Source: Larkinella rosea
Lineage (GTDB): Bacteria; Bacteroidota; Bacteroidia; Cytophagales; Spirosomataceae
DNA: 64,000 nt
Direction: 5' to 3'
Assembly (NCBI RefSeq): GCF_003858635.1
Contig: NZ_RQJO01000009.1
Coordinates: 682,001-746,000, forward strand
How positions within the stretch are numbered: the first letter of the stretch is position 1; every line of letters starts with the position of its first letter. Shown piece after piece: positions 1 to 64,000 of this stretch. Below the pieces are notes generated by a model. The model was not told where the DNA came from and searched no databases. It saw only the letters and a program-made list of their open reading frames with translations. Made by a program: the position numbers and the translations under genes.

Positions 1-790
1 CGTTTTGGGCGAACAGCGTGTTTTTCAGCGCCATCTGGCTTTCCTTGAATAGAGCCATGCCCACTTTTTTGTTATCCAGCATCGGACGACTTCCCGCATG
101 GAACAGGTCGGCCTGTTCCATCACGTTGACGTTGCTCTCGGAATACACCATAATGCCCGCCCAGTATCCTTTGGTTTGCCCGACACCGATGAAGCGGATT
201 TTTTTCTCGGCAGTTCCTTTGGCGATCAGGATGCCACCTTCGTCGTTGATGTCAAACCGGACATCCCGTTCAAACGCAATCACCACGCCCGGTTGAATGG
301 TCAGTTCGTGCTTGACGGCAATGCTTTTTGGCACGATGTAGTCGGGGAGATTCGGGTTAAGAATGCGGTCTTCCAGTACGGTTTTCACCGTAATATCACG
401 GTCGATGGTCAGCGGCTGGGCCGTCGACGCCAGCACCAGCACGTTGTCGAAACTCGTGGCCGCGCCGTTGGAAACCGTCAGTCGGAGTTCGTATTCCCCT
501 ACTTCATCGGGCGTAAACGTAGGTCGGGCGGTTTCGGACAGGGCTAGCGTAACGACGCTTTTCGCGGGCTTTCGCAGAATGGCCCACTGGTACGTGAGCG
601 GTTTTCCCGGGCCGTCTTTCGAAGCCGTACCGTCGAGCGTGACGGGCTGCCCTACCTGAACGGGTTGATCCGGCCCGGCGTTGGCCTGTAAGGGTTCGGT
701 CGGCCCGGGCTCCGTTGTTTTACAACCGGCTACCAGCAGCGTGGCCGCCAGAAAATAGATCATCAGTTTCCCGGGAAACGAAAACCGCAT
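1..790 (-). CDS. Lipoprotein with PKD domain and beta-helix-like region (3' end cut by window edge)
   Basis: The gene reads from about 790 leftwards and stays open to the window edge, so the C-terminus is missing. The N-terminus starting at 790 carries a lipoprotein signal peptide ending L-V-A-G-C (Cys at about residue 23); in-frame ATGs at 802 and 847 are possible but make the n-region longer. After a Pro/Thr/Glu linker comes a PKD-type module (NAGPDQPVQVGQPVTLDG, later FTPDEVGEYELRLTVSN). It is followed by a segment with the pattern of parallel beta-helix turns (IQPGVVIAF, IAKGTAEKKIRFIG). Such proteins are outer-membrane-anchored surface lipoproteins of unknown ligand. The function is not known; the domain calls are from visible motifs. 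Confidence 0.75.
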   Translation of the reverse strand, partial: MRFSFPGKLMIYFLAATLLVAGCKTTEPGPTEPLQANAGPDQPVQVGQPVTLDGTASKDGPGKPLTYQWAILRKPAKSVVTLALSETARPTFTPDEVGEYELRLTVSNGAATSFDNVLVLASTAQPLTIDRDITVKTVLEDRILNPNLPDYIVPKSIAVKHELTIQPGVVIAFERDVRFDINDEGGILIAKGTAEKKIRFIGVGQTKGYWAGIMVYSESNVNVMEQADLFHAGSRPMLDNKKVGMALFKESQMALKNTLFAQN

Positions 791-1129
791 TAACCGATGC
801 ATAAAAGAGAGACTGAACAAATTCGATGCTTGTTTAAAAGGATTCATTCGCGTGGTTGTTTACAGATTGTTTTGCAAAGGTCGGTCTGGATGGACAGCGG
901 TTGCCTACGCAAACCGGATTAGCACCTACCCGAAACGGATTTTGACGAATGGCGGTTTTTCAGTTCAGGCAGGCGGTTTACCAATTGACGCCCCTGTTCT
1001 TCCAATTGAGCCGGTTTCTCATTCTTCCAACCTGAACGAGCGCCTATTTTTGTTTTACAAGGCCGGATTTCTTCGGCAAAAGATTGGTTTCCGAAGGCCA
1101 ATCGCTTTTCCAAAAACAAGACTCAGGTT
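791..1129. other. Intergenic region between divergent genes
   Basis: This stretch of about 340 bases separates the reverse-strand PKD lipoprotein from the forward AraC gene. I see no convincing gene in it; the short open frames have no recognisable product. It contains one candidate -7 promoter box (listed separately). Confidence 0.5.
1045..1052 (+). promoter_or_regulatory. Candidate Bacteroidota -7 box (TATTTTTG) for the AraC gene
   Basis: TATTTTTG matches TAnnTTTG exactly and lies about 78 bases upstream of the ATG at 1130. No clear TTG -33 element is visible at 19-23 bases upstream, so support is moderate to weak. Confidence 0.3.
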
Positions 1130-2146
1130 ATGGCGACGATGGTGTTAAATGCGACGGATTTGTTTGATTTTGAAGTAATTGAAAGTTTGAACAAACCGAG
1201 TCCTTTCCCGCTGGCGGGGGCATCCATAAAGAGCGCCGATGCCTTGTACCACCCCAAAGCCGGATCGATTCAGCTGAAACACGCCGGTTTTCCGCACCTG
1301 CAACTGATCGATATGCGGTGGGATATTGCCAGCGACATCGAACTGCACGATACCGTGCCTTCCAACAGCATTTCCATCAATTTCATGCTCGAAGGAACGA
1401 TCGATTCCCGGTTTCGGGGCTTGAGCCACGACCTGAATATGCGCGCCGGAACGCACAACCTGATTCATACGCCCGAGTCGGGGCACACCAACCAGATGAA
1501 GGGCGGGCAGTCGATGGCGTCGTTGCTGATTGGGCTGGATCGGGATTTTTTCGCGGCTGCCATCGGGTCGGATGATGCGTGGAGTGAACAGATTCTGACG
1601 GAGTTACACCACGACCGTCCGTTTTCCGGGGTGCGGGGCGTGCAGACCATCACGCCCCAGATGCGGCACCTGATCGACGATATTCGCAGCAACAAAGCCA
1701 CGGGGCCGATGCGCAATCTGCTGATTCAGTCGCGGGTGCTGGAACTGGTGGCGCTGGAAATCGACCAGTTCCGAAAACCGGTGGCCGGGTCCGAAACCGT
1801 TCCTCCGCACGAAGCCGAAAAACTGCACCAGTTGAAAGCCTATCTGGAAGCTACTTTTCTGGAAGAACACACGCTGGCGCAGCTCAGCCGGTATTGCCTG
1901 CTGAATGAATTCAAGGTGAAAAAAGGTTTTAAGGAACTCTTCGATACCACGGTTTTCAATTACCTCCGGAAACTGCGGATGGAATATGCCGGTAAGCTGC
2001 TTCGCCACTGTTCGTATACCGTGGACGAGGTGGCTGCTATGCTGGGCTACGAGCATTCCCAGCATTTTTCGATTGCCTACAAAAAATACACGGGCCTGAC
2101 GCCCACGCATTACCAGCAGGGCAAGAAAAGTGTCGTGATGGCGTAG
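1130..2146 (+). CDS. AraC-family transcriptional regulator
   Basis: A 338-residue regulator. The C-terminal ~100 residues form the double helix-turn-helix of the AraC/XylS family (LAQLSRYCLLNEFKVKKGFK, then VDEVAAMLGYEHSQHFSIAY and the closing KYTGLTPTHYQ). The N-terminal ~220 residues are a ligand-sensing region that I do not recognise in detail; the overall form resembles PchR-type regulators of iron uptake, but no siderophore gene is adjacent. A second ATG at 1139 is also possible. The gene lies 51 bases upstream of the PLP enzyme on the same strand and is the obvious candidate to control it, perhaps through the palindrome at 2157-2194. That link is inference. Confidence 0.9.
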   Translation: MATMVLNATDLFDFEVIESLNKPSPFPLAGASIKSADALYHPKAGSIQLKHAGFPHLQLIDMRWDIASDIELHDTVPSNSISINFMLEGTIDSRFRGLSHDLNMRAGTHNLIHTPESGHTNQMKGGQSMASLLIGLDRDFFAAAIGSDDAWSEQILTELHHDRPFSGVRGVQTITPQMRHLIDDIRSNKATGPMRNLLIQSRVLELVALEIDQFRKPVAGSETVPPHEAEKLHQLKAYLEATFLEEHTLAQLSRYCLLNEFKVKKGFKELFDTTVFNYLRKLRMEYAGKLLRHCSYTVDEVAAMLGYEHSQHFSIAYKKYTGLTPTHYQQGKKSVVMA

Positions 2147-2156
2147 GAATTTAGGG

Positions 2157-2194
2157 CGTATCTCCAGTAAATTAGGGCCTTTACCAGAGATACG
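2157..2194 (+). promoter_or_regulatory. 15-bp inverted repeat directly upstream of the PLP-enzyme start
   Basis: Arms CGTATCTCCAGTAAA (2157-2171) and TTTACCAGAGATACG (2180-2194) are complementary at 13 of 15 positions around an 8-base loop. The structure ends 3 bases before the ATG at 2198. It could be an operator for the upstream AraC protein or an RNA hairpin that controls translation; the sequence alone does not decide. Confidence 0.5.
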
Positions 2195-2197
2195 ATC

Positions 2198-3478
2198 ATG
2201 AACCGCAGGGAGATTCTAAAAGGATTGACGGTTTTACCCCTGGCCGGAGCCGCCCCGCAGGCGGTTTTGGCGACTGCCGCCAATGCCCCAGCCAAACACC
2301 GGGATATTTTTCAGGAACTGGGCATCCGGACATTTATCAATGCCGCCGGAACGCTGACCTACATGTCGGGCTGCATTATGCGCGAGGAGGTTGTCGAGAT
2401 CATCGACCGGACGTCCGGGCATTTCGCCATGATCGACGAGGTACAGGACAAAGTGGGCGAACGCATTGCGCAACGGGTTCATTCCGAAGCGGCTATGGTA
2501 ACCTCCGGCGCTTTTTCGGCCATGACGCTGGGGCTGGCGGGCGTGCTGACCGGTTTGGACGTCCGGAAGGTGGAGCAACTGCCGCACCTGGAAGGTACCG
2601 GGATGAAGTCGGAAGTGATCTGCCAGAAAACCCACAACGAACGCTACAACCACGCGTTTCTGAACACCGGCTGCCGGATTGTAGAGGTGGAAACGGTCGA
2701 CGATGTCGAAAAAGCGATCAGCGAAAAAACCGCCCTGCTCCACTTCCTGAACATTGTTTCCAATCAGGGCCAGATCAAGCACGAAGAATGGGTGGCGCTG
2801 GGTAAAAAACACAACATCCCGACTTCCATCGATATTGCCGCCGACGTGCCGCCGGTTTCCAACCTCTGGAAATTCAACGAGATGGGCTTCGATCTGGTGT
2901 TTATTTCCGGCGGAAAAGCCATTCGCGGCCCGCAGAGCGCCGGTATTCTGATGGGTAAAAAAGACCTGATTGCGGCCGCCCGACTGAATTCACCGCCAAG
3001 AGGTTTTACTGTGGCACGGGGGCATAAAGTCAATAAGGAAGAAATCCTCGGCATGTACGTCGCGCTGGAAAAATACCTGGCGAACGACCACGACAAGGAA
3101 TGGAAAGAGTGGGAAAACCGCATTGCCTACATGCAGAACGCGGTGAGTGGCTTGAAGGGGATTACCACTAAAATTACGATTCCCGAACTGGGCAATGTGA
3201 CCCCGGTTTTGACCATCAGCTGGGACGATGCGGTGGTAAAACTGACGGGCCGGGAATTGCGCGACCGGTTACGAAATGGACTTCCGTCGATCGAAGCCGG
3301 TTTTGCCGGCTTGCCGCTGTACCACTATCAGGCGGGTTCGGATTCAGTCGATCCGGCGGTGGCCGAAACGCTCAAAGGCGAAAATCTGGTGCGGATAACG
3401 GCCTGGATGTTGCAGCCGGGCGAAGAAAAAATCGTCGCCCGGCGAGTCAGGGAAGAGCTTTTAACAGCCTCAGTATAA
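2198..3478 (+). CDS. Exported SelA-like PLP-dependent enzyme (aminotransferase class V fold)
   Basis: 426 residues. The N-terminus has an Arg-Arg pair followed by a hydrophobic stretch (MNRREILKGLTVLPLAGAAP) and an AVLA cleavage-like site, so it is probably exported, perhaps by Tat, which would allow folding with PLP in the cytoplasm. The body resembles the SelA / D-glucosaminate-6-phosphate ammonia-lyase group: an early N-A-A-G-T-L-T motif (FINAAGTLTYMSG) and the likely PLP-lysine segment FISGGKAIRGPQSAGILMG. The substrate is unknown; these proteins are often named L-seryl-tRNA selenium transferase-like, but a selenium role is unlikely for an exported protein. The next gene lies on the opposite strand. 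Confidence 0.85.
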   Translation: MNRREILKGLTVLPLAGAAPQAVLATAANAPAKHRDIFQELGIRTFINAAGTLTYMSGCIMREEVVEIIDRTSGHFAMIDEVQDKVGERIAQRVHSEAAMVTSGAFSAMTLGLAGVLTGLDVRKVEQLPHLEGTGMKSEVICQKTHNERYNHAFLNTGCRIVEVETVDDVEKAISEKTALLHFLNIVSNQGQIKHEEWVALGKKHNIPTSIDIAADVPPVSNLWKFNEMGFDLVFISGGKAIRGPQSAGILMGKKDLIAAARLNSPPRGFTVARGHKVNKEEILGMYVALEKYLANDHDKEWKEWENRIAYMQNAVSGLKGITTKITIPELGNVTPVLTISWDDAVVKLTGRELRDRLRNGLPSIEAGFAGLPLYHYQAGSDSVDPAVAETLKGENLVRITAWMLQPGEEKIVARRVREELLTASV

Positions 3479-3488
3479 AGTATATCGC

Positions 3489-4574
3489 TCAAACCACCAT
3501 CGAATGGTCGTCTTTGGGCATAAACCGGACGGTGTAGGTGTTTTGATTCATCGGAAAATCCTGGATGAACTGCTGGACGGTTGGGATATCGTTCGAGATC
3601 ACCAATTCGATGGGCCGTTGCTGCACGGTTGCCGCCGTAACGATCCATTTTAGGACGTCATAATCCGGATTGCCGTATTTTCCATTGGCCGAAATGACGT
3701 ATTGTTTGGCCCGTACTTTCCGGAAAAAATCCAGGGTTACATTGCGGTCGCTGCCGTGGTGCGGCACTTTCAGCACATCGACGTCGATGGAACCGTCGGG
3801 TTGCAGCAATTTGGCTTGTTTCAATCCCTGCAACAGATGGTCCCCGCGCGCGTCGCCCGTCAGCAGAATCCGGACGCCGTTCGATTCGGCCAGCAGGCAG
3901 ATGCTGCTCAGATTCGGAATGCTCTCGTCGGCCATCGCAAAGCTCTCAAGATCGGAGGACGCAAGGGCGTCATCCTGTTTATCGAGCCATTTTTGCCATT
4001 CTTTTTGCAACTCTTTCAGATTTTGGGTCGTGGGGCCCACCACCGTGAAGGTAATTCCGCCGATCTTAACTTTTTGCGGTTTGGCCGCGGCTTTGATCAG
4101 GCCGTCGGGAATACCGGGATTGATCGGAATGTGCAGTTGCTGGGCCCGTGTCCGCAATTTGTTGCCCTGGTTGATCGACTGAATGGTCACCTCTTCGGTG
4201 TTTGCCATCTGAACGCCCTGCATACCCGCCTGATGAAAAACCTCGCTAACGCGGGTAGCAATGGCATTATTCTGACCAATGGCTTTGTCGAAGCTGTTCA
4301 GCCAGAGTTGGGCGACCTGAATCTGCGGACGTACCAGCAGTTCCGAAAACAGATCCAGCAGCCCGACAATGTGGTCGCCGTCGACGTGACTCAACACCAC
4401 CAGATCGAGTTGGCCACCCTTTTGGCGGATGGCGTCCAGTTCCGCGCTGAGGTGATGGTCGTACGTTCCTTCCGGCCCGCCGTCGACCAGAATATACCGA
4501 ATGGTGCCGTCGGTATCCGGCGTCTCCAGAATCAGACAATCGCCGAATTCGGCCTGTATCATGCGAAAAACCAT
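3489..4574 (-). CDS. Metallo-beta-lactamase-fold hydrolase (ComEC-like)
   Basis: 361 residues, no signal peptide, so probably cytoplasmic. It has an early LVDGGPEG strand and the metal motif S-H-V-D-G-D-H (His63, Asp65, Asp67, His68), the form found in ComEC/Rec2-type MBL domains rather than HxHxDH. ILLTGDARGDHLL and VLKVPHHGSDRN supply further typical metal and active-site segments. Family members cleave phosphodiester or similar bonds; the substrate here is unknown. It lies 130 bases downstream of the subtilase on the same strand, so the two probably form a unit. The 3' end is only 10 bases from that of the convergent PLP-enzyme gene. An alternative start is the ATG at 4562. Confidence 0.85.
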   Translation of the reverse strand: MVFRMIQAEFGDCLILETPDTDGTIRYILVDGGPEGTYDHHLSAELDAIRQKGGQLDLVVLSHVDGDHIVGLLDLFSELLVRPQIQVAQLWLNSFDKAIGQNNAIATRVSEVFHQAGMQGVQMANTEEVTIQSINQGNKLRTRAQQLHIPINPGIPDGLIKAAAKPQKVKIGGITFTVVGPTTQNLKELQKEWQKWLDKQDDALASSDLESFAMADESIPNLSSICLLAESNGVRILLTGDARGDHLLQGLKQAKLLQPDGSIDVDVLKVPHHGSDRNVTLDFFRKVRAKQYVISANGKYGNPDYDVLKWIVTAATVQQRPIELVISNDIPTVQQFIQDFPMNQNTYTVRFMPKDDHSMVV

Positions 4575-4611
4575 CTTGCTAACTAGTTAATGGAAGAGAA
4601 GAAAGAGATTG

Positions 4612-4690
4612 GACAAGAGAAAAAAGAAAAGGAGTTTGCGATTATTTGTTTGGAAGTCGGCGATTAGTCTTTTCTCTTTCATCTCTTGTC
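4612..4690. repeat. Imperfect ~20-bp inverted repeat between subtilase and MBL genes
   Basis: Purine-rich arm at 4612-4632 (begins GACAAGAGAAAAAAG) pairs with 4669-4690 (ends CATCTCTTGTC) with a few mismatches around a ~36-base loop. It sits exactly in the gap between two co-directional genes. It belongs to the class of long intergenic hairpins seen throughout the window. Confidence 0.6.
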
Positions 4691-4704
4691 TGACTGTCTA
4701 GTAG

Positions 4705-6963
4705 TTAAATTCGACCAAAATTCTGAATGGCAGGCGCCGTTACGACCAGGGCGAAATCCTGAAAATTGCCCTTGAAAAAATTATACGCACTTACCTGAAC
4801 GATGTATTGACCGGGCTGGGCATTGTCCAGCCGAATGATCTCAACGTTATTTTTCCGGTCCGGGGTTTTCAGCAACTGATTGGCCACGGCGTCCTGATTT
4901 CCGGCAAATTTGGTGGGTGGTCCGGCGGCCGGGCGGTATTCCATCACCAGGTTCAGGTCGTTCTGGAGTGCGCGGCCGGGCGCATCGGTGTAGACCAGAC
5001 AGAGACGAAGCCAGCTGAGAGCTGGGAGTTTGAAGGCAAACTGAAACCGCTGACCGGTTCGGACAAACTGCATCTGAGCGTCTTTTTTCCAGGAATCGAT
5101 AAAGGCCAGATCAAAGGTTTGGGCCGCGTTGGGAATCGTCATGCTCATGTCCAGGCCGCCAAAACCCTGGTGAAAATTCGGCAGACCGGCGTGTTCGGCA
5201 ATGGCGCTTCGCCCCGTCAGCATGTTGGTGCCGTTTACGAGCGTGGCCCGCAGCAGGGCGGCACTGGGTTCGGCATGCTGCCGGTCTTCGACGTAATACT
5301 GCCGAACCAGCGCGGCACAACCCGACACCAGCGGAGTTGCCATGCTGGTGCCGCCGTTGTAGGCGTATTCCGGACGCGTATCCGGACCCCAGAAGTTGCG
5401 AAGCGGTGCCAGTTTCGATCTGGTGGAAAGAATATCGGTTCCGGGCGCTACCAGATCGGGTTTGATCCGCTCGTCGTCGCAGGGGCCGCGGCTGCTGAAT
5501 TCGGCCATGCTGGTGACATCCCCCGAAACCGTCTCGACCGCGCTGGGCTGAAGCGGAAACGAACCGCCCCAGACGCTCCCGTAGGTTAGGGCCGCATAGC
5601 CGCCCGTGGTGCGGTTAGTGCGACTGGCGCCCACCGTCAGGGCGTTTTTGGCCGTGGCTGGCGACCCCACCGAAAGCCAGTCGGCAAAACCGGGTTGCAC
5701 CCGCTGGTTCGATTTGGCCGCGTTGCCGTCGTTCCCGGCCGCAATCACGATCAACATATCCCGGCGCTGGTCGACATATTCGTCTACTTCGTTGGAATTG
5801 AACGTGTAACGAGCTTCCGTGTTGGCCCCCCAACTGTTGTTGTGAATCCGCGCACCATTCACATAAGCTTCTTCAAACAGATCGAAGAGATTGAGCGGTA
5901 AACCGCCCAACTCGCCCCGCGCATCCAGCAGCGACTGAAAGAATAAGGAGGCTTCAGGAGCGGTGCCCTTTACATTTCCGCCCGAAGCCGAACCGTCGCC
6001 CGCAACCGAGCCCGCGACGTGCGTGCCGTGTCCATTCGGGTCCGAATGGTCGCCGGCTCGCCCGAGGGCCACCGCTCCGATCAGGCGGTTGGTGAGATCG
6101 GGATGCGAGTCATCGATACCGGTATCGGCCACGCCCACGATCTGTCCTTTCCCGGTTTGGGTAATATTGGTCGTTGTCAAACCCGGCGGAACGGCTGGGT
6201 TATCGATCCGCAGTAATTGCCGGGCAATGTCGTTGAACAAACCGGGTGGGATAAACTCCTCCAGTTCAGCCACTTCCGGCATCATCGTGAGGTCGTCAAG
6301 GAGTGGGTCGCCTTCCAGTGCCTGAATCCGGATTTTTCGGCCTTCCGCCCGTGCCACCAGCGCATTCCGGCCCCGAAGTGCCTCGGTCACGGTCGAGAGA
6401 TCTTCCGCCAGGTGCAGCCGAATGTCGTAGGTTTTGATACTGCTCAGTTGCGGAACGACACCGCCAATTCCGCGGGTAGCGGTTTTTCGGTTGACGGCGG
6501 GTGTCGTGAAAAGCGTTACATCACTGACAAATGATTCGTTGCGTAAGTCCTGTACCTGGGCGATCGAGAGTTGGGCTGTGAAGGAATTGGGAGGAATAAA
6601 CTCCAGCGGTTTTACGTTCAACGCGCCCAGCCGCGCCCGCTGGGATTCCAGCAACGGGCTGGTTAGAAACACTTTATAAAAGTCGATCTCCCGTGGAATA
6701 CTAAAATCATCGTTGAACTCAATGCCCCGGCTGGCGGTAGTCCCCATCGAAAAACGACCGGATCGACTGGCCGTCCGTTCGGGGGATTCGGGTGCCGGTA
6801 GTTCCTCGACCAGCAGACCCTGTTCAAGCAACGGACCGATGTGCGTTTCATCAATCGTTCCGACGATATAACTTTCCGTTTCCTCCGGTTCGGAGAGTAC
6901 TTTCCGGGCAAGATCCCGCTCGTACGCATGCATGAAATGAGCAATAACCCGCATGGTTGCCAT
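4705..6963 (-). CDS. S8 subtilisin-like serine peptidase, apparently cytoplasmic
   Basis: 752 residues. The catalytic triad is complete: Asp280 (GVADTGIDDSHPDL), His312 (NGHGTHVAG) and Ser540 (NGGTSMATP), with the oxyanion Asn at about 411 (AAGNDGN). About 260 residues precede the catalytic domain, in the position of an inhibitory propeptide region. After it, roughly residues 600-750 form a beta-sandwich like the prepeptidase/P-like domains of other S8 enzymes. There is no signal peptide: the N-terminus (MATMRVIAHFMHAYERDLAR) is charged and not hydrophobic. With the downstream MBL hydrolase this looks like a two-gene cassette of cytoplasmic effectors, but no sensor or NTPase gene is adjacent, so a conflict-system role is speculation. 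Confidence 0.9.
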   Translation of the reverse strand: MATMRVIAHFMHAYERDLARKVLSEPEETESYIVGTIDETHIGPLLEQGLLVEELPAPESPERTASRSGRFSMGTTASRGIEFNDDFSIPREIDFYKVFLTSPLLESQRARLGALNVKPLEFIPPNSFTAQLSIAQVQDLRNESFVSDVTLFTTPAVNRKTATRGIGGVVPQLSSIKTYDIRLHLAEDLSTVTEALRGRNALVARAEGRKIRIQALEGDPLLDDLTMMPEVAELEEFIPPGLFNDIARQLLRIDNPAVPPGLTTTNITQTGKGQIVGVADTGIDDSHPDLTNRLIGAVALGRAGDHSDPNGHGTHVAGSVAGDGSASGGNVKGTAPEASLFFQSLLDARGELGGLPLNLFDLFEEAYVNGARIHNNSWGANTEARYTFNSNEVDEYVDQRRDMLIVIAAGNDGNAAKSNQRVQPGFADWLSVGSPATAKNALTVGASRTNRTTGGYAALTYGSVWGGSFPLQPSAVETVSGDVTSMAEFSSRGPCDDERIKPDLVAPGTDILSTRSKLAPLRNFWGPDTRPEYAYNGGTSMATPLVSGCAALVRQYYVEDRQHAEPSAALLRATLVNGTNMLTGRSAIAEHAGLPNFHQGFGGLDMSMTIPNAAQTFDLAFIDSWKKDAQMQFVRTGQRFQFAFKLPALSWLRLCLVYTDAPGRALQNDLNLVMEYRPAAGPPTKFAGNQDAVANQLLKTPDRKNNVEIIRLDNAQPGQYIVQVSAYNFFKGNFQDFALVVTAPAIQNFGRI

Positions 6964-7388
6964 GACGATCGATCGAAAAAAATAAGTGGTGAACAGACCC
7001 GATTGTTGCTGATGAACAGGCGCGCGCCCGCCGAAAATACCGGACAGGAACGAGTGCTAAGGTATCGATCTATTGGCCAGAAGCAACCAGCTGGAAGTAG
7101 GTTTTTAGGGAACGGTAAACCGATTGCGGTCGGGCTTTTTTAGAAAGGTAATTCGCTCATAATGAGTTTGGAATGGATGCGATGCCATTCGCGTATTCGC
7201 AATTGAAAATTAAAATCGATACTTTGGAAAAAAACAGTCATTTGAAGTTGCAATGCGGTTTTTACGTTTAAATGCCGGATGAGTTACACCGGGTAAAACC
7301 GCTGTTCGAATGAGAAAGGACGTCATTTACTAAATCCGGTTGGCGCACAATCCCCGGACAAAATAAGTCTGTTACAGACGGAATTGAA
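6964..7388. other. Intergenic region between divergent subtilase and oxidase genes
   Basis: About 425 bases without a recognisable gene; presumably both promoters lie here. A near -7 box (GGTATTTTCG on the reverse strand, around 7040) is only a partial match. A short perfect palindrome GTCTG-TTA-CAGAC at 7367-7379 ends 9 bases before the oxidase ATG and may be an operator or a leader hairpin. Confidence 0.4.
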
Positions 7389-8438
7389 ATGAATACATGG
7401 AACGAAACGCCCACCGATTTAACCGAATTTCTGAACCTCGCCGATTTCGAAGAAAAAGCGGTTGAGCGAATGTCAAAAATGGCGTACGAATACGTGGCCA
7501 GCGGGGCGGCTGATGAGCTGACCATCCAATGGAACCGGCAGGCTTTCGACGCGATCAAACTCAATCCGACGGTGCTCAACGGCGTCGGTCAACCCGATAC
7601 CCGTATTTCGCTTTTGGGTCACGAATTGCCGCATCCGATTCTGATTGCTCCCACGGCGTATCATCAAATCATGCACCCCGAGGGCGAACTGGCCACGGCC
7701 CGCGGTGCCGGAGCTGCTTCAGCGGTATACGTGGTAAGTTCGTTTACAACCACACCATTGGCCGAAATTGCGCAGACAGCAACGCAGCCGCTCTGGTTCC
7801 AGTTGTACGTCCGCGACGACCGGGAATACACCCGAAATCTGATTCAGGAAGCCGAAGCGCGGGGCTGTCGCGCCATCTGCATTACCGTCGATACGGCGGT
7901 GCCGGGCGTGCGAAACCGGCAGGAGAAAGGCGGGTTTAACCTACCGGATCACGTCATTACGCACCACATGCCGGGGCCGCTGAACGAGAAAAAACCGCTG
8001 ACCTGGAAGGATATCGAGTGGATTAACTCGTTTGCCAAAACGCCGGTTTTGCTGAAAGGTATCCTGAATGCGGAAGATGCCGAAAAGGCCGTTCAGGCCG
8101 GAGCGTCCGGAATCATTGTCTCCAACCACGGCGGCCGAAATCTGGACACGGTTCCGGCCACGATCGACGCGCTGCCACGCGTTGCCGACCGGGTGAACGG
8201 GCGCATACCGGTTTTGATGGATGGCGGCATCCGGCGCGGAACGGATGTCCTGAAAGCCATTGCGCTGGGTGCGCGGGCGGTTTTGGTGGGCAAACCGGTT
8301 TGCTTCGGACTGGCGTGTGGCGGGGCCGCCGGTGTAACGAAAGTCATTGAACTCCTGAAAACCGAACTGGAAATTGCCATGATTTTAACGGGAAGAGCGA
8401 CGATTCCGCAGATCGATCGGTCGGTTATCTGGAAATGA
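7389..8438 (+). CDS. FMN-dependent alpha-hydroxy-acid oxidizing protein
   Basis: 349 residues, close to the usual length of the lactate oxidase / glycolate oxidase family. It has the N-terminal YEYVASGAADE segment (active-site Tyr region), the mid-barrel strand ICITVDTAVPGVRNRQ, the catalytic His247 in SNHGGRNLD, and the FMN phosphate-binding end DGGIRRGTDVLKAIALGA. The enzyme oxidises a 2-hydroxy acid such as lactate or glycolate to the 2-oxo acid in the cytoplasm. The exact substrate cannot be read from the sequence. It stands first in a forward run with the lactonase-like and esterase genes, but the gaps (about 77 and 17 bases) leave an operon possible rather than certain. Confidence 0.9.
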   Translation: MNTWNETPTDLTEFLNLADFEEKAVERMSKMAYEYVASGAADELTIQWNRQAFDAIKLNPTVLNGVGQPDTRISLLGHELPHPILIAPTAYHQIMHPEGELATARGAGAASAVYVVSSFTTTPLAEIAQTATQPLWFQLYVRDDREYTRNLIQEAEARGCRAICITVDTAVPGVRNRQEKGGFNLPDHVITHHMPGPLNEKKPLTWKDIEWINSFAKTPVLLKGILNAEDAEKAVQAGASGIIVSNHGGRNLDTVPATIDALPRVADRVNGRIPVLMDGGIRRGTDVLKAIALGARAVLVGKPVCFGLACGGAAGVTKVIELLKTELEIAMILTGRATIPQIDRSVIWK

Positions 8439-8515
8439 GGTCGATTGTACCGTAAAATCCCGGAGAAAATAGGGCTGGCGACGGTATAGACGGCTCCCCA
8501 ATCCCTTTGGAATGT

Positions 8516-9619
8516 ATGAAGAAAACCATCCTGATCGGTCTTTTAGGTCTGAGCAGTCTCCTGACGTTTGGGCAAACCGGCGACTATTACCTGTATGTGG
8601 GGACGTATACCCGCAAAACCAGCGAAGGCATTTACGTGTATCGGTTCAATTCCAAAACCGGTGATTTTGCGCCCGTGGGCATTGCCAAAGGTTCAAATCC
8701 TTCCTTTCTGTCGATTTCGGCCAATCAGCGGTTTTTGTATACGGTCGGGGGAGGGGGTGATACGGCCCGGGCGTTCGCAATCGACAAAGCCTCGCACCAG
8801 TTGACGCTGCTGAATGCCCAACCAACCGGCGGCAAAGGGGGCACACACCTGGAAGTGGACAAAACCGGTAAGTGGCTGATTATCGGCAACTACTCGAGCG
8901 GAAACCTGAGCATTCTGCCCGTTGAGGCCGATGGATCGCTGGGGAAATTGAAGGAAGTAATTCAACACGAAGGAAAAAGCGTTGACCCGGAGCGGCAGAC
9001 AAAACCGTATGTGCATTCCATCAACATTGCGCCCAATAACCGCGATGTTTTCGTGCCTGACCTGGGCACCGACAAGATCATGACCTACACGCTGGATGCA
9101 AAAACCGGGCAACTGACGCCGGGAAATCCGCCGTTTACCACCGAAACCCCCGGCTCCGGCCCCCGGCATTTTACGTACCATCCGAACGGGAAATTTGCCT
9201 ACGTCATCCACGAAATGGGCGGAACGATTACGGGTTTTACGTACAAAAACGGCGCGCTGACCCCTTTCCAGACGATTAAAACATTGCCGGACGATTATAC
9301 CGGTCGTAAATGGTGCGCTGATATTCACATTTCGCCCGATGGTAAATTCCTGTACGGCTCCAACCGCGCGCACGAAAGTCTGGCGATTTATAGCATCAAT
9401 TCCAAAACCGGTCAGCTTACGCTGGTAGGCTATCAGAATGTATTGGGCAAAACGCCCCGGAATTTCGCCATCGATCCGACCGGGAATTTTGTGCTGGTGG
9501 CCAATCAGGATAGCGACAACATCACCATTTTCAAACGGGACGCAGCAACCGGCAAACTGACGCCAACGGGCAAAGAGATGGCGGTTTCGATGCCGGTTTG
9601 TCTGAAATTTATTCCGTGA
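8516..9619 (+). CDS. Lactonase-family seven-bladed beta-propeller, exported
   Basis: About 367 residues from the ATG at 8516 (a TTG three codons earlier is less likely). It starts with a signal peptide (MKKTILIGLLGLSSLLTFGQ), then YYLYVGTYTRKTSEGIYVYRFN, the typical first blade of the YkgB/6-phosphogluconolactonase propeller family. Later blades repeat a pattern of HxxxxSPDGKFLYGSNR type. Cytoplasmic homologues hydrolyse 6-phosphogluconolactone, but an exported member must act on an unphosphorylated lactone or serve another role, so the name pgl is not justified. Confidence 0.85.
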   Translation: MKKTILIGLLGLSSLLTFGQTGDYYLYVGTYTRKTSEGIYVYRFNSKTGDFAPVGIAKGSNPSFLSISANQRFLYTVGGGGDTARAFAIDKASHQLTLLNAQPTGGKGGTHLEVDKTGKWLIIGNYSSGNLSILPVEADGSLGKLKEVIQHEGKSVDPERQTKPYVHSINIAPNNRDVFVPDLGTDKIMTYTLDAKTGQLTPGNPPFTTETPGSGPRHFTYHPNGKFAYVIHEMGGTITGFTYKNGALTPFQTIKTLPDDYTGRKWCADIHISPDGKFLYGSNRAHESLAIYSINSKTGQLTLVGYQNVLGKTPRNFAIDPTGNFVLVANQDSDNITIFKRDAATGKLTPTGKEMAVSMPVCLKFIP

Positions 9620-9636
9620 AAACCGCTCGTCATCTC

Positions 9637-10572
9637 ATGCAAAAACCGCTTTTCTGGCTCCTGTTAATTCTGGTAAAAACCGGTTTTGCTCAGCGTCCGG
9701 ACTTTCTGAAAAAAGACAGCATCCAATCGTCGCTGGACGGCAATACGCAGGTTTTTTATTACGACAGATCCCGTATCGCAACGCCCCAGCCGCTGGTGGT
9801 CGAATTGCACTCCTGGAGTAATTCGGCTGACTCCCAGAAAGATATGCTGGCGGTGCAGGCGAACGCCAAAAGCTGGAATTACATCTTTCCGAATTTTCGG
9901 GGCGTCAACAATCACCCGAAAGCGTGTTGCAGCGATTTTGTGATTTCGGACATCGACGAAGCCATCGACTGGGCGTTGAAAAACCTGACGGTCGATCCGA
10001 AACGCATTTACGTCGTCGGCACGAGCGGGGGCGGTTATGCGACCCTGGCGATGTACATGAAATCCCGGCATGCCATTCACACATTTTCGGCCTGGGCGTC
10101 CATTTCCGATTTGTCAGCCTGGTATGGCGAGTCGGTGGAACGAAAGAATAAATACGCGGCCGAAATTGTCCAGTGTACCGGAGCCACCGGCGGTTTTGAT
10201 GCGCAAAAAGCCCGGGAACGTTCGCCCTTATTCTGGAAAACGCCCGTTAAAAAGCGGAAAAACAGCCACTTACAAATCTACGCGGGTATTCACGACGGGT
10301 ATACGGGTTCGGTGCCGATTTCGCATTCCATCCGGTTTTACAATAAGGTTGTAACGGATTTCAACGCGAGAAATAAAGGGCTGACGGTTTCAGAAAAAGA
10401 CGCGGAGGAGATGCTCAAAACCCAGACATTTCCGGCAACAAAACCGCCTAAGACCATCGGCGACCGGGCGGTTTTGTATCAAAAAAAGTCAGGAAATAAC
10501 CGCCTGACTATTTTTGAAGGTACGCATGAAATTCTGAAAGATGCCGCCCTGGAACAGATTTTAGCCTGGTAA
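9637..10572 (+). CDS. Exported alpha/beta-hydrolase (prolyl-oligopeptidase/esterase type)
   Basis: About 311 residues from the ATG at 9637; a GTG at 9616 overlaps the stop of the preceding gene and would suggest translational coupling. A signal peptide is visible (MQKPLFWLLLILVKTGFAQ). The nucleophile elbow is G-T-S-G-G-G (in YVVGTSGGGYATLAMYM). The acid and His are probably in YAGIHDGYTGSVPISHS and FEGTHEIL. The nearest family is S9-like or feruloyl/acetyl esterases. It follows the lactonase closely and may be co-transcribed. The substrate is unknown. Confidence 0.8.
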   Translation: MQKPLFWLLLILVKTGFAQRPDFLKKDSIQSSLDGNTQVFYYDRSRIATPQPLVVELHSWSNSADSQKDMLAVQANAKSWNYIFPNFRGVNNHPKACCSDFVISDIDEAIDWALKNLTVDPKRIYVVGTSGGGYATLAMYMKSRHAIHTFSAWASISDLSAWYGESVERKNKYAAEIVQCTGATGGFDAQKARERSPLFWKTPVKKRKNSHLQIYAGIHDGYTGSVPISHSIRFYNKVVTDFNARNKGLTVSEKDAEEMLKTQTFPATKPPKTIGDRAVLYQKKSGNNRLTIFEGTHEILKDAALEQILAW

Positions 10573-10644
10573 TCGGATTCATTGCCATCGGTGGTTAAGG
10601 CTGGTTCTGCCAGGTCTTTGCGACAGATTTCCTTGCAGGTTTGA

Positions 10645-11526
10645 TCACCCAATTTTCACCGAAGTCATTGTAAGTGAACCCGCAACGGCGCGGTCGTTAA
10701 AGAACGAAACCGGGTCTTTACGGCCTTTCAGGCCCAGCGTATACAGCAGGGGCAGGTAGTGTTCCGGGGTCGGAATCGCCAGCAAAGCGTCTTTTCCGAG
10801 CGTTGTATAATTGACCATCGGTTGAAAATCGCCCGCACTGATCAGGTTCTTGAACGTATCGTTGAGGGTGTTCGCCCAATCGTATCCGTAGTTCGGCACG
10901 TCCATTTTATCCCAGGCCACCATCCGCAGGTTGTGAACCATGTTTCCGCTGCCGATGATCAAAACGCCTTTCCGCCGAAGCGCATACAGTTCTTTCGCCA
11001 GATCGAAATGGTATTGCGGCCCTTTGGTGTAGTCGATGCTCAGTTGCAAAACCGGAATTTTCGCGTCGGGATACATGTGCCGGACAATCGTCCAGGTGCC
11101 GTGGTCCAGGCCCCAGTCGTGATCCAGTTCGACCTGCGCCGAGTGGAGCAGCGAAACCGTCTCCCTGGCTAAAACCGGATTGCCGGGCGCCGGATATTGC
11201 ACATCGAACAATGCCTGCGGAAAACCGCCGAAGTCGTGAATGGTTTTCGGGAAATTCATGGCGGTAATTTTGGTTCCCCGGGTAAACCAGTGGGCCGAAA
11301 CCACCAGAACCGCCGACGGGGTCGGAATTTCCTTCGCCATTGTTTTCCAGCGACGACTAAATCCATTATCCTGAATGCCGTTCATCGGCGAACCGTGGCC
11401 GACGAACAACACCGGCATCAGGGTGCCTTGTTCTTCCAGACCATCGGTAAATTTTCTGAATTCGGGTAAGGTATTCATACTCAGTACTCCCGTTAAAATT
11501 GTTTTGACAAATTGATTGCGTTTCAT
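10645..11526 (-). CDS. ygiD: Extradiol ring-cleavage dioxygenase, DODA type (YgiD-like)
   Basis: About 293 residues from the ATG at 11526. Features of the LigB/YgiD family are VLFVGHGSPMNGIQDN (metal His), VVSAHWFTRGTKITAM, FGGFPQALFDVQYPAPG, LDHGTWTIVRHMYP, VLQLSIDY and IIGSGNMVHNLR. Members cleave 4,5-DOPA or related catechols using Zn or Fe; in many bacteria the true substrate is not known. It is the last gene of a reverse-strand run with a Rossmann protein, a Crp regulator and a pirin, which suggests a role in handling catechol or quinone compounds (inference). The gap to the preceding gene is 11 bases. Confidence 0.88.
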   Translation of the reverse strand: MKRNQFVKTILTGVLSMNTLPEFRKFTDGLEEQGTLMPVLFVGHGSPMNGIQDNGFSRRWKTMAKEIPTPSAVLVVSAHWFTRGTKITAMNFPKTIHDFGGFPQALFDVQYPAPGNPVLARETVSLLHSAQVELDHDWGLDHGTWTIVRHMYPDAKIPVLQLSIDYTKGPQYHFDLAKELYALRRKGVLIIGSGNMVHNLRMVAWDKMDVPNYGYDWANTLNDTFKNLISAGDFQPMVNYTTLGKDALLAIPTPEHYLPLLYTLGLKGRKDPVSFFNDRAVAGSLTMTSVKIG

Positions 11527-11537
11527 ACCCAAAGTCA

Positions 11538-12044
11538 CTAATGCGCCAGCGGTTTGCTCAGCGACAGAATCGGATTGAAACCAGCGGTTTTGAAGAGGTC
11601 AAAAACCGTATTCAGGGCATTGGGGTGAATACCGGCGACAAACACATCGGCCGGTTTTTCATCACTGAACGAGTTGATGACGTTGACGACTTTGGCGTTT
11701 GGCAATTCCCGCTGCCAGTCTTCGCTACGGGTATGATTTAAAAAATCGGACATACGAATGACAATTTTGCCGGTTGAAACGTCCCGGATGCGGTTGGCCA
11801 GTTCACTGACGGGCTGGTCAGATTCCCCCACCACGATGAGATCGGCCTCCCAGCACGCGTTGACCTGACAGTCAATTACTTCAATGTCGGCGGATGGCGT
11901 GTTACGGAGAATTCGGTTGACAAGTGCCTGAGCCTTTGCCGTTTCGCGGTCGAACAGCAGCAGTCGATACCGGCAGGTAGCTAATTGGGAGGCCAGTTCT
12001 TTTTCCGCATCTCCGATTCCGAGCAGGGCAATCGTTGGTTTCAT
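11538..12044 (-). CDS. Small NAD(P)-binding Rossmann protein (F420-dependent NADP reductase-like)
   Basis: 168 residues from the ATG at 12044; a longer frame beginning with TTG at 12149 would run through the promoter, so the ATG is preferred. The N-terminus (TIALLGIGDAEKELASQL) is a dinucleotide-binding beta-alpha-beta unit with an altered glycine motif. ADLIVVGESDQPVSELANRI and NAKVVNVINSFSDEKPADVFVAG resemble the NADP-dependent oxidoreductases that act with F420 or small carbonyls. It has its own good promoter and palindrome upstream and probably leads a two-gene transcript with the ygiD-like gene. Confidence 0.7.
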   Translation of the reverse strand: MKPTIALLGIGDAEKELASQLATCRYRLLLFDRETAKAQALVNRILRNTPSADIEVIDCQVNACWEADLIVVGESDQPVSELANRIRDVSTGKIVIRMSDFLNHTRSEDWQRELPNAKVVNVINSFSDEKPADVFVAGIHPNALNTVFDLFKTAGFNPILSLSKPLAH

Positions 12045-12081
12045 GGTGAGCGTTACGTTTGTTGAGTCGTTGATTTCCCCA

Positions 12082-12143
12082 CAAAAGTACGCGCGCCGGT
12101 CGGGCGAAAACGATGGCTTAGTACAAGAAAAATCGTTGTACCA
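12082..12143 (-). promoter_or_regulatory. Promoter (TACTTTTG -7 box) with upstream inverted repeat
   Basis: On the reverse strand TACTTTTG (12082-12089) matches TAnnTTTG exactly and lies about 37 bases before the ATG at 12044. Further upstream, TGGTACAA and TTGTACTA (12136-12143 and 12119-12126) form an inverted repeat with a 9-base spacer, 7 of 8 pairs matching. The position just beyond the -33 region fits an activator site, perhaps for the adjacent Crp-family protein (inference). Confidence 0.55.
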
Positions 12144-12155
12144 GGTCAATGAAAT

Positions 12156-12737
12156 TTACGCATCGGACGGTTTTCGGCCGCGAATTCGGCTTAGAAAAGC
12201 GGGCGTGATGCCCAGGTAAGAAGCAATCATGTGTTGCGGAACCCGCTGAACAATGTCGGGGTACCGCTGAACGAATTCCCGGTATTTTTCTTCCGCCGAC
12301 TGGCTGAGCGAGTTAACCAGACGGCGGTGGGTGGCCACGTAATTGTTCTGTAGAATGAGCCGCAGATACCGTTCCATTTTGGTCACCACCTGCACCATCC
12401 GTTCGTTCGACGCCTGATCGAGCAGCAGCAATTCCGCATCTTCCAGGGCTTCAATGTTATAGCGCGCCGGTTCGCCGGTCAGGTAGCTGTACAGGTCGGA
12501 AGCCCACCAGCCTTCGGGCGCAAACTGCACGATGTGTTCCACGCCTTTTTCATCGACCGTGTAAACGCGCAGCAGCCCTTTGTCAACAAACGCAATGTAT
12601 TTGTCGATGTCTCCTTCCTGCAACAAAAACTGTTTTCGACGCAGTTTTTTAGGGATAAAGAGGGTTTTCAGAAACGCAAACTCGTCGTCAGTTAGCTCGA
12701 CCAGGCGGGAAATATGGCGGAAAAGGCGGTCGTACAT
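12156..12737 (-). CDS. Crp/Fnr-family transcriptional regulator
   Basis: 193 residues. Residues ~20-120 form a cyclic-nucleotide-binding-like barrel (RKQFLLQEGDIDKYIAFVDKG, VQFAPEGWWASDLYSYLTGEPARYNIEAL). The short C-terminus has a winged-helix region ending MIASYLGITPAFLSRIRGR. The form is that of Bacteroidota Crp relatives that lack the full cAMP motif; the effector is unknown. It lies 51 bases downstream of the pirin gene and upstream of the Rossmann/ygiD pair on the same strand, so it probably regulates this cluster. Confidence 0.9.
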   Translation of the reverse strand: MYDRLFRHISRLVELTDDEFAFLKTLFIPKKLRRKQFLLQEGDIDKYIAFVDKGLLRVYTVDEKGVEHIVQFAPEGWWASDLYSYLTGEPARYNIEALEDAELLLLDQASNERMVQVVTKMERYLRLILQNNYVATHRRLVNSLSQSAEEKYREFVQRYPDIVQRVPQHMIASYLGITPAFLSRIRGRKPSDA

Positions 12738-12788
12738 GGCGGAAAAGACGGGCGATAACGGGCTTGAAATGGACCGATTAATGCGGCA

Positions 12789-13685
12789 TTACGGTTTTGG
12801 CTTCAGGTACGGCGGATCGGGTGGGAGCGGAATGACATCGGTTTCACCGGCAAGAATCGGAAAGTTTTGGTTTCGCCAATCCTGCTTGGCCTGTTCAATG
12901 CGGTCGAGGCTGGTCGAAACAAAATTCCAGTAAATATGCCGTCCTTCGGGGAAAGGCTCACCACCAAATACATAAACCGTGCTGTTGGCGTTGATCACAA
13001 ATTCGCAAAGCTGGCTGTTTTTGGCCACCAGAATGCGTTTCGGGTCATACGTAAAGCCTTCGCTTTCAATGCTGCCTTCCAGAATATACAGCCCGGCTTC
13101 CCCGAACAAATCGTCGCCAAGCCGGATGGTTTGTGTAGTGGGGCTTTTGATTTCCAGCAAGAAAAGCGGGCTGTAAACCGGCACGGGCGACTGGCGGCCG
13201 AAAGCCGCACCCGCAATCAGTTTGTAGGAAACGCCGTCGGTTTCCCAGGCCGGTATTTCGTCGGCGGCCGCGTGGAAAAAGGTGGGTGCCATTTCTTCCA
13301 GCTCTTTCGGCAGTGCCACCCAGATTTGCAAACCGTGCAGCGTTTTGTCCGAATGGCGCAGGTGGAGAGGGGTACGCTCGGAGTGAACAATGCCTTTGCC
13401 CGCCGTCATCCAGTTAACCTGACCGGGCGTAATTTCAACTTCCGTATCGAGCGTGTCTTTGTGCAGAATCGCTCCGTCAAAAAGATACGTCAGCGTCGAG
13501 AGACCGATGTGCGGATGCGGACCAATGTCAATATTTTCGTGATCGCTCAGCTTGGCGGGCCCCATGTGGTCGATAAATATAAATGGTCCCACCATTCGTT
13601 TTTCCCGGAAAGGCAACAACCGACCGACCAGAAAATGGCCGATGTCGGCCGGACGTTCTTCGATAATGATATTGATATTCGACAT
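12789..13685 (-). CDS. Pirin-family protein
   Basis: 299 residues from the ATG at 13685. The N-terminal cupin carries the family metal motif: GPHPHIGLSTLTYLFDG and TAGKGIVHSERTP supply the His/His/His/Glu ligands, preceded by PFIFIDHMGPAKL. The C-terminal cupin lacks metal ligands, as usual. Bacterial pirins include quercetin dioxygenases and regulators of central metabolism. Neighbours (Crp regulator, extradiol dioxygenase) favour a role against aromatic or quinone compounds, but that is inference. Confidence 0.92.
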   Translation of the reverse strand: MSNINIIIEERPADIGHFLVGRLLPFREKRMVGPFIFIDHMGPAKLSDHENIDIGPHPHIGLSTLTYLFDGAILHKDTLDTEVEITPGQVNWMTAGKGIVHSERTPLHLRHSDKTLHGLQIWVALPKELEEMAPTFFHAAADEIPAWETDGVSYKLIAGAAFGRQSPVPVYSPLFLLEIKSPTTQTIRLGDDLFGEAGLYILEGSIESEGFTYDPKRILVAKNSQLCEFVINANSTVYVFGGEPFPEGRHIYWNFVSTSLDRIEQAKQDWRNQNFPILAGETDVIPLPPDPPYLKPKP

Positions 13686-13765
13686 GGAAAGGCGATTCGT
13701 ACAATGCGGGAGCAAAATACGAAAAGTTGCGTAAGCTGCTACGTTGCCCGGCTTCGCGGTTAACC

Positions 13766-14263
13766 TTACATGCGCCGTTCGTGGTGAATCGCGATGCTGT
13801 AGCCGGTGTAGTTTCCGGCAATACCGTTGCCGGAGTCGGCGGGTTTGAAACTGACGACAATTTTGTCCTTGTAAAAAATCTGCCGTTCCGTAAACTCCGA
13901 TCCGGCCATGGTTTCGGCCGGTTTGAAGCCCATCGCCAGTAATTCTTCCCGTAAAACCGCCTGCACGGTTTTTGAAGGCTGCTGAAAATTTAGCAAGCCC
14001 AACTGGCTGTTGCAGATGTATTGAATCAGCGTGGTGGTTTGCGTAAGTTCACTCACATACGGAAAGGGCTGAAATTCATAAATACAGGCGGGATTGGCTA
14101 CGCTTTGGGACCGGTTTTTAAACACAAATCCTTTGCGGAACATGCAGGAATCAAACTGAGCGGTTTTCAGGCAGGTAATGTCAATGAGTTCACGCATGGT
14201 GATGTGTTGGGCGAAAACCGGACTGCAACAACCCATGAACAGGAAAAAAATAACACGTTTCAT
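13766..14263 (-). CDS. Exported protein of unknown function
   Basis: About 165 residues from the ATG at 14263. A signal peptide is visible (MKRVIFFLFMGCCSPVFAQ). The mature part is mixed alpha/beta with no motif I recognise. It contains four Cys (in DITCLK, DSCMFRK, NPACIYE, QYICNSQ) that could form disulfides outside the cytoplasm. It is on the same strand as the pirin gene, about 80 bases away, but an operon link is uncertain. Confidence 0.65.
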   Translation of the reverse strand: MKRVIFFLFMGCCSPVFAQHITMRELIDITCLKTAQFDSCMFRKGFVFKNRSQSVANPACIYEFQPFPYVSELTQTTTLIQYICNSQLGLLNFQQPSKTVQAVLREELLAMGFKPAETMAGSEFTERQIFYKDKIVVSFKPADSGNGIAGNYTGYSIAIHHERRM

Positions 14264-14306
14264 AGCGGCAATTTTTTTGTTATACAAGCAAACAATTTGC
14301 CAATTA

Positions 14307-14396
14307 CGTACGAACGAACCTTAGTCTGTGAGATTTTGGCAGAGTTTATAACTCATGGAATCACCAGAATCTCACGGACTAAAGTCCATGGGTACG
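14307..14396. repeat. REP-like inverted pair, copy 1
   Basis: Left arm 14307-14335 and right arm 14368-14396 are complementary at 23 of 29 positions. The right arm contains CACGGACTAAAGTCCATGGG followed by TACG, which matches the arms of two other copies (near 28.9 and 58.2 kb). Each arm also contains a small palindrome of the type GGACT-AAAGTCC. This is the most diverged copy. It lies between the unknown exported protein and the sugar transporter. Confidence 0.7.
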
Positions 14397-14404
14397 GGTA
14401 CGCG

Positions 14405-15643
14405 TTAATGCGCTTTTGAGAACTTGGCGCCGAAGAGGAAAATGACGGCGTAGCAGAGGATGGGCAGGTAGTAGGCTGTTGCCACGTCGTAGTCGGCCAC
14501 AGCTCCCATTGCGAAGGGGAAAAAGGCTCCTCCGCAGACGCCCATCGAAATAAACGACGCACCTTGCTGCGTATGCGGCCCCAGATTTTTCAATCCTAGA
14601 CTAAAGATGGTCGGGAACATAATGCTGAAAAAGAAATTCAACATCAGCAGGGCGATGAACGACGGCCAGCCCCAGCTTTGGGCGACAATCAGACACATGA
14701 GAATATTGCTCGCGGCAAAAATCGCCAGGAGTGAATTGGGAGCGATAAACCGCATCAGAAACGTGCCGACAAACCGCCCGGCCAACATCAGGGCCATGAA
14801 CAACACCATGTAATTCCCGGCGGTGGCGTCGGAGAATCCCATTTTTTCGTGGCCATAATTGATGAAAAAGGCCCAGGTACCACCCTGAGCAGCCACGTTG
14901 AAAAACTGCGCGATAACCGCCCAGACGAAATGCCGGTGCTGAAACAGACTTTTTTCCGGTTCGAGATCGACGTTCGCGGCATCCGGATCGGCAGCTGCGT
15001 GCGGATCATTGAGCGCAGGGACTTTGACGAACGAAAACAAGACCGCAATCCCGGCAATCACACTGCCAATCGCGATGTACAGCATCTTGACCGAAGTTAG
15101 ATCGGTGCTCCCTTCCGTATTGTTCCGTAATAAAAAATAGGAACCAATTGCCGGCCCCATAATGGCACCCAATGCGTTGAATGCCTGCGCAAAATTGATC
15201 CGCTGATCGCTGGTACGCTGGTCGCCGAGCGACGCGACGAACGGGTGTGCCACGGTTTCCAGCGTGGAAAGACCGCATCCTAAAATGAAGAGTGCCAGCC
15301 CGAAATACGGAAAGGACGCAGCACTGGCCGCAGGTACGAACAGAAAAGATCCGGTGGCAAAAAGTCCCAGGCCCAGCAAAACCCCGGCTTTATACCCAAA
15401 CCGCTTCATGAACAAACCGGCGGGAATGCCCATGACAAAATAGGCACCGAAAATAGCAAACTGGACGAAAGCCGACTGGGTTTTGGTCAGACTCAAAACA
15501 TGCTGAAAGTGTTTGTTGAGAACGTCGCCCATCGTAATGGCGATTCCCCAGAACATAAACAACGAAGTGACGAAGACCAGGGTGAGGAGGTACTTGTTTT
15601 CAGTGAAAGCCGCTGGCTTTGGGTTACTTACACTTGACTGCAT
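14405..15643 (-). CDS. MFS sugar transporter, FucP-like
   Basis: 412 residues with about 12 hydrophobic segments. The first helix LVFVTSLFMFWGIAITMGDVLN and the second, QSAFVQFAIFGAYFVMGIPAG, followed by KRFGYKAGVLLGLGLFATG, are typical of the FucP/glucose-galactose proton-symporter group. The motif LETVAHPFVASLG is also family-specific. It should import a hexose or deoxyhexose across the inner membrane. No sugar catabolic gene is adjacent, so the substrate is unknown. Confidence 0.9.
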   Translation of the reverse strand: MQSSVSNPKPAAFTENKYLLTLVFVTSLFMFWGIAITMGDVLNKHFQHVLSLTKTQSAFVQFAIFGAYFVMGIPAGLFMKRFGYKAGVLLGLGLFATGSFLFVPAASAASFPYFGLALFILGCGLSTLETVAHPFVASLGDQRTSDQRINFAQAFNALGAIMGPAIGSYFLLRNNTEGSTDLTSVKMLYIAIGSVIAGIAVLFSFVKVPALNDPHAAADPDAANVDLEPEKSLFQHRHFVWAVIAQFFNVAAQGGTWAFFINYGHEKMGFSDATAGNYMVLFMALMLAGRFVGTFLMRFIAPNSLLAIFAASNILMCLIVAQSWGWPSFIALLMLNFFFSIMFPTIFSLGLKNLGPHTQQGASFISMGVCGGAFFPFAMGAVADYDVATAYYLPILCYAVIFLFGAKFSKAH

Positions 15644-15740
15644 GGGTAAGGAGTTGGTTTAAGCGACGTAGGAGTTCGGGTAACATATTGAATTGTTGGA
15701 CAATGTAACGCTAAATTTTAACTTGGTAAATTACTACATC

Positions 15741-15772
15741 AAAAAAGCCAACCCGTTTCGGGGCTGGCTTTT
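15741..15772 (-). terminator. Rho-independent terminator
   Basis: AAAAGCCA and TGGCTTTT flank an inner CCCG/CGGG pair with a TTT loop, giving a strong stem with A/T runs on both sides. It lies 25 bases beyond the end of the protease gene on the reverse strand and probably ends the sigma/protease transcript. Confidence 0.75.
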
Positions 15773-15796
15773 GATTTCGGTAAAACCGTCGATGGC

Positions 15797-16939
15797 TTAT
15801 TTTTCGTGTTTGAAAACCTTCACCATGTACACGCTCTCCTGGATTTTTTTGATCTGATCCTTGCGGGCGAGTTTGGCGAGTCCGTTTTTGCGGCTCATCC
15901 GAATGGAGTTGTTTTTGAGCGAATCGGTCGGGATAGCGGAGATGGCCCGGAAGAGGTAATCGGTTTTGATGGCAAACGTAGCGCCTTCCGACGAGGTTTG
16001 CTTGCCGCTGATGATCCCGATGACATTGCCTTTTTCGTCGAGCAGCGGACCGCCGGAGTTCCCCGGATTCACGCTGATGGCGACCTGATAAGCCGTTGAA
16101 TCTCCCCGGTAACCGGTTTGCGAACTCAAATAGCCTTCGCCGTAAACGATTTCTTCGCGCGGGAAACCGAGTGTAAAGACGCGTTCGCCCAGATCCGAAG
16201 GAGCGGCTTCAAAACCGTACGGCAATACGGTTTTTACCCGGAAAGCGCTGTCTTCGTGCACCTGCAGAATCGCCAGATCGTATTTCCGGTCGGCGTAAAC
16301 AACTTTGGCTTTGTAAATATCACCGCGCGTACTTTGAATGTACACCGAGTCGGCATCCTGAATGATGTGCGTATTGGTAACCAGATAACCGTCTGGCGAC
16401 AATAAAAAACCCGAACCGGCCACCTGACCCGGGTTGATCTGCAAAGCGCGTTCGCGGGCGTTCAAATCCTGCAAAATCGCGTTCTGTGACCGCCGGATGG
16501 CTTGCAAATCCCGGCGCATCATGCTGTATTGTTCCTGTTGCTTGTGACTCGACTGATACTGACGAATCAGCATCAGCGTACCAAACGTGGTGATCAGGGC
16601 AACGGTTGCGGCCACCGCCAGAATCGGGCGGTAGGTTTGCCACAGCTGCCGGACCGTGCCGCCGTTGCGGTGCAGTTTCCGAACTTTCGAAAGTTGATTG
16701 ACTTCCTCCCGAACGGCGTCCATGTCCAGACTGGCCTGAATGCGGTTCAACCGGGCCCGGAAATCCGTCCGTTGGCCATAGGTTTTCATGGCCTTTACCA
16801 ATTGTTGCTGTTCCCGGGCGCGTTGCGCCAGAACCGGGTCCGACCGACGGAGTGTTTCAAATTCCAGCCGCTCGGTTTCGGTCAGCTCGTTGCGGAGCCA
16901 TTTGTCAACCCAGTCGGTGAATTTCTGATTGTCAATCAT
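15797..16939 (-). CDS. Anti-sigma-like membrane protein fused to a periplasmic trypsin-like (S1C) protease
   Basis: 380 residues in three parts. Residues 1-55 are charged and resemble the N-terminal cytoplasmic helix region of Bacteroidota anti-sigma factors (WLRNELTETERLEFETL then SDPVLAQR). Residues ~105-125 are one transmembrane helix (ILAVAATVALITTFGTLMLI). Residues ~135-165 are probably a coiled coil. Residues ~170-335 are a trypsin/DegP-type protease with His191 (VTNTHIIQ), Asp221 (KYDLAIL) and Ser295 (NPGNSGGPLL). No PDZ domain follows. It starts 1 base after the stop of the ECF sigma gene, so the two are translationally linked. I infer that the N-terminus binds the sigma factor and the outer protease domain senses or transmits envelope stress. 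The anti-sigma role is not proven. Confidence 0.85.
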   Translation of the reverse strand: MIDNQKFTDWVDKWLRNELTETERLEFETLRRSDPVLAQRAREQQQLVKAMKTYGQRTDFRARLNRIQASLDMDAVREEVNQLSKVRKLHRNGGTVRQLWQTYRPILAVAATVALITTFGTLMLIRQYQSSHKQQEQYSMMRRDLQAIRRSQNAILQDLNARERALQINPGQVAGSGFLLSPDGYLVTNTHIIQDADSVYIQSTRGDIYKAKVVYADRKYDLAILQVHEDSAFRVKTVLPYGFEAAPSDLGERVFTLGFPREEIVYGEGYLSSQTGYRGDSTAYQVAISVNPGNSGGPLLDEKGNVIGIISGKQTSSEGATFAIKTDYLFRAISAIPTDSLKNNSIRMSRKNGLAKLARKDQIKKIQESVYMVKVFKHEK

Positions 16940-16940
16940 A

Positions 16941-17516
16941 TCACTCTTCTTTAAAAACTGAAAAAAATAGCCGTTTTAGCCGCATCAGACATTTATACTT
17001 CTGTGTTTTGGCATTATCGGCGTTGGTATACCCAAACTTTTCGGTAATATCCTGCATCGACAGGTGGTGGATGTAGAAATCCTCCAGCAAGGTCCGGCAG
17101 GGTTCTCCCAATCGGTCGAGTGAATCGGCCATCAGGTCGAACTGGCGGTCGCGGGCTTCGTGATCGGTCAAATCATCATCCACCTCCGCAACTCCTTCGG
17201 TATCCAAAAGCGAATTTCCGTTCCGGTTTCGCATCGACAACTGCTTAAGCCAAAGCCGACGGCTCACCGAATAGAGGTATGTTTTTAACTGGCAATGTAA
17301 TTCCAGCGAATCCGTAGTGACTTTCTCGTACAGGACGATCAAGGTTTCCTGATAAATATCTTTGGCATCGTCTTCGGTGCCGCTGTTATTCAGAATCAGG
17401 TGCATCACCATCGGAAAATACCGTTTATACAGCTCTTCCAGCACTGTGTCCGAACCGTTGGCCAGGCCCGCAAGGAGTTGGTCATCAGATAAATGCGAAC
17501 GGTTGGATTCTGTCAT
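16941..17516 (-). CDS. ECF-type RNA polymerase sigma factor
   Basis: 191 residues. Region 2 is seen at DDAKDIYQETLIVLYEKV and region 4 at CRTLLEDFYIHHLSMQDITE followed by KFGYTNADNAKTQKYKCLMR. The size and lack of region 3 are typical of ECF sigma factors. The downstream neighbour is the anti-sigma-like protease, and a divergent small lipoprotein gene shares an identical promoter sequence. The 5' untranslated leader appears very short (the -10 ends about 14 bases before the ATG). Autoregulation is inferred from the twin promoters. Confidence 0.93.
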   Translation of the reverse strand: MTESNRSHLSDDQLLAGLANGSDTVLEELYKRYFPMVMHLILNNSGTEDDAKDIYQETLIVLYEKVTTDSLELHCQLKTYLYSVSRRLWLKQLSMRNRNGNSLLDTEGVAEVDDDLTDHEARDRQFDLMADSLDRLGEPCRTLLEDFYIHHLSMQDITEKFGYTNADNAKTQKYKCLMRLKRLFFSVFKEE

Positions 17517-17530
17517 TGCTTCCTTGCCTA

Positions 17531-17560
17531 CTTAATACGATTCCGGGTCAAATGTAACCC
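17531..17560 (-). promoter_or_regulatory. ECF promoter for the sigma operon (GGGTTAC-N15-GTATTAAG)
   Basis: On the reverse strand GGGTTAC (17554-17560), a 15-base spacer, then GTATTAAG (17531-17538). The same two boxes with the same spacing occur on the forward strand at 17593-17622 before the lipoprotein gene. The spacers are unrelated in sequence, so the boxes are conserved on their own. I read them as -35 and -10 elements of the adjacent ECF sigma factor. Confidence 0.8.
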
Positions 17561-17592
17561 AAAAAATTTTTTTAATTTTTTTGAAAAAAGAT

Positions 17593-17622
17593 GGGTTACC
17601 TAACGGCCATTCCTGTATTAAG
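17593..17622 (+). promoter_or_regulatory. ECF promoter for the small lipoprotein (GGGTTAC-N15-GTATTAAG)
   Basis: GGGTTAC (17593-17599), 15 bases, GTATTAAG (17615-17622), ending 35 bases before the ATG at 17658. It is identical in both boxes and spacing to the divergent sigma-operon promoter. Between the two -35 boxes lies a ~30-base A/T-rich core. Confidence 0.8.
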
Positions 17623-17657
17623 GGTGAGATCTATTAACACTTAAACTGACTACTCTC

Positions 17658-17843
17658 ATGAAACGTATTGTAAAATCTGTTTTGTTCGTTGCAACGATGG
17701 TTTCTTTGGCAGCTGCTTGCCAGTCTAAAAAAGCGGAAGATACTACGTCTACAACGGACTCAACTGCAATGTCTTCAGACTCATCAATGATGTCTGACAC
17801 GACGATGGCAACTGATAGCATGTCTGCTGATTCAGCAAAATAA
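17658..17843 (+). CDS. Small Ser/Thr/Met/Asp-rich lipoprotein, probable ECF sigma target
   Basis: 61 residues. Signal peptide with lipobox L-A-A-A-C (Cys21), giving a mature lipoprotein of about 40 residues. The tail is low complexity, almost only Ser, Thr, Asp, Met and Ala (for example SSDSSMMSDTTMATDSMSAD) with no structure-forming core. It carries an ECF-type promoter identical to that of the divergent sigma operon and ends in a good terminator, so it is a single-gene transcript. It could be a structural or buffer lipoprotein produced under envelope stress; the Met-rich acidic tail might bind a metal. Both ideas are inference. Confidence 0.85.
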   Translation: MKRIVKSVLFVATMVSLAAACQSKKAEDTTSTTDSTAMSSDSSMMSDTTMATDSMSADSAK

Positions 17844-17868
17844 GCTATACGTTACTTATTAACGTACG

Positions 17869-17903
17869 AAAGCCGTCCAGCAATGGGCGGCTTTTTGTTT
17901 TTC
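17869..17903 (+). terminator. Rho-independent terminator of the small lipoprotein gene
   Basis: AAAGCCGTCC (17869-17878), loop AGCAAT, GGGCGGCTTT (17885-17894) and a T-rich tail. The 10-bp stem includes one T-G pair. It lies 25 bases after the stop codon. Confidence 0.85.
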
Positions 17904-17985
17904 TGCCATTTTACTCCTGAAAACCGGTTTTTGCGGCAAAAACCGGTTGCACTCCGGACGGAATAGTTTGCCAAAACTATTATTC

Positions 17986-18052
17986 TTATTTAGACTTTTG
18001 AAAAATAATAACACAAAATCGTTGTTTATTTAGAAATAGTCTAATTAATTTG
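17986..18052 (+). promoter_or_regulatory. Haem-operon promoter with probable iron/haem operator
   Basis: A near-consensus promoter has TTG (18022-18024), 20 bases, then TTAATTTG (18045-18052, one mismatch to TAnnTTTG), 24 bases before the hmuT ATG. An inverted repeat TTATTTAGA-N5-TCTAATTAA (18026-18048; 8 of 9 pairs) fills the space between the two boxes, exactly where a repressor would block polymerase. A further half-site TTATTTAGACT starts at 17986. The same word occurs upstream of the TonB receptor at the other end of the island. A Fur-type or haem-responsive repressor is the likely reader (inference). Confidence 0.65.
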
Positions 18053-18076
18053 TGCCTGTAAAATGACCGGAATAAA

Positions 18077-18940
18077 ATGGCGAAGAAAGTCTATTTGATT
18101 ATATTCATACTGATTGTCAGCGGATCGGCCTACGCGCAGGGCATTTCAAAAACCGAACGGATCGTGTCCCTGAATGGCACCCTAACCGAAATTCTCTGCG
18201 ACCTGGGTTTGCAACATCAAATTGTGGGCGTCGATATCACCAGCACCTATCCGGCGGCCATGGATAAAGTCCCGAAAGTTGGGCATAACCGCAATATCGG
18301 CGCCGAAGCGGTTTTGGCCCTGCGCCCGACGGTTATCGTAGCCGCGAAGTCCAACGGCAGCATGGACATAAAACCGGAAGTGCTGCAACAATTCAAAAGT
18401 GCCGGGGTGAAAACCCTGCTTTTTGACCAGGAAACGAGCGTGGCCGGAACCAGGGCACTGATCAATGAAGTCGCCAAAGCCGTGGGCGCAACCGCCAAAG
18501 CAACCGCGATCAATCGTAAACTGGACGCCGATCTTGCCAAAGTGAAGAAACCGGTCAAAGCTCAGAAAGTACTCTTCATTTACGCCCGGGGCACCGGCAC
18601 CATGATGGTTTCAGGCCGGAATACACCAATCGAAAAAATTGTTCAACTGGCCGGTGCGCAGAATGCCTTCAACGATTTTGATAATTATAAACCACTCACT
18701 CCCGAAGCGCTCGTGGTCGGGAATCCCGATGTAATCCTGCTGTTTACGAGTGGGTTAGAGAGCCTGGGCGGCATCGACGGTTTGCTGAAAGTACAGGGAA
18801 TTGCCCAAACCAACGCGGGTAAAAACCGCCGGGTAATTGAAATGGACGGCCAGTTGCTGACCGGTTTTAGCCCACGTCTGGGCCTGGCCGTGCAGGAACT
18901 GAGCCGGAAACTGAATCCCGAACTGTCCCTGAAAAACTAA
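18077..18940 (+). CDS. hmuT: Haem ABC transporter, periplasmic substrate-binding protein
   Basis: 287 residues with a signal peptide (YLIIFILIVSGSAYAQG). The body is a TroA/BtuF-type binding protein: RIVSLNGTLTEILCDLG at the start of the first lobe, then VGVDITSTYPAAMDKVPKVG, and LRPTVIVAAKSN. It delivers haem to the HmuUV transporter. The gene is first in an apparent hmuT-U-V-S operon (gaps of 17, 27 and 9 bases) preceded by an iron-box-like promoter. Assignment to haem rather than vitamin B12 or a siderophore rests mainly on the linked hmuS and HmuY genes. Confidence 0.9.
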   Translation: MAKKVYLIIFILIVSGSAYAQGISKTERIVSLNGTLTEILCDLGLQHQIVGVDITSTYPAAMDKVPKVGHNRNIGAEAVLALRPTVIVAAKSNGSMDIKPEVLQQFKSAGVKTLLFDQETSVAGTRALINEVAKAVGATAKATAINRKLDADLAKVKKPVKAQKVLFIYARGTGTMMVSGRNTPIEKIVQLAGAQNAFNDFDNYKPLTPEALVVGNPDVILLFTSGLESLGGIDGLLKVQGIAQTNAGKNRRVIEMDGQLLTGFSPRLGLAVQELSRKLNPELSLKN

Positions 18941-18957
18941 CGACTCCGACTGATTCC

Positions 18958-20064
18958 ATGCAAGCCGACCTCCCCAATACCCTGACTGCCGCACCGCCGA
19001 AACGTTCTGTCCAAACCGGGTTGCCCCGTGCCAAAGGCGGGTGGCTGAACGGCTTGCTGATCGTGCTGCTGGTGGTCGTGATGATCTGGTCGGTGGGCAT
19101 CGGCGCCGTATCGATTCCGATTCCGGACGTGCTGGCGATTCTGTTGGGAAAGATTGGCTGGAACATTGGCGTCGTCGAACCGCAGCAGGAAACCGTATTG
19201 ACCGTGATTCGCCTGCCGCGCATTCTATTGGGCGTGCTGGTCGGTGGCGTTCTCGGTATTTCCGGCGCGGCCATTCAGGGCTTATTTCGCAATCCGCTGG
19301 CCGATCCGGGCCTGATCGGGATTTCGTCGGGAGCCTCCGTCATGGCGGTTTTGATGATCGTACTGCAACTGAAGGTTTTCCAGGACCTGTCGTCGCTTTC
19401 CGGTTTGTACGCGCTGTCACTGGCGGCTTTTGCCGGAGCGGTTTTTACAACGCTGCTGGTCTACACGCTGGCGCGTAAAAACGGCCGAACCGTTGTTTCA
19501 ACGATGTTACTGGTCGGAATTGCCATCAATGTATTGTGCGAATCGCTGCGCGGTTTGATGATGTATCTGGCCGATGAAGCGCAATTGCGGGCCATTTCCT
19601 ACTGGAGCATGGGCAGTCTGGGTGGGGCAAGTTGGGACGTGCTACAGGTTGCCTCGCCGTTTTTGCTGATTCCGATTCTGTTGATGCCCCGGCTGAGTAA
19701 ATCCATGAATGCGTTCGCGCTGGGCGAAAGTCAGGCGGGTCATTTGGGAGTCGATGTTTCGAAACTGAAACGGAATGTCATTATTCTGGCGACGCTGGGC
19801 GTCGGCGTCGCGGTGGCGGTTTCGGGCGTGATCGGTTTTATTGGACTGGTCGTTCCGCACCTGATTCGTCAGATTTCGGGCGCCAACCACCGGACGGTTT
19901 TACCGGCTTCGGCCCTGCTGGGAGCCATTGTCCTGACGTTATCGGATCTGGTGGCACGTACCATCGTCACTCCCGCCGAATTACCCATCGGAATCATCAC
20001 CGGTATGATCGGTGCGCCAACGTTTTTGTACATGCTGATCCGGGGGGCGGGCGATCGGGCCTGA
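18958..20064 (+). CDS. hmuU: Haem ABC transporter, FecCD-type permease
   Basis: 368 residues with about 9-10 transmembrane helices. Family markers are LPRILLGVLVGGVLGISGAA followed by IQGLFRNPLADPGLIGISSG, and later GVIGFIGLVVPHLIRQISG. This is the inner-membrane pore of the haem importer, working as a dimer with HmuV. The N-terminus has an extra ~35 hydrophilic residues before the first helix, so a later start cannot be excluded. Confidence 0.93.
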   Translation: MQADLPNTLTAAPPKRSVQTGLPRAKGGWLNGLLIVLLVVVMIWSVGIGAVSIPIPDVLAILLGKIGWNIGVVEPQQETVLTVIRLPRILLGVLVGGVLGISGAAIQGLFRNPLADPGLIGISSGASVMAVLMIVLQLKVFQDLSSLSGLYALSLAAFAGAVFTTLLVYTLARKNGRTVVSTMLLVGIAINVLCESLRGLMMYLADEAQLRAISYWSMGSLGGASWDVLQVASPFLLIPILLMPRLSKSMNAFALGESQAGHLGVDVSKLKRNVIILATLGVGVAVAVSGVIGFIGLVVPHLIRQISGANHRTVLPASALLGAIVLTLSDLVARTIVTPAELPIGIITGMIGAPTFLYMLIRGAGDRA

Positions 20065-20091
20065 ATACCGTAAACCAAAAAAACGAGTATC

Positions 20092-20928
20092 ATGCTGGAA
20101 GCGCAACATATCACGCATCAAATTAACCGGAAAACGTTGCTGGACGACGTATCGCTGGTGGTGCGGCCGGGCGAACTGGTGGCGGTAGTCGGAGCCAATG
20201 GCGCCGGGAAATCGACGCTTTTGAAAACGATTAGCCGGGAGTTGACGCCCACCAAAGGGGAGGTGGTGCTGGATAAAAAACCGCTTAACCGGTTTTCGTC
20301 ACTCGATCTGGCCCGACGGCGGGCGGTTTTGGCGCAGCAGAACCCGTTGGCGTTCGAGTTCAGCGTTTATGAATTGGTGATGATGGGGCGGTATCCGCAT
20401 TTTGAAGGTCACCCACATCCCGAAGATCTGGCGATTGTCGATTTTGCGCTGGAGCGAACCGGCATTGCTCATTTGGCCAGACGGGCCGTTCCGACGCTTT
20501 CGGGCGGGGAGCAGCAGCGGGTTCACCTGGCCAAAATTCTGGCCCAATTGATGGGCATCGAGGAAATCAATCGGCCCGAAGCATCCATTCGTCAGACTAA
20601 ATATTTGCTGCTCGACGAACCGACTACGGGGCTGGATTTTTATTACCAGCACAGTTTGCTGGAAGTAGCCAGTGAACTCACCCGGCGCGGTTACGGTGTT
20701 GTCGCGATCTTGCACGATCTGAATCTGGTGATGCAATACGCCGATAACGTGCTGTTGCTCAGGGAAGGAAAAGCCCTGTCGTTTGGCAAACCGGCCTCGG
20801 TGCTGACAGCGGAGTCCATTTTTAACGCATTCAATTTATCCGTTCATATTATTCACCAGCCCGAACTGGACTGTCCGCTGATTGTCCATACCCGGCAAAC
20901 CGTTCCTCTCACGGCTCAAATTAATTAA
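20092..20928 (+). CDS. hmuV: Haem ABC transporter, ATP-binding protein
   Basis: 278 residues. Walker A GANGAGKST, Q-loop near VLAQQNPLAF, signature LSGGEQQRVHLAKILAQL and Walker B YLLLDEPTTGLDF are all intact, so it should hydrolyse ATP and drive haem import. A ~15-residue insert lies between the signature and Walker B (MGIEEINRPEASIRQTK), a feature also seen in some HmuV proteins. Confidence 0.93.
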   Translation: MLEAQHITHQINRKTLLDDVSLVVRPGELVAVVGANGAGKSTLLKTISRELTPTKGEVVLDKKPLNRFSSLDLARRRAVLAQQNPLAFEFSVYELVMMGRYPHFEGHPHPEDLAIVDFALERTGIAHLARRAVPTLSGGEQQRVHLAKILAQLMGIEEINRPEASIRQTKYLLLDEPTTGLDFYYQHSLLEVASELTRRGYGVVAILHDLNLVMQYADNVLLLREGKALSFGKPASVLTAESIFNAFNLSVHIIHQPELDCPLIVHTRQTVPLTAQIN

Positions 20929-20937
20929 CGAAACAAC

Positions 20938-21972
20938 ATGACAACGACCGTTCTCGACCTGAAAAAACACTATGCAGCTTTCAAAGCCGAAAATCCGAAA
21001 GTGCGCATTCGCGATGCGGCTCAGCAATTGGGCGTAAGCGAAGCCGAACTGGTTGCCACGGGCGTGGGCGAAACCGCTACCCAACTGGAAGGCGATTTTC
21101 GGGAATTATTGAAAGAAGTACCCACGCTGGGGTACGTTATGGCGTTGACCCGCAATGAAAGTGTCGTGCACGAACGCAAAGGCGAATACCTGAATGTGTC
21201 GTTCAACGGCCATGTTGGGCTGGTTTTGGGCGAAGACATTGACCTGCGGTTGTTTCTGGCCAGCTGGAAATTTGGGTTTGCCGTTCACGAAAATGATCGC
21301 AAAAGCCTGCAGTTCTTTGCCGGGGACGGTGAGGCCATTCATAAAATTTACCTGACCGATAAAAGCAATGAAGCGGCTTACGACGCCCTCGTTGCGAAAT
21401 ACCGGGCGGCCAATCCGTCGGGTCAGCTGGAAATAGAGCCCAAACCGGAAACCGTTGCCCCCACGCCTGATTCGGAAATCGACGTGGCGGCTTTTCAGGA
21501 AGCCTGGTTGAACCTGAAAGACACGCACGAGTTTTTTGGCATGTTGCGGAAGAATAAAGTAAACCGCTTGCAGGCTATGCAGTTTGCGCCGGAAGGGTAC
21601 GCACTGCCGATTTCGATGGATGCGGTGAAGAACGTCTTTACCGAAGTTTCTAAAACCGGTCTGCCAATCATGATTTTTGTCGGAAACCGGGGATGTATTC
21701 AAATCCATACGGGCGAAGTGCGGAAACTGGTGGCGATGGGACCGTGGTTTAACGTGCTCGATCCGCAGTTTAACCTCCATTTGCGCGAAGACCACATCGC
21801 GTCGGCCTGGGTGGTGAAGAAGCCAACCACGGATGGCATTGTCACGAGCCTGGAATTGTACGACGCCGAGGGCAATCAGATTGCGCTGGTTTTTGGTAAA
21901 CGCAAACCCGGCATTCCCGAAAAAACCGAATGGCGCGAAGTGGTTGCCCAAACGGCTTTGGCAGTAAATTAA
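20938..21972 (+). CDS. hmuS: Hemin-degrading/haem-trafficking factor HmuS
   Basis: 344 residues, the usual length of HemS/HmuS/ChuS, built from two similar halves (an N-terminal half with GYVMALTRNESVVHERKGEY and a C-terminal half with GLPIMIFVGNRGCIQIHTG and WFNVLDPQFNLHLREDHIAS). These cytoplasmic proteins accept haem from the importer and break it down or pass it on. It follows hmuV by 9 bases and is clearly in the same operon. Confidence 0.93.
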   Translation: MTTTVLDLKKHYAAFKAENPKVRIRDAAQQLGVSEAELVATGVGETATQLEGDFRELLKEVPTLGYVMALTRNESVVHERKGEYLNVSFNGHVGLVLGEDIDLRLFLASWKFGFAVHENDRKSLQFFAGDGEAIHKIYLTDKSNEAAYDALVAKYRAANPSGQLEIEPKPETVAPTPDSEIDVAAFQEAWLNLKDTHEFFGMLRKNKVNRLQAMQFAPEGYALPISMDAVKNVFTEVSKTGLPIMIFVGNRGCIQIHTGEVRKLVAMGPWFNVLDPQFNLHLREDHIASAWVVKKPTTDGIVTSLELYDAEGNQIALVFGKRKPGIPEKTEWREVVAQTALAVN

Positions 21973-21976
21973 TTAA

Positions 21977-22101
21977 CACCCTGTCAGCGGCCAACGGCCC
22001 TGACAGCGGTTTTCCCCAAACTTCTGCATAATCCGAATAAAGAATTTGGAATAGCAATGGTGAACGCACCGCTGTCAGGGCCGTTGGCCGCTGACAGGGT
22101 G
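21977..22101. repeat. Perfect 34-bp inverted repeat, each arm itself a hairpin
   Basis: The arms 21977-22010 and 22068-22101 are exactly complementary over 34 bases around a 57-base loop. Each arm also folds alone: CTGTCAG-C-GGCC-AAC-GGCC-CTGACAG. The element starts 4 bases after the hmuS stop and lies inside the haem gene run. It may be a REP/REPIN-type mobile element or an intercistronic RNA structure; it is GC-rich compared with its loop. Confidence 0.85.
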
Positions 22102-22190
22102 GGTAACAAAATCGAGCTTTCATTCGCTATTTTGGTTCGAATTATGCCAAATAAAATAATCGAATGAATCTTGAATAAATTCAAAAACTG

Positions 22191-22418
22191 TTGAACGTAC
22201 TGGTCTTTCGAACGAACATCAATTCCGCGCAGCGACTCCATAAGGCGGCTTGCCGGTTGTGCAAACTGCGGGGCGTTTGCCGGTGGAGCGTCGATATGGA
22301 AGACCGGGACTGTGTCCTGCGGATCGAAGCACCGGAAGATTCGGCGGAACCGTATTCTGAGCAGACGGTTATCCGGATGCTAACCAAAGCTGGACTCGAA
22401 TGCGAAGTGCTGACCTGA
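22191..22418 (+). CDS. Small HMA-like (ferredoxin-fold) protein, TTG start
   Basis: 75 residues. The pattern VLVFRTNI...WSVDMEDRDCVLRIEA...VIRMLTKAGLECEVL fits the beta-alpha-beta-beta-alpha-beta fold of copper-chaperone-like domains, but the metal-binding CxxC of the first loop is absent; instead there is a later A-C-R-L-C-K. Similar short proteins without the motif are common in Bacteroidota and have no known function. The only in-frame starts are TTG (22191) or CTG just before it; TTG gives the usual MN-VLVF beginning. It lies between hmuS and a HmuY gene. Confidence 0.65.
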   Translation: MNVLVFRTNINSAQRLHKAACRLCKLRGVCRWSVDMEDRDCVLRIEAPEDSAEPYSEQTVIRMLTKAGLECEVLT

Positions 22419-22434
22419 TTCAAGTGGATGTTTC

Positions 22435-23061
22435 ATGCCAAAGAAATTAGATAAAACCGTGAAAAAAAATTCTTTACTTTTCAGTCTACTGGTTGGAGCT
22501 GCGCTGCTGGATCAACCGCTCCAGGCCCAGTCGCTTAAAATCGACACTGTCAATGATTTACCCGCCGATCCGGCCAGCAACGACCCGCAATCGGGCCGTC
22601 CGATGGGATCGACCAACCGGTTTACCTTTTTCAGTTTTAAGAACGGCAAACAGGTTCCGAACAGCGATTCGGCCACCAGCAAATGGGACATCGGCATTCG
22701 GGCGACCACGATCATCGTCAACGGCGGAACCGGCCGGGCGGGGCAGGGGGGGGCTTATATTTACAGTGGAAAATTCGAAAGTCTGACGGCAGTACCTGAT
22801 AATGCAACGTTTGTCGGTGACGAAAACGCCAACAAACTGGCCATCCCGACCGGTTCGGGCAATGGCTGGTATACCTACGGCGGAGGGGTCATTTCCCCAA
22901 CCGATGATAAAGTACTGGTCATTCGGACGGGCGAGGGAAAATACGCCAAAGTACAAATTCTGGGATATTACAAAGGCGGCCCCGACGGGCCGGGAAATGA
23001 AAGCCGGTTTTATACGTTCCGGTACGTCTATCAGCCCGACGGCAGCAAAAAACTGAACTAA
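22435..23061 (+). CDS. hmuY: HmuY-family haem-binding protein (short form)
   Basis: 208 residues with an exported N-terminus (LLFSLLVGAALLDQPLQAQS). The family pattern is clear: SKWDIGIRATTIIVNGGTGR, a middle WYTYGGGVISP region, then KVLVIRTGEGKYAKVQILGY followed by YKGG and a final beta strand. HmuY proteins pick up haem outside the cell and pass it to a TonB receptor. There is no lipobox Cys, so this copy may be soluble or released, unlike the second HmuY-type protein at 24.9-26.3 kb, which is a lipoprotein. Confidence 0.85.
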   Translation: MPKKLDKTVKKNSLLFSLLVGAALLDQPLQAQSLKIDTVNDLPADPASNDPQSGRPMGSTNRFTFFSFKNGKQVPNSDSATSKWDIGIRATTIIVNGGTGRAGQGGAYIYSGKFESLTAVPDNATFVGDENANKLAIPTGSGNGWYTYGGGVISPTDDKVLVIRTGEGKYAKVQILGYYKGGPDGPGNESRFYTFRYVYQPDGSKKLN

Positions 23062-23106
23062 CCGATTCTATATCCACACTTTCCACCGGACTACCCACGA
23101 ACTGCC

Positions 23107-23463
23107 ATGATTCACCGCGACACTTGTTTCATCACGCTGGCCCAAACCGAATACGGCGAAATCCACCTTTGCCGCGGTTGCAAGGCCAATCTCAGTTTCC
23201 GGTTCAACAACATTTTTCAGATCATGTCGCCGGACGAATTCCGGCAATTGTTCCGGCACGTTGAATCGGTCGATGTCGACGGTTTTTTTGGACAACTGGT
23301 GCCGGATTCCGGTACGGAGATTCGGCGGCTCTACCTCGGTACGACCCTGGAACCACTCTATTTCTGTTTTACGAAACGGGAGCTGGAGAACCTGAGGGGT
23401 ATTCTGAACGACGCCATGGCGCGGCTCAATACGCTGGAAAAAGCCTGGACCGAATTGAATTGA
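23107..23463 (+). CDS. Conserved cytoplasmic protein with Cys motif, haem-locus associated
   Basis: 118 residues, no signal peptide. Near the N-terminus is GEIHLCRGCKANLSFRFNN, with a C-x-x-C pair (preceded by His) that could bind metal or haem; the remainder is acidic and alpha/beta. I believe this matches an uncharacterised Bacteroidota family (possibly DUF6686), but I cannot confirm the name. It lies 45 bases after hmuY and before a strong terminator, so it is probably the last gene of the haem transcript. Confidence 0.7.
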   Translation: MIHRDTCFITLAQTEYGEIHLCRGCKANLSFRFNNIFQIMSPDEFRQLFRHVESVDVDGFFGQLVPDSGTEIRRLYLGTTLEPLYFCFTKRELENLRGILNDAMARLNTLEKAWTELN

Positions 23464-23536
23464 TTTCACCACTCCGCCGTCGTTAAAAACCGGAGTGATA
23501 AGGTAATACAGTAAAAGCTATAGTGAGTAGGATAGA

Positions 23537-23568
23537 AAAAGCAGTGTCTTTGACGCTGCTTTTTTTTT
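23537..23568 (+). terminator. Strong rho-independent terminator of the haem operon
   Basis: AAAAGCAGTGTC, loop TTT, GACGCTGCTTTT and four more T bases. The stem has 12 pairs with one T-G. It ends the forward haem gene run. Confidence 0.85.
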
Positions 23569-23613
23569 AAGTGAACAATTCATCAGAACTTTGCTCGTAA
23601 TAGGGAATAGACA

Positions 23614-23679
23614 AAAGACGTTAGGCAAGCGACAAAAGAGTCGTAAGCCCGAGTCTTTCGTCGCTTGTCTAATGTCTTT
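23614..23679. repeat. 26-bp imperfect inverted repeat before the DUF4856-like gene
   Basis: Arms 23614-23639 and 23654-23679 match at 23 of 26 positions around a 14-base loop. It ends 14 bases before the ATG at 23694, so it would be at the 5' end of that mRNA or overlap its promoter. It is one of the long intergenic hairpins of this window and unrelated in sequence to the others. Confidence 0.65.
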
Positions 23680-23693
23680 AATCAAAATACTTC

Positions 23694-24845
23694 ATGAGTA
23701 AATCGTATCAAATTCGGCGATTCGCCATCCTCATCGTGACCGGTTTTACGGTTATTTTGGCTTCCTGCAAGGAAAATAGGGATGACAGTCTCCGGCCTTC
23801 GTTGAACATTCCGCAGGTTTACGACAGTGTCGGGTATGCCTTCAATACGGAGTCGATGAAGCCGCTCATTCAGCAGTACATGACGTTGGTAAGTGAAGCC
23901 AGAAAAGGCAACCAGAACGGCCAGTATGTGTCGGAAGAATCGCTGAATTCGGCCTTTACAAAAGGGATTTTTAGTTTGCAATCAGTTACAACCCCGTATT
24001 TTGCCAGTCGGCTACAGGCCCAGAACAACGGTTTTTTTGCCGAACTGTCGAAAGCCAGCGGAGGTTCATTCTATCCGTTCGACCGCAGTTGGGAAGGCGG
24101 GGTTTATAAATCGTATCTGTTGGATGAATACGGGTTGGAAATGGGCCAGATGATCGAAAAAGGGTTGCTGGGCGCAACGCTGTATAACTACGCCATGTCG
24201 CTGACCAACGGAACTTTTACCACCGCTACGGTCGACCAGATGCTGTTTTTATACGGAGGGAATCCCCGGTTTCTTAACAGTGATAATTCCGCATTTTATC
24301 CCAATCCAGACCGCTTTATGGCGGGTTATGCGGCCCGTCGTGATGACGGTACCGGAACGGGTTTATACAGCCAGAACCGCCAGGCGTTTATTACGCTACA
24401 GACGGCTGTGCAAAAAGGAGAAGACTATGATTCGTACCGCGATGAAGCCCTGGCGGCCATCAAACTCAATTGGGAAAAGATCAATGCTGCGACAGTAATC
24501 AACAACATTCATGCGAGTTATACCATGTTGCAGGCCGGGCAGCTGGACGATAACAAGCGCGCTGATATTCTGCATTTAATCAGTGAAGCCGCCGGTTTTT
24601 TACACGGCTGGCGGACCGTTGAGACCCAAAATAAAAAGATTACAGATGCGCAGATTGACGAAGTTCTAACGCTTCTGAATGCTCCCTACGATCGTTCGGC
24701 GGCTGTCTACCGGTTTGTTACCAATACGGATACCGAAGCGACGAAACTGACGGATGCGGTCGCTAAACTTCAGGGTGTCTACGGTTTTACGAACGCCGAA
24801 GTGGAAAGCTTCCGCCATAATTACGTAGCGGATCAGGCAAGATAA
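23694..24845 (+). CDS. Iron-locus lipoprotein (DUF4856-like)
   Basis: 383 residues with a lipobox L-A-S-C (Cys25). The mature protein is mainly helical and has the pattern I associate with DUF4856/imelysin-like lipoproteins that sit beside HmuY and TonB receptors in Bacteroidota (YAFNTESMKPLIQQYMTL, GGSFYPFDRSWEGGVYKSYL, HGWRTVE). The function is unknown; a role in iron or haem handling at the cell surface is inferred from position. It converges on the reverse-strand HmuY-type lipoprotein, with a perfect 27-bp hairpin between them. Confidence 0.7.
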   Translation: MSKSYQIRRFAILIVTGFTVILASCKENRDDSLRPSLNIPQVYDSVGYAFNTESMKPLIQQYMTLVSEARKGNQNGQYVSEESLNSAFTKGIFSLQSVTTPYFASRLQAQNNGFFAELSKASGGSFYPFDRSWEGGVYKSYLLDEYGLEMGQMIEKGLLGATLYNYAMSLTNGTFTTATVDQMLFLYGGNPRFLNSDNSAFYPNPDRFMAGYAARRDDGTGTGLYSQNRQAFITLQTAVQKGEDYDSYRDEALAAIKLNWEKINAATVINNIHASYTMLQAGQLDDNKRADILHLISEAAGFLHGWRTVETQNKKITDAQIDEVLTLLNAPYDRSAAVYRFVTNTDTEATKLTDAVAKLQGVYGFTNAEVESFRHNYVADQAR

Positions 24846-24860
24846 TACGTTTTCGGTATT

Positions 24861-24930
24861 CGGTTTACAGTTTACAGTGGCTGACGCATTCTTTTGTAAG
24901 CGCGCGTCAGCCACTGTAAACTGTAAACCG
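24861..24930. terminator. Perfect 27-bp hairpin between convergent genes (bidirectional terminator)
   Basis: Arms 24861-24887 and 24904-24930 are exactly complementary with a 16-base loop. The arm contains a repeated word (GTTTACA twice). It lies between the 3' ends of two convergent genes, and its right arm ends just before the reverse-strand stop codon at 24931, so it probably ends or protects both transcripts. Confidence 0.75.
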
Positions 24931-26325
24931 TTAGACTTTCTTAACCAGTTTGTATTCGATATTCGGATAGCCGCGCACCCCGCCGTCGGACGAGGTATAA
25001 TTCATAAATCGTACTTTGTAAACATTTCCGGCGGCATCTTTAATGACATAAAACCGGTCGGTTTTAACCCCCGCCGGAACACCGTTTGGTCCAGCCGATG
25101 TCCGCCAGTTACTACCAATTACATTACGGTCTTTCTTAAACGTCGTCGTCGTAATGGTTGCTTCCGAATAGGCATCGTACGTAGAGGTAGTGGTTAAAAC
25201 TTCCGCTGCTTCGACACCGCCGAGATGGTTAATAAAAACGTAATCCGCGTAGGTATACGGAACCGATTCGGTCGCGCTGAGGGCTGCTTTGTACGTTGCC
25301 AGGGTCCATTCCATATCCCAATCCGTTTTGGCGGGTTCAACCGTTGTAAGTCCTTTTTCGAAGGAAACGTAGCTGAAATTTAGTTTCGAATCTTTCGTGA
25401 CATCGAGTGTTTTGAAGGTGGTTTCGGCAATTTGGGCATATTGCAGGGTATATCCGGTTCCTTTCCGAACAATCCGGACTTTGTACCAGGCTTTGGCGGT
25501 CGTCCCTGAATTGCCCGGATTGATAATGTATACTTTGTTCTCCGCATCGGTTGCCGAGATCGTTTTAATAGCGGTTTTGGTAATGTCACCTTCCGGATCG
25601 TCGACGTTGTCGAAACTGCCGGTTCCCTGGCTCAAAATCAGGATATTTCGCAATCCGACGGTGTCGGCGGCCGTTACCTGCGTAAGGTCCGTTTTGGGTA
25701 ATTCTTTGGCCGTAGCCCCCGTTGTTCCATTGATGACCACCCGAAAATCCGTGCCACTATAGAAGCCTAAGTCCCAGCTGTTGCGGGCCACTGAACTCTG
25801 CGCATTGTTGCTAAAGTCGACAAAAACGGAGTTGATCGCGCTGGAACCGCCCTCGCCACCGTTCAGTTTCAGGGCCGAACCGGTCGATACGATGGACGAA
25901 AATTTAAGCGTCGAAGTGGTTTTCGTACCTACTAAAACCGGACTGGCCGCTGTCTTAATCGTGAAATTGATGGTTTCTTTTCCGCTCAGGAAAAGGTTCG
26001 CGCCTTTGGTTACTTTGAAAGATCCCGTGCTGCTGCCGGCCGGGATGGTCACCGTCAGGCTGTTGTTCGTTGCCGCCGGGTTGGTCGTAAACTGCGTTCC
26101 GTACGCAATACCACTTGGCGCCAGATCAATGGTAACTGCCGTGGCGGTTTCGGCGCTGCGGGTCAACGTCAGTTTAATTTCAGCTTCCGTTTTATCCGAG
26201 TCGAATCCCTGTTCGGCGGCATCAAAATTAACCAGGTTATCGGGCAGCGGGGGATCATCCTGCTTACAGGCATTTATTGCCATACTGAAAATAAATAAGG
26301 CTAAAAGAGAGCGTACTTTGTTCAT
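24931..26325 (-). CDS. HmuY-type haem-binding lipoprotein (long form)
   Basis: 464 residues. Lipobox A-I-N-A-C (Cys20). Residues ~30-150 look like a Calx-beta/immunoglobulin-like domain (AEIKLTLTRSAETATAVTID, SGKETINFTIKT). The C-terminal ~280 residues have the HmuY pattern: NSWDLGFYSGTDFRVVINGT, then AWYKVRIVRKGTGYTLQYAQ, DWDMEWTLATYK, RFYVIKDAAGNVYKVRFMNY and the closing RGYPNIEYKLV. It should capture haem at the outer surface and hand it to the TonB receptor encoded just upstream on the same strand. It is a second, larger paralogue of the 22.4-kb hmuY. Confidence 0.88.
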   Translation of the reverse strand: MNKVRSLLALFIFSMAINACKQDDPPLPDNLVNFDAAEQGFDSDKTEAEIKLTLTRSAETATAVTIDLAPSGIAYGTQFTTNPAATNNSLTVTIPAGSSTGSFKVTKGANLFLSGKETINFTIKTAASPVLVGTKTTSTLKFSSIVSTGSALKLNGGEGGSSAINSVFVDFSNNAQSSVARNSWDLGFYSGTDFRVVINGTTGATAKELPKTDLTQVTAADTVGLRNILILSQGTGSFDNVDDPEGDITKTAIKTISATDAENKVYIINPGNSGTTAKAWYKVRIVRKGTGYTLQYAQIAETTFKTLDVTKDSKLNFSYVSFEKGLTTVEPAKTDWDMEWTLATYKAALSATESVPYTYADYVFINHLGGVEAAEVLTTTSTYDAYSEATITTTTFKKDRNVIGSNWRTSAGPNGVPAGVKTDRFYVIKDAAGNVYKVRFMNYTSSDGGVRGYPNIEYKLVKKV

Positions 26326-26368
26326 GGATGTATTGATTTATTTGGTATTGATTGTTTTATTGACCATA

Positions 26369-26434
26369 GACCATTGACGGCCGACGATTGACTACTGACA
26401 GCCGACAATGGTCAATCGTCGATTGTCAATGGTC
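26369..26434. repeat. 24-bp inverted repeat between receptor and HmuY-type gene
   Basis: Arms 26369-26392 and 26411-26434 match at 21 of 24 positions with an 18-base loop. It ends 4 bases from the TonB receptor stop and lies upstream of the co-directional lipoprotein, so it may reduce read-through or protect the receptor mRNA 3' end. Confidence 0.65.
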
Positions 26435-26437
26435 CTT

Positions 26438-28711
26438 TCACTTACCCCACTGAAAATTCAAACCCAGAAAATACGACCGGCCGTAACTCAGGGGGACGGC
26501 TCCGCCCGTGCTGTGTGCGCCACCGACATCCGTCGAGGTGTTGTTCAGGCGCGTCACATTTAGCAGGTTCTTCGCGCCCGTATTCAGGGTGACGTATTTC
26601 GTAATGGATTTGCTAATGGTCAGGTCAGCCCAGTGATAAGCAGCGGTTTCGGCCAGGCGGGTGGTGGTTTTTCCGTCCGTGCCCGTCTGCGTTTCGTAGG
26701 AAGGTCGTTTACCGGTGTACTTGTAAAACAGACTGACTTTGGTGTCAATTTTCTGAAGATGGTAGGTAAGGTTGGAATTGATTTCGGGCGACCAGACAAA
26801 TTCGGGCAAACTGTTGTCGCTCTGCGTCAGGCTGTTATAACGGCCGACGTGCGAAAAGCCCAGCGTTAACTGAAGATTTTTGGTATACAGCGTATTGTTG
26901 AAGGTTCCGCCGGTGGTTTTGAACCGATCGACGTTGATCGTCCGCATGACGCCCGGATTGCCCGGATCGACGCCGTAACTGATCAGGTTGTGGAAGTCGT
27001 TGTAAAAACCGGTCAGCGTGGAGGTGATGCGTAGCGTGCTGGTGGTGACCGACCGCCAGGTGATTGAACCGTTGAAGCTGTTGGAATATTCGGCCTTCAG
27101 ATTCGGGTTTCCGGTAATGGAGTGGCTGGCGTCGAAGAAATTAAAGTATAATTCGCGCAAAGCCGGAGAGCGAAAACCGCGGGCGTAGGCCAGCCGCAGA
27201 TCGGTATTTTTGTGCAGGGTAATTTTAGTATTCAGCGACGGAATAACCGGTGGCGCGTCGTAAACCGAGTTTTTGATAAAGCGCAAACCCGGCCGGATCG
27301 TGACGGCCGACGTCGGTTTGATCTCCGAAGAAATGAACAGCGCGTAATCACTGATGGTGGGCGACCCCAGAATCCGGGCGCCCGAAGCACGTTCCACGTT
27401 GATGTCGACGCCCGGTTGCAGCGAAACCATCGCCGACACTTTGTACTGAATCGTTGTCCGGAAAATCCGGCTGTCGAAGCCCGAAACATCCTGCTCGCCC
27501 TGCCCCAGCGAAAGCGTCCGTTTGCCGGTAGTAAAGTCGATGTTGGTGGTTTGCGTCCGGCGGCTGTAATCGGTGTACGACAGAATGCTGTTCAGTTGCA
27601 GTTGCTCGCCCACCCGCCAGTCGCCCTGCATCTGGTGGGTAAACCGGGTGGAAATGTAGTTCTGATCCCGGGCCTGATCGGTGTTGGTGTTGACGGCCCC
27701 GAGCGCCTTGATGGTTTCATCGACCGCATCGAGCCGGTACCAGATGTTCACGTTGTCGTTGCGATACCCCATTTTGACGTTGCCGAGCAGCTGGTCTTTC
27801 GCGTGCCATTCCTGCGTGCGCGTGACGGATTTTCCCTGCCAGCCGCCAAATTCGTTGCGCGTTCCGCCCAAGGAAGCGTTCCAGCCATTTTTCTGCCAGG
27901 TTACGGCAAGGTTCTGATTGTGAGAGCCTTTCCCATCAAATGCCTGGTATTCCCTGCCGACGGTTTCTTCCTGAACCCGGCCCGAAACCGAAAACCGGTC
28001 GTTCCCCGGTTTTTTGGTAATGATGTTGATAATGCCCGCCAGCGCATCGGTTCCGTAAGAAACCGACATGGGGCCTTCCACGATCTCGACGCGCTCGATG
28101 GTGTTGATATCGATCTGATTGAGACTTTCGCGGGTGTCGCCCCGGTCGACCATCGGCACCCCGTCGAGGAGGATTTTTACGTTCCGGCCCGACATGCCCA
28201 TCAATTGGATATCGGAGGTTCCGAGTGTCGCGTCGTTCGAAAACCGGATGCCGAGTTCGTTGTTCAGTACGCCGATCAGGTTAGTAGCGCCCCGCAGCAG
28301 TATTCGTTCGCGGTCGATGGTGCGAATCTGGTAGACCGACTGGCTGATGGATTGGGGCTGGTATTGGCCGGTAACGACCACGTCGGCCAGTTGCCGGGTT
28401 GATTCGTTAAGGGTAGTAGCCGGAATATGTGCGATTTCACCAGCTTTAACCCGAACCGGAACGATTTTGGTTTCGAGACCAAGTGATTGAATGACAAGTG
28501 TGTATCGGCCTTCGGGCGCTTCGATGGAGTAATTGCCTTCCGCATCAATGGTCGTTCCATAACGGGTCGATTTCAATGAAGCTGTAGCGGAAATGGCCGG
28601 TTTACCATCAGCAGTCAGAACTGTTCCATAAATCTTCCCATTTTCTCCCTGCGCAAAAACCGGCAACTGAAGGAGATGGAAGCAACAAATGAGGAGGAAG
28701 AAGTGTCTCAT
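26438..28711 (-). CDS. hmuR: TonB-dependent haem receptor (HmuR-like)
   Basis: 757 residues. Signal peptide (FFLLICCFHLLQLPVFAQG), then a carboxypeptidase-regulatory-like domain (GKIYGTVLTADGKPAISATA), a plug domain (IRTIDRERILLRGATNLIGV, VKILLDGVPMVDRGD, then IERVEIVEGPMSVSYGTDAL) and a 22-strand-type barrel ending in an aromatic C-terminus (YFLGLNFQWGK). The barrel has a segment of the receptor FRAP/NPNL type: ARGFRSPALRELYFNF and GNPNLKAEYS, as found in haem receptors. It stands first in a reverse-strand unit with the HmuY-type lipoprotein and is preceded by two copies of the proposed operator. Confidence 0.92.
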   Translation of the reverse strand: MRHFFLLICCFHLLQLPVFAQGENGKIYGTVLTADGKPAISATASLKSTRYGTTIDAEGNYSIEAPEGRYTLVIQSLGLETKIVPVRVKAGEIAHIPATTLNESTRQLADVVVTGQYQPQSISQSVYQIRTIDRERILLRGATNLIGVLNNELGIRFSNDATLGTSDIQLMGMSGRNVKILLDGVPMVDRGDTRESLNQIDINTIERVEIVEGPMSVSYGTDALAGIINIITKKPGNDRFSVSGRVQEETVGREYQAFDGKGSHNQNLAVTWQKNGWNASLGGTRNEFGGWQGKSVTRTQEWHAKDQLLGNVKMGYRNDNVNIWYRLDAVDETIKALGAVNTNTDQARDQNYISTRFTHQMQGDWRVGEQLQLNSILSYTDYSRRTQTTNIDFTTGKRTLSLGQGEQDVSGFDSRIFRTTIQYKVSAMVSLQPGVDINVERASGARILGSPTISDYALFISSEIKPTSAVTIRPGLRFIKNSVYDAPPVIPSLNTKITLHKNTDLRLAYARGFRSPALRELYFNFFDASHSITGNPNLKAEYSNSFNGSITWRSVTTSTLRITSTLTGFYNDFHNLISYGVDPGNPGVMRTINVDRFKTTGGTFNNTLYTKNLQLTLGFSHVGRYNSLTQSDNSLPEFVWSPEINSNLTYHLQKIDTKVSLFYKYTGKRPSYETQTGTDGKTTTRLAETAAYHWADLTISKSITKYVTLNTGAKNLLNVTRLNNTSTDVGGAHSTGGAVPLSYGRSYFLGLNFQWGK

Positions 28712-28728
28712 CTTGAAATTGAGCTCCT

Positions 28729-28767
28729 TTATTTAGACTGATTAATTATTTTTATTAAGACTGATTA
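28729..28767 (-). promoter_or_regulatory. Tandem iron/haem operator-like direct repeats upstream of hmuR
   Basis: TTATTTAGACTGATTA (28729-28744) and TTATTAAGACTGATTA (28752-28767) differ at one base and start 23 bases apart, about two helical turns. The first also contains TTATTTAGACT, the word found upstream of hmuT. The pair lies 18 bases or more before the receptor ATG, over the likely promoter. Confidence 0.6.
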
Positions 28768-28854
28768 TAATTTAAGCAAAGGTACAACATGATTTGAGCA
28801 ATTCTACTGTTCGGGATTATTTTTGAAAATTTTTACTAAAACACTGAAAATCAA

Positions 28855-28933
28855 CGTGCCCACGAACGTCAGTCCGTGTTTTGGATTTTATTGGATCAAC
28901 TCTTAAAAAATACGGACTGCGTTCGTGGGTACG
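28855..28933. repeat. REP-like inverted pair, copy 2
   Basis: Left arm 28855-28882 (CGTGCCCACGAACG then TCAGTCCGTGTTTT) and right arm 28907-28933 are complementary apart from a few bases. The outer GTGGGTACG and the core ACGGACT/AGTCCGT are shared with copy 3 near 58.2 kb and, more weakly, copy 1 near 14.3 kb. Confidence 0.75.
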
Positions 28934-29285
28934 AAGCAGTACCATACGACGGGTAGGTTACCGGAAGATTCGGTTCTTTAAAAACAAAAAACGGCTCGAT
29001 CGAATGACCGGGCCGTGGATTGGCTCTGGAATACATGGGATAAGGTCCAGGCCACATGGAACTCTGAACAAACCGTGAAATGGGAGACAATGACCAAACG
29101 GCACAGAATTTTTACGAAATCAATCAACCTGTTGAAATGGTGATATTTCCTGGACAACGGTATTTTGGTGGGCCTTACTGCATCAACGTTGGGTTTAAAT
29201 ACTTGAATAGTAGTATGGTATTCTTTGCCGTCGTTCCGGCCAGAATTGCAGCAAAGATGAAAGCCGAAAAGATGGCTTGTGCGTT
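28934..29285. other. Intergenic stretch without a confident gene
   Basis: About 350 bases. A forward frame at 29080-29322 could encode 80 residues but has no recognisable domain or signal peptide and overlaps the end of the next reverse-strand gene, so I do not call it. No clear terminator or promoter is seen. Confidence 0.4.
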
Positions 29286-29687
29286 TTACTTGCTACTGAA
29301 TCGGTTGATCCGTTCATTATAACTATCAAGCATGGTATCATCCAGCTTATCAGCCTGTTGGAGATCGAGTAAGAGGAAATCTGCTCGATCGACCCCTTCG
29401 ATCATTCCCTCAAATTTGAGTTCCTGATCCACCCAAACCGACGTTTTTTGCAGGGCAGCCGCCTGGGCAAGAACTGCCTGAACAATTGCCGAGGTACGGT
29501 CCGCATCCTGAGTCGTTAGCAACAGGGTACGAATGGTCAACCTATAATCCGTTTCGGTCAGTCCCTGGGAGGGTAATCCTGTACGAATCCACTGCTGAGT
29601 CAGGTTCTGAATCAGTTCGTGATAAGGTCCGGTTTTAAGATCGTCGGGGCGTATACGTAGTTTCACGGACAAAATATACCAATTCAC
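29286..29687 (-). CDS. Hypothetical protein
   Basis: About 133 residues from a GTG at 29687; a GTG at 29666, which gives a protein starting VKLRIRPDD, is equally possible because a TATATTTTG promoter-like sequence overlaps the first codons. No signal peptide and no recognised domain; acidic and Leu-rich with predicted helices (AIVQAVLAQAAALQKTSVWV). It has no obvious partner on either side. Confidence 0.5.
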   Translation of the reverse strand: MNWYILSVKLRIRPDDLKTGPYHELIQNLTQQWIRTGLPSQGLTETDYRLTIRTLLLTTQDADRTSAIVQAVLAQAAALQKTSVWVDQELKFEGMIEGVDRADFLLLDLQQADKLDDTMLDSYNERINRFSSK

Positions 29688-29797
29688 GATTATTTTGTCA
29701 AAATTGAGACGAAAAGAGGAGCCTTGGCAAACACGCTAACGTACCATTACCAAATGAGCCCGTCTTTGTCGTACTGAATTACCGTTCCTGATCGCTA

Positions 29798-31783
29798 ATG
29801 TTCGTTGTTATGCTGGACCGATTATTCCGGATTTTAGGGCTTATTCTGGTTGCACATTGCGGCACCAGCTACGGGCAGTCGATGCCGAATCCCGATGATA
29901 CCACCTGCATCATGACGCTGTTGAAACAAGGCGAAGCGGTTGAAACCAGTCAGCCCGCCACGGCGCTGACGAATTACCAAAAAGCGCATACATTCTCCCG
30001 GAAAGTAAACTACACCAAGGGCTATTTTGAAAGTATGCGCCTGCTGGCCTACCAGTTAAACAACATGGGGCGGCACGATGAAGCCCGAAAGATAGCGTGG
30101 GCGGCCGTTCAGAAAGCAAAAAAGGATACCTCAAAGCGGTATTTGGCCCTGAGTTATTTTGCAGTCGCCAACACCGCGCTTTTTATGGGACGCTATCAGG
30201 AAGCCATTCCCAATTATCAGCAGGCGGTTTTATACATGCGTCAGATTGGAAACCTGAAAAACGTAGCCGTTGTTAATCAAAACCTCGGCTTCATTTTCAG
30301 AAAACAGAAAATGTATGACAAAGCGCTTGAGTATTACGGGAAGGCACTTGCGCTTGATTCGACCCGGACGAAAGAGACCGCCGATCGCCGTTCCATCGCG
30401 TCCGATTATTTCAGCATCGGTGTCGTCTATAGTGATCTGGAAAAACCTCAGCTGGCGTTGGCCTATTACCAGAAAGCTAAACGATGGGTTGACCCGAAAA
30501 CCGATCTGGATTTCATGATCAATCTCTACAACAACATCGGTTTTGAACACGGGCTGGCCCAGCGCTACGATTCGGCCCTGTATTACCGACGCGAAGCCCT
30601 GCGGGTCAGTCGTCTGGTGGGCAACAATCGCCATGAGCTTCATTTGCTGATGACGATGGCGGAAACGTACAGCCAGATGAATCAGTATGCCAAAGCCAAA
30701 AAATTGCTGGACGAGTCGTATGCACTTGCCCGGAAGACAAACGCCAGTTTAACCGAATTTCAGAATATTTACCACGAATATGCCCTGGCGACGGACGGCC
30801 TGGGCCAGTATGAAGCAGCGGTTCAATGGCTCGATAAATACATCATTGCTACGGATTCGCTGAACAATCAGCAAACGAAAAGTTTGTTGCAGGATTATGA
30901 AGTAAAGCTCAAACAGGCCGAAGCTCGTCAGCAACTGGCTCAGAAACAGCGAAGTATTGATCAGCTACAGGAACAGCAGCAGCGCCAGCGATTGTGGCTG
31001 GTCATAGCCGCTCTGATTACCCTGGGAATGATCGGCGCCCTGGTATTTGCCTATTTATACATCCGCCAGCGGCAACGTACCGCTGATCAGGCGGTTTTAG
31101 CTGCTGTCCGGGAACGCGAGTTGGCCGTTGTTCAGTCGGAATTGCAGGGGCAGCAGAAAGAGCGATTGCGCATTTCCAAGGAGATGCACGACGATCTGGG
31201 CGCATCGCTGACGGCCATCGGTTTGCTCAGTGAAGTGGTGAAAACCCGGATGGGGGCCGCCACAACGCCCGAAGTCGAAAAGATTTCGAGCATTTCGGCG
31301 GAGATGGTGACGGCGATGAACGAAATTATCTGGTCGTTAAATACCAGGAATGACAGTCTGAACGGGTTAATGGCCTACACCCGCTCGTACGCCAGCGAGT
31401 TTATCGAAAATACTGCTCTCACGCTCCGTACCGAAGTGGGAGATTTGCCACGGGAGATTTCGATGCGGGGTGCCGATCGCCGAAACGTATTTCTGACCGT
31501 GAAAGAAGCACTTAACAACGTGGTGAAGCACGCCCAGGCAACCCAGGTGACATTACGAATGCTGCCCGCAGCGCACCAATTGAGGATCGAAGTTTGCGAT
31601 AATGGATGCGGTTTTACACCCAACGATAAAACCAGTTTACGGAATGGTCTGGGTAATATGCAGAATCGAATGGCAGAATCGGGCGGAGATTGTGAAATTT
31701 TGCCGTCGCCAAGGGGTACCTGTGTCAAAATAACTTATCCCTATCCGGCGGCAACCGTTCAGAATGTACCGCAAAACGTGTAG
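29798..31783 (+). CDS. TPR-containing sensor histidine kinase (LytS/NarX-type HisKA_3)
   Basis: 661 residues. Signal peptide, then a periplasmic region of about six TPR-like repeats (for example VAVVNQNLGFIFRKQKMYDK, DYFSIGVVYSDLEKPQLALA). One transmembrane helix lies at about 399-421, followed by a coiled coil and a HisKA_3 domain with the phosphorylated His464 in RISKEMHDDLGASLTAIG, and an HATPase_c with N-box LNNVVKHAQA and G-box DNGCGFTPN...GLGNMQNR. It should sense an envelope signal and phosphorylate a LuxR-type response regulator, but no response regulator gene is next to it. A start at 29810 is possible. Confidence 0.9.
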   Translation: MFVVMLDRLFRILGLILVAHCGTSYGQSMPNPDDTTCIMTLLKQGEAVETSQPATALTNYQKAHTFSRKVNYTKGYFESMRLLAYQLNNMGRHDEARKIAWAAVQKAKKDTSKRYLALSYFAVANTALFMGRYQEAIPNYQQAVLYMRQIGNLKNVAVVNQNLGFIFRKQKMYDKALEYYGKALALDSTRTKETADRRSIASDYFSIGVVYSDLEKPQLALAYYQKAKRWVDPKTDLDFMINLYNNIGFEHGLAQRYDSALYYRREALRVSRLVGNNRHELHLLMTMAETYSQMNQYAKAKKLLDESYALARKTNASLTEFQNIYHEYALATDGLGQYEAAVQWLDKYIIATDSLNNQQTKSLLQDYEVKLKQAEARQQLAQKQRSIDQLQEQQQRQRLWLVIAALITLGMIGALVFAYLYIRQRQRTADQAVLAAVRERELAVVQSELQGQQKERLRISKEMHDDLGASLTAIGLLSEVVKTRMGAATTPEVEKISSISAEMVTAMNEIIWSLNTRNDSLNGLMAYTRSYASEFIENTALTLRTEVGDLPREISMRGADRRNVFLTVKEALNNVVKHAQATQVTLRMLPAAHQLRIEVCDNGCGFTPNDKTSLRNGLGNMQNRMAESGGDCEILPSPRGTCVKITYPYPAATVQNVPQNV

Positions 31784-32156
31784 AATCAGGGGACTTGAAC
31801 GGTCATCAGAGACGTAATGACAATACCAGAAAAACGGAAGAAGTCGACGGCCGGACAGGCGTAGGCAACGACTTCCATAAAAGAAGGATGACCACCGAAG
31901 TTGAAGTCATTGGGATTTCTTCAAACACAAAAAGCTTCCGACCATCCTTCACGAGCCCTTTCGTTTTAAACTCCTTCAGGATTCTTTATAACAAATGCTG
32001 GTTTTTAAACATTTCTGACGTGTTTCTGAAATTATTGAGCCTGAACGGGTGTATTTCAATGAGTCGAGGCTGGTCGCATCTGACATCGTCGTCTGGTAAG
32101 TTGGGCGGTTATTTCATTCGATAGAGCCTTTAGGCCTTTCATTTCATGCATTGCTG
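31784..32156. other. Intergenic stretch; possible gene remnant
   Basis: About 370 bases. No intact gene. On the reverse strand 31911-31985 reads RILKEFKTKGLVKDGRKLFV directly after a stop, which resembles the C-terminal wing of Crp/Fnr proteins, so this may be a decayed regulator. A loose GAAGGATG/CATCCTTC inverted pair is also present. Confidence 0.3.
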
Positions 32157-33386
32157 ATGTCTAAAAAGACGTATTTTTTTCTAATCCTGATTTTAGGTAG
32201 TTTAACGGCGCTGGGGCCGTTTTCAATTGACATGTATTTGCCGGGATTTCCCGCCATTGCCAAAGACCTGCACACCACGGCGGCAAAAGTTTCCCTTTCC
32301 CTGTCCGGTTTTTTCATCGGTATTTCAGCGGGACAACTGCTCTACGGACCCTTACTCGACCGGTTTGGACGAAAAAAACCGCTATACATTGGGCTGATCG
32401 TTTATATTCTGGCATCGGCAGGTTGCGCTTTCACTGCGAGTATCGACGGACTAATCGTCATGCGGGTCATTCAGGCCATTGGAAGTTGCGCGGCAGCGGT
32501 CGCATCGGTTGCCATGGTGCGCGATTTATTTCCGGTAAAAGACAATGCCAAGGTATTTTCGCTGTTATTGCTGGTTGTCGGCGCTTCCCCGATGATCGCA
32601 CCCACCGTTGGAGGGTATGTTACCGCTGCGTTCGGGTGGCAGGCGGTTTTTGTCATTCTGATGGGGATGGGAATCGCCATTTTACTGGCCGTCTTTTTCT
32701 GGCTACCCGCGAGTTACAAACCCGACAAGTCACTCTCGCTGAAGCCAAAACCGATTTTGCTTAATTTCTGGAGCGTGTTGCGGGAGCCTCAATTTTACAC
32801 CTATGCTTTGACCAGTTCCATTGCCTTTTCGGGCCTGTTTGCCTATGTTTCCGGTTCGCCAATTTTATTTATGGAAGTGTTTCATACCGATGAAAAGGTA
32901 TACGGCTGGATCTTCGCTTTTCTTTCCGTTGGCTTCATCGGAGCAAGTCAGGTAAACACGCTGCTGCTGCGAAGCTACAGGAGCGAGCAAATCGTCAGCG
33001 TGGCGTTAATTTGCCAGGTAATCGTTGCCCTGACTTTTCTAACGGTGGCGATGAGCGGTTGGCTAACGCTCTCGATCACCATTGTTTTTCTGTTCCTGTT
33101 CCTTTGCTGCATCGGTTTTACAAACCCCAATGCTGCGGCCTTATCGCTGGCTCCTTTTGCCAAAAATGCCGGTAGCGCGTCGGCCGTGATGGGTGCCCTC
33201 CAAATGGGAATGGGCACGTTGATTTCCATTTTTATCAGTCTCTTTGAGGTTCCTTCCGCCGTTCCAATGGTGCTGGGAATGGCCGGATCGGCCACCCTTG
33301 CCCTGCTGGTATTACTAACAGGCCGCAGAAAAATCAGTCATCGGGTTGAAGTTGAACAAGATGCCGATTCGGCCCTGATTCATTAG
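32157..33386 (+). CDS. Bcr/CflA-type multidrug MFS transporter
   Basis: About 409 residues from the ATG at 32157, twelve hydrophobic segments. The first helix and loop (LGPFSIDMYLPGFPAIAKDL) and the motif A-like loop YGPLLDRFGRKKPLYIGL are typical of the Bcr/CflA drug-proton antiporters, as are the motif C-like GASPMIAPTVGGYV segment and the loop before helix 5. It should export drugs or metabolites such as cysteine or dipeptides. No regulator is adjacent. Confidence 0.9.
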   Translation: MSKKTYFFLILILGSLTALGPFSIDMYLPGFPAIAKDLHTTAAKVSLSLSGFFIGISAGQLLYGPLLDRFGRKKPLYIGLIVYILASAGCAFTASIDGLIVMRVIQAIGSCAAAVASVAMVRDLFPVKDNAKVFSLLLLVVGASPMIAPTVGGYVTAAFGWQAVFVILMGMGIAILLAVFFWLPASYKPDKSLSLKPKPILLNFWSVLREPQFYTYALTSSIAFSGLFAYVSGSPILFMEVFHTDEKVYGWIFAFLSVGFIGASQVNTLLLRSYRSEQIVSVALICQVIVALTFLTVAMSGWLTLSITIVFLFLFLCCIGFTNPNAAALSLAPFAKNAGSASAVMGALQMGMGTLISIFISLFEVPSAVPMVLGMAGSATLALLVLLTGRRKISHRVEVEQDADSALIH

Positions 33387-33459
33387 GTATTTGAACGCAG
33401 GCTCGTCATACGCATTCTCCTTCAATTTTTGGTTAGCATGATTGTCCGAAGGCAAAAAA

Positions 33460-33514
33460 GCTCCATCTCATTCAGCGGTAGCCAGTGAAGGCAGAAGACT
33501 GAACGAAATGGAGC
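33460..33514. terminator. 16-bp inverted repeat between convergent genes
   Basis: GCTCCATCTCATTCAG (33460-33475) pairs with CTGAACGAAATGGAGC (33499-33514) with two mismatches; A-rich and T/A-rich runs flank it (AAAAAAG before, CCTTAAAA after). Position between the 3' ends of the MFS gene and the secreted repeat protein suggests a bidirectional terminator. Confidence 0.65.
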
Positions 33515-33550
33515 CTTAAAAACCGCCTGAACGGGGGATAGGGGGATGCG

Positions 33551-35881
33551 TTATTGCTTTAGGAACTTTATATTTTGGTTCTGGTTACCCGACGTAACTT
33601 GCAATAGGAACATTCCGGGTGGCAACTGATCAACGCCAAAAACCTGTTCATCAGTTGATCGATCAGAAGGTAAATTTCGATTCTGCAACAGCTGACCTTG
33701 TAAATCAATAATCCGTAACCGAATGGATTCCTGTCCCGGACCCGTTAGTCGAACCCGGAGTTTTTCATGGACGGGATTTTCCAGAATGGTAACCGTCAAC
33801 TTTTGGTCTGGATTGCTCACGCTGAGACGAGTGTTCCGATTGGGTGGGCTACACAGGTTCGGCAAATCAAACAGGTAGGTGGTTGTTTTGCCGCTTTGCG
33901 TGGCCTGAATGGGAATTGGTTTCGGATCGAAACGTAATCCTTCTTCCACGGTTCCGGTATTGTTCATGAGACTCGTTCGGGTGATACCCGGCGCTCCGTA
34001 CGTAATTGGGGAGCCGTCCCCGCCTACGGTATTGAACGTGATGGCTCCGGTGGCGCAATCGTAGGTGGGTGGCATTAATGCCAGACTCCTATTCGTTGAA
34101 GGTCCTCCGTTCGAGCAGAATGCTTTTAAATCAAAGAGGATACTGACGGTTTTGCCACTTTGCGTAGCCTGAATGGGGATGGTTTTCGGATCAAAGCGTA
34201 ACCCTTCTTCGACAGTTCCCGTATTGCTCATGAGACTTGTTCGGGTAATTCCCGGAGCTCCGTACGTGATGGGTGTACCATCACCGCCTACGGTATTGAA
34301 AGTGATGGCTCCGGTGGCGCAATCATAGGTGGGGGGCGTCAGTGCCAGACTACCATCCGGTGACGGTCCTCCGTTCGAACAGACGGTTTTTAAGTCAAAG
34401 ATAATACTGACGGTTTTGCCACTTTGCGTCGCTTGAATAGGAATCGGTTTGGGATCGAAGCGTAACCCTTCTTCCACGGTTCCCGTGTTGCTCATCAAGC
34501 TCGTTCGGGTTATTCCCGGCGCGCCATAGGTAATAGGAGAGCCATCCCCACCGACGGTATTGAAGGTAATCGCACCGGTGGTGCAATTATAGGTTGGGGC
34601 CCTGAGTTGCAATGCGTTAACGGCGGTCGCTTGCCGACGGATCCACACGGCCAGTTTCCCATCGTCATTGACACCGCCAAATAGCCCCGGAGATGCCGTC
34701 GTACCGGCGATCAGATAGGTTCCGTCGGGATTGACGAGGACCCGACGGGCTTCATCATTGTATGGACCTCCCCCTTGTTCCTGCCATTCGATTTCCAGAT
34801 TAGGAGAGAACTTCGTGATCCGGTAATCCGAATGAGGACCATTGGGATAGTTGTCTACTAGTTTATCAACGGCAATACATCCCCCATCGGGCGTGGTAGC
34901 AACCGAAATGGAATTTTGAACATTGTTTTCATCCGAATTAGACAATGCTACGCCCTGAATGATATTGAGTTGATTATCCAGTTTAAAAACCGCTCTGGAC
35001 GCAATCGAACCATAGTAGCCGATGGCAAAATAACCACCTGGTCGCGGAGAAATAGCGCGTAAGACACCGTTCTGTCTTCCCACACTCTGCCATACAATTT
35101 GGCCCGTTTCATCAATTTTAAAATCGTAGGAAATCCCATAGCTTGCCTCCGGATTACCCGTGATCGTAGGATCACTGGTAGTAGCATGTATCAGGTATCC
35201 TCCGCCCTCCGTTGCCCGAACCGCTTTGTATAAGAAGGTAAAACCGCTTCCGCCAATGGTTTTAGACCAGCTTATTTTAAGATTCTGGTCTACTTTCACC
35301 AACACCAGGTCCAGGCGCTGGCCGGGAGTAGTGGACGGGTATTCGTAACCAGCCAATAGAAACCCACCGTCCGGAGAAGCAATCATATCGCCCAGATTAC
35401 GCGGTGTAGTAAACCAGTTGGGCAGTTCAAGTGAATTGTAAAAGTTTCTAAAGCCCGTGGAAGTGTACCGAACAAATCCAAAACCCGTCGGCGCATAGTT
35501 TGAATAATAATTCCCCGCTACCACAATGTCTCCATTCGGCTGGGTTAGGACTTCAGTAGGGGAAAAATAGTCCGGCAACTCAGCGGTCCAAATGAGTTTG
35601 CCGATAGGATCAAATCTGGAGACGAACGGTTTACCCACACTGTTGACTAGTGAAAAGGGGGAGCCCACGGCAATGCTACCCCCATCCGGCAGGCGATCTA
35701 TGCCTAAAAAACCAAAAAAATCTCCCCGGGTATAATCCGGCGTCTTGGTTTTATCTAAAACCGTTTGCCAATAAACAGGTGGCGTATTGGACTGCGCCAA
35801 TAAGGAGGAAAGGCTTCCCCAACATGCAATGAGCAGAAGTAACCCTTTGTGTGTCAGGGTTGGGCGGTAGTTGTTTTTCAT
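33551..35881 (-). CDS. Type IX-secreted repeat protein with C-terminal sorting domain
   Basis: 776 residues. Signal peptide (GLLLLIACWGSLSSLLAQS). Residues ~30-415 form a propeller-like series of repeats (GDIVVAGNYYS, DGGFLLAGYEYPS, DGTYLIAGTTAS), similar to WD/kelch-like surface proteins. Residues ~425-690 are three near-identical 88-residue repeats (CATGAITFNTVGGDG, YGAPGITRTSLM, TVEEGLRFDP). The last ~80 residues are a type IX secretion sorting domain (VTILENPVHEKLRVRL, LRIIDLQGQLLQ, LPPGMFLLQVTSG, IKFLKQ). It should be exported and anchored or released at the cell surface. The ligand is unknown. Confidence 0.88.
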   Translation of the reverse strand: MKNNYRPTLTHKGLLLLIACWGSLSSLLAQSNTPPVYWQTVLDKTKTPDYTRGDFFGFLGIDRLPDGGSIAVGSPFSLVNSVGKPFVSRFDPIGKLIWTAELPDYFSPTEVLTQPNGDIVVAGNYYSNYAPTGFGFVRYTSTGFRNFYNSLELPNWFTTPRNLGDMIASPDGGFLLAGYEYPSTTPGQRLDLVLVKVDQNLKISWSKTIGGSGFTFLYKAVRATEGGGYLIHATTSDPTITGNPEASYGISYDFKIDETGQIVWQSVGRQNGVLRAISPRPGGYFAIGYYGSIASRAVFKLDNQLNIIQGVALSNSDENNVQNSISVATTPDGGCIAVDKLVDNYPNGPHSDYRITKFSPNLEIEWQEQGGGPYNDEARRVLVNPDGTYLIAGTTASPGLFGGVNDDGKLAVWIRRQATAVNALQLRAPTYNCTTGAITFNTVGGDGSPITYGAPGITRTSLMSNTGTVEEGLRFDPKPIPIQATQSGKTVSIIFDLKTVCSNGGPSPDGSLALTPPTYDCATGAITFNTVGGDGTPITYGAPGITRTSLMSNTGTVEEGLRFDPKTIPIQATQSGKTVSILFDLKAFCSNGGPSTNRSLALMPPTYDCATGAITFNTVGGDGSPITYGAPGITRTSLMNNTGTVEEGLRFDPKPIPIQATQSGKTTTYLFDLPNLCSPPNRNTRLSVSNPDQKLTVTILENPVHEKLRVRLTGPGQESIRLRIIDLQGQLLQNRNLPSDRSTDEQVFGVDQLPPGMFLLQVTSGNQNQNIKFLKQ
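33843..34624 (-). repeat. Three tandem 264-bp repeats inside the type IX-secreted protein gene
   Basis: The word GGTATTGAA marks each copy at 34028, 34292 and 34556, exactly 264 bases (88 codons) apart. The protein repeats are nearly identical, while the DNA differs at many third codon positions (compare the region after each GGTATTGAA). So the repeats are old and held by selection on the protein, or reshuffled by conversion with other copies. Confidence 0.85.
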
Positions 35882-36042
35882 CGGATGTGAACGAGTAAGA
35901 CGATTTTAAGAATTAGATAGTCACTGCATGTCGATATGACGACCCTGTTTCAGGGATAAAGGTTGTTTGATACATATATCTGACACCTCGGCAAAAGGTG
36001 AATGGCAATGGTAGAAAATTGTAGTGCTAATGAATTTGAGGC

Positions 36043-36079
36043 AAAAAAAAGTACCTGCCTCTTCAAGAAACAGGTACTT
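36043..36079 (-). terminator. Rho-independent terminator of the DsbA-like gene
   Basis: On the reverse strand AAGTACCTG, a 13-base loop, CAGGTACTT and a run of T bases (36043-36050 as A on the forward strand). It lies 25 bases beyond the stop of the DsbA-like gene. Confidence 0.85.
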
Positions 36080-36103
36080 CATATCAGTTAAACTTCCGAA
36101 AAA

Positions 36104-37024
36104 TTACGGACGCTCAATCGTCCATAAGTCCCCGTTTTTTGTCTGGAGTCTGGATAAGGCCCCCTGCTCAGTCAGGTTTTGTAAATAGGCTTCGCATTCC
36201 TGCCGGGGAACCCCCGACAGTTCCGAGAATTCGCGCGCGGTGAGGGAAGGGAAACGGAAAAATAACCGTTGCCACTGATTCTCAATTTCCTTTTTCTCAA
36301 TCGATGCGTGTACGTTGAGGAGCGCATTTTCGTAGGTAGTGTACGGTTGGGACCCGTAGACGAATTCCTGGTTACCCCAATCATCTGCAAAAAACATGGA
36401 CGGAAACCCCCGTACCCCCAATTTCTGCGCCAGTTTTAAATCTTCCGCAAATTGCGCTTTAGCCTCGCCCTCGAAATCCGTTTTTAGCCTGACAACATCC
36501 AACCCGACTGACTGGGCAGCTTCTGCCAGGTGATCCCACCGAGTGATATTTTTCTTTTGCAGGAAAACCATCTCCCGAATTTTGCGCAAAAATTTAATCG
36601 CCAGTTCCAAGCTCTGCAACTGCGCGGCCTTGAAGGCAATCGAGGGCGGAAAGGAGGAGTCCAGCGGATCTTCCAGCCACACGTCTCCGTCAATGGGCAT
36701 GTCATAGTGTTGACTCACTTCGTCCCAGTGATGGGCCACGTCCGACGGCTTGCTAATGCCACCGCTGTTGTAGCTCCAGTCGGGCAGGAGGCCGCCCATC
36801 CGGTATTCTATTTCGAGAGAATGGCCATATTCAAGCTTCAGTTTTCGAAGCTGCGGTTCGATGCCCCAGCAGGAGGAGCAAATGGGATCGGTGAAATAGA
36901 TGATTTTGACCGGTTTTTGGCCAACCTGAATGGCTGCGGTACGTTCCATTGGAACAGAGGACGGGACCTGGCAGAGACCCGTTTCGATGTCACATAGCAG
37001 CGGATTCGTGTTCTGATTTTCCAT
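36104..37024 (-). CDS. DsbA-family thioredoxin-fold protein (YjbH/SpxH-like)
   Basis: 306 residues, no signal peptide. Thioredoxin fold with C49-S-S-C52 in IIYFTDPICSSCWGIEPQLR, an inserted helical part, and the cis-Pro region GVRGFPSMFFADD. A C-terminal extension of ~80 residues (SLTAREFSELSGVPRQECEA) looks like a winged-helix part. Cytoplasmic DsbA-like proteins with a CxxC include SpxH/YjbH, an adaptor that targets a regulator to ClpXP, and FrnE. The N-terminus also has two other Cys (Cys11, Cys18). The gene is divergent to a HxlR regulator and is its likely target. Confidence 0.85.
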   Translation of the reverse strand: MENQNTNPLLCDIETGLCQVPSSVPMERTAAIQVGQKPVKIIYFTDPICSSCWGIEPQLRKLKLEYGHSLEIEYRMGGLLPDWSYNSGGISKPSDVAHHWDEVSQHYDMPIDGDVWLEDPLDSSFPPSIAFKAAQLQSLELAIKFLRKIREMVFLQKKNITRWDHLAEAAQSVGLDVVRLKTDFEGEAKAQFAEDLKLAQKLGVRGFPSMFFADDWGNQEFVYGSQPYTTYENALLNVHASIEKKEIENQWQRLFFRFPSLTAREFSELSGVPRQECEAYLQNLTEQGALSRLQTKNGDLWTIERP

Positions 37025-37355
37025 TTTATTGTGAGCTACTTGCGTGCTACACCGGCTATGACCAGAATAGCAAGGATTTCCTTAACGTCTATGGTTCTAT
37101 ACTCAAACCAGCAATGACTTTTTTTGCCTTGAACAGCCCCGCATTCGAAATTTCTCCGGTTTCGGGATAATCCATTTCGTGCCTGATGACGACGTCTTTT
37201 TTTAGCCTTCAATATTACCTGTAGCAAAAACCGCAAACGTCGTTTGGACAAAGAACACAGCCTGATTTGTCATTTTTGTTGGTATTAAATGCGTAACTTG
37301 TCCACAAAGTTCGGCAAAGGTTAGTCGCCTGTCAATTAGTCAAAAAAAGTTGACT
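37025..37355. other. Divergent intergenic region (DsbA-like / HxlR)
   Basis: About 330 bases with no confident gene. It must hold the promoters of both genes. A perfect inverted repeat overlaps the HxlR start (listed separately). Nothing else is recognised. Confidence 0.45.
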
Positions 37356-37356
37356 A
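37337..37356 (+). promoter_or_regulatory. Perfect 7-bp inverted repeat overlapping the HxlR start codon
   Basis: TAGTCAA, 6-base spacer AAAAAG, TTGACTA; the last A is the first base of the ATG at 37356. Related TAGTC words lie just upstream (TTAGTCGCC at 37321). This is where an autoregulatory HxlR operator would block its own gene. Confidence 0.55.
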
Positions 37357-37658
37357 TGGGAAAAGTACAAAAAAGCGAAAGTATCTGCCCGGCTGAAGAG
37401 GTGTTGAAAATACTTTCCGGAAAGTGGAAGCCACAGTTATTCAAGCTGGCACTCGATGGGCCGCTTCGCTTCAATTCGTTACTTCGTCAGGTGGAAGGTG
37501 CCAATAAGCAATCGCTGGCTACTTCCTTGAAAGAGTTGGTAGACGAAGGTTTTTTGAATAAAGTGGTGATCAGGGTTAAACCCCTTCATATTGAGTACAC
37601 GTTATCCGAAAAGGGAAAGTCGCTCATTCCGGTTTTCAAACAGCTGGAATGTGTATAG
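37356..37658 (+). CDS. HxlR-family winged-helix regulator
   Basis: 100 residues from the ATG at 37356 (a TTG two codons earlier is less likely). ICPAEEVLKILSGKWKPQLF and LRFNSLLRQVEGANKQSLAT are family hallmarks. Cys11 in ESICPAEE is at the position of the redox-sensing Cys of YodB/HypR/QorR proteins, so it may sense thiol-reactive or quinone stress. It is divergent to the cytoplasmic DsbA-like CxxC protein, which fits a redox circuit (inference). Confidence 0.9.
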   Translation: MGKVQKSESICPAEEVLKILSGKWKPQLFKLALDGPLRFNSLLRQVEGANKQSLATSLKELVDEGFLNKVVIRVKPLHIEYTLSEKGKSLIPVFKQLECV

Positions 37659-37873
37659 CTTTTCCCATGCCTTCCCCGGCGGAATGACCAGCGGGTCAGG
37701 AATGGAATAATCTTCCGGAGTTTAGTTGCCGAAAGTAGGTTTCCGGAAGCGTATTTAAGATCCCCTTTTGATTGAAAGGTAAGCAGATTGTGCAACAGGT
37801 GCGGGATTGGTTTCGCAATCGGCAGAAAGTTGGCAACCCAATCGATGGTTGAACAGTTCGTCAGATGTTACCT

Positions 37874-38758
37874 CTATTGGCAAAAGGAGGGGACGTGGCA
37901 CCTGCGTTTGTATTCAACCGGAGTAAGTCCCGTCAAGCGTTTAAAATGACTGTAGAAATTCGACCGATTGTTAAAACCGCATTCAAAGCATACGAACTCG
38001 GTGGTAATATCGCTTTCTTCAACGATCATCCGCTGCGCATGGCTGATGCGGATTTCGATTAAAAACTCGTGGAACGTTTTTTTGGTAACCATCTTAAAAT
38101 ACCGGCAAAAGGAGGTGACACTCAAATTGGCTACCGAAGCAATTTCCTCCAGCGTCAGTTCTTCTTTGTAATGAGTTAGGGCGTAATTATATACTTTGTT
38201 CAACCGATCGGCTTCCTCCTTATTGGGCCGGTACAAGGCATCTTTTGTTGAAATAAAGTGCATCTCCTCGCTTTTGGAAAGAATCTCCAGCATGGTCAGA
38301 ATCAGGACGAGTCGTTGTAATCCGGTCGTTTTGGCCGATTGAAGCATCAGTGGAATGAGTTTTTCCCGCGTATTGCCGGTTATCACCAGCCCGGCTTTTG
38401 CTTTGTCGTATAAATGCTGAATGGCGTCGGATTCCGGTTTTCGGAGAAAGTCTTTTCCGACAAAATCGGGGAGAAACTGAACGACCACGGCCTCCGCCGT
38501 AATCGTGGGATCCTGCCGGAAATATTGTTCGTTACAGCGCCACATGTGCGGCAGGTTTTCGCCGAGCAGGAGCAATTCGCCCGCATTGAAATTACTGACG
38601 TTATCACCCACAAACCGTACGCCTTCGCCCCGCACAATGAAGTGGAGTTCCAGCTCCGGATGGTAATGCCAAACCGTACCAAAATTGGGGAGCGTATGAT
38701 GGCGCGATACATGAGAACTCCGAACGTCTCTTGGTACTAAGTAAAATTGGGGTTTCAT
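37874..38758 (-). CDS. AraC-family regulator of the SusCD locus
   Basis: 294 residues. An N-terminal cupin-like sensor (FGTVWHYHPELELHFIVRGE, NFNAGELLLLGENLPHMW) is followed by a C-terminal AraC helix-turn-helix pair (LTLEEIASVANLSVTSFCRY, TTEFVCFECGFNNRSNFYSH, ending RLTGLTPVEYKRR). The form is that of sugar-sensing AraC proteins. It is divergent to susC with ~290 bases between, so it very likely controls the glycan-uptake locus. Confidence 0.92.
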   Translation of the reverse strand: MKPQFYLVPRDVRSSHVSRHHTLPNFGTVWHYHPELELHFIVRGEGVRFVGDNVSNFNAGELLLLGENLPHMWRCNEQYFRQDPTITAEAVVVQFLPDFVGKDFLRKPESDAIQHLYDKAKAGLVITGNTREKLIPLMLQSAKTTGLQRLVLILTMLEILSKSEEMHFISTKDALYRPNKEEADRLNKVYNYALTHYKEELTLEEIASVANLSVTSFCRYFKMVTKKTFHEFLIEIRISHAQRMIVEESDITTEFVCFECGFNNRSNFYSHFKRLTGLTPVEYKRRCHVPSFCQ

Positions 38759-38795
38759 ACCTGAACGGGCTTTGATGGAAAGCGATCTTCCTCAA

Positions 38796-38826
38796 CAAGT
38801 TTACAATAATTACATTTTATCCCCAA
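38796..38826 (-). promoter_or_regulatory. Candidate promoter of the AraC gene
   Basis: On the reverse strand TTG (38824-38826), 20 bases, TAAACTTG (38796-38803; one mismatch to TAnnTTTG), ending 38 bases before the ATG at 38758. Confidence 0.45.
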
Positions 38827-39049
38827 AAACCACAAAACAGGAGGTTGGGGCTAACTCTTGCGCTTCACGTTGACGTAGAGCTGATTAGGGCTGTTTGTGG
38901 CTCGTTCAGCGCTCGTTAGATCCCGGATTACTGCCAGTGGATATGATAAATTTACGTACAAACTGGATAATCGACTGAACGGGGTTTAGCGCGGTTTCCA
39001 GGAGATTTGCAACCACATACCGGTTCACTATTCCTAAGCAGATGAAACT

Positions 39050-42000
39050 ATGCGAAACCTCTTCTCTTCAAAAAAAATGGCTCAGTACCTGGTCAGGCTG
39101 AGTCTTCTGTGGATTGTCGCCCTCCGGGCCTTTTCCACGGTGTGGGCTACTTCGGCGGTTCCGGACCGAATGATCAGCGGAACCGTCCGGGATGCCGAAA
39201 ACAAGGCTCCCCTGCCCGGCGTCAACGTGATCATCAAAGGGACGCAGCGTGGCACGGTTACCAACGTGGACGGTCACTACGAACTCACGGTTCCGGATCA
39301 GGATGTGCAGCTGGTCATCAGTTTTGTGGGCTACCTGCCGCAAACCGTGGACGTTGGCCGGAACGCGACGCTGGATATTTCCTTAAAAGTGGATCAGAAA
39401 ACGCTGGATGAGATTGTGGTGGTCGGCTACGGCACCCAATCGAAACGGAATGTGACCGGTTCCATCGCCAAAGTAGACATGAAGCTGACGGAAAACCTCC
39501 CGAACACCAACGTGACGCAATCGTTGCGGGGGCGGGTAGCGGGGGTTCAGTTTACGGATAACGGCCGGCCGGGGCAGGGCGGTTCCATCCTGGTTCGCGG
39601 ACCCCGCTCGCTGAGTGGCGGCAACGACCCGCTGATTATTGTGGACGGCATCATGTTCAATGCATCGATCAATTACCTGAATCCCAATGATATTGAATCG
39701 ATGGAAGTGCTGAAAGACGCCAGCGCGGCTGCCATCTACGGTTCGCGGGCGGCCAATGGGGTCATTCTGGTGACGACCAAAAAAGGAACCACCGAAAAAC
39801 CGACCATCCGGTTTAATACGTTTGTGGGCGTTTCGGACTGGAGCAAGAAAGTGAAACTGCTCAGCCCGGAACGGTACATCGAAAAAACGCTGGAGATGCG
39901 TCGGCAACTGGGATTGGATGCCGACCCATCCAAAATCCTGACCTATTTATCCGCCACCGAAGTGCCCAATTACGAAGCCGGGAAAACGACCGATCCCTGG
40001 GATGCGATCTCCCAACCGGGGCGGGTCAGTTCGTATGATCTCAGCATTTCGGGCAAAACAAACCGGACGAATTATTACCTGTCGGCTTCCATTACCAACG
40101 AGCAGGGTTTGATTTACAGCGACCAGCAAAAAAAGCTGTCGGTTCGTTCCAACATTGAAAACCAGGTCACTGACTGGCTGACCATTGGCCTTAATGCCAG
40201 TTTCCTGAAACGCGATTTGTCTGGCGCGGAACTCAGCCCGTCGGATGCGTACGACATCAGTCCCTACGGAACCTGGTACAACGCGGACGGTTCGCCCACG
40301 CGCTGGGTGGTGGCCGAAGACCAGAACAGTGCCAATCCGCACTACAACACATTTTTTAGTAAGAATGAGGAAATCTACTACAACCTGTTTACCAATGTGT
40401 ATGCCCTGGTGGATGTGCCGTTCATTCGCGGGTTGAGTTACCGGCTCAATTATTCCCCCAACTACCGAGCCGATCATAACTTTAACTTTACGCGCCAAGA
40501 CCCAACACGCACCGACAACATGGCGTCGGCCAGCAAATTCAACCGGGAGGATTTCGACTGGGTGCAGGAAAATATTCTGACGTATACCCGGCAGATCAAC
40601 GCCAGCCATTCGTTTGATGCGACTTTGCTCTACGGCTGGAATCACCGGGGCGTACAGGCCACGACGGCCACGGCCACGCAGCTTAGTTCCGATGCTTTAA
40701 GCTGGAATAATCTGGGATTGGGCGGTATTCTGACCAATACATCGTCAGCCTCCGGTCAGGACGGCGTGTCGTCGATGTTCCGGTTAAATTACCGGTTCCG
40801 GAATCGGTATCTGGCCACGTTCACCGTCCGGCGGGACGGTAGCTCGGTGTTTGCCGCCAACAACAAATACGCGACGTTTCCCTCGGCTTCGCTGGCCTGG
40901 GTGGCATCCGAAGAACCGTTTGTCAAAAAACTGGATTTTATTTCTTCACTCAAATTCCGGTTATCCTACGGCGCCGTTGGTAATCAGGGCATTAGCCCGT
41001 ATCAGTCGCTCAGCAGTGCCGACATTACCCGCTACGTTTTTGGCGATGGCGGTTCGACCTCCATTGGCGTGTATACCAACCGGATGGCGAATTCCAACCT
41101 GAAATGGGAAACGACGTACACCACCAATGCCGCCGTGGATTTTGAATTGTTTAAAAACCGCATTGGCGGAACGATCGAGGTGTACAACATGAACACGCGT
41201 GATTTGCTGGTGCAGCGATCCCTGCCGACCATGACCGGTTTTACGTCCGTCTGGACCAACCTGGGCGCTACCAACAACAAAGGGCTGGAAGTCACACTTA
41301 ACACCCTTAATATCCAAAAGGGACCCTTTGAGTGGAGCAGTAACTTCGTGTTTTCGGCGAATCGCAACAAAATCGTGCATCTCTACCAGTCGGATACGAA
41401 CGGCGACGGCAAGGAAGATGATGATTTGGGAAACCGCTGGTTCATTGGCAAACCGATGAACCTGGCCTTCGACTATGAAATGGACGGTATCTATCAGGTG
41501 GGTGACGAAATTCCGGCGGGATTCAAACCCGGTTTTGTCCGGTTGAAAGATCGGAACAACGATGGAAAACTCAATGCCGACGATAAAACCGTCATCGGGC
41601 AGACCGGCCAGCCGCTGTATCGCTGGGGCATTACCAACAACGTCCGGTATGGTCCGTTTACCTTATCCGTTTTCCTGAATGCCATGCAGGGCTGGATTGC
41701 CGGTTTTTCCGAAGCCGATCCCAATTCAAACTTTGGCGGAAACTACCCGGCCCGGGCGCTGAATCAATTCGACAACGAGTGGTGGACGGCAGAAAACCGA
41801 TCCAACACGAATCCGTCGCTGGGCTACAACAATCCGTATCAGCACAATTATTACTTCAGCCGAAATTTTGTCCGGATTCAGGATGTCTCCCTGTTTTATG
41901 ACGTTCCCAGTAAACTCATCCAGCGGGCCAAACTAACCAATCTGCGCGTTTCCGTGAACGCAAAAAACCTCGCGACCTGGACTAAATGGCCGGGTACGGA

Positions 42001-42076
42001 CCCGGAGAGTGGGGGCGGAGCGAAGGGTTTTCCGATGCCCCGAACCCTTGCCCTGGGCTTAAATCTGGGCTTTTAG
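39050..42076 (+). CDS. SusC/RagA-family TonB-linked outer membrane transporter
   Basis: 1008 residues. N-terminal carboxypeptidase-regulatory-like domain (ISGTVRDAENKAPLPGVNVI, GTQRGTVTNVDGHYELTVPD), the SusC signature region DEIVVVGYGTQSKRNVTGSI, a plug (VTQSLRGRVAGVQFTDNGRP, GSRAANGVILVTTKKG) and a long barrel with the typical NNVRYGPFTLSVFLNAMQGW and final LALGLNLGF. It imports oligosaccharides across the outer membrane with SusD as lid. It is first in a forward operon with SusD, a sialidase-like enzyme, a kinase and an aldolase. Confidence 0.95.
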   Translation: MRNLFSSKKMAQYLVRLSLLWIVALRAFSTVWATSAVPDRMISGTVRDAENKAPLPGVNVIIKGTQRGTVTNVDGHYELTVPDQDVQLVISFVGYLPQTVDVGRNATLDISLKVDQKTLDEIVVVGYGTQSKRNVTGSIAKVDMKLTENLPNTNVTQSLRGRVAGVQFTDNGRPGQGGSILVRGPRSLSGGNDPLIIVDGIMFNASINYLNPNDIESMEVLKDASAAAIYGSRAANGVILVTTKKGTTEKPTIRFNTFVGVSDWSKKVKLLSPERYIEKTLEMRRQLGLDADPSKILTYLSATEVPNYEAGKTTDPWDAISQPGRVSSYDLSISGKTNRTNYYLSASITNEQGLIYSDQQKKLSVRSNIENQVTDWLTIGLNASFLKRDLSGAELSPSDAYDISPYGTWYNADGSPTRWVVAEDQNSANPHYNTFFSKNEEIYYNLFTNVYALVDVPFIRGLSYRLNYSPNYRADHNFNFTRQDPTRTDNMASASKFNREDFDWVQENILTYTRQINASHSFDATLLYGWNHRGVQATTATATQLSSDALSWNNLGLGGILTNTSSASGQDGVSSMFRLNYRFRNRYLATFTVRRDGSSVFAANNKYATFPSASLAWVASEEPFVKKLDFISSLKFRLSYGAVGNQGISPYQSLSSADITRYVFGDGGSTSIGVYTNRMANSNLKWETTYTTNAAVDFELFKNRIGGTIEVYNMNTRDLLVQRSLPTMTGFTSVWTNLGATNNKGLEVTLNTLNIQKGPFEWSSNFVFSANRNKIVHLYQSDTNGDGKEDDDLGNRWFIGKPMNLAFDYEMDGIYQVGDEIPAGFKPGFVRLKDRNNDGKLNADDKTVIGQTGQPLYRWGITNNVRYGPFTLSVFLNAMQGWIAGFSEADPNSNFGGNYPARALNQFDNEWWTAENRSNTNPSLGYNNPYQHNYYFSRNFVRIQDVSLFYDVPSKLIQRAKLTNLRVSVNAKNLATWTKWPGTDPESGGGAKGFPMPRTLALGLNLGF

Positions 42077-42115
42077 CCGATCCCTATTTCAAGAAACATC
42101 AATCCGCATACACTT

Positions 42116-43768
42116 ATGAAGGGATTATCAAAGTTTGGCAGGAAGTTGTATTCCAGCTCGATCAACGCAATTTTATGGGTCATTTTACTCCTGACGCTGG
42201 GCGCGTGTAAGGAGACGTTGCTGGATGAGGTTCCGAAAGATTCCCTCAACCCGGATGTGGTGCTGACGTCCAAAGCCGGTTTCGAAAACTACCTCACCGC
42301 CCTGCACCAAACCGCCCGGAACGAAATGATTTTGCAGGATCTGACGCACTATTTCGATCAGAACATCGGAACCGATATTGCCACGACGGGGCAGGAACCG
42401 GCGGTTAATTTCCGAAATTATAATACCTATCTGATTCCGGATAATCCGGTGTCCCGCACGTATTGGGATTGGGGCTACGCCAACATGCTGAACATCGCCA
42501 ACACGCTCATTGTGTACGCCAATCGGCCGGAGTCCAAAGCGATCTGGGCGGCAGAAGCGGAGAAGAATGCCGTCATCGCCGAAGCCCGGTTTTTTCGGGC
42601 TTATACGCACAATTTGCTGGCGAATCTGTACGGCGGGGTGCCCATTGTCGATACGGTGTATACCGGCCCGAAAACCGATTTTGTGCGAAATACGCGGAAA
42701 CAGGTGTACGAATCGGCCCGCGCCGATCTGGAATTTGCCGCGAAGTGGCTGCCCGAAACCGTCGTCAAAGCGAAGGAAGGCCGGGTTGTCAAAGCGGCTG
42801 CCGATCACTTGCTGAGCGAGGTTTACATCAGTCTGGGCGAGTACGACAAAGCCGTTGAAGCCGCTTCGCGGGTCATTGGTTCGGGCGTGTACAAACTGAT
42901 GACCGACCGTTTCGGGACCGAAAAAGACAAACCGGGGGATGTTTTCTCGGATTTATTCAAGGATGGGAACCAGAACCGGAGTTCCGGCAATCTGGAATCG
43001 ATTTTTGTCTGGCAGTTCGAAAACCTGACGCCCGGTGGCGGGGGCAGCCGGGGAAATCATAATCTGCGCGGCTGGGGACCGTTTTACATCAACCTCAAAG
43101 ACCCGGACAACAAGGCCGGGATGGTGATTGTCGATAGTCTGGGTCGTGGCGTCGGCTGGGTGCGGCCTACCACCTTCTTCCTGTACGACTTGTGGAAAGA
43201 TAATGCAGCGGATATGCGCAATTCGCCGTATAATATCCGTCGAACGAATTATTACACGAATTCGGCTTCCAAATACTTCAAAATGCCGGTCGAGAAAAAG
43301 AAATCGCTGGAAGATACCATGCAGAATCTGTATCCGACGATTCTGAAAGTGGAAGGGAAGCCCTGGGCGAACAATAACACCTCGGGGCAGACGGCCAAAG
43401 ATGTGATGGTGTATCGCCTGGCCGAAACCTATCTGCTGCGGGCAGAAGCCTACCTGCGAAAAGGTGACCTGCAAAAAGCCGCCGATGATTTGAATGCGGT
43501 TCGGAAACGGGCCAATGCCAAACCAGTGAGTGCCAGCGCCGTTACGATCGATTTTGTGCTGGACGAGCGGGCGCGGGAACTGATCACGGAAGAACCCCGG
43601 CGTCGAACCCTGATGCGCATGGGAAAACTGGTAGAACGCGTTCGGAAATACAACATGCGCGAAAGTACCCGGACCACCATTCAGGAAAAACACGAACTTT
43701 TCCCGATTCCGCAGACCGCCATCGACGCCAATTTTTCGGTCAAGCTGGAACAGAATCCAGGCTATTGA
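42116..43768 (+). CDS. SusD/RagB-family glycan-binding lipoprotein
   Basis: 550 residues with lipobox L-G-A-C (about Cys31). Typical SusD features: an early DEVPKDSLNPD segment, the TPR-like YWDWGYANMLNIANTLIVYA, AEARFFRAYTHNLLANLYGG followed by VPIVDTV, and the C-terminal YLLRAEAYLRKGDLQKAADD, VLDERARELITEEPRR and HELFPIPQTAID. It forms the surface lid of the SusC transporter, 40 bases downstream of that gene. Confidence 0.95.
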   Translation: MKGLSKFGRKLYSSSINAILWVILLLTLGACKETLLDEVPKDSLNPDVVLTSKAGFENYLTALHQTARNEMILQDLTHYFDQNIGTDIATTGQEPAVNFRNYNTYLIPDNPVSRTYWDWGYANMLNIANTLIVYANRPESKAIWAAEAEKNAVIAEARFFRAYTHNLLANLYGGVPIVDTVYTGPKTDFVRNTRKQVYESARADLEFAAKWLPETVVKAKEGRVVKAAADHLLSEVYISLGEYDKAVEAASRVIGSGVYKLMTDRFGTEKDKPGDVFSDLFKDGNQNRSSGNLESIFVWQFENLTPGGGGSRGNHNLRGWGPFYINLKDPDNKAGMVIVDSLGRGVGWVRPTTFFLYDLWKDNAADMRNSPYNIRRTNYYTNSASKYFKMPVEKKKSLEDTMQNLYPTILKVEGKPWANNNTSGQTAKDVMVYRLAETYLLRAEAYLRKGDLQKAADDLNAVRKRANAKPVSASAVTIDFVLDERARELITEEPRRRTLMRMGKLVERVRKYNMRESTRTTIQEKHELFPIPQTAIDANFSVKLEQNPGY

Positions 43769-43792
43769 TAGACTCAAAACAGGAAAAACCGT

Positions 43793-45016
43793 ATGCTTTC
43801 AGGAATCAGACTGACTTGTTTTGCTCTTATGGCCGGGCTGGGAATTTCACTGGCCCAGGCGCAGGAAACCGCCCCGGCCGATCCCGGTTTGGCGCTGCCG
43901 GTCATCAATACGGCACCGTTACCGAAGTATGACTACGACCGGCTGGACTACGGCATGACCATCGGAATTGAACGAACGCCCAAAGGACGCATCTGGGCGT
44001 GCTGGGTAGGCGGTGGCGATAACCACGATGCATTTTTTGTCCTGAACTCCAGCGACGACGACGGAAAAAGCTGGTCAAAACCGCGGGTGGTCATCGATCC
44101 GCACGACCCGGCGCTGGACGATAAACGACGGACCATTGTCGGGAATTTATGGACCGATCCGCTGGGGCGTCTGTGGCTGTTTTTTGATCAGTCGCTGACC
44201 CATTTCGATGGCCGGAACGGCAACTGGTATACCCGTTGCGACAATCCCGACAGTGAGAATCCCGTCTGGTCGACGCCGGTCCGGATCTGGCACGGCTGTT
44301 CGTTGAACAAACCCATGATTCTGTCCGACGGCACCTGGCTGCTCAATGTTTCGCTCTGGGATGAAGGGAAAATCAATCCAAAGTACAAGGAAAAATACCG
44401 CGAGCTCGACTCCCTGCGCATGGCCAATGTCTTTGCGTCGACCGATCAGGGCAAAACCTGGGTTCGTCGGGGCGGAGTTCGCTACCCGCAGCCCCAATTT
44501 GACGAACACCACATCATCGAACGAAAAGACGGGACGCTCTGGATGACGGCCCGCACCGCCAACGGGATGTGGGAGAGTGTTTCGACCGACAAGGGAAAGA
44601 CCTGGTCGGAACCCCGGAAATACCTGGAACACATCGGCTCGCGGCATTTTATGCGCCGGTTGCAGTCGGGACGAATCCTGATGGTCCGTCACGGTGCGGT
44701 TACGGAAAAAACCAAATTTCGCTCGAAATTGACGGCCTATTTGTCTGAGGATGAAGGTAAAACCTGGGTCGGTGGCCTGATGCTGGATGAGCGCCGGGGC
44801 ATTTCGTATCCGGACGGTTTTCAGGCTCCCGACGGAACGATTTACATTTCCTACGACCATAACCGCGATTTCGACGGCGAAATTCTGATGGCCCGTTTCA
44901 CGGAAAAAGACATTCTGGACGGGAAGTTCGGCGGACGGAAATCAAAACCCAAAATCCTGATCAGTAAACCACTGGGCCTCGACAAATTACCGGCTCCTTC
45001 GGACGTGACCAACTAA
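43793..45016 (+). CDS. Sialidase-like BNR-repeat glycoside hydrolase, exported
   Basis: 407 residues with a signal peptide ending ISLAQAQE. Four Asp-box repeats are seen: SSDDDGKSW, STDQGKTW, STDKGKTW and SEDEGKTW, on the six-bladed propeller of the sialidase superfamily. An Arg-rich pocket and an early G-R-I-W segment (TPKGRIWACW) are present, but I cannot place the full GH33 catalytic triad. Related BNR families also attack rhamnogalacturonan or glucuronic-acid bonds, so sialic acid is not assured as substrate. It lies 24 bases after susD. Confidence 0.85.
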   Translation: MLSGIRLTCFALMAGLGISLAQAQETAPADPGLALPVINTAPLPKYDYDRLDYGMTIGIERTPKGRIWACWVGGGDNHDAFFVLNSSDDDGKSWSKPRVVIDPHDPALDDKRRTIVGNLWTDPLGRLWLFFDQSLTHFDGRNGNWYTRCDNPDSENPVWSTPVRIWHGCSLNKPMILSDGTWLLNVSLWDEGKINPKYKEKYRELDSLRMANVFASTDQGKTWVRRGGVRYPQPQFDEHHIIERKDGTLWMTARTANGMWESVSTDKGKTWSEPRKYLEHIGSRHFMRRLQSGRILMVRHGAVTEKTKFRSKLTAYLSEDEGKTWVGGLMLDERRGISYPDGFQAPDGTIYISYDHNRDFDGEILMARFTEKDILDGKFGGRKSKPKILISKPLGLDKLPAPSDVTN

Positions 45017-45052
45017 CCAGCGAGATTCCGGGGAGGGATTTACGGAGCGATA

Positions 45053-46147
45053 ATGACAAACCGACAGAGCATCTATTATTGGAAATGTGACCGTCCTTCG
45101 GCTTTTTTTGCCCTGGACGAACGGGATGAAGACCTTGAATCGTCGGCGATTGAGCGGTTGCTGCGGCCGGTGCTGGTCGATTACTTCAGAAGCGATGCCG
45201 TGTCGCTGCGTTCGGGAAATGGCCAGGGAAATCACCTGACGTATGTGGCAACCGTTGGCCATACGCAACGCTTTATCCGGCTGGAAAACGGTCCTGAAGG
45301 CGACGATTTTATGGAGATTGAAGCGCGCGTATTGCGGGAAATCAAAGCGCTGGGCATTCCCGCCCCAGCGGTTTTTGCCGCTGATGCCACCCGCTCCGTC
45401 GTTCCTTTTGCGTATCAGATTCTGGAATATGTCCCTTATCCGGATTTGAATCGATTATACAAGGAAGGAAAACTGAACCTCCCGGTTATTGCCGAAAAAA
45501 TCGGTCAGTATGTGGCGAAATGGCAAACCATCCAGTTCAGCAGTTTTGGCCCCTTTGATCCGGCAAAACTTCGGAAGGAAGACCGGCTTTTGGGGTTACA
45601 CCCGCGCTATCGGGATTATTTTCTTTTAAACTGGGAGAAACACCTCGATTTTCTGGTTCAGAAGCGGTTTTTGAGCGCGTCGGAATCCACTGAAATCCGG
45701 CAGCTGGTACAAAAGTACGATGCCTATCTGGAGGTCGACGAGGGATGTCTGGTGCATAAAGATCTGGCCTTGTGGAATATGCTGGGTGTTTCCGACGAGG
45801 TTATAGCGTTCATCGATTGGGATGATACGGTTTCGGGAGATGCCACGGATGACTTGTCGCTGCTGGCCTGTTTTCATTCCGGGGAGGTGGTTATGGCTGC
45901 CATGAAAGGGTATCAAAAAGTAAAACCGCTGCCCGAAAACTTCCTGATCCGTTTCTGGCTGCATCTGCTCCGGAACATGATTGTGAAAGCCGTCATCCGG
46001 GTGGGTGCCAATTATTTCGACCGCCAGTCCGATTTTTTTCTCATTGGCTCGGGTTCCAGCGGAGCCTCGCTGAAAACCTTTACCCTGCAACGGATAAAAA
46101 CCGCCTGTCTGGGATTGCAGAACCTCAAACACGTCCACGATTTATGA
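45053..46147 (+). CDS. Aminoglycoside phosphotransferase-fold kinase
   Basis: 364 residues. The APH/choline-kinase active site is seen: catalytic VHKDLALWN (His235, Asp237, Asn242) and the metal-binding FIDWDDTVSGD, with an N-lobe FIRLENGPEGDDFMEIEARV. It should phosphorylate a small hydroxyl compound; in this context a sugar or sugar acid rather than an antibiotic is likely. It overlaps the next gene by ATGA (46144-46147), so the pair is translationally coupled. Substrate inference is from position only. Confidence 0.85.
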   Translation: MTNRQSIYYWKCDRPSAFFALDERDEDLESSAIERLLRPVLVDYFRSDAVSLRSGNGQGNHLTYVATVGHTQRFIRLENGPEGDDFMEIEARVLREIKALGIPAPAVFAADATRSVVPFAYQILEYVPYPDLNRLYKEGKLNLPVIAEKIGQYVAKWQTIQFSSFGPFDPAKLRKEDRLLGLHPRYRDYFLLNWEKHLDFLVQKRFLSASESTEIRQLVQKYDAYLEVDEGCLVHKDLALWNMLGVSDEVIAFIDWDDTVSGDATDDLSLLACFHSGEVVMAAMKGYQKVKPLPENFLIRFWLHLLRNMIVKAVIRVGANYFDRQSDFFLIGSGSSGASLKTFTLQRIKTACLGLQNLKHVHDL

Positions 46148-46872
46148 AACAACAACCGGATTCCCGGCAACTTGGAACCGGAACCTGGCTATCGATTGGT
46201 TCGCCGGTCATTGCTGAACTGGCGGCAGCCTGCGGTTTTGACTGGCTGTTGTTCGATCTGGAACACGGCTGTCTGACCGAATCGGGACTGTTAGCCAATT
46301 TGCAGGCGGCTAAACGGGAGGGTGTCAGGCTCATTGTGCGCGTGGGCAGTATGGACAGCGCCCTGATTGCCCGGGTGCTGGACTGGGGCGCATCCGGTAT
46401 TATGCTACCTCACGTATCTACGGCTGAACAGGCCAGGGAATGTGTAAAAGCCATGAACTATCCGCCCATCGGAACTCGAGGCTATTCAAGCTCAGCCCGT
46501 TCATTTTCCTATGGCCTTCACGTTCAGCAAAATACGTTGCAACAACCTTTGTTTATACCACAAATTGAAAATGAAGAAGGGGTATTAAAGGCGGAATCGA
46601 TTGCGGCTGTCGATGGTGTCGATATTCTTTTCGTAGGGCCGGCAGACCTCAAGCTGGACTTGTCAATCCGCCGACCTACACCACCAATTTCCTACGAAAC
46701 CGCTTTGCAGCAAGTGAGTCTGGCGGCCAAAAATCAGCAGAAACAGGCGGGTATTTTGGTCAGAAACCGGGATGATTTACCGGCGCTAAAACATTGGGGT
46801 TATTCCTGCCTGGCAATCGGTTCTGATCTGGGAATGATTCGGGATGGTTTGCTGGCTGCGACAATCTCTTAA
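46144..46872 (+). CDS. HpcH/HpaI-family aldolase
   Basis: 242 residues. Motifs of the class II pyruvate aldolase family: GFDWLLFDLEHG (metal Glu/Asp region), RVLDWGASGIMLPHVSTAEQ, IGTRGYSSSARSFSYG, IPQIENEEG and VDGVDILFVGPADLKLDLS. These enzymes cleave 2-keto-3-deoxy sugar acids to pyruvate and an aldehyde. With the coupled kinase and sialidase-like enzyme, the operon probably takes a glycan-derived acid through phosphorylation and aldol cleavage (inference). Confidence 0.9.
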   Translation: MKQQPDSRQLGTGTWLSIGSPVIAELAAACGFDWLLFDLEHGCLTESGLLANLQAAKREGVRLIVRVGSMDSALIARVLDWGASGIMLPHVSTAEQARECVKAMNYPPIGTRGYSSSARSFSYGLHVQQNTLQQPLFIPQIENEEGVLKAESIAAVDGVDILFVGPADLKLDLSIRRPTPPISYETALQQVSLAAKNQQKQAGILVRNRDDLPALKHWGYSCLAIGSDLGMIRDGLLAATIS

Positions 46873-47003
46873 GAGAACGATCCGAGGTGCTTCAAAATTA
46901 TTTCAGGTTAATAAACAAAGGGTAATGCATCAATCCTGTCGGAAGATGAATGAGTGAACCGTTCGGTTTCCAGCCAGATGAGTTGAACAGACCGGCAGAT
47001 TAT

Positions 47004-48284
47004 TTACAGCAGAATCTGGAATTCCGTCCAGCCGTCGGGGCCGGTTTTCAGCGAGAATGGAAAACCGTGGTTGAGGAGAATGTCGCGCGTCAGGGTGAGC
47101 CCAATGCCCTGGCCGTCGGGTTTGGTGCTGAAAAATGGATTGAACAGGTTGGTTTCCAGGTCCGCACTGATCGGTTTGCCATTATCGCGGACACTCAGCT
47201 TCTGGTGGGAAACAAAAATCTCGACGGTTTCGCCCGCCGAACACGCTTCAATGGCATTTTTGATGATGTTGACCAGCACTTGTTCCATTTGCACAGTATC
47301 AAGCAAAACCGGCACCGAAACGGGCAATTTATACTCAAGCACAACCCCTTTGGCATCGGCCTGAGGCTGCATCAGCCGCCCGACGTGTTGGGCAATTTCG
47401 GCCAGATCGGCGGTATTTTTCTGGGGCAGTGGCAATCGAACGACATCGGCAAACCGGCGCATGAACTGATTCAGCCGGTCGTTACGCTCGATGGCGATCT
47501 GGAGGGCGTGGTTCACATCCTCCTCTTCCGGCGCATCCATGTAAGTTTTGGTGACATTCAGGATGGAATTGATGGCGCCAATGGAGTTGTTGACCTCGTG
47601 GGCCATCATCCGGATCACTTTGCTGTAGGCTTTCTTTTCGGATTCCAGAATCTCGCTCGTCAGTTCTTCGATCAGCAGAAAATCGCGCCGAAAACCACGG
47701 TCCATGAAGTGGGAACGTTGCACCCGGTAGGTTTCGATACCGCTGCCTTTCAGCGTTTTGGTTTCGTGTTCGACGGATTCGGCCAGTTGATTCAGGAGCG
47801 GGTGATCAATTTCCGACAAGTGCCGACCCAATAATTCGACGTGAGTCAGTTGCAACAAGTCAGCGGCTTTGGGATTAACGGAAGCGATTCGCCGGTCGAA
47901 GTCGAAAATCAGGGTGGCGATGGGGGAGGCTTCGATGAGCTTTTCCAGAAAAAACTGCTGTTCCATTTGTTTGGTGCGTTCCTCACGAAGTTGGTCGATC
48001 ATGAGGTTATAGACTTCAATCAACCCATCGACTTCCCGGTTACCGGTCGGCACAAATTTGATCGTAAAATCCTTGTCTTTAATCGCTTCAATTCCGGACG
48101 AAATAAACGCGGATGGTTGACCAAAAGCCCGGTAAATCTGAATGGCAAGCACGACCGAAATCAGCACCAGCACTTCCGAAACGATAAACAGCAGTTTGTT
48201 TTCCTGAAGCCATTTGAAAATCAGAAAAATCATAGCCGCGTGAATCGCGACCATGAACAGCAGGTATTTCGTTCGGAGGGACAT
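47004..48284 (-). CDS. NtrY-like sensor histidine kinase
   Basis: 426 residues. Two N-terminal transmembrane helices (YLLFMVAIHAAMIFLIFKW, LLFIVSEVLVLISVVLAIQI), a HAMP-like linker, a PAS domain (LIEASPIATLIFDFDRRIAS), then the dimerisation helix with His229 in MMAHEVNNSIGAINS, and HATPase_c (VNIIKNAIEACS, LSVRDNGKPIS, DGQGIGLTLTRDIL). It should phosphorylate the NtrC-like regulator encoded just upstream on the same strand. It is the last gene of the efflux/two-component run. Confidence 0.92.
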   Translation of the reverse strand: MSLRTKYLLFMVAIHAAMIFLIFKWLQENKLLFIVSEVLVLISVVLAIQIYRAFGQPSAFISSGIEAIKDKDFTIKFVPTGNREVDGLIEVYNLMIDQLREERTKQMEQQFFLEKLIEASPIATLIFDFDRRIASVNPKAADLLQLTHVELLGRHLSEIDHPLLNQLAESVEHETKTLKGSGIETYRVQRSHFMDRGFRRDFLLIEELTSEILESEKKAYSKVIRMMAHEVNNSIGAINSILNVTKTYMDAPEEEDVNHALQIAIERNDRLNQFMRRFADVVRLPLPQKNTADLAEIAQHVGRLMQPQADAKGVVLEYKLPVSVPVLLDTVQMEQVLVNIIKNAIEACSAGETVEIFVSHQKLSVRDNGKPISADLETNLFNPFFSTKPDGQGIGLTLTRDILLNHGFPFSLKTGPDGWTEFQILL

Positions 48285-48297
48285 CGTTTTGAACTGG

Positions 48298-48387
48298 GAT
48301 TACGCAGATTAAAGGATTAAGAGGATTTAAAATAAGAAAATAAGATTGCGGTAGCTAATCATAGTTAATCCTTTAATCTGCGTAATC
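48298..48387. repeat. Perfect 21-bp inverted repeat between regulator and kinase genes
   Basis: Arms 48298-48318 and 48367-48387 are exactly complementary around a 48-base loop. The arm begins GATTACGCAGATTAAAGG. It fills the gap between two co-directional genes of one signalling pair and may set their relative expression. Confidence 0.8.
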
Positions 48388-48392
48388 ATAGT

Positions 48393-49772
48393 TCAGGAAT
48401 CGGTTGTATATGGAATTCCATATTTTTCCAGTCGTCGATACAGCGCAAACCGCGTGATTCCCAGTGCCCTCGCCACTTTCGAAACCCGGTTATTGTAAAA
48501 ATCCATCGCCCGGCGAATCATCTGGAATTCCAGTTCGTCGAGCGTGATGGTGCCGACTTCGGGCAGTGGTCGTAGGGCTTGGGGCATCGGGTTTTGGGCG
48601 ATGTGTTTCTGAAAATCAGCAATGCCGAGTTCGTCGGTGGTGGATAGCAAAACCGTCCGTTCAACGATGTTTTTGAGCTGCCGGATGTTGCCGGGCAACG
48701 CCAGATTTCGAACCCACCTGAGCGCGGCTGGATTGATGTTTAGTTTGGGACGTTCATAAATGGTTTTCAGGTTGTTAACGAAATAACTCACCAAGGATGG
48801 AATGTCGTCAGGACGTTCGCGCAGGGCCGGGAGCTTGACGGTGATGAGGTTGATGCGGTAAAACAGATCTTCGCGGAACGTGCCTTTGGCGACCATTTCT
48901 TCCAGATTCCGGTTGGTTGCGCAAATCACCCGCACATCGACGGTTTTGCTCCGGCTGCTGCCCAGCGGTTCGAACGTCCGGTCCTGCAACACCCGCAGTA
49001 GTTTGACCTGGCTCGACAGATCCAGGTCACCGATTTCGTCCAGAAAGATGCTGCCTTTGTTGGCGAGTTCAAACCGCCCGACGCGGTCGGCTTTGGCGTC
49101 GGTAAACGCGCCCCGCAGGTGTCCGAAGAGTTCGCTTTCGAACAAGGTCGACGAAATACCGCCCAGATTGACCTTCACGAACGGTTTGTTCCGGCGTCGG
49201 CTGTTCTGGTGAATGGCTTCGGCGATGAGTTCTTTCCCGGTTCCGCTTTCGCCCGTAATCAAAACCGGGGCGTCGGTGGGGGCCACGCGGCCGATGGTTT
49301 CCAGAATGTCGAGCAACTTAGAATCTTCACCGACAATGTGCTCAAACTGGTAGTGCTGATCGAGTTTTTTCCGGCTGGAGGATGAAAGCTGAGCCGGTTT
49401 TTGCTGCGCTAAATTTAAAATGGTACGAATCGACTGCAACACGTAGTCGTTTTGCCACGGTTTCGTAATGAAATCCTTTGCTCCGGCTTTCATGCCCTGC
49501 ACGGCCAGATCGATCGTTCCCCAGCCCGTAATCAGAATCACCGGAATGGCCGGATAGGCCGCCCGAATCACATTCAGGAGTTTCAGGCCTTCATCGCCGG
49601 AGGTTTCGATGGAAAAATTCATGTCCAGCAAAATCAACTCCGGAGTCTCAGTTGCGAGCGTTTCCAGCGCCTGTGTGGGGTTTTCAGCGGTTTGTACTGT
49701 AAAACCGTCCCTCCGCAGCAGGAGCGAGAGCGAAGTCTGAACCGCAATATCGTCGTCGATGATCAGAAGCAT
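48393..49772 (-). CDS. NtrC-type sigma-54 response regulator
   Basis: 459 residues. Receiver 1-115 with phospho-Asp50 (LILLDMN) and Lys104 (FITKPW). AAA+ domain: Walker A GESGTGKE (174-181), sigma-54 contact loop GAFTDA (221-226, in place of the canonical GAFTGA) and Walker B SIFLDEIGDL (241-250). C-terminal Fis-type helix-turn-helix (NNRVSKVARALGITRFALYR). It should activate sigma-54 promoters; a near-consensus one lies upstream of the linked efflux operon at 55.9 kb. Confidence 0.95.
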   Translation of the reverse strand: MLLIIDDDIAVQTSLSLLLRRDGFTVQTAENPTQALETLATETPELILLDMNFSIETSGDEGLKLLNVIRAAYPAIPVILITGWGTIDLAVQGMKAGAKDFITKPWQNDYVLQSIRTILNLAQQKPAQLSSSSRKKLDQHYQFEHIVGEDSKLLDILETIGRVAPTDAPVLITGESGTGKELIAEAIHQNSRRRNKPFVKVNLGGISSTLFESELFGHLRGAFTDAKADRVGRFELANKGSIFLDEIGDLDLSSQVKLLRVLQDRTFEPLGSSRSKTVDVRVICATNRNLEEMVAKGTFREDLFYRINLITVKLPALRERPDDIPSLVSYFVNNLKTIYERPKLNINPAALRWVRNLALPGNIRQLKNIVERTVLLSTTDELGIADFQKHIAQNPMPQALRPLPEVGTITLDELEFQMIRRAMDFYNNRVSKVARALGITRFALYRRLEKYGIPYTTDS

Positions 49773-49782
49773 GGTAAAATTA

Positions 49783-49890
49783 TTTCGCAGAGTTAAGCAG
49801 AGAAAAGCAGAGTTAAGCGGAGAAAAAAAAGTTTTTCAAAAATAGTCTGCGCACCTCCTCTTTTCTCTGCTTAACTCTGCGTCTGCGAAA
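49783..49890. repeat. Inverted repeat built from repeated GCAGAGTTAAGC words
   Basis: The left side holds GCAGAGTTAAGC-AGAGAAAA twice in tandem (49788-49827). The right side (49861-49890) is complementary to the first unit and its flank with small indels. It lies between the second permease and the response-regulator gene. Confidence 0.7.
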
Positions 49891-49906
49891 CAACTTTTTA
49901 AAACTC

Positions 49907-51061
49907 CTATTCCTCATGCAGCGCCACCGCCGGTTGAATTCGTGCGGCCAGGCGACTGGGGAATAGGGCGCAGAGGGTGACAATCCCGTAAATAACGACG
50001 ATTGAAATCGCAATGGCGGTCAGGTAAATACCGGCCTGAATGTCGAACACGTTCATTAGCGGGAACTGAACGGCAAACAAGAGCCCGATCAGCAACGCGA
50101 AGGTTGCCAGCACCCAGATTTCGCTGATGAATTGTTCCGAAATGCCGGTGCCGGTGGCGCCCAGTGCCCGGCGCAAACCAATTTCGCCCCGGCGTTTGGC
50201 AATGCTCAAGTTCAGGACGCCGAACAATCCGAGGGCGACGTTGATCAGCAGAAAACCGGATACGATCAGGAAAATGATCACCGGCACAAGCGTCATGTTA
50301 TGCGTGGTTTTCCGCGAATCCGTCAGGTGATCGACCTCCACGCTCCACCCGGTGACCATCGTCGTAATCGCTTTGACCATTTTAGCTTCAAAAACCGCAT
50401 CGGTTCCCGGTTTTACCCGGACCATCAACAGGTCGTTCCAGCGGGTCTTGACATCCAGCAGTTCAAATAAGGCCGGTTTGTCCGCCATGAATTCGCCCTT
50501 CGACTTGAATGTGTTAACCACACCAATCACTTTAAAGCGTTCACCAATGACTTTTCCCAGCGGTTTTTCGTCGCCGAACAGTCCTTCTTTCAACTTTCGA
50601 TTGATCACCACCGGCGTGTATTTGCCCACACTATCGGCGCTCCGGTACCACCGGCCTTCCAAAACCGGAATCACCATGGTCTTGGCAAAGTGTTCATCCG
50701 TTGAGAAGAAATCGGCCAGCACATTCTTTTTGTTGTACTCCACCCCGTTGTTCATCGAGCTTTGCGAAAATGGGAAGTTGCTGCTCATGCGGGAAGCCGC
50801 TTCGACTTCAGGCTGATCCCGAAGCTGTTGCAAAACCCGTTCGATTTTTTCGGCTACCTCAACCGTATCCTGATTGCTGTTCAGGCTGATGGCCCAGGCG
50901 TTCTGGTACTCAAACCCCAGTGGCTCGCGGTAATTCCGGACGTTGTACACAATCAGCGAAGAAAGCCCGAAAAGGACCAGGAACGACGCCCAGATCTCCA
51001 CCAGCAACAGTGAATGAGCTCGCTTCTTGTTCCAGATTAATTTAAAAAGATGACGGATCAT
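49907..51061 (-). CDS. FtsX/MacB-type ABC transporter permease (second)
   Basis: 384 residues. Four-helix MacB topology: an N-terminal helix (LLLVEIWASFLVLFGLSSLI), a large periplasmic domain, then three C-terminal helices with the family segment LSIAKRRGEIGLRRALGATG and the end SRLAARIQPAVALHEE. It probably pairs with the first permease and the shared ATPase as an efflux or envelope mechanotransmission complex. Gap to the preceding permease gene is 98 bases and holds a hairpin. Confidence 0.9.
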   Translation of the reverse strand: MIRHLFKLIWNKKRAHSLLLVEIWASFLVLFGLSSLIVYNVRNYREPLGFEYQNAWAISLNSNQDTVEVAEKIERVLQQLRDQPEVEAASRMSSNFPFSQSSMNNGVEYNKKNVLADFFSTDEHFAKTMVIPVLEGRWYRSADSVGKYTPVVINRKLKEGLFGDEKPLGKVIGERFKVIGVVNTFKSKGEFMADKPALFELLDVKTRWNDLLMVRVKPGTDAVFEAKMVKAITTMVTGWSVEVDHLTDSRKTTHNMTLVPVIIFLIVSGFLLINVALGLFGVLNLSIAKRRGEIGLRRALGATGTGISEQFISEIWVLATFALLIGLLFAVQFPLMNVFDIQAGIYLTAIAISIVVIYGIVTLCALFPSRLAARIQPAVALHEE

Positions 51062-51102
51062 GATAGTTTTGACCGGGTCGCCGGTGCGATGAGTGAATGA
51101 TA

Positions 51103-51155
51103 GAATGAGTGAATAAAAAGGTGAGTGATGCTATCGTTTTTGTATTCACTCATTC
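51103..51155. repeat. 17-bp inverted repeat between the two permease genes
   Basis: GAATGAGTGAATAAAAA (51103-51119) pairs with 51137-51155, which has two extra bases. The word GAGTGAATGA/GAATGAGTGAATAA is repeated next to it. It is one of the series of hairpins at boundaries in this operon. Confidence 0.6.
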
Positions 51156-51159
51156 AAAA

Positions 51160-52407
51160 TTAAGATTTGAGCGCTTCCGCAATTTTGAGTTTTGACATGC
51201 GCAGGGCGGGCAGGACGCCGGACAGAAGCCCGAAAACGAGGCAGACCAGTAGACTAATCAGAAAGACGTTGACGTTGATGGTAAGGTCGGCATAGGCAAT
51301 CATTCCGCTGTTATTGATCAGTTGAATGATGATCAGGGTCAGAACGAGGGCGATGCCTCCACCGAGGAACGTAATGAAGATGTTCTCGATGATGAACTGC
51401 CACATGAGGGTGCGGACGGGCGCACCGAAGGCTTTCCGGATACCGATTTCCGAAGCCCGTTCCATGATCCGGCTGACGTTGACATTCACCAGATTGATCG
51501 CTGGAAGCCCCATCAGCATGAGCATAATGAACGCAATAATTCCGAAAAAGACCGTTTTTATTCCCTTATTGCCATCCATGAGTGTGCCGATGAAGTTTTC
51601 CAGATACGGTTCACTTTTTACCTCCAGAATCGCATACTTAAATCCCTCCTGAACACCCGGCAGCGGAATTCGGGCGATGTGACTCTGAAACTCATCCTGA
51701 ACGGTTTTTAGATCGGACTGCTTTTTGGCGAGCAAAATGGCCACATAACCACCCCGCATGCCAGCTCGCTGATAATTGCTTTTGGGAGCCGTATAGGGGT
51801 AAAAAACGTCGGAATACGTGAATGGCCGGGTCACCGGACTGCCTTTAACCACCCCAATGACCCGGTAGTGAATGTTTTCAATTTCAACGTCTTTGCCAAT
51901 CACCGACTCGGTTCCGTTCCCAAAATAGTGCTTTTTAAAGTCGTCGGTAATCACAACGACCTGATCGCTGTTGGCAATGTTCTGTTCGTTGTACGGTTTG
52001 CCTTCCAGAAATTCAAAGTCAGTCACTTCCCAAAAATCGGCGTCGGTAAATTTGGTGTTCAGCTTGATTTTCTGCGAACCCACGTAGGCGTTGGAACTAT
52101 TGACGAAAGTGCAGATGGTGACCCGCTCGGCGGTTTTCAGCGATTTGGCGTATTCCGTCAGAAACCGGAAACTCATCGGCCCCGAATTCCGGGACGTCCG
52201 ACCCGAATCCATTTGCATCATTTGCATGACATAGAGCGACCGATCGCGCTTGGTTTCCGGGTAATGACTCCCGAACAAATGGTCGAGAAATGAGGTCAGC
52301 ACCATCAACACCGTCAGGGTCAGGCTGATGCCGAAGAGCGTAATGAAGGTGTAAAACGGATGCCGCAAGAGCACCTTCCAGGCGATTTTTATGTAATTCG
52401 TTAGCAT
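51160..52407 (-). CDS. FtsX/MacB-type ABC transporter permease (first)
   Basis: 415 residues from the ATG at 52407 (MLTNYIKIAWKVLLRHPFYT); upstream in-frame codons belong to the hairpin region. MacB-type: first helix FITLFGISLTLTVLMVLTSF, a periplasmic domain of ~230 residues, then IIAFIMLMLMGLPAINLVNV, the motif RIMERASEIGIRKAFGA and two more helices. It is in the same operon as the ATPase, TolC and HlyD genes. Confidence 0.9.
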   Translation of the reverse strand: MLTNYIKIAWKVLLRHPFYTFITLFGISLTLTVLMVLTSFLDHLFGSHYPETKRDRSLYVMQMMQMDSGRTSRNSGPMSFRFLTEYAKSLKTAERVTICTFVNSSNAYVGSQKIKLNTKFTDADFWEVTDFEFLEGKPYNEQNIANSDQVVVITDDFKKHYFGNGTESVIGKDVEIENIHYRVIGVVKGSPVTRPFTYSDVFYPYTAPKSNYQRAGMRGGYVAILLAKKQSDLKTVQDEFQSHIARIPLPGVQEGFKYAILEVKSEPYLENFIGTLMDGNKGIKTVFFGIIAFIMLMLMGLPAINLVNVNVSRIMERASEIGIRKAFGAPVRTLMWQFIIENIFITFLGGGIALVLTLIIIQLINNSGMIAYADLTINVNVFLISLLVCLVFGLLSGVLPALRMSKLKIAEALKS

Positions 52408-52437
52408 AAGTTGGAGGAGTGAAGGAGTATCGGAATG

Positions 52438-52499
52438 AAAGGAGGAAAGGGAAGAAGAAATATGCATTTTCCTTTATTCCCTTCTTCCTTTCCTCCTTT
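52438..52499. repeat. Purine/pyrimidine inverted repeat between ATPase and permease genes
   Basis: AAAGGAGGAAAGGGAAGAAG (52438-52457) pairs with 52481-52499 with one base looped out. The right arm touches the ATPase stop codon (52498-52500). It contains repeated AGGAA words. Confidence 0.6.
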
Positions 52500-53160
52500 A
52501 TTGTACCTGTGTTCCGTCAAAAAGCCGGATCAATCGATGCGTGCGTTTGGCCATGTTTTCGTCGTGCGTGACCATGATGATCGTGGCGCCTTCATTGTTC
52601 AGCGTTTGCAGGATATTCATGATTTCGTTGCCCATCGCGCTGTCGAGGTTGCCGGTGGGTTCATCGGCCAGGATGATTTCGGGTTTGCCGACAATGGCGC
52701 GGGCAATAGCGACCCGCTGTTTCTGTCCGCCCGATAACTGCTTCGGAAAATGCTTGATGCGGTTGCTCAAACCCACTTTTTCCAGCGCTTCTTTGGCGTA
52801 GGTCTGACGCGGTTTTCCGTTAGCCGAACGGTACAGCAGCGGAATTTCCACATTGTCGACCACCGATAAGTCGTTGATCAGGTGGAAGCTCTGGAAGATA
52901 AATCCGATTTTCTCGTTCCGCAGCCGGGCCAGCTCCTTGTCGCGGTAGGTCGAAACCCGCTGTCCATCCAGCTCAACGGTGCCTTTCGAGGGTTCGTCGA
53001 GCAGTCCCATGATATTGAGCAGCGTCGATTTGCCGCAACCCGACGGCCCCATGATGGAGACAAACTCGCCCTTGCGGATGTTGAGGTTGATGTTGTTGAG
53101 CGCCAGCGTCTCGATGCTGCTGGTGCGGTACACTTTTTCGATGTTCGTGAGGTTGATCAT
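52498..53160 (-). CDS. LolD/MacB-type ABC transporter ATPase
   Basis: 220 residues from the ATG at 53160. Walker A GPSGCGKST, Q-loop FIFQSFHLIND, signature LSGGQKQRVAIARAI, Walker B EIILADEPTGNLD and H-loop VTHDE are intact. It powers the two MacB-type permeases. The start lies 1 base after the TolC stop, so the genes are coupled. Confidence 0.95.
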   Translation of the reverse strand: MINLTNIEKVYRTSSIETLALNNINLNIRKGEFVSIMGPSGCGKSTLLNIMGLLDEPSKGTVELDGQRVSTYRDKELARLRNEKIGFIFQSFHLINDLSVVDNVEIPLLYRSANGKPRQTYAKEALEKVGLSNRIKHFPKQLSGGQKQRVAIARAIVGKPEIILADEPTGNLDSAMGNEIMNILQTLNNEGATIIMVTHDENMAKRTHRLIRLFDGTQVQ

Positions 53161-53161
53161 G

Positions 53162-54604
53162 TTAGTATTTGATTTTTTCATTGCGTTCAAAATCGTACAA
53201 CGTCAGCAGACGGATGGTGTAAAAAGCCGTCCAGTAATCGCGTAAAGCCAGAATGGCGTCGCGCCGGGCGCGGTCTTTTTCCTGCATGGCAATCCCCAGA
53301 TCCGTTACGCTCAGGTCGCTCAGAATAAAGCGGTTTTGAGCAATCTGGTAGCGTTGCTGACCAATGCCGTCGGCTTCGGCGGTGAGTTTTACCTGTTGTT
53401 GCAGCATTTGCAGGAGCGTGACCTGCGTGTAAATGGCTTGCTCAAACGTCAGCTTGTCCTGCTCCACTGCTTGCGTGGTCAGTTGCTGATTCGCTTTGGC
53501 GGTTTCGGTGCGGGCCTGGGCGCGACCCCAGGTCATGATCGGCAGCACAAACTGAATTTCCAGGTATTCCCGGTCCTGCGGGCGAATGTAAATATCGCCG
53601 AGATTGGCTCCCCGGTTCGACAGCCCAAAAGCCGCCTGAAGCGTGGCATTCAGCCCGTTGTCTTTGCGGGCTTTGTCCACATCCCGCTGGGCCTCCAGGG
53701 CTCTCCGCCGGAACGCGATGGCATCGGAGCGGTTGCTGAACGCTTCTTTAATGGCGTTCTCGACGTTGATTGTCAGCTCATTGATGCGGGACGGAACCAC
53801 TAGTTCGAGTTTGCGATCGTCACGATAACCCATATACGAACGCAAACTTAACGAGGCAATTTCGGCGTTTTGCCGGGCCGATGCGAACTCCTTTTTAGCC
53901 GTCAGAACGCTCATCTGCAATTGCAAAATATCGTTTTGCGAAATCTTGCCCAATTCCAGTTTGTGTTGGGCGATTTTGTAAAGTGTATCGTTGTTGCTCA
54001 GGTTTTTTTCGGCAATCTGCAAATTCACCTGCGCCACCAGCAAATCGAAATAATAACCGGTTGCCAAAACCGTCACCTTTTCCATCGACTCGATGTAAAA
54101 CTGCGTGCTTTCTTCGTATTTCAGCGGCTCAATTTTCCGGTCCCATTTCATGGCGTTGAACTGAAACAGCGGCTGCGTAATCCCGAAGGCAAACGGAATT
54201 CCGTTGTAAAGGCGGTTATTTCGCTGAAAATCATCAAACCGCTGAATCTGTTTCTGCACAAAAACCGACCCGCCGGTCAGCGCAATGTTTTGCGTCAGGG
54301 CCAGATTCAGAATGGAATTGTTATTGGAAATCGGCTGAAAACTGATGGTGCCGTCCGGTTGCGTCACCTGCGTAAACGACCGCTGAAAGTTGGGCAGCGA
54401 ACCGTTGAGGCTCAGTTGTGGTTTGAACCCGGCCTGAAACGTGCGGTATTGCCAGTAACTCGTTTGCTTCTGGGTAGCGGCCTGTTTGCCCGAAATCGAC
54501 TGTGCTTTTGCCAGTTGCACCACATCCTCCAACGTAAACTGTTGTGGCTGCGCAACCGTAGAAGAGGCACTCAACAACAGAATGAATAAAAATATATTTT
54601 TCAT
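53162..54604 (-). CDS. TolC-family outer membrane efflux protein
   Basis: About 480 residues from the ATG at 54604, chosen for the signal peptide (NIFLFILLLSASSTVAQ). The protein is long-helical with the family repeats (FTLEDVVQLAKAQSISGKQA, QVNLQIAEKNLSNNDTLYKI, ALEAQRDVDKARKDNG). It forms the outer-membrane channel of the tripartite exporter. Alternative start at 54625. Confidence 0.92.
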   Translation of the reverse strand: MKNIFLFILLLSASSTVAQPQQFTLEDVVQLAKAQSISGKQAATQKQTSYWQYRTFQAGFKPQLSLNGSLPNFQRSFTQVTQPDGTISFQPISNNNSILNLALTQNIALTGGSVFVQKQIQRFDDFQRNNRLYNGIPFAFGITQPLFQFNAMKWDRKIEPLKYEESTQFYIESMEKVTVLATGYYFDLLVAQVNLQIAEKNLSNNDTLYKIAQHKLELGKISQNDILQLQMSVLTAKKEFASARQNAEIASLSLRSYMGYRDDRKLELVVPSRINELTINVENAIKEAFSNRSDAIAFRRRALEAQRDVDKARKDNGLNATLQAAFGLSNRGANLGDIYIRPQDREYLEIQFVLPIMTWGRAQARTETAKANQQLTTQAVEQDKLTFEQAIYTQVTLLQMLQQQVKLTAEADGIGQQRYQIAQNRFILSDLSVTDLGIAMQEKDRARRDAILALRDYWTAFYTIRLLTLYDFERNEKIKY

Positions 54605-54617
54605 TGTTGATTTTTCA

Positions 54618-55880
54618 TTATTCATTAGAACCGCTGTCGATCGTAATTTCCTCCAAATGCTCAAATTCGCTCAAATCGGTAATAATGACTTTTTCGCCCG
54701 GCTGAATACCGCTTTTCACCTCCACATAATCGAAGTTTGATAAACCGGTCTGAATCTCCCGACGCTGCGCTATCCCTTTGTCATTCAGCACATAAACGTA
54801 TTGTACTTTCTTGCCTTTAAACGCCGGGCCGTTGGCAATTCGGACGGCTTTGGCCGTGCGATTGGTCACCACAAACACTTCGACTTTCATGTTGGGCCGG
54901 AGCGATGTATGATGGTTATCATCCAACTGCACCACGAACTGCACGACGCCGTTTTTCACCGACGGTTTTACCTGCGAAATGGTGCCGCGAAGATTGATTT
55001 CGTTGACTTTGACAATCACCGGCAAACCGGTTTTTACCTGATCGGCGTAAATATCGGAGCATGACCCTTCGATCCTGAAACTGCCCAGATCGGCCAGTTT
55101 CGCCAGAATCTCGCCCTCGGTGACCGCCGAACCGATGTTCTCATTCACCCAGGTCAGCACGCCCGGCCGGTCGGCGATGATGTTGGCCTGCTTCAGTTTC
55201 CGGTCCAGTTCTTTCAGGTTTTTTTCCTCGATCTGCGCCTGTAACGTCGTTTCCTTCAAACTGGCCCCCATCGACTGGCGGTTGTAGGAAAGGTCGTTTT
55301 CCAGCTTGGTCTTTTCGAGTTCGGCAATGCGGAGACTGTTTTCGGCGCGGGTGACGTCTTCCTGCGTCCGGCCACCCACTTTCAGCAACCGCCGGGTGTC
55401 TTCCAGTTCGGCTTTCAACCGATTGATGTTGAGGGATTTGATTTTGTCATCCGCTTCGGCATCGAACAGGTTTTTGTTCAGCTTCATCCGCAACTGCTCG
55501 ATGCTGTTGCGTTTGAGCGCCAACTGGTCCTGCATCTTCTCGAAATCGATGATGGTCATGGATTTGTCCAGATCCAGAATGGCCTGACCGGGTTTGATCC
55601 GCGTTCCGGGCGTCAGCAGCACACGCCGGATGCTGGCGCGGATGGGGCTGGTGATGATTTGTTCGTAGGCCGGAATAACTTCACCTGTCGCGTTCAGCGA
55701 GTTCTCGACCGGGCCGATTTCCGCCGTCGCCGTCCGAATTCGCGACGCTTCAACGGACGTTTTCAGTACATTTCGGAAGAAGTAAATGGCTGCCAGAACA
55801 ACGATCAATGCGATGCCCGCAATGAGGTAGTTTTTGGTCCGGCTTTGTCTGACGATTTCGGGGGCTAGTTCTCTGTCCAT
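54618..55880 (-). CDS. HlyD/MacA-type periplasmic adaptor protein
   Basis: 420 residues. One N-terminal transmembrane helix (~18-36), a beta-barrel/lipoyl part (VENSLNATGEVIPAYEQIIT, TPGTRIKPGQAILDLD), a long helical hairpin (~115-235), then the second lipoyl half and a membrane-proximal domain. It links the inner-membrane ABC complex to TolC. It is the first gene of the operon and stands behind the sigma-54-like promoter. Confidence 0.92.
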   Translation of the reverse strand: MDRELAPEIVRQSRTKNYLIAGIALIVVLAAIYFFRNVLKTSVEASRIRTATAEIGPVENSLNATGEVIPAYEQIITSPIRASIRRVLLTPGTRIKPGQAILDLDKSMTIIDFEKMQDQLALKRNSIEQLRMKLNKNLFDAEADDKIKSLNINRLKAELEDTRRLLKVGGRTQEDVTRAENSLRIAELEKTKLENDLSYNRQSMGASLKETTLQAQIEEKNLKELDRKLKQANIIADRPGVLTWVNENIGSAVTEGEILAKLADLGSFRIEGSCSDIYADQVKTGLPVIVKVNEINLRGTISQVKPSVKNGVVQFVVQLDDNHHTSLRPNMKVEVFVVTNRTAKAVRIANGPAFKGKKVQYVYVLNDKGIAQRREIQTGLSNFDYVEVKSGIQPGEKVIITDLSEFEHLEEITIDSGSNE

Positions 55881-55906
55881 TTGTTGTTTTACCTTGACAG
55901 AGCGTA

Positions 55907-55922
55907 TTCAATTGATGTGCCA
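55907..55922 (-). promoter_or_regulatory. Sigma-54 promoter of the efflux operon (TGGCAC-N5-TTGAA)
   Basis: On the reverse strand TGGCAC-ATCAA-TTGAA. The -24 part is perfect and the -12 part differs from TTGCA at one base, with the correct spacing. It lies 27 bases from the HlyD ATG, which would give a short leader. The operon itself encodes an NtrC-type activator. Confidence 0.7.
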
Positions 55923-55975
55923 GTAGTTAATTCACTGAATATCAAATATTTATTAAGTATCTTATTTCTGAAAGT

Positions 55976-55999
55976 GTGCGGTTTCGCACGGCTTGTGCG
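55976..55999. promoter_or_regulatory. Palindromic upstream activator site for the NtrC-type regulator
   Basis: GTGCG-GTTT-CGCAC (55976-55989) and the overlapping CGCAC-GGCTT-GTGCG (55985-55999) form a double palindrome 54-77 bases beyond the -24 box. The distance is right for an enhancer-binding protein. Confidence 0.6.
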
Positions 56000-56125
56000 G
56001 GTTTGAACGGTTCATGGAAGGAATAGAAATGGTATTATTTTATGAAAAAATGGGCTGGTTTACAACGGTTTCGGGCAAAATCTGGTCTGTTTAGAATCGA
56101 TTGAATTCCTAAATTTTCCTGGCTA

Positions 56126-57457
56126 ATGGGTTGGTCTATACAGTTTCTGATCGTGTTGCTTGGGGTGACATTAATGACGTGCAAGCGTGGGAGTGAGGAT
56201 ACCGACCCGGTTGTGCCTGAAACCGGGCTGAAGATTCTGGAATTACATCTCGCCGGGATTCCTGATAAAAACATTACCATTGATCAGGATAAGCGGATCA
56301 TTCGGATTGTTATGCCTCAAACCCTTTCCGCCGATGGCATCAAGGCTGATTATAAACTGACCTCAGATGCCCGGTTATATTCCGGTTTGGAAAAAGGGTA
56401 TCTAAGAGCTCGTGATTTAAATAAATGCAATGAGACACGGATTAGTTTACAAAAAATCAATCCTCAACCCGGCGACCTGGTGGTTGAGTATTCAATCGTT
56501 ACCGTTGCCGCCGGTAAACTAACACCCAATCCCACCACACCGCTTGAACTGGAACTGAGTAATTCCATGCGGCTTTCCATTCCGGCCCTTAACCTGTATG
56601 GAAGTGAAGCTCTGATGGATGCTCTGGTAACTCGGGAGGGCAGTTCGGAAAAAATAAGTCTTTTCCGGGAGCCGTCTCCGCACAGTTGTCTCTGGTTTTC
56701 ATTTGATCAGGTCACTAACCAGGTTCACCTCTCGACCTCCCGCCAACTCCAACCGGGTCGGTATGCGCTGGAATTGGTGCAGACTGACGGAACGGTAGTG
56801 CCAGTGCCTCAACCTCTACTGGTGAAAAAGGGAGCCGTTTTTTTAGGTACTAATCCTTGGATATGGAGTCTTGTAACGAAAGAATCATTTCGGGTGGAGG
56901 GTTACAACCTCTTTAAGGGTGACATTTCGCTGACGATAGCGAATAAGCATCAAACGTATCAGCCTGTGCTGTCGGATTTTGCCGCAGATGGCACGGGTTT
57001 CCAGGTGGCGGTTCCCGTCCTTGATCCCGGGGTTTATTATGTTAAAATCAGTCAGGATGGACAGGAAATGGTCTGCCATAAATTGAATGTTTTAACCGAT
57101 AAAAACCAGCCACTGTTGAAAGGAATCGGCAATTCAGGCTGCATGAATTTTGAAACGTTGCCGTTGGCGCGGCAGAAACAGCAGGTGATCAATTACGCGC
57201 CATCGACGGCGGCAAGGCAACCCAACCCGGTTCAGCTTGACGAACAGTTACAACTTGTCAGCATTGGGAATCCGTCCGTGCAGTTCAGCATTCCGATAGT
57301 TCCATACGGGGTTAAAGGCTCGGATTCACCGGCTTACTTTACCATTCCGACTTCGGTCCCGACGGGTGTTTACCAGGCAAAACTCCTGATAAAAGACTCG
57401 AAAACCGGTAAGTTTTTGTTCAGCAATAACTACGAGCGATTGATTGACGTGCAATAA
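56126..57457 (+). CDS. Lipoprotein of unknown function
   Basis: 443 residues with lipobox-like L-M-T-C (about Cys19). Several beta-rich segments look like immunoglobulin-like domains (for example LKILELHLAGIPDKNITIDQ, SFRVEGYNLFKGDISLTIAN, PGVYYVKISQDGQEM, PTGVYQAKLLIKDSKTGKF). I recognise no enzyme motif. It is followed after 27 bases by a beta-barrel gene, so the two may form an outer-membrane pair. Confidence 0.75.
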   Translation: MGWSIQFLIVLLGVTLMTCKRGSEDTDPVVPETGLKILELHLAGIPDKNITIDQDKRIIRIVMPQTLSADGIKADYKLTSDARLYSGLEKGYLRARDLNKCNETRISLQKINPQPGDLVVEYSIVTVAAGKLTPNPTTPLELELSNSMRLSIPALNLYGSEALMDALVTREGSSEKISLFREPSPHSCLWFSFDQVTNQVHLSTSRQLQPGRYALELVQTDGTVVPVPQPLLVKKGAVFLGTNPWIWSLVTKESFRVEGYNLFKGDISLTIANKHQTYQPVLSDFAADGTGFQVAVPVLDPGVYYVKISQDGQEMVCHKLNVLTDKNQPLLKGIGNSGCMNFETLPLARQKQQVINYAPSTAARQPNPVQLDEQLQLVSIGNPSVQFSIPIVPYGVKGSDSPAYFTIPTSVPTGVYQAKLLIKDSKTGKFLFSNNYERLIDVQ

Positions 57458-57484
57458 ATTTTATAAACCTGTCCACAGTGCCTT

Positions 57485-58094
57485 ATGAAAAGAAAGATTA
57501 TTTATTGCCTGATTTTCCTGACGGGAAGTGTATACCAGGCTCATAGTCAAACAATTCCCAAAAATTCTTTCCGTATTGGCGTTGGAACAGCATGGCCCCA
57601 GGTAGGAGAAGGAACGGGAATGAAAGGCGGTATTGTGCTGTCAAACGAATACCTGCGGGAATTGAAAAAACGCTTGTTTTTGGGTGCAAGTCTCCACTAT
57701 TTAACCCGGTACAGCGGTTTTAAAAACCAGATTAATTATAGTGGTTCGGACGATCAGGTGCCCAATTTTCTAAAAAACAAACGCGTAAACCATGAATCGG
57801 TTGTCGCCGGTTATATTAATTAGTTTGGCATTCGCGCCAATCAACACATCAAAGCATCTTTTTCTGATCGGCGGTGGGGCCGGTATGCAGTATAAGGCCT
57901 ATAGTCAATATTGGGCTTACAATCCCGACCGGTATTTCGTCGAGAGCCGACGCCGGATTGGTGCCAGCTTTAATGCTATGTTTGGTTATGATTACAGACT
58001 AAACCGGCAGATTAGCCTGGGAATAAGGCAAAATTATGTCATTGATGGCGATGTGATCCCGATGCTAACAATTGGAGCGGGAATCCGGATTTGA
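57485..58094 (+). pseudogene. Outer-membrane beta-barrel protein gene, broken by a frameshift
   Basis: The first part (57485-57823) encodes a signal peptide (MKRKIIYCLIFLTGSVYQAH) and barrel strands up to NHESVVAGYIN, then a TAG stop at 57821-57823. The next frame carries on at once with SLAFAPINTSKHLFLIGGGA and ends normally at 58094 with LTIGAGIRI. Removing one T near 57820-57822 restores one frame of about 202 residues. So either the gene is a recent pseudogene, or the read has an error, or the site is a programmed shift; a homopolymer is not present, which argues somewhat against a simple sequencing slip. Confidence 0.75.
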
Positions 58095-58100
58095 GCCATA

Positions 58101-58128
58101 AAAAATCCCCGCTGAAGCGGGGATTTTT
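58101..58128. terminator. Bidirectional rho-independent terminator
   Basis: AAAAATCCCCGCT-GA-AGCGGGGATTTTT: a perfect stem with A and T runs on both sides, just after the barrel gene (stop at 58094). Confidence 0.9.
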
Positions 58129-58129
58129 A

Positions 58130-58203
58130 CGTACCCACCCACGGACTTTAGTCCGTATTTTATAATTGGGTCTAAAAAACACGGACTGAAGTCCGTGGGT
58201 ACG
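58130..58203. repeat. REP-like inverted pair, copy 3
   Basis: Left arm 58130-58161 and right arm 58176-58203 are complementary apart from a 4-base insertion (CCAC) and two mismatches. The arms carry ACGGACT-TTAGTCCGT and ACGGACT-GAAGTCCGT, each a small palindrome with the GGAC/GTCC head, and the outer GTGGGTACG. It abuts the stop codon of the S9 peptidase gene (58204). Confidence 0.8.
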
Positions 58204-60210
58204 CTATTTCTTATCCGCCAACTGCACGGTTTTTACATCCACCGTTATTTCTTTCAACCGTTTAGCGACGTTTTCCGGCATGGATTCCTGAAACCGGCCA
58301 CCCAAATGTTTCGCCAGAAATTTCTCCGCCATGGCCAGCATCGCCATGTTGTTGACGGGCCGCTGAAAACCGTGTCCTTCGTCGGGCGCGCACAGGTATT
58401 CGACCGGAAAACCGCGTTCGCGGAGGGCAATTACAATCTGGTCGGACTCGGCTTTGTTGACGCGCGGATCATTAGCCCCCTGAACCACCATCAGCGGAGC
58501 TTTGATTTTATCGGCGGAAAACAACGGCGACTGCTTCATCAACTGGGCCTTGCCTTCGGGGGTGTTGGGGTCGGCCATGCGTTCATACAACCGCTTGCGC
58601 TCGGCTTCCCAGTAAGCCGGAATCGAGTTCAGCAGCGTACTGATGTTGGAAGGTGCGACAATGGCCACCCCAGCCGCGTAGATATCGGGCGTGAAGGCCA
58701 GCCCGGCCAGCGTGGCGTAACCGCCGTACGAACCGCCCATGATGCCGACGCGCTTCGGATCGGCAATGCCCTGATCGATCAGGTATTTGACGCCCCAGGT
58801 AATGTCGTCCTGCATTTTTTCGCCCCACTGCTTGTTGCCCGCATTCAGAAACGCTTTGCCGTAGCCGGTGGAAGCCCGGAAATTCATCGACAAAACCGCA
58901 TAGCCGCGATTGGCCAGAAACTGGTGGTACGCATTATATCCCCAGAAATCACGGCCCCAGGGGCCGCCGTGGGGAAAAATTACCACCGGGAGATTTTTGG
59001 CTTCACGACCTTTGGGCAATGTCAGAAAAGCCGGGATTTCGAGCCCGTCTGATGATTTATAGCGAACGGCTTCCATCCGCGCCAGATCGTTGATTGGCAG
59101 TTTCGGGCGGGGGCGGTACTGAAACGTTAGTTCTTTGGTTTTGCGGTCGAAGAGGAAGGTTGCACCGGGGTCCGTATCGCTCGTGGCCGAAAGCAACCAG
59201 TATTGCTCATCATCAGTAGAAGAGCCAAACTGAATATCGACGCCCGGTAACTCCCTCAGAATAAATTGGAAATCTTTCTCGAATACCTTGTCTTTCCAAT
59301 ACCGGCGCAGACGGTCGTCGGTGTAAGTGGTAAAAATCGGCTCTTTGGTAACTTCCGAAATGGCAATTTCTCCGAAATCCACTTTTTTTAACGGATCGGA
59401 TTCAACCGATTGTTCTTTCTGCGTGGTTGGATTAAAAAGGACCAGCTTCAAAAGGTCATTTTTATCCTTGTTGGTGACGAGGTAAAACCGCTGATTGTCT
59501 TTGTGAAAGGCAACCGGATAACTGATTTCGTTAATCGAAGTCGAATAGATTTTGGTCATTCCCGCATCGTCGACGCGCAGAATTTCCGAACTGCCGTCGG
59601 CCGCTGTGCTGGTGGCCAGACGAAGCTTGTCGTCCCAGTCGAAAATCCAGCCCGAAACGCGGTCGGTATTCTTGCGAACGAGCGTTTTTTCGCCGGTCGT
59701 CAGGTTCAGTTTGTAGAGGTCATGCCAGGCTTTGTCGCGGTCGTTCAGACCCACATAAAGCGTATTCGGATCGGTTTTGGGAACGCGGTAAATCGCCACC
59801 CGTACGCCTTTCAGATTGGTCAGATCGCGAGCTGTTGGAACATCCTGACCGGTTTTCAACGGTTCGGACGGATTGACGGCGTAGACGTTGAAGTTCTCAT
59901 CACCTCCCTTGTCCTGCGAATAAAGCAGAAACTTTCCATCGCGCGACCAGAAGTAGCTACGAATAGGGCGCAGGGTGTCGGCAGTCATCGGTTTGGCCGC
60001 TGTAAACGGTTCGTCCCGTTTCTTGACCCAGATATTACGAGTCCCTTTATAGGGTTTGATGAACGACATGTAGGCGCCATCGGGCGAGAGCTGGGCACTG
60101 ATAATCTCCGGATCGCCAAAGATCAACTGCCGGTCGATGAGCGCCGGAATCTGGGCCATTGCCATCGAAACGGACCAAAATGCAAGAAACAACAGCGATA
60201 CCTTTTTCAT
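58204..60210 (-). CDS. S9 prolyl-oligopeptidase-family peptidase, exported
   Basis: 668 residues from the ATG at 60210, chosen for the signal peptide ([17 protein letters not shown]). An N-terminal propeller (~25-390) is followed by an alpha/beta-hydrolase domain with nucleophile Ser494 in [11 protein letters not shown], the acid in [12 protein letters not shown] and the catalytic His in PDEGHGFQR. It cleaves short peptides in the periplasm or outside the cell. The 3' end meets the REP-like element. Confidence 0.93.
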
Positions 60211-60366
60211 GGAAACGGATGGTCGGTGATTGGTTGGTAAGTTACTGAAAAATCCGTTTGTCATGCAGAAATTAGTATCAGCCTGGCGGGTTTTTAAAAA
60301 CCGTAGGTCAACTGACTGGTTATTCATTGGATAGTCCTGTTGATGCATACCAAACCTGACAGTTTT

Positions 60367-60756
60367 ATGAGCAAGATTCAGCGTGTTAATCCGGACGGAA
60401 TGATGAAAAGCCCGGCGTTTTCGCAGGCCATTGTTACGGAAGGAACTGGAAAAACCGTGTACATTGGCGGACAGAATGCCGTCAATGAAAAGAACGAATT
60501 GATCGGCAAAGGCGACCTGGCCGTCCAAACCGAGCAGGCGTTGAAGAATGTCCAAACCGCTTTGGAAGCCTGCGGAGCTACCTGGGAAGACGTGGTCAAA
60601 ATGACCATTTACGTTGTTCAGGGCCAGGATATAAGGGCGGGTTTTGCCGCTTCGCAGAAATTCCTGAAAACCGCTCCGACCATCTCCGTACCGTTCGTCG
60701 CCGGATTAGGCAATCCCGATTACCTGGTCGAAATCGATGTGGTAGCGTTTGTTTAA
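60367..60756 (+). CDS. RidA/YjgF-family enamine/imine deaminase
   Basis: 129 residues from the ATG at 60367. Typical elements: FSQAIVTEGTGKTVYIGGQN, QTEQALKNVQTALEACGATW and EDVVKMTIYVV. The C-terminus replaces the usual R of the RidA active site region with PTISVPFVAGLGNPDYLVEI, so it may belong to a sister subfamily. It removes reactive enamines made by PLP enzymes; the family trimerises in the cytoplasm. Confidence 0.88.
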   Translation: MSKIQRVNPDGMMKSPAFSQAIVTEGTGKTVYIGGQNAVNEKNELIGKGDLAVQTEQALKNVQTALEACGATWEDVVKMTIYVVQGQDIRAGFAASQKFLKTAPTISVPFVAGLGNPDYLVEIDVVAFV

Positions 60757-60931
60757 AAATGATGGATAAGGAACGATGAGTGGGCTGACGCATTCACCGT
60801 TCATAACTTCCCTGCGTTCGGTCAGGTTGAATTGGAGGCTCATCGGCCAAATGCGACGGTTCACGAAAAATAAGGGGCGTCGGCTGGATTGCGGTTCTAC
60901 TTTTGGGACATCAACGCAGACAGCACGAGAC

Positions 60932-62134
60932 ATGACGACACCCCGAAAAGCCCTCATCATTGGTTGTGGAATTGCCGGTCCGGTAATGGCCCTTTTTTTA
61001 CAACAGGTAGGAATCGAAGCTGAGATTTACGAAGCGCAACCCACCGGGATGGATGAAGCTGGTGCGTTTTTGAATCTGGCTCCCAACGGTGTCAATGTAT
61101 TGAAAGCGCTGGAAATCGATCACTTGCTGGAAGCCGACGGTTTTCATTCGGAGGGAATGGATTTTTTCAACGGCGATGGCAAACAACTGGCGCAACTGGA
61201 AAGCAGCGATGAGGAACAGCGATTTGGCAGCCGGAATGTCATGATCAAACGGGGGCAGTTGCATCAGGTGCTGCGCAACGAAGCCATTCGCCGGAATATC
61301 CCGGTTCACTTTGGAAAAAAGCTCACTGGGATTCAGCTGCACGGTTTTCAGCACGTAACCGCCCGTTTTGAAGACGGTTCTGAGGCCGAAGGGAATTTTC
61401 TGATCGGCTGCGATGGAATCCATTCCCGAACCCGCCAACTGATTTTTCCGAATGCGCCCCAACCGACCTACACCGGAATGGTCGATTGTGGCGGTTTTGC
61501 CCAATTGCCTTCCGGTTTGTCGACCTCCGGAGCCATGCAGATGATTTTCGGAAAAAAAGCCTTTTTCGGGTATATCGCCAAACCGGATGGCGAAGTATAC
61601 TGGTTCAGCAACGTGGCCTGGCCGAAGGAACCGAAGCGGAACGAGCTGAACGCCATTTCGGCCGATGAGTGGCGGCAGCGGTTACTGCATAATCACAGCA
61701 GCGATCCGGCTCATCTTTTGGAAATCATCGAATCGACGCCGGGTGAAATTGGCAAGTGGCCGGTTTATGACATGCCGTCGTTGCCGACCTGGCACAAAGG
61801 ACTGGTTTGTTTGATTGGCGATGCGGCCCATGCGACCTCGCCCCACTCCGGTCAGGGGGCGTCGATGGCGCTCGAAGATGCTGCGGTTTTGGCTCAATGT
61901 CTGCGGGATTCGTTGAAAGTGGAGCACGCTTTTGCCAAATTTGAGAACCTGCGCAAGGAGCGGGTCGAGAAGATCGTGCGGCAGGCCCGGCGCACCGGCA
62001 ACGGAAAAATGGTTTCCAATCCGGTGGCCGTCTGGTTCCGCGATCTTGTCTTGCCGTTTTTTATCAAACAAGGCGCCAAAGCCTCGGAAGAGGTGCTTTC
62101 GTATAAAGTGGAGTGGGAGCGGGAAGTGGCGTAG
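60932..62134 (+). CDS. FAD-dependent monooxygenase (PHBH/TetX-like)
   Basis: About 400 residues from the ATG at 60932, which directly precedes the FAD motif ALIIGCGIAGPVMALFLQQV (Rossmann GxGxxG). The second FAD/NADPH motif is GCDGIHSRTRQLIF and the third is CLIGDAAHATSPHSGQGASM followed by ALEDA. The protein belongs to the aromatic hydroxylase group, which also contains TetX-type enzymes. It hydroxylates an unknown aromatic or ring compound. A longer frame starting at 60776 is less likely. Confidence 0.9.
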   Translation: MTTPRKALIIGCGIAGPVMALFLQQVGIEAEIYEAQPTGMDEAGAFLNLAPNGVNVLKALEIDHLLEADGFHSEGMDFFNGDGKQLAQLESSDEEQRFGSRNVMIKRGQLHQVLRNEAIRRNIPVHFGKKLTGIQLHGFQHVTARFEDGSEAEGNFLIGCDGIHSRTRQLIFPNAPQPTYTGMVDCGGFAQLPSGLSTSGAMQMIFGKKAFFGYIAKPDGEVYWFSNVAWPKEPKRNELNAISADEWRQRLLHNHSSDPAHLLEIIESTPGEIGKWPVYDMPSLPTWHKGLVCLIGDAAHATSPHSGQGASMALEDAAVLAQCLRDSLKVEHAFAKFENLRKERVEKIVRQARRTGNGKMVSNPVAVWFRDLVLPFFIKQGAKASEEVLSYKVEWEREVA

Positions 62135-62139
62135 GAAAT

Positions 62140-62228
62140 AATGAACAATTAATAATGAACAATGAATATAGGCGTGATCTCTATTTCTCTTTCATGCTGT
62201 GTTCATTGTTCATTATTAATTGTTCATT
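62140..62228. terminator. Perfect 27-bp hairpin between convergent genes
   Basis: Arms 62140-62166 and 62202-62228 are exactly complementary around a 35-base loop. The arm consists of the repeated word AATGAACAA(TTAATAATGAACAATGAA). It lies between the convergent monooxygenase and beta-lactamase-family genes and probably ends both transcripts. Confidence 0.75.
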
Positions 62229-62238
62229 CCAAACCGAC

Positions 62239-63504
62239 TTACTCCAGTGCCTGATAAACTGCGATTTTGAATTTTCGGCGGAACTCGGTCGAGTGGGCGT
62301 AGGGTTGGACGTTGGTGAAAATCAGCAGAACCAGGTTTTCTTTGGGGTCGATGGTGTATTCAGAACAATACATTCCACCCCATCCGAATGATCCCGGACT
62401 CATTTCATTGCCATAGCTGCTTTCCGGGGTGACAATCTGAAAACCGAGGCCAAACTTGTCGTTGTAAGCGCTGGTTTTTGCCTCGCCGATCTGGTTTCGC
62501 AACATCATCTCCACGGTTTTCCGACCCAGAATCCGCTTGTTGTTGAAGGTGCCGCCGTTGAGCATCATCTGGCAGAATTTGGCGTAATCTTCTACTGTAC
62601 TGACCAAACCAGCTCCGCCCGAAAAATAGGTTTTGGCACCTTCCACGGCGAACGACCGGTAGGAATTATTTTCGTGGAGACTGAGCGGTTTTTCAACGCT
62701 GCTTTTCGAATACAGCTCCACCAGTCGGCTGGCTTTGTTGGCGGGCAGGTAAAAGTACGTGTCGCTCATGCCGACCGGTTCCAGTACGCGTTCGCGCAGC
62801 GCCACATCCAGCGGTTTTCCGGACAGGATTTCGACCAGACGGCCAATAATATCGGTGTTCAGGCCATACACAAACTCTTCGCCGGGATCTTTGGTGAGTG
62901 GTCGGGCGGCAATCCGGTTGACGACCTCTTCCAGTTTGTCGGTCTGCAACGAATTGAAAAACGGGACTTTAAACTCGGGGCGCTGGTCGAGCGGGTGTTC
63001 GTAGGGAATACCGGCGTTGTGACTCAGCAGGTGCCGAACGGTAACTTCGCGTTTGGCGGGTCGGGTTTCGTAGGTGCCTTTTTCCTTGTCGGCGCTGATC
63101 AGCACCCGCGGATTTTTGAACGCCGGAATGTATTTGGAAATCGGATCGTCGAGCAGGAATTTTTCTTCTTCAAACAACGTCATCAATGCCACGGTAATGA
63201 CGGCTTTCGACTGGGACGCAATGCGGTAAATATCGTCGCGTTTGAGCGGGGTTTTCTTTTCTAAATTGCTGTATCCAAAGGCTTTGTAATGCACGATCTT
63301 GCCGTTCCGAGCCACAAACGTCACTGCGTTGGGGGCTAATCCTTTATCAATAAATTCCTGCAAATAATTGTCCAGGCGTTTGAGTCGGTCGGCCGAAAAA
63401 CCGGCGTCGGCGGGCGATTTGGCAGTGGTGAAGGTTTGGGCGGGCGATTGAGCAAAGGCAACCTGAAGGGTCAACAGGAAGCCCAAAAGTAGGAATTTAA
63501 ACAT
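62239..63504 (-). CDS. Serine hydrolase of the class C beta-lactamase family, exported
   Basis: 421 residues with signal peptide (FLLLGFLLTLQVAFAQS). S-x-x-K motif at Ser97-Lys100 (IASQSKAVITV), the second motif region EEFVYGLNTDIIGRLVEILS, and HLLSHNAGIPYEHP. Relatives include esterases, D-aminopeptidases and EstB-type enzymes, so an antibiotic role is not implied. Confidence 0.9.
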   Translation of the reverse strand: MFKFLLLGFLLTLQVAFAQSPAQTFTTAKSPADAGFSADRLKRLDNYLQEFIDKGLAPNAVTFVARNGKIVHYKAFGYSNLEKKTPLKRDDIYRIASQSKAVITVALMTLFEEEKFLLDDPISKYIPAFKNPRVLISADKEKGTYETRPAKREVTVRHLLSHNAGIPYEHPLDQRPEFKVPFFNSLQTDKLEEVVNRIAARPLTKDPGEEFVYGLNTDIIGRLVEILSGKPLDVALRERVLEPVGMSDTYFYLPANKASRLVELYSKSSVEKPLSLHENNSYRSFAVEGAKTYFSGGAGLVSTVEDYAKFCQMMLNGGTFNNKRILGRKTVEMMLRNQIGEAKTSAYNDKFGLGFQIVTPESSYGNEMSPGSFGWGGMYCSEYTIDPKENLVLLIFTNVQPYAHSTEFRRKFKIAVYQALE

Positions 63505-63592
63505 GTACGGTTTTTGAGGTTAAGAGGTAAAGGCGTAATTTCCCTCAAAAATGAGAAAAAGAATTATTCCTCATTTGATGAACATGGAAATT

Positions 63593-64000
63593 TTACAAAA
63601 TCACCTCCATCTCAAAGCCTTCTAAAACCTCTTCGCCCGATAGCACCACTTTTTCACCCGTCCGAATTTCAAGCGAACCGGTTTCCCGATAAATTGTGAC
63701 GGTTTTCTCAATCCGGTCGATGAGCCAGCCGAGCCGACAACCATTCGCCTGGTATTCGTCCATTTTGGCTTTTAATTCATGTATCGAATCCGTTTTGGAA
63801 CGAATTTCAATCACGAAATCTGGACAGATGGGTGCAAATTTCTCCCGTTTGGCTTCCGGTAAGGCATCCCAGCGATCTTTCCGAATCCAGGATACATCCG
63901 GCGACCGAACCGCCGAATTGGGAAGGGTGAAACCGGTTGACGAATCGAACACGTAACCTGTCTTCTTTTTACGGTTCCAGATAACCACATCTGCGGACAT
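63593..64000 (-). CDS. Uma2-family endonuclease-like protein (N-terminus cut by window edge)
   Basis: 135 residues visible; full-length relatives are about 190, so the start lies beyond 64000. The PD-(D/E)xK-type core is seen in SPDVSWIRKDRW and CPDFVIEIRSKTDS. Uma2 (DUF820) proteins are common, often in multiple copies, in cyanobacteria and some Bacteroidota; the role is unknown. Confidence 0.85.
   Translation of the reverse strand: MSADVVIWNRKKKTGYVFDSSTGFTLPNSAVRSPDVSWIRKDRWDALPEAKREKFAPICPDFVIEIRSKTDSIHELKAKMDEYQANGCRLGWLIDRIEKTVTIYRETGSLEIRTGEKVVLSGEEVLEGFEMEVIL

Follow-up and report, generated by a model that had tools for sequence, protein, structure and literature searches.

In Larkinella rosea, the membrane protein encoded directly after an ECF-type sigma factor gene is probably an anti-sigma factor that carries a PDZ-less HtrA (DegS-like) protease as its outer part, and together with the sigma factor and a small lipoprotein it would form an autoregulated ECF module. 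The captor of a gene activator appears to be a protease outside the membrane as well. With an anti-sigma factor and an HtrA protease in one protein, the RseA and DegS roles that are split in E. coli would sit on one polypeptide.

The module lies in a window of 64,000 nucleotides, the whole stretch of DNA analysed (contig NZ_RQJO01000009.1, positions 682,001 to 746,000), and all coordinates below are those of the window. The sigma factor gene (16941..17516, minus strand, 191 aa) is followed after one base (16940) by the membrane protein gene (15797..16939, minus strand, 380 aa, ATG start), and a divergent gene encodes the lipoprotein (17658..17843, plus strand, 61 aa), the two divergent starts being 141 bp apart. 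An open reading frame check found the two adjoining genes, their 1-base gap, and the divergent 61-residue lipoprotein exactly as the sequence-only reading had described them. Terminator-like hairpins with T-runs lie 3' of the lipoprotein gene (17868..17905, plus strand, z -4.42) and 3' of the protease gene (15738..15775, minus strand, z -4.62; missed by the consensus scan), and zero RNA families reached the gathering score in 14000-20000. The 191-aa protein is a predicted ECF sigma factor, matched by the superfamily profile TIGR02937 (sigma70-ECF; 55.0 bits, cut-off 42.9) over residues 26-182, most of the ~190 aa, and by the region 2 profile PF04542 (32.5 bits, cut-off 24); Pfam gives no separate match to region 4.

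A motif search identified one promoter-like element, GGTTAC-N15-GTATTA, in two places: ahead of the sigma-protease operon (17533..17559, minus strand) and ahead of the lipoprotein gene (17594..17620, plus strand). Exactly two sites exist in the 8.17-Mb genome, both at the module (control: 4). Generic sigma70 promoters numbered 6, with 2.7 expected, and zero fell at the two elements. With a loose pattern, the element precedes both genes in 29/29 family loci that have the sigma gene. A strict pattern found it on the sigma side in 80, on the divergent side in 65, and on both in 64 of 94 distinct loci (111 minus 17 duplicates, judged on the C-terminal 250 residues of the protease); permuted motifs gave a mean of 0.135 (maximum 3) on the sigma side and 0.07 on the divergent side. 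The strict pattern fails on the sigma side in 14/94 loci, in a few of which the sigma start is perhaps called too far upstream. Sigma factor and protease would be co-transcribed from an element shared with the lipoprotein gene, so that active sigma would yield more sigma, more inhibitor-protease, and the lipoprotein.

Allowing up to two mismatches in the 15 positions, the same genome contains 8 sites compared with 10 for the backwards control, and only the two local ones are exact, which speaks against a wider regulon there. Across 33 family genomes (hand sums), 65 sites lie at the module and 77 elsewhere; the backwards control of 120 means that the latter are not in excess. In 24 genomes outside the family (also hand sums), there are 40 sites at the module and 35 elsewhere, barely above the control of 26. 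Of those 35, 16 distant sites were chosen by eye for consensus likeness, so they are not a random sample, and five of them, all in other genera, precede lipoprotein genes of the same kind, compared with 9/8037 random positions under one fixed rule. By the same rule, all 65 divergent-side elements are followed by a small lipoprotein gene. The module seems to switch on little beyond itself and one tiny lipoprotein, and the sequence-only description of it as self-contained fits the window's genome; other genera have more targets. The shared element and the five distant copies support the lipoprotein as an output.

The membrane protein has one predicted transmembrane helix (residues 104-129; 16553..16630, minus strand), supported by a hydropathy maximum at about 106-125 and by an AlphaFold2 (AF2) helix with pLDDT under 50 in part, a topology that would put the protease domain outside. 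This domain (residues 173-341; 15917..16423, minus strand) matches PF13365 (Trypsin_2) with 91.2 bits (cut-off 27.6), and residue counting locates the catalytic triad at His191 (16367-16369), Asp221 (16277-16279), and Ser295 within GNSGG (16055..16057), all on the minus strand. In 92/94 loci the triad is intact, as it is in all 240 database proteins among the matches listed. NCBIfam HtrA/DegS models align to the protease region without any of them reaching its curated cut-off, and models of the DegP/DegQ/DegS/MarP type match 97/97 members of alignment A3 at E 0.01. Structure comparison placed the HtrA and DegS-deltaPDZ fold among the closest. No Pfam PDZ match was found in the protein at E up to 1, and only ~40 residues follow the protease domain. 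They form a C-terminal tail (residues 342-380; 15800..15916, minus strand) that ends in a conserved QIK..Q..VYMVKVFKH-like sequence in the window's family (alignment A1, 14 proteins). The earlier picture of one transmembrane helix and a trypsin-like domain with these three residues is confirmed and can be sharpened: the domain is of the HtrA type, with its chymotrypsin fold and triad, and lacks the C-terminal PDZ domain of DegS and DegP.

Most likely, a single PDZ-less polypeptide does the work of both RseA and DegS, although we infer the sigma binding, the signal, and the self-triggering. Homology and operon structure suggest that the cytoplasmic N-terminus would hold the sigma factor. Outside the inner membrane, a cue, for instance an envelope protein that is unfolded or in the wrong place, might remodel the protease domain, whose activity could then be directed at the same molecule, a neighbouring copy, or a partner, and loss of the anti-sigma domain would begin. 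A site-2 protease would probably complete this loss; the window's genome encodes two M50 proteases. The output in this genome, judging from the genome-wide motif count, would be mainly the Ser/Thr/Asp-rich lipoprotein and the module itself.

The protease may instead be an effector and not the trigger, which we consider unlikely yet worth serious attention. The sigma factor would then raise a membrane-anchored protease and a lipoprotein for envelope repair, the anti-sigma tail would act as a counter that shuts sigma off once there is enough protease, and either a conformational change or a different protease would start the release. This fits the protease gene being a predicted target itself, a triad so consistently kept, as expected of an enzyme with its own substrates, and the lack of any other exact element site in the genome. 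Nothing speaks directly against it, yet DegS, among the closest folds, is the site-1 anti-sigma protease in E. coli as described in PMC8103513.

The small lipoprotein may bear on the signal as well as on the output. Its signal peptide and lipobox cysteine (MKRIVKSVLFVATMVSLAAAC) include the lipobox LAAAC, and the mature part is rich in Thr, Ser, Asp, and Met. A lipoprotein of the same kind, recognised by the lipobox pattern, is encoded at the same place opposite the sigma gene in 75/94 distinct loci, and in some genomes the gene is tandemly duplicated. The lipoproteins contain 310 D[ST] pairs, compared with a shuffled mean of 152 and maximum of 176 (the loci being unevenly related), and we take these pairs to resemble the Bacteroidota O-glycosylation motif. 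Position, duplication, and composition would all suit a lipoprotein that is the signal or substrate and not the payload: a failure of its export, acylation, or glycosylation would bring it to the protease domain and trip the switch. We think this improbable, though it is compatible with the other readings. Against it, the protease has no PDZ domain with which to recognise a C-terminus, the lipoproteins end most often in SAK (36/75), which is not hydrophobic, and the 19/94 loci in which no divergent lipoprotein was seen still have sigma factor and protease.

The N-terminal domain (residues 1-86; 16682..16939, minus strand) was recognised by its AF2 helices and a profile match to anti-sigma factors. 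AF2 predicts four helices (residues 4-15, 21-33, 35-70, and 73-86), with ten-residue-block pLDDT of 70-91 over residues 1-80 and 57 over 81-90. Aligned by hhalign to the N-termini of 20 anti-sigma factors of related bacteria, the domain scored a probability of 80.5 (E 1.3e-5), whereas the reversed and ten shuffled control profiles reached at most 0.8. The 20 sequences came from 30 NF052375 loci after removal of six with a wrong frame or start, two identical rows, and two (L213 and L214) that looked like another protein type. NF052375 itself matches 12/97 members of alignment A3 (best 5.5e-6). The N-terminus is homologous to anti-sigma domains, and its gene adjoins an ECF sigma gene. A class I domain comprises a three-helix bundle plus helix 4, and the four helices predicted in the window's protein agree with this in number. 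VIA-align structure comparisons gave no anti-sigma or sigma chains among the matches listed (50 per comparison); since the protease domain fills these lists, this is not evidence either way.

In the Spirosoma clade, helices 1-2 (residues 1 to ~40) are absent although the module is otherwise retained (32/94 distinct loci); the clade formed by the window's family contains all 32 short forms, and 49/49 tree rows outside the short-form clade retain the long N-terminus (tree without L146 and L148, which have short or broken frames). Misannotated start codons do not account for the short form in the 18 short-form loci examined. In 11 of them, a stop codon interrupts the protease frame after the end of the sigma gene and before the protease start, four have too short a gap or overlapping genes, and in three (L020, L023, and L030) the frame is open and its translation is nothing like the domain. 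For one relative with the short form, sigma factor and protease were modelled as a single chain, with the intergenic stops read as residues. The model places a helix at the truncated N-terminus (model residues 242-268), is of low confidence (mean pLDDT 68.5, pTM 0.43), and gives no reading of docking.

This truncation counts against the proposal of an anti-sigma-like N-terminus, which the profile match and predicted helices uphold. The domain may no longer be an anti-sigma factor, or may never have been the main control, in which case the protease would be a co-transcribed quality-control enzyme and sigma would be controlled through how much of it is made or by different partner proteins. Besides the lost helices, this would agree with the weak NF052375 score of the window's protein (21.5 bits, cut-off 100) and with a PDB profile search of the anti-sigma alignment, in which no anti-sigma factor occurs among the 60 of 130 matches listed and the best match listed is the HigB-2 toxin (E 0.071). 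It is nevertheless a poor fit, slightly poorer than a lipoprotein signal, given the match to anti-sigma factors of related bacteria, the long form throughout the rest of the tree, and a sigma gene directly before the protease gene, with a short gap or overlap in relatives. Moreover, helices 3-4 alone could retain the sigma2 interface, which Wu et al. 2020 assign to helix 4 of the class I anti-sigma domain (ASDI; PMC7406223).

The arrangement is widely conserved. The sigma gene lies directly 5' of the protease gene in 82/84 loci of Cytophagales and Chitinophagaceae, both exceptions being contig ends, and adjoins it in 29/30 and 30/30 loci of two further sets; the three sets share some genomes. 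The sequence-only reading had held that a neighbourhood not conserved in relatives would make the module a chance arrangement, and that refutation fails on these counts; together with the shared promoter-like elements, they leave a chance gathering of the three genes virtually no credibility.

The module resembles the E. coli sigmaE-RseA-DegS-RseP system in its ECF sigma factor, membrane-spanning anti-sigma-type protein, HtrA/DegS-type protease domain, M50 genes in the genome, and, by motif, autoregulated operon. It differs in that anti-sigma and protease domains, separate proteins in E. coli, form one 380-aa open reading frame, and in that its predicted regulon in the window's genome is tiny. 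Unlike DegS, the protein has no PDZ domain, and therefore the known sensing of C-terminal peptides by DegS cannot apply here. Anti-sigma factors are usually portrayed as sensors that lack enzymatic activity of their own and are cut by other proteases. HtrA protease genes do occur in ECF sigma operons, as with MucD in Pseudomonas and in the mycobacterial sigE-rseA-htrA operon, where the protease has its own gene beside an anti-sigma gene of its own; here, it is fused to the anti-sigma-like domain. The domain is shared with proteases of the DegP/DegQ/DegS/MarP type in NCBIfam, from which the window's protein differs in scoring under the curated cut-offs, lacking PDZ, and bearing a sigma-linked anti-sigma N-terminus.

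The protein is built like the class I anti-sigma factors with fused sensory domains described in PMC7406223, with a cytoplasmic four-helix domain, a transmembrane helix, and an extra outer domain. In the main text of PMC7406223, the word "trypsin" is absent, and "peptidase" and "protease" each appear a single time, within the reference list; protease fusions may be present in its table S1 or figures. IutY and the ECF36 fusions (PMC8999054) likewise unite two parts of a sigma circuit in one protein, though these are sigma and anti-sigma, and not anti-sigma and protease. ECF54 (PMC8999054) also has protease genes near an ECF sigma factor; there, the domains are carboxypeptidase, subtilase, and CHAT, an anti-sigma factor is lacking, and the sigma factor is thought to be degraded. 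Among the hits listed by full-text literature searches, no title or opening of an abstract sets out the layout; an earlier mention in the main ECF reclassification paper or its tables is possible.

With a protein that is both anti-sigma factor and protease, the DegS-RseA step could be tested within a single molecule. The protein is also a candidate regulator for a set of ECF sigma factors in Bacteroidota that are said to be mostly without assigned regulation, an ASDI neighbour being present for only 6% of Bacteroidetes ECFs (PMC7406223). Going further than the fused anti-sigma protease itself, we tentatively picture a self-triggering anti-sigma factor that holds sigma inside while a PDZ-less DegS outside senses disturbance and cleaves itself or a neighbouring copy. 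This could be a dedicated envelope switch of much of Cytophagales and Chitinophagales, its regulon narrowed to itself and fast-evolving, probably glycosylated mini-lipoproteins, and in the Spirosoma clade the domain may have shrunk from class I to a class II-like form with the circuit still running. The series from full to truncated anti-sigma domains on the same circuit offers a natural test of the minimal needs of the domain. Listed relatives that have a source name are called "serine protease Do", "S1C family serine protease" or similar, or hypothetical protein, so annotation hides their proposed regulatory role.

We found all three genes of the layout proposed by the sequence-only reading: the ECF sigma gene (16941-17516, minus strand), the membrane protein gene one base away (15797-16939, minus strand), and the divergent small lipoprotein gene (17658-17843, plus strand), whose start is separated from that of the sigma gene by 141 bases. 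The membrane protein, here called the protease, joins an anti-sigma-like N-terminus to an HtrA-type protease domain. Each of the two transcription units looks closed, because both end in a strong hairpin with a T-run (17868-17905, plus strand, z -4.42, 3' of the lipoprotein gene; 15775-15738, minus strand, z -4.62, 3' of the protease gene). The sigma factor is one among many in this genome, where the sigma region 2 family is matched 82 times. Among named database proteins, the closest comes from Larkinella terrae (95%), which places the host in Larkinella or very near it (order Cytophagales). Beside the lipoprotein gene lies an apparent haem/cobalamin-type uptake set (18077-21972), whose substrate-binding protein matches PF01497 and whose permease, ATPase, and further ORFs were assigned by eye. 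Its first two genes adjoin the module in only six of 42 named loci, all Larkinella, and thus fall outside the wider module.

The protease occurs in 33 of 121 genomes of the window's family (E 1e-30; one copy each; 88 lack it), in 149 of 390 genomes of the order Cytophagales (E 1e-40), and in 37 of 392 genomes of a phylum sample (E 1e-45). Thirty-one of these 37 matches belong to the window's class (by the tool's grouping), and 29 of the 31 match from the N-terminus; the six from other classes cover the protease domain only. Named carriers include Larkinella, Spirosoma, Rudanella, Fibrisoma, Fibrella, Terrimonas, and Agriterribacter. Conservation of the neighbourhood in relatives, on which the module had been made to depend, was borne out for the sigma-protease pair: a sigma gene lies immediately 5' of the protease gene in 29/30 loci of the family set, 82/84 of a second set, and 30/30 of the class set (sets that overlap in some genomes), and every miss is a contig end. 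Removing duplicates from the first two sets left 94 distinct loci with sigma.

The 141-bp spacer contains two facing copies of a promoter-like element, TGGGTTAC-N15-GTATTAA, one on the sigma side (17559-17533, minus strand, GGTTAC to GTATTA) and one on the lipoprotein side (17594-17620, plus strand). With a loose pattern, both were present in 29/29 family loci with sigma, and the remaining spacer sequence varies. The strict pattern detected the sigma-side copy in 80 of the 94 distinct loci, the divergent copy in 65, and both in 64, whereas 200 permuted motifs averaged 0.135 loci on the sigma side (at most 3) and 0.07 on the divergent side (at most 2). The spacing is 15 bases in 62 sigma-side and 61 divergent-side loci, and 16 bases in 18 and four. 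The window's genome has two exact matches to the pattern, both of them at the module, against four for the backwards control. Summed by hand over the 33 family genomes, 65 sites lie at the module, two per genome except for a single one in G026, and 77 lie elsewhere, against 120 for the control; in genome G067 the element pair is on a different contig from the protease piece. The simplest reading of these patterns is that the element is the promoter of the module's sigma and would drive little else within the family.

The divergent small lipoprotein is encoded in 75 of the 94 distinct loci and 28/30 of the class set. None was found in loci L168-L170, L172-L177, L180-L183, L187, and L188 (families f4 and f22), which keep sigma and protease. 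Across all loci the mature lipoproteins are 26% Thr, 17% Ser, 15% Ala, and 10% Asp, and contain 310 D[ST] pairs, twice the 152 of shuffled versions (maximum 176).

Of 75 exact sites in 24 genomes outside the family (a hand-made sum), 40 lie at the module; the control gives 26 against the remaining 35, so most of these may be chance. We inspected 20 stretches, four at the module and 16 distant sites selected by eye. The module stretches (L258, L259, L260, L261) are tandem arrays of two or three lipoprotein genes, most with their own element; in L259 and L260 the sigma-adjacent gene lacks a strict element and the distal ones carry it. By one fixed rule, 5/16 distant copies and 65/65 divergent-side module copies precede a lipoprotein gene of this kind, versus 9/8037 random positions in the analysed loci. 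This supports a sigma-lipoprotein link beyond the window, and with it the sequence-only reading's view of the lipoprotein as sigma output. Three further distant sites (L251, L253, L263; another family) precede a 96-102-residue AMPK/CBM48 glycogen-binding-type protein, a membership checked and confirmed for L253 only. One lies within open frames before a longer protein with an AMPK/CBM48-type fragment, one (L270) precedes a second ECF-sigma-like gene, a possible sigma cascade, and six have unrelated frames or nothing clear downstream.

We favour a mechanism in which an anti-sigma factor bears its own DegS-like domain, the protease putatively acting as the trigger; a second cut would be available from two M50 (site-2 type) proteases encoded in the window's genome. 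Conservation of the triad (His191, Asp221, Ser295) shows that the predicted catalysis matters, and is compatible with the protease as trigger or as effect. Unlike E. coli DegS, which senses a C-terminal peptide through its PDZ domain, the module's protease has no PDZ domain, which excludes that sensing. Each domain is already known on its own; among the matches listed in the literature, none showed their combination with this regulon. The module is widespread, not annotated as a regulator, and directly testable, its central step being a prediction.

The anti-sigma domain itself has two forms, a point against this reading. In 32 of the 94 distinct loci the protein begins at about residue 40 and lacks helices 1-2; these loci are of the Spirosoma, Rudanella, Fibrisoma, and Fibrella types and similar ones. 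An in-frame stop lies 5' of this start in 11 of 18 such loci that were checked. In Wu et al. (PMC7406223), anti-sigma helix 1 is paired with sigma4, and helix 4, the one that sets specificity, with sigma2. By analogy, a protein with helices 3-4 alone might grip sigma by one side, like class II anti-sigma factors. In a protease tree of 92 rows, the short form is confined to a 43-row clade of the window's family, with at least two state changes, and all 49 rows outside are long, so the long form is probably ancestral. One short-form copy inside this clade (L111) is on a contig labelled Flavobacterium sp. SUN052, probably a contamination or a wrong label.
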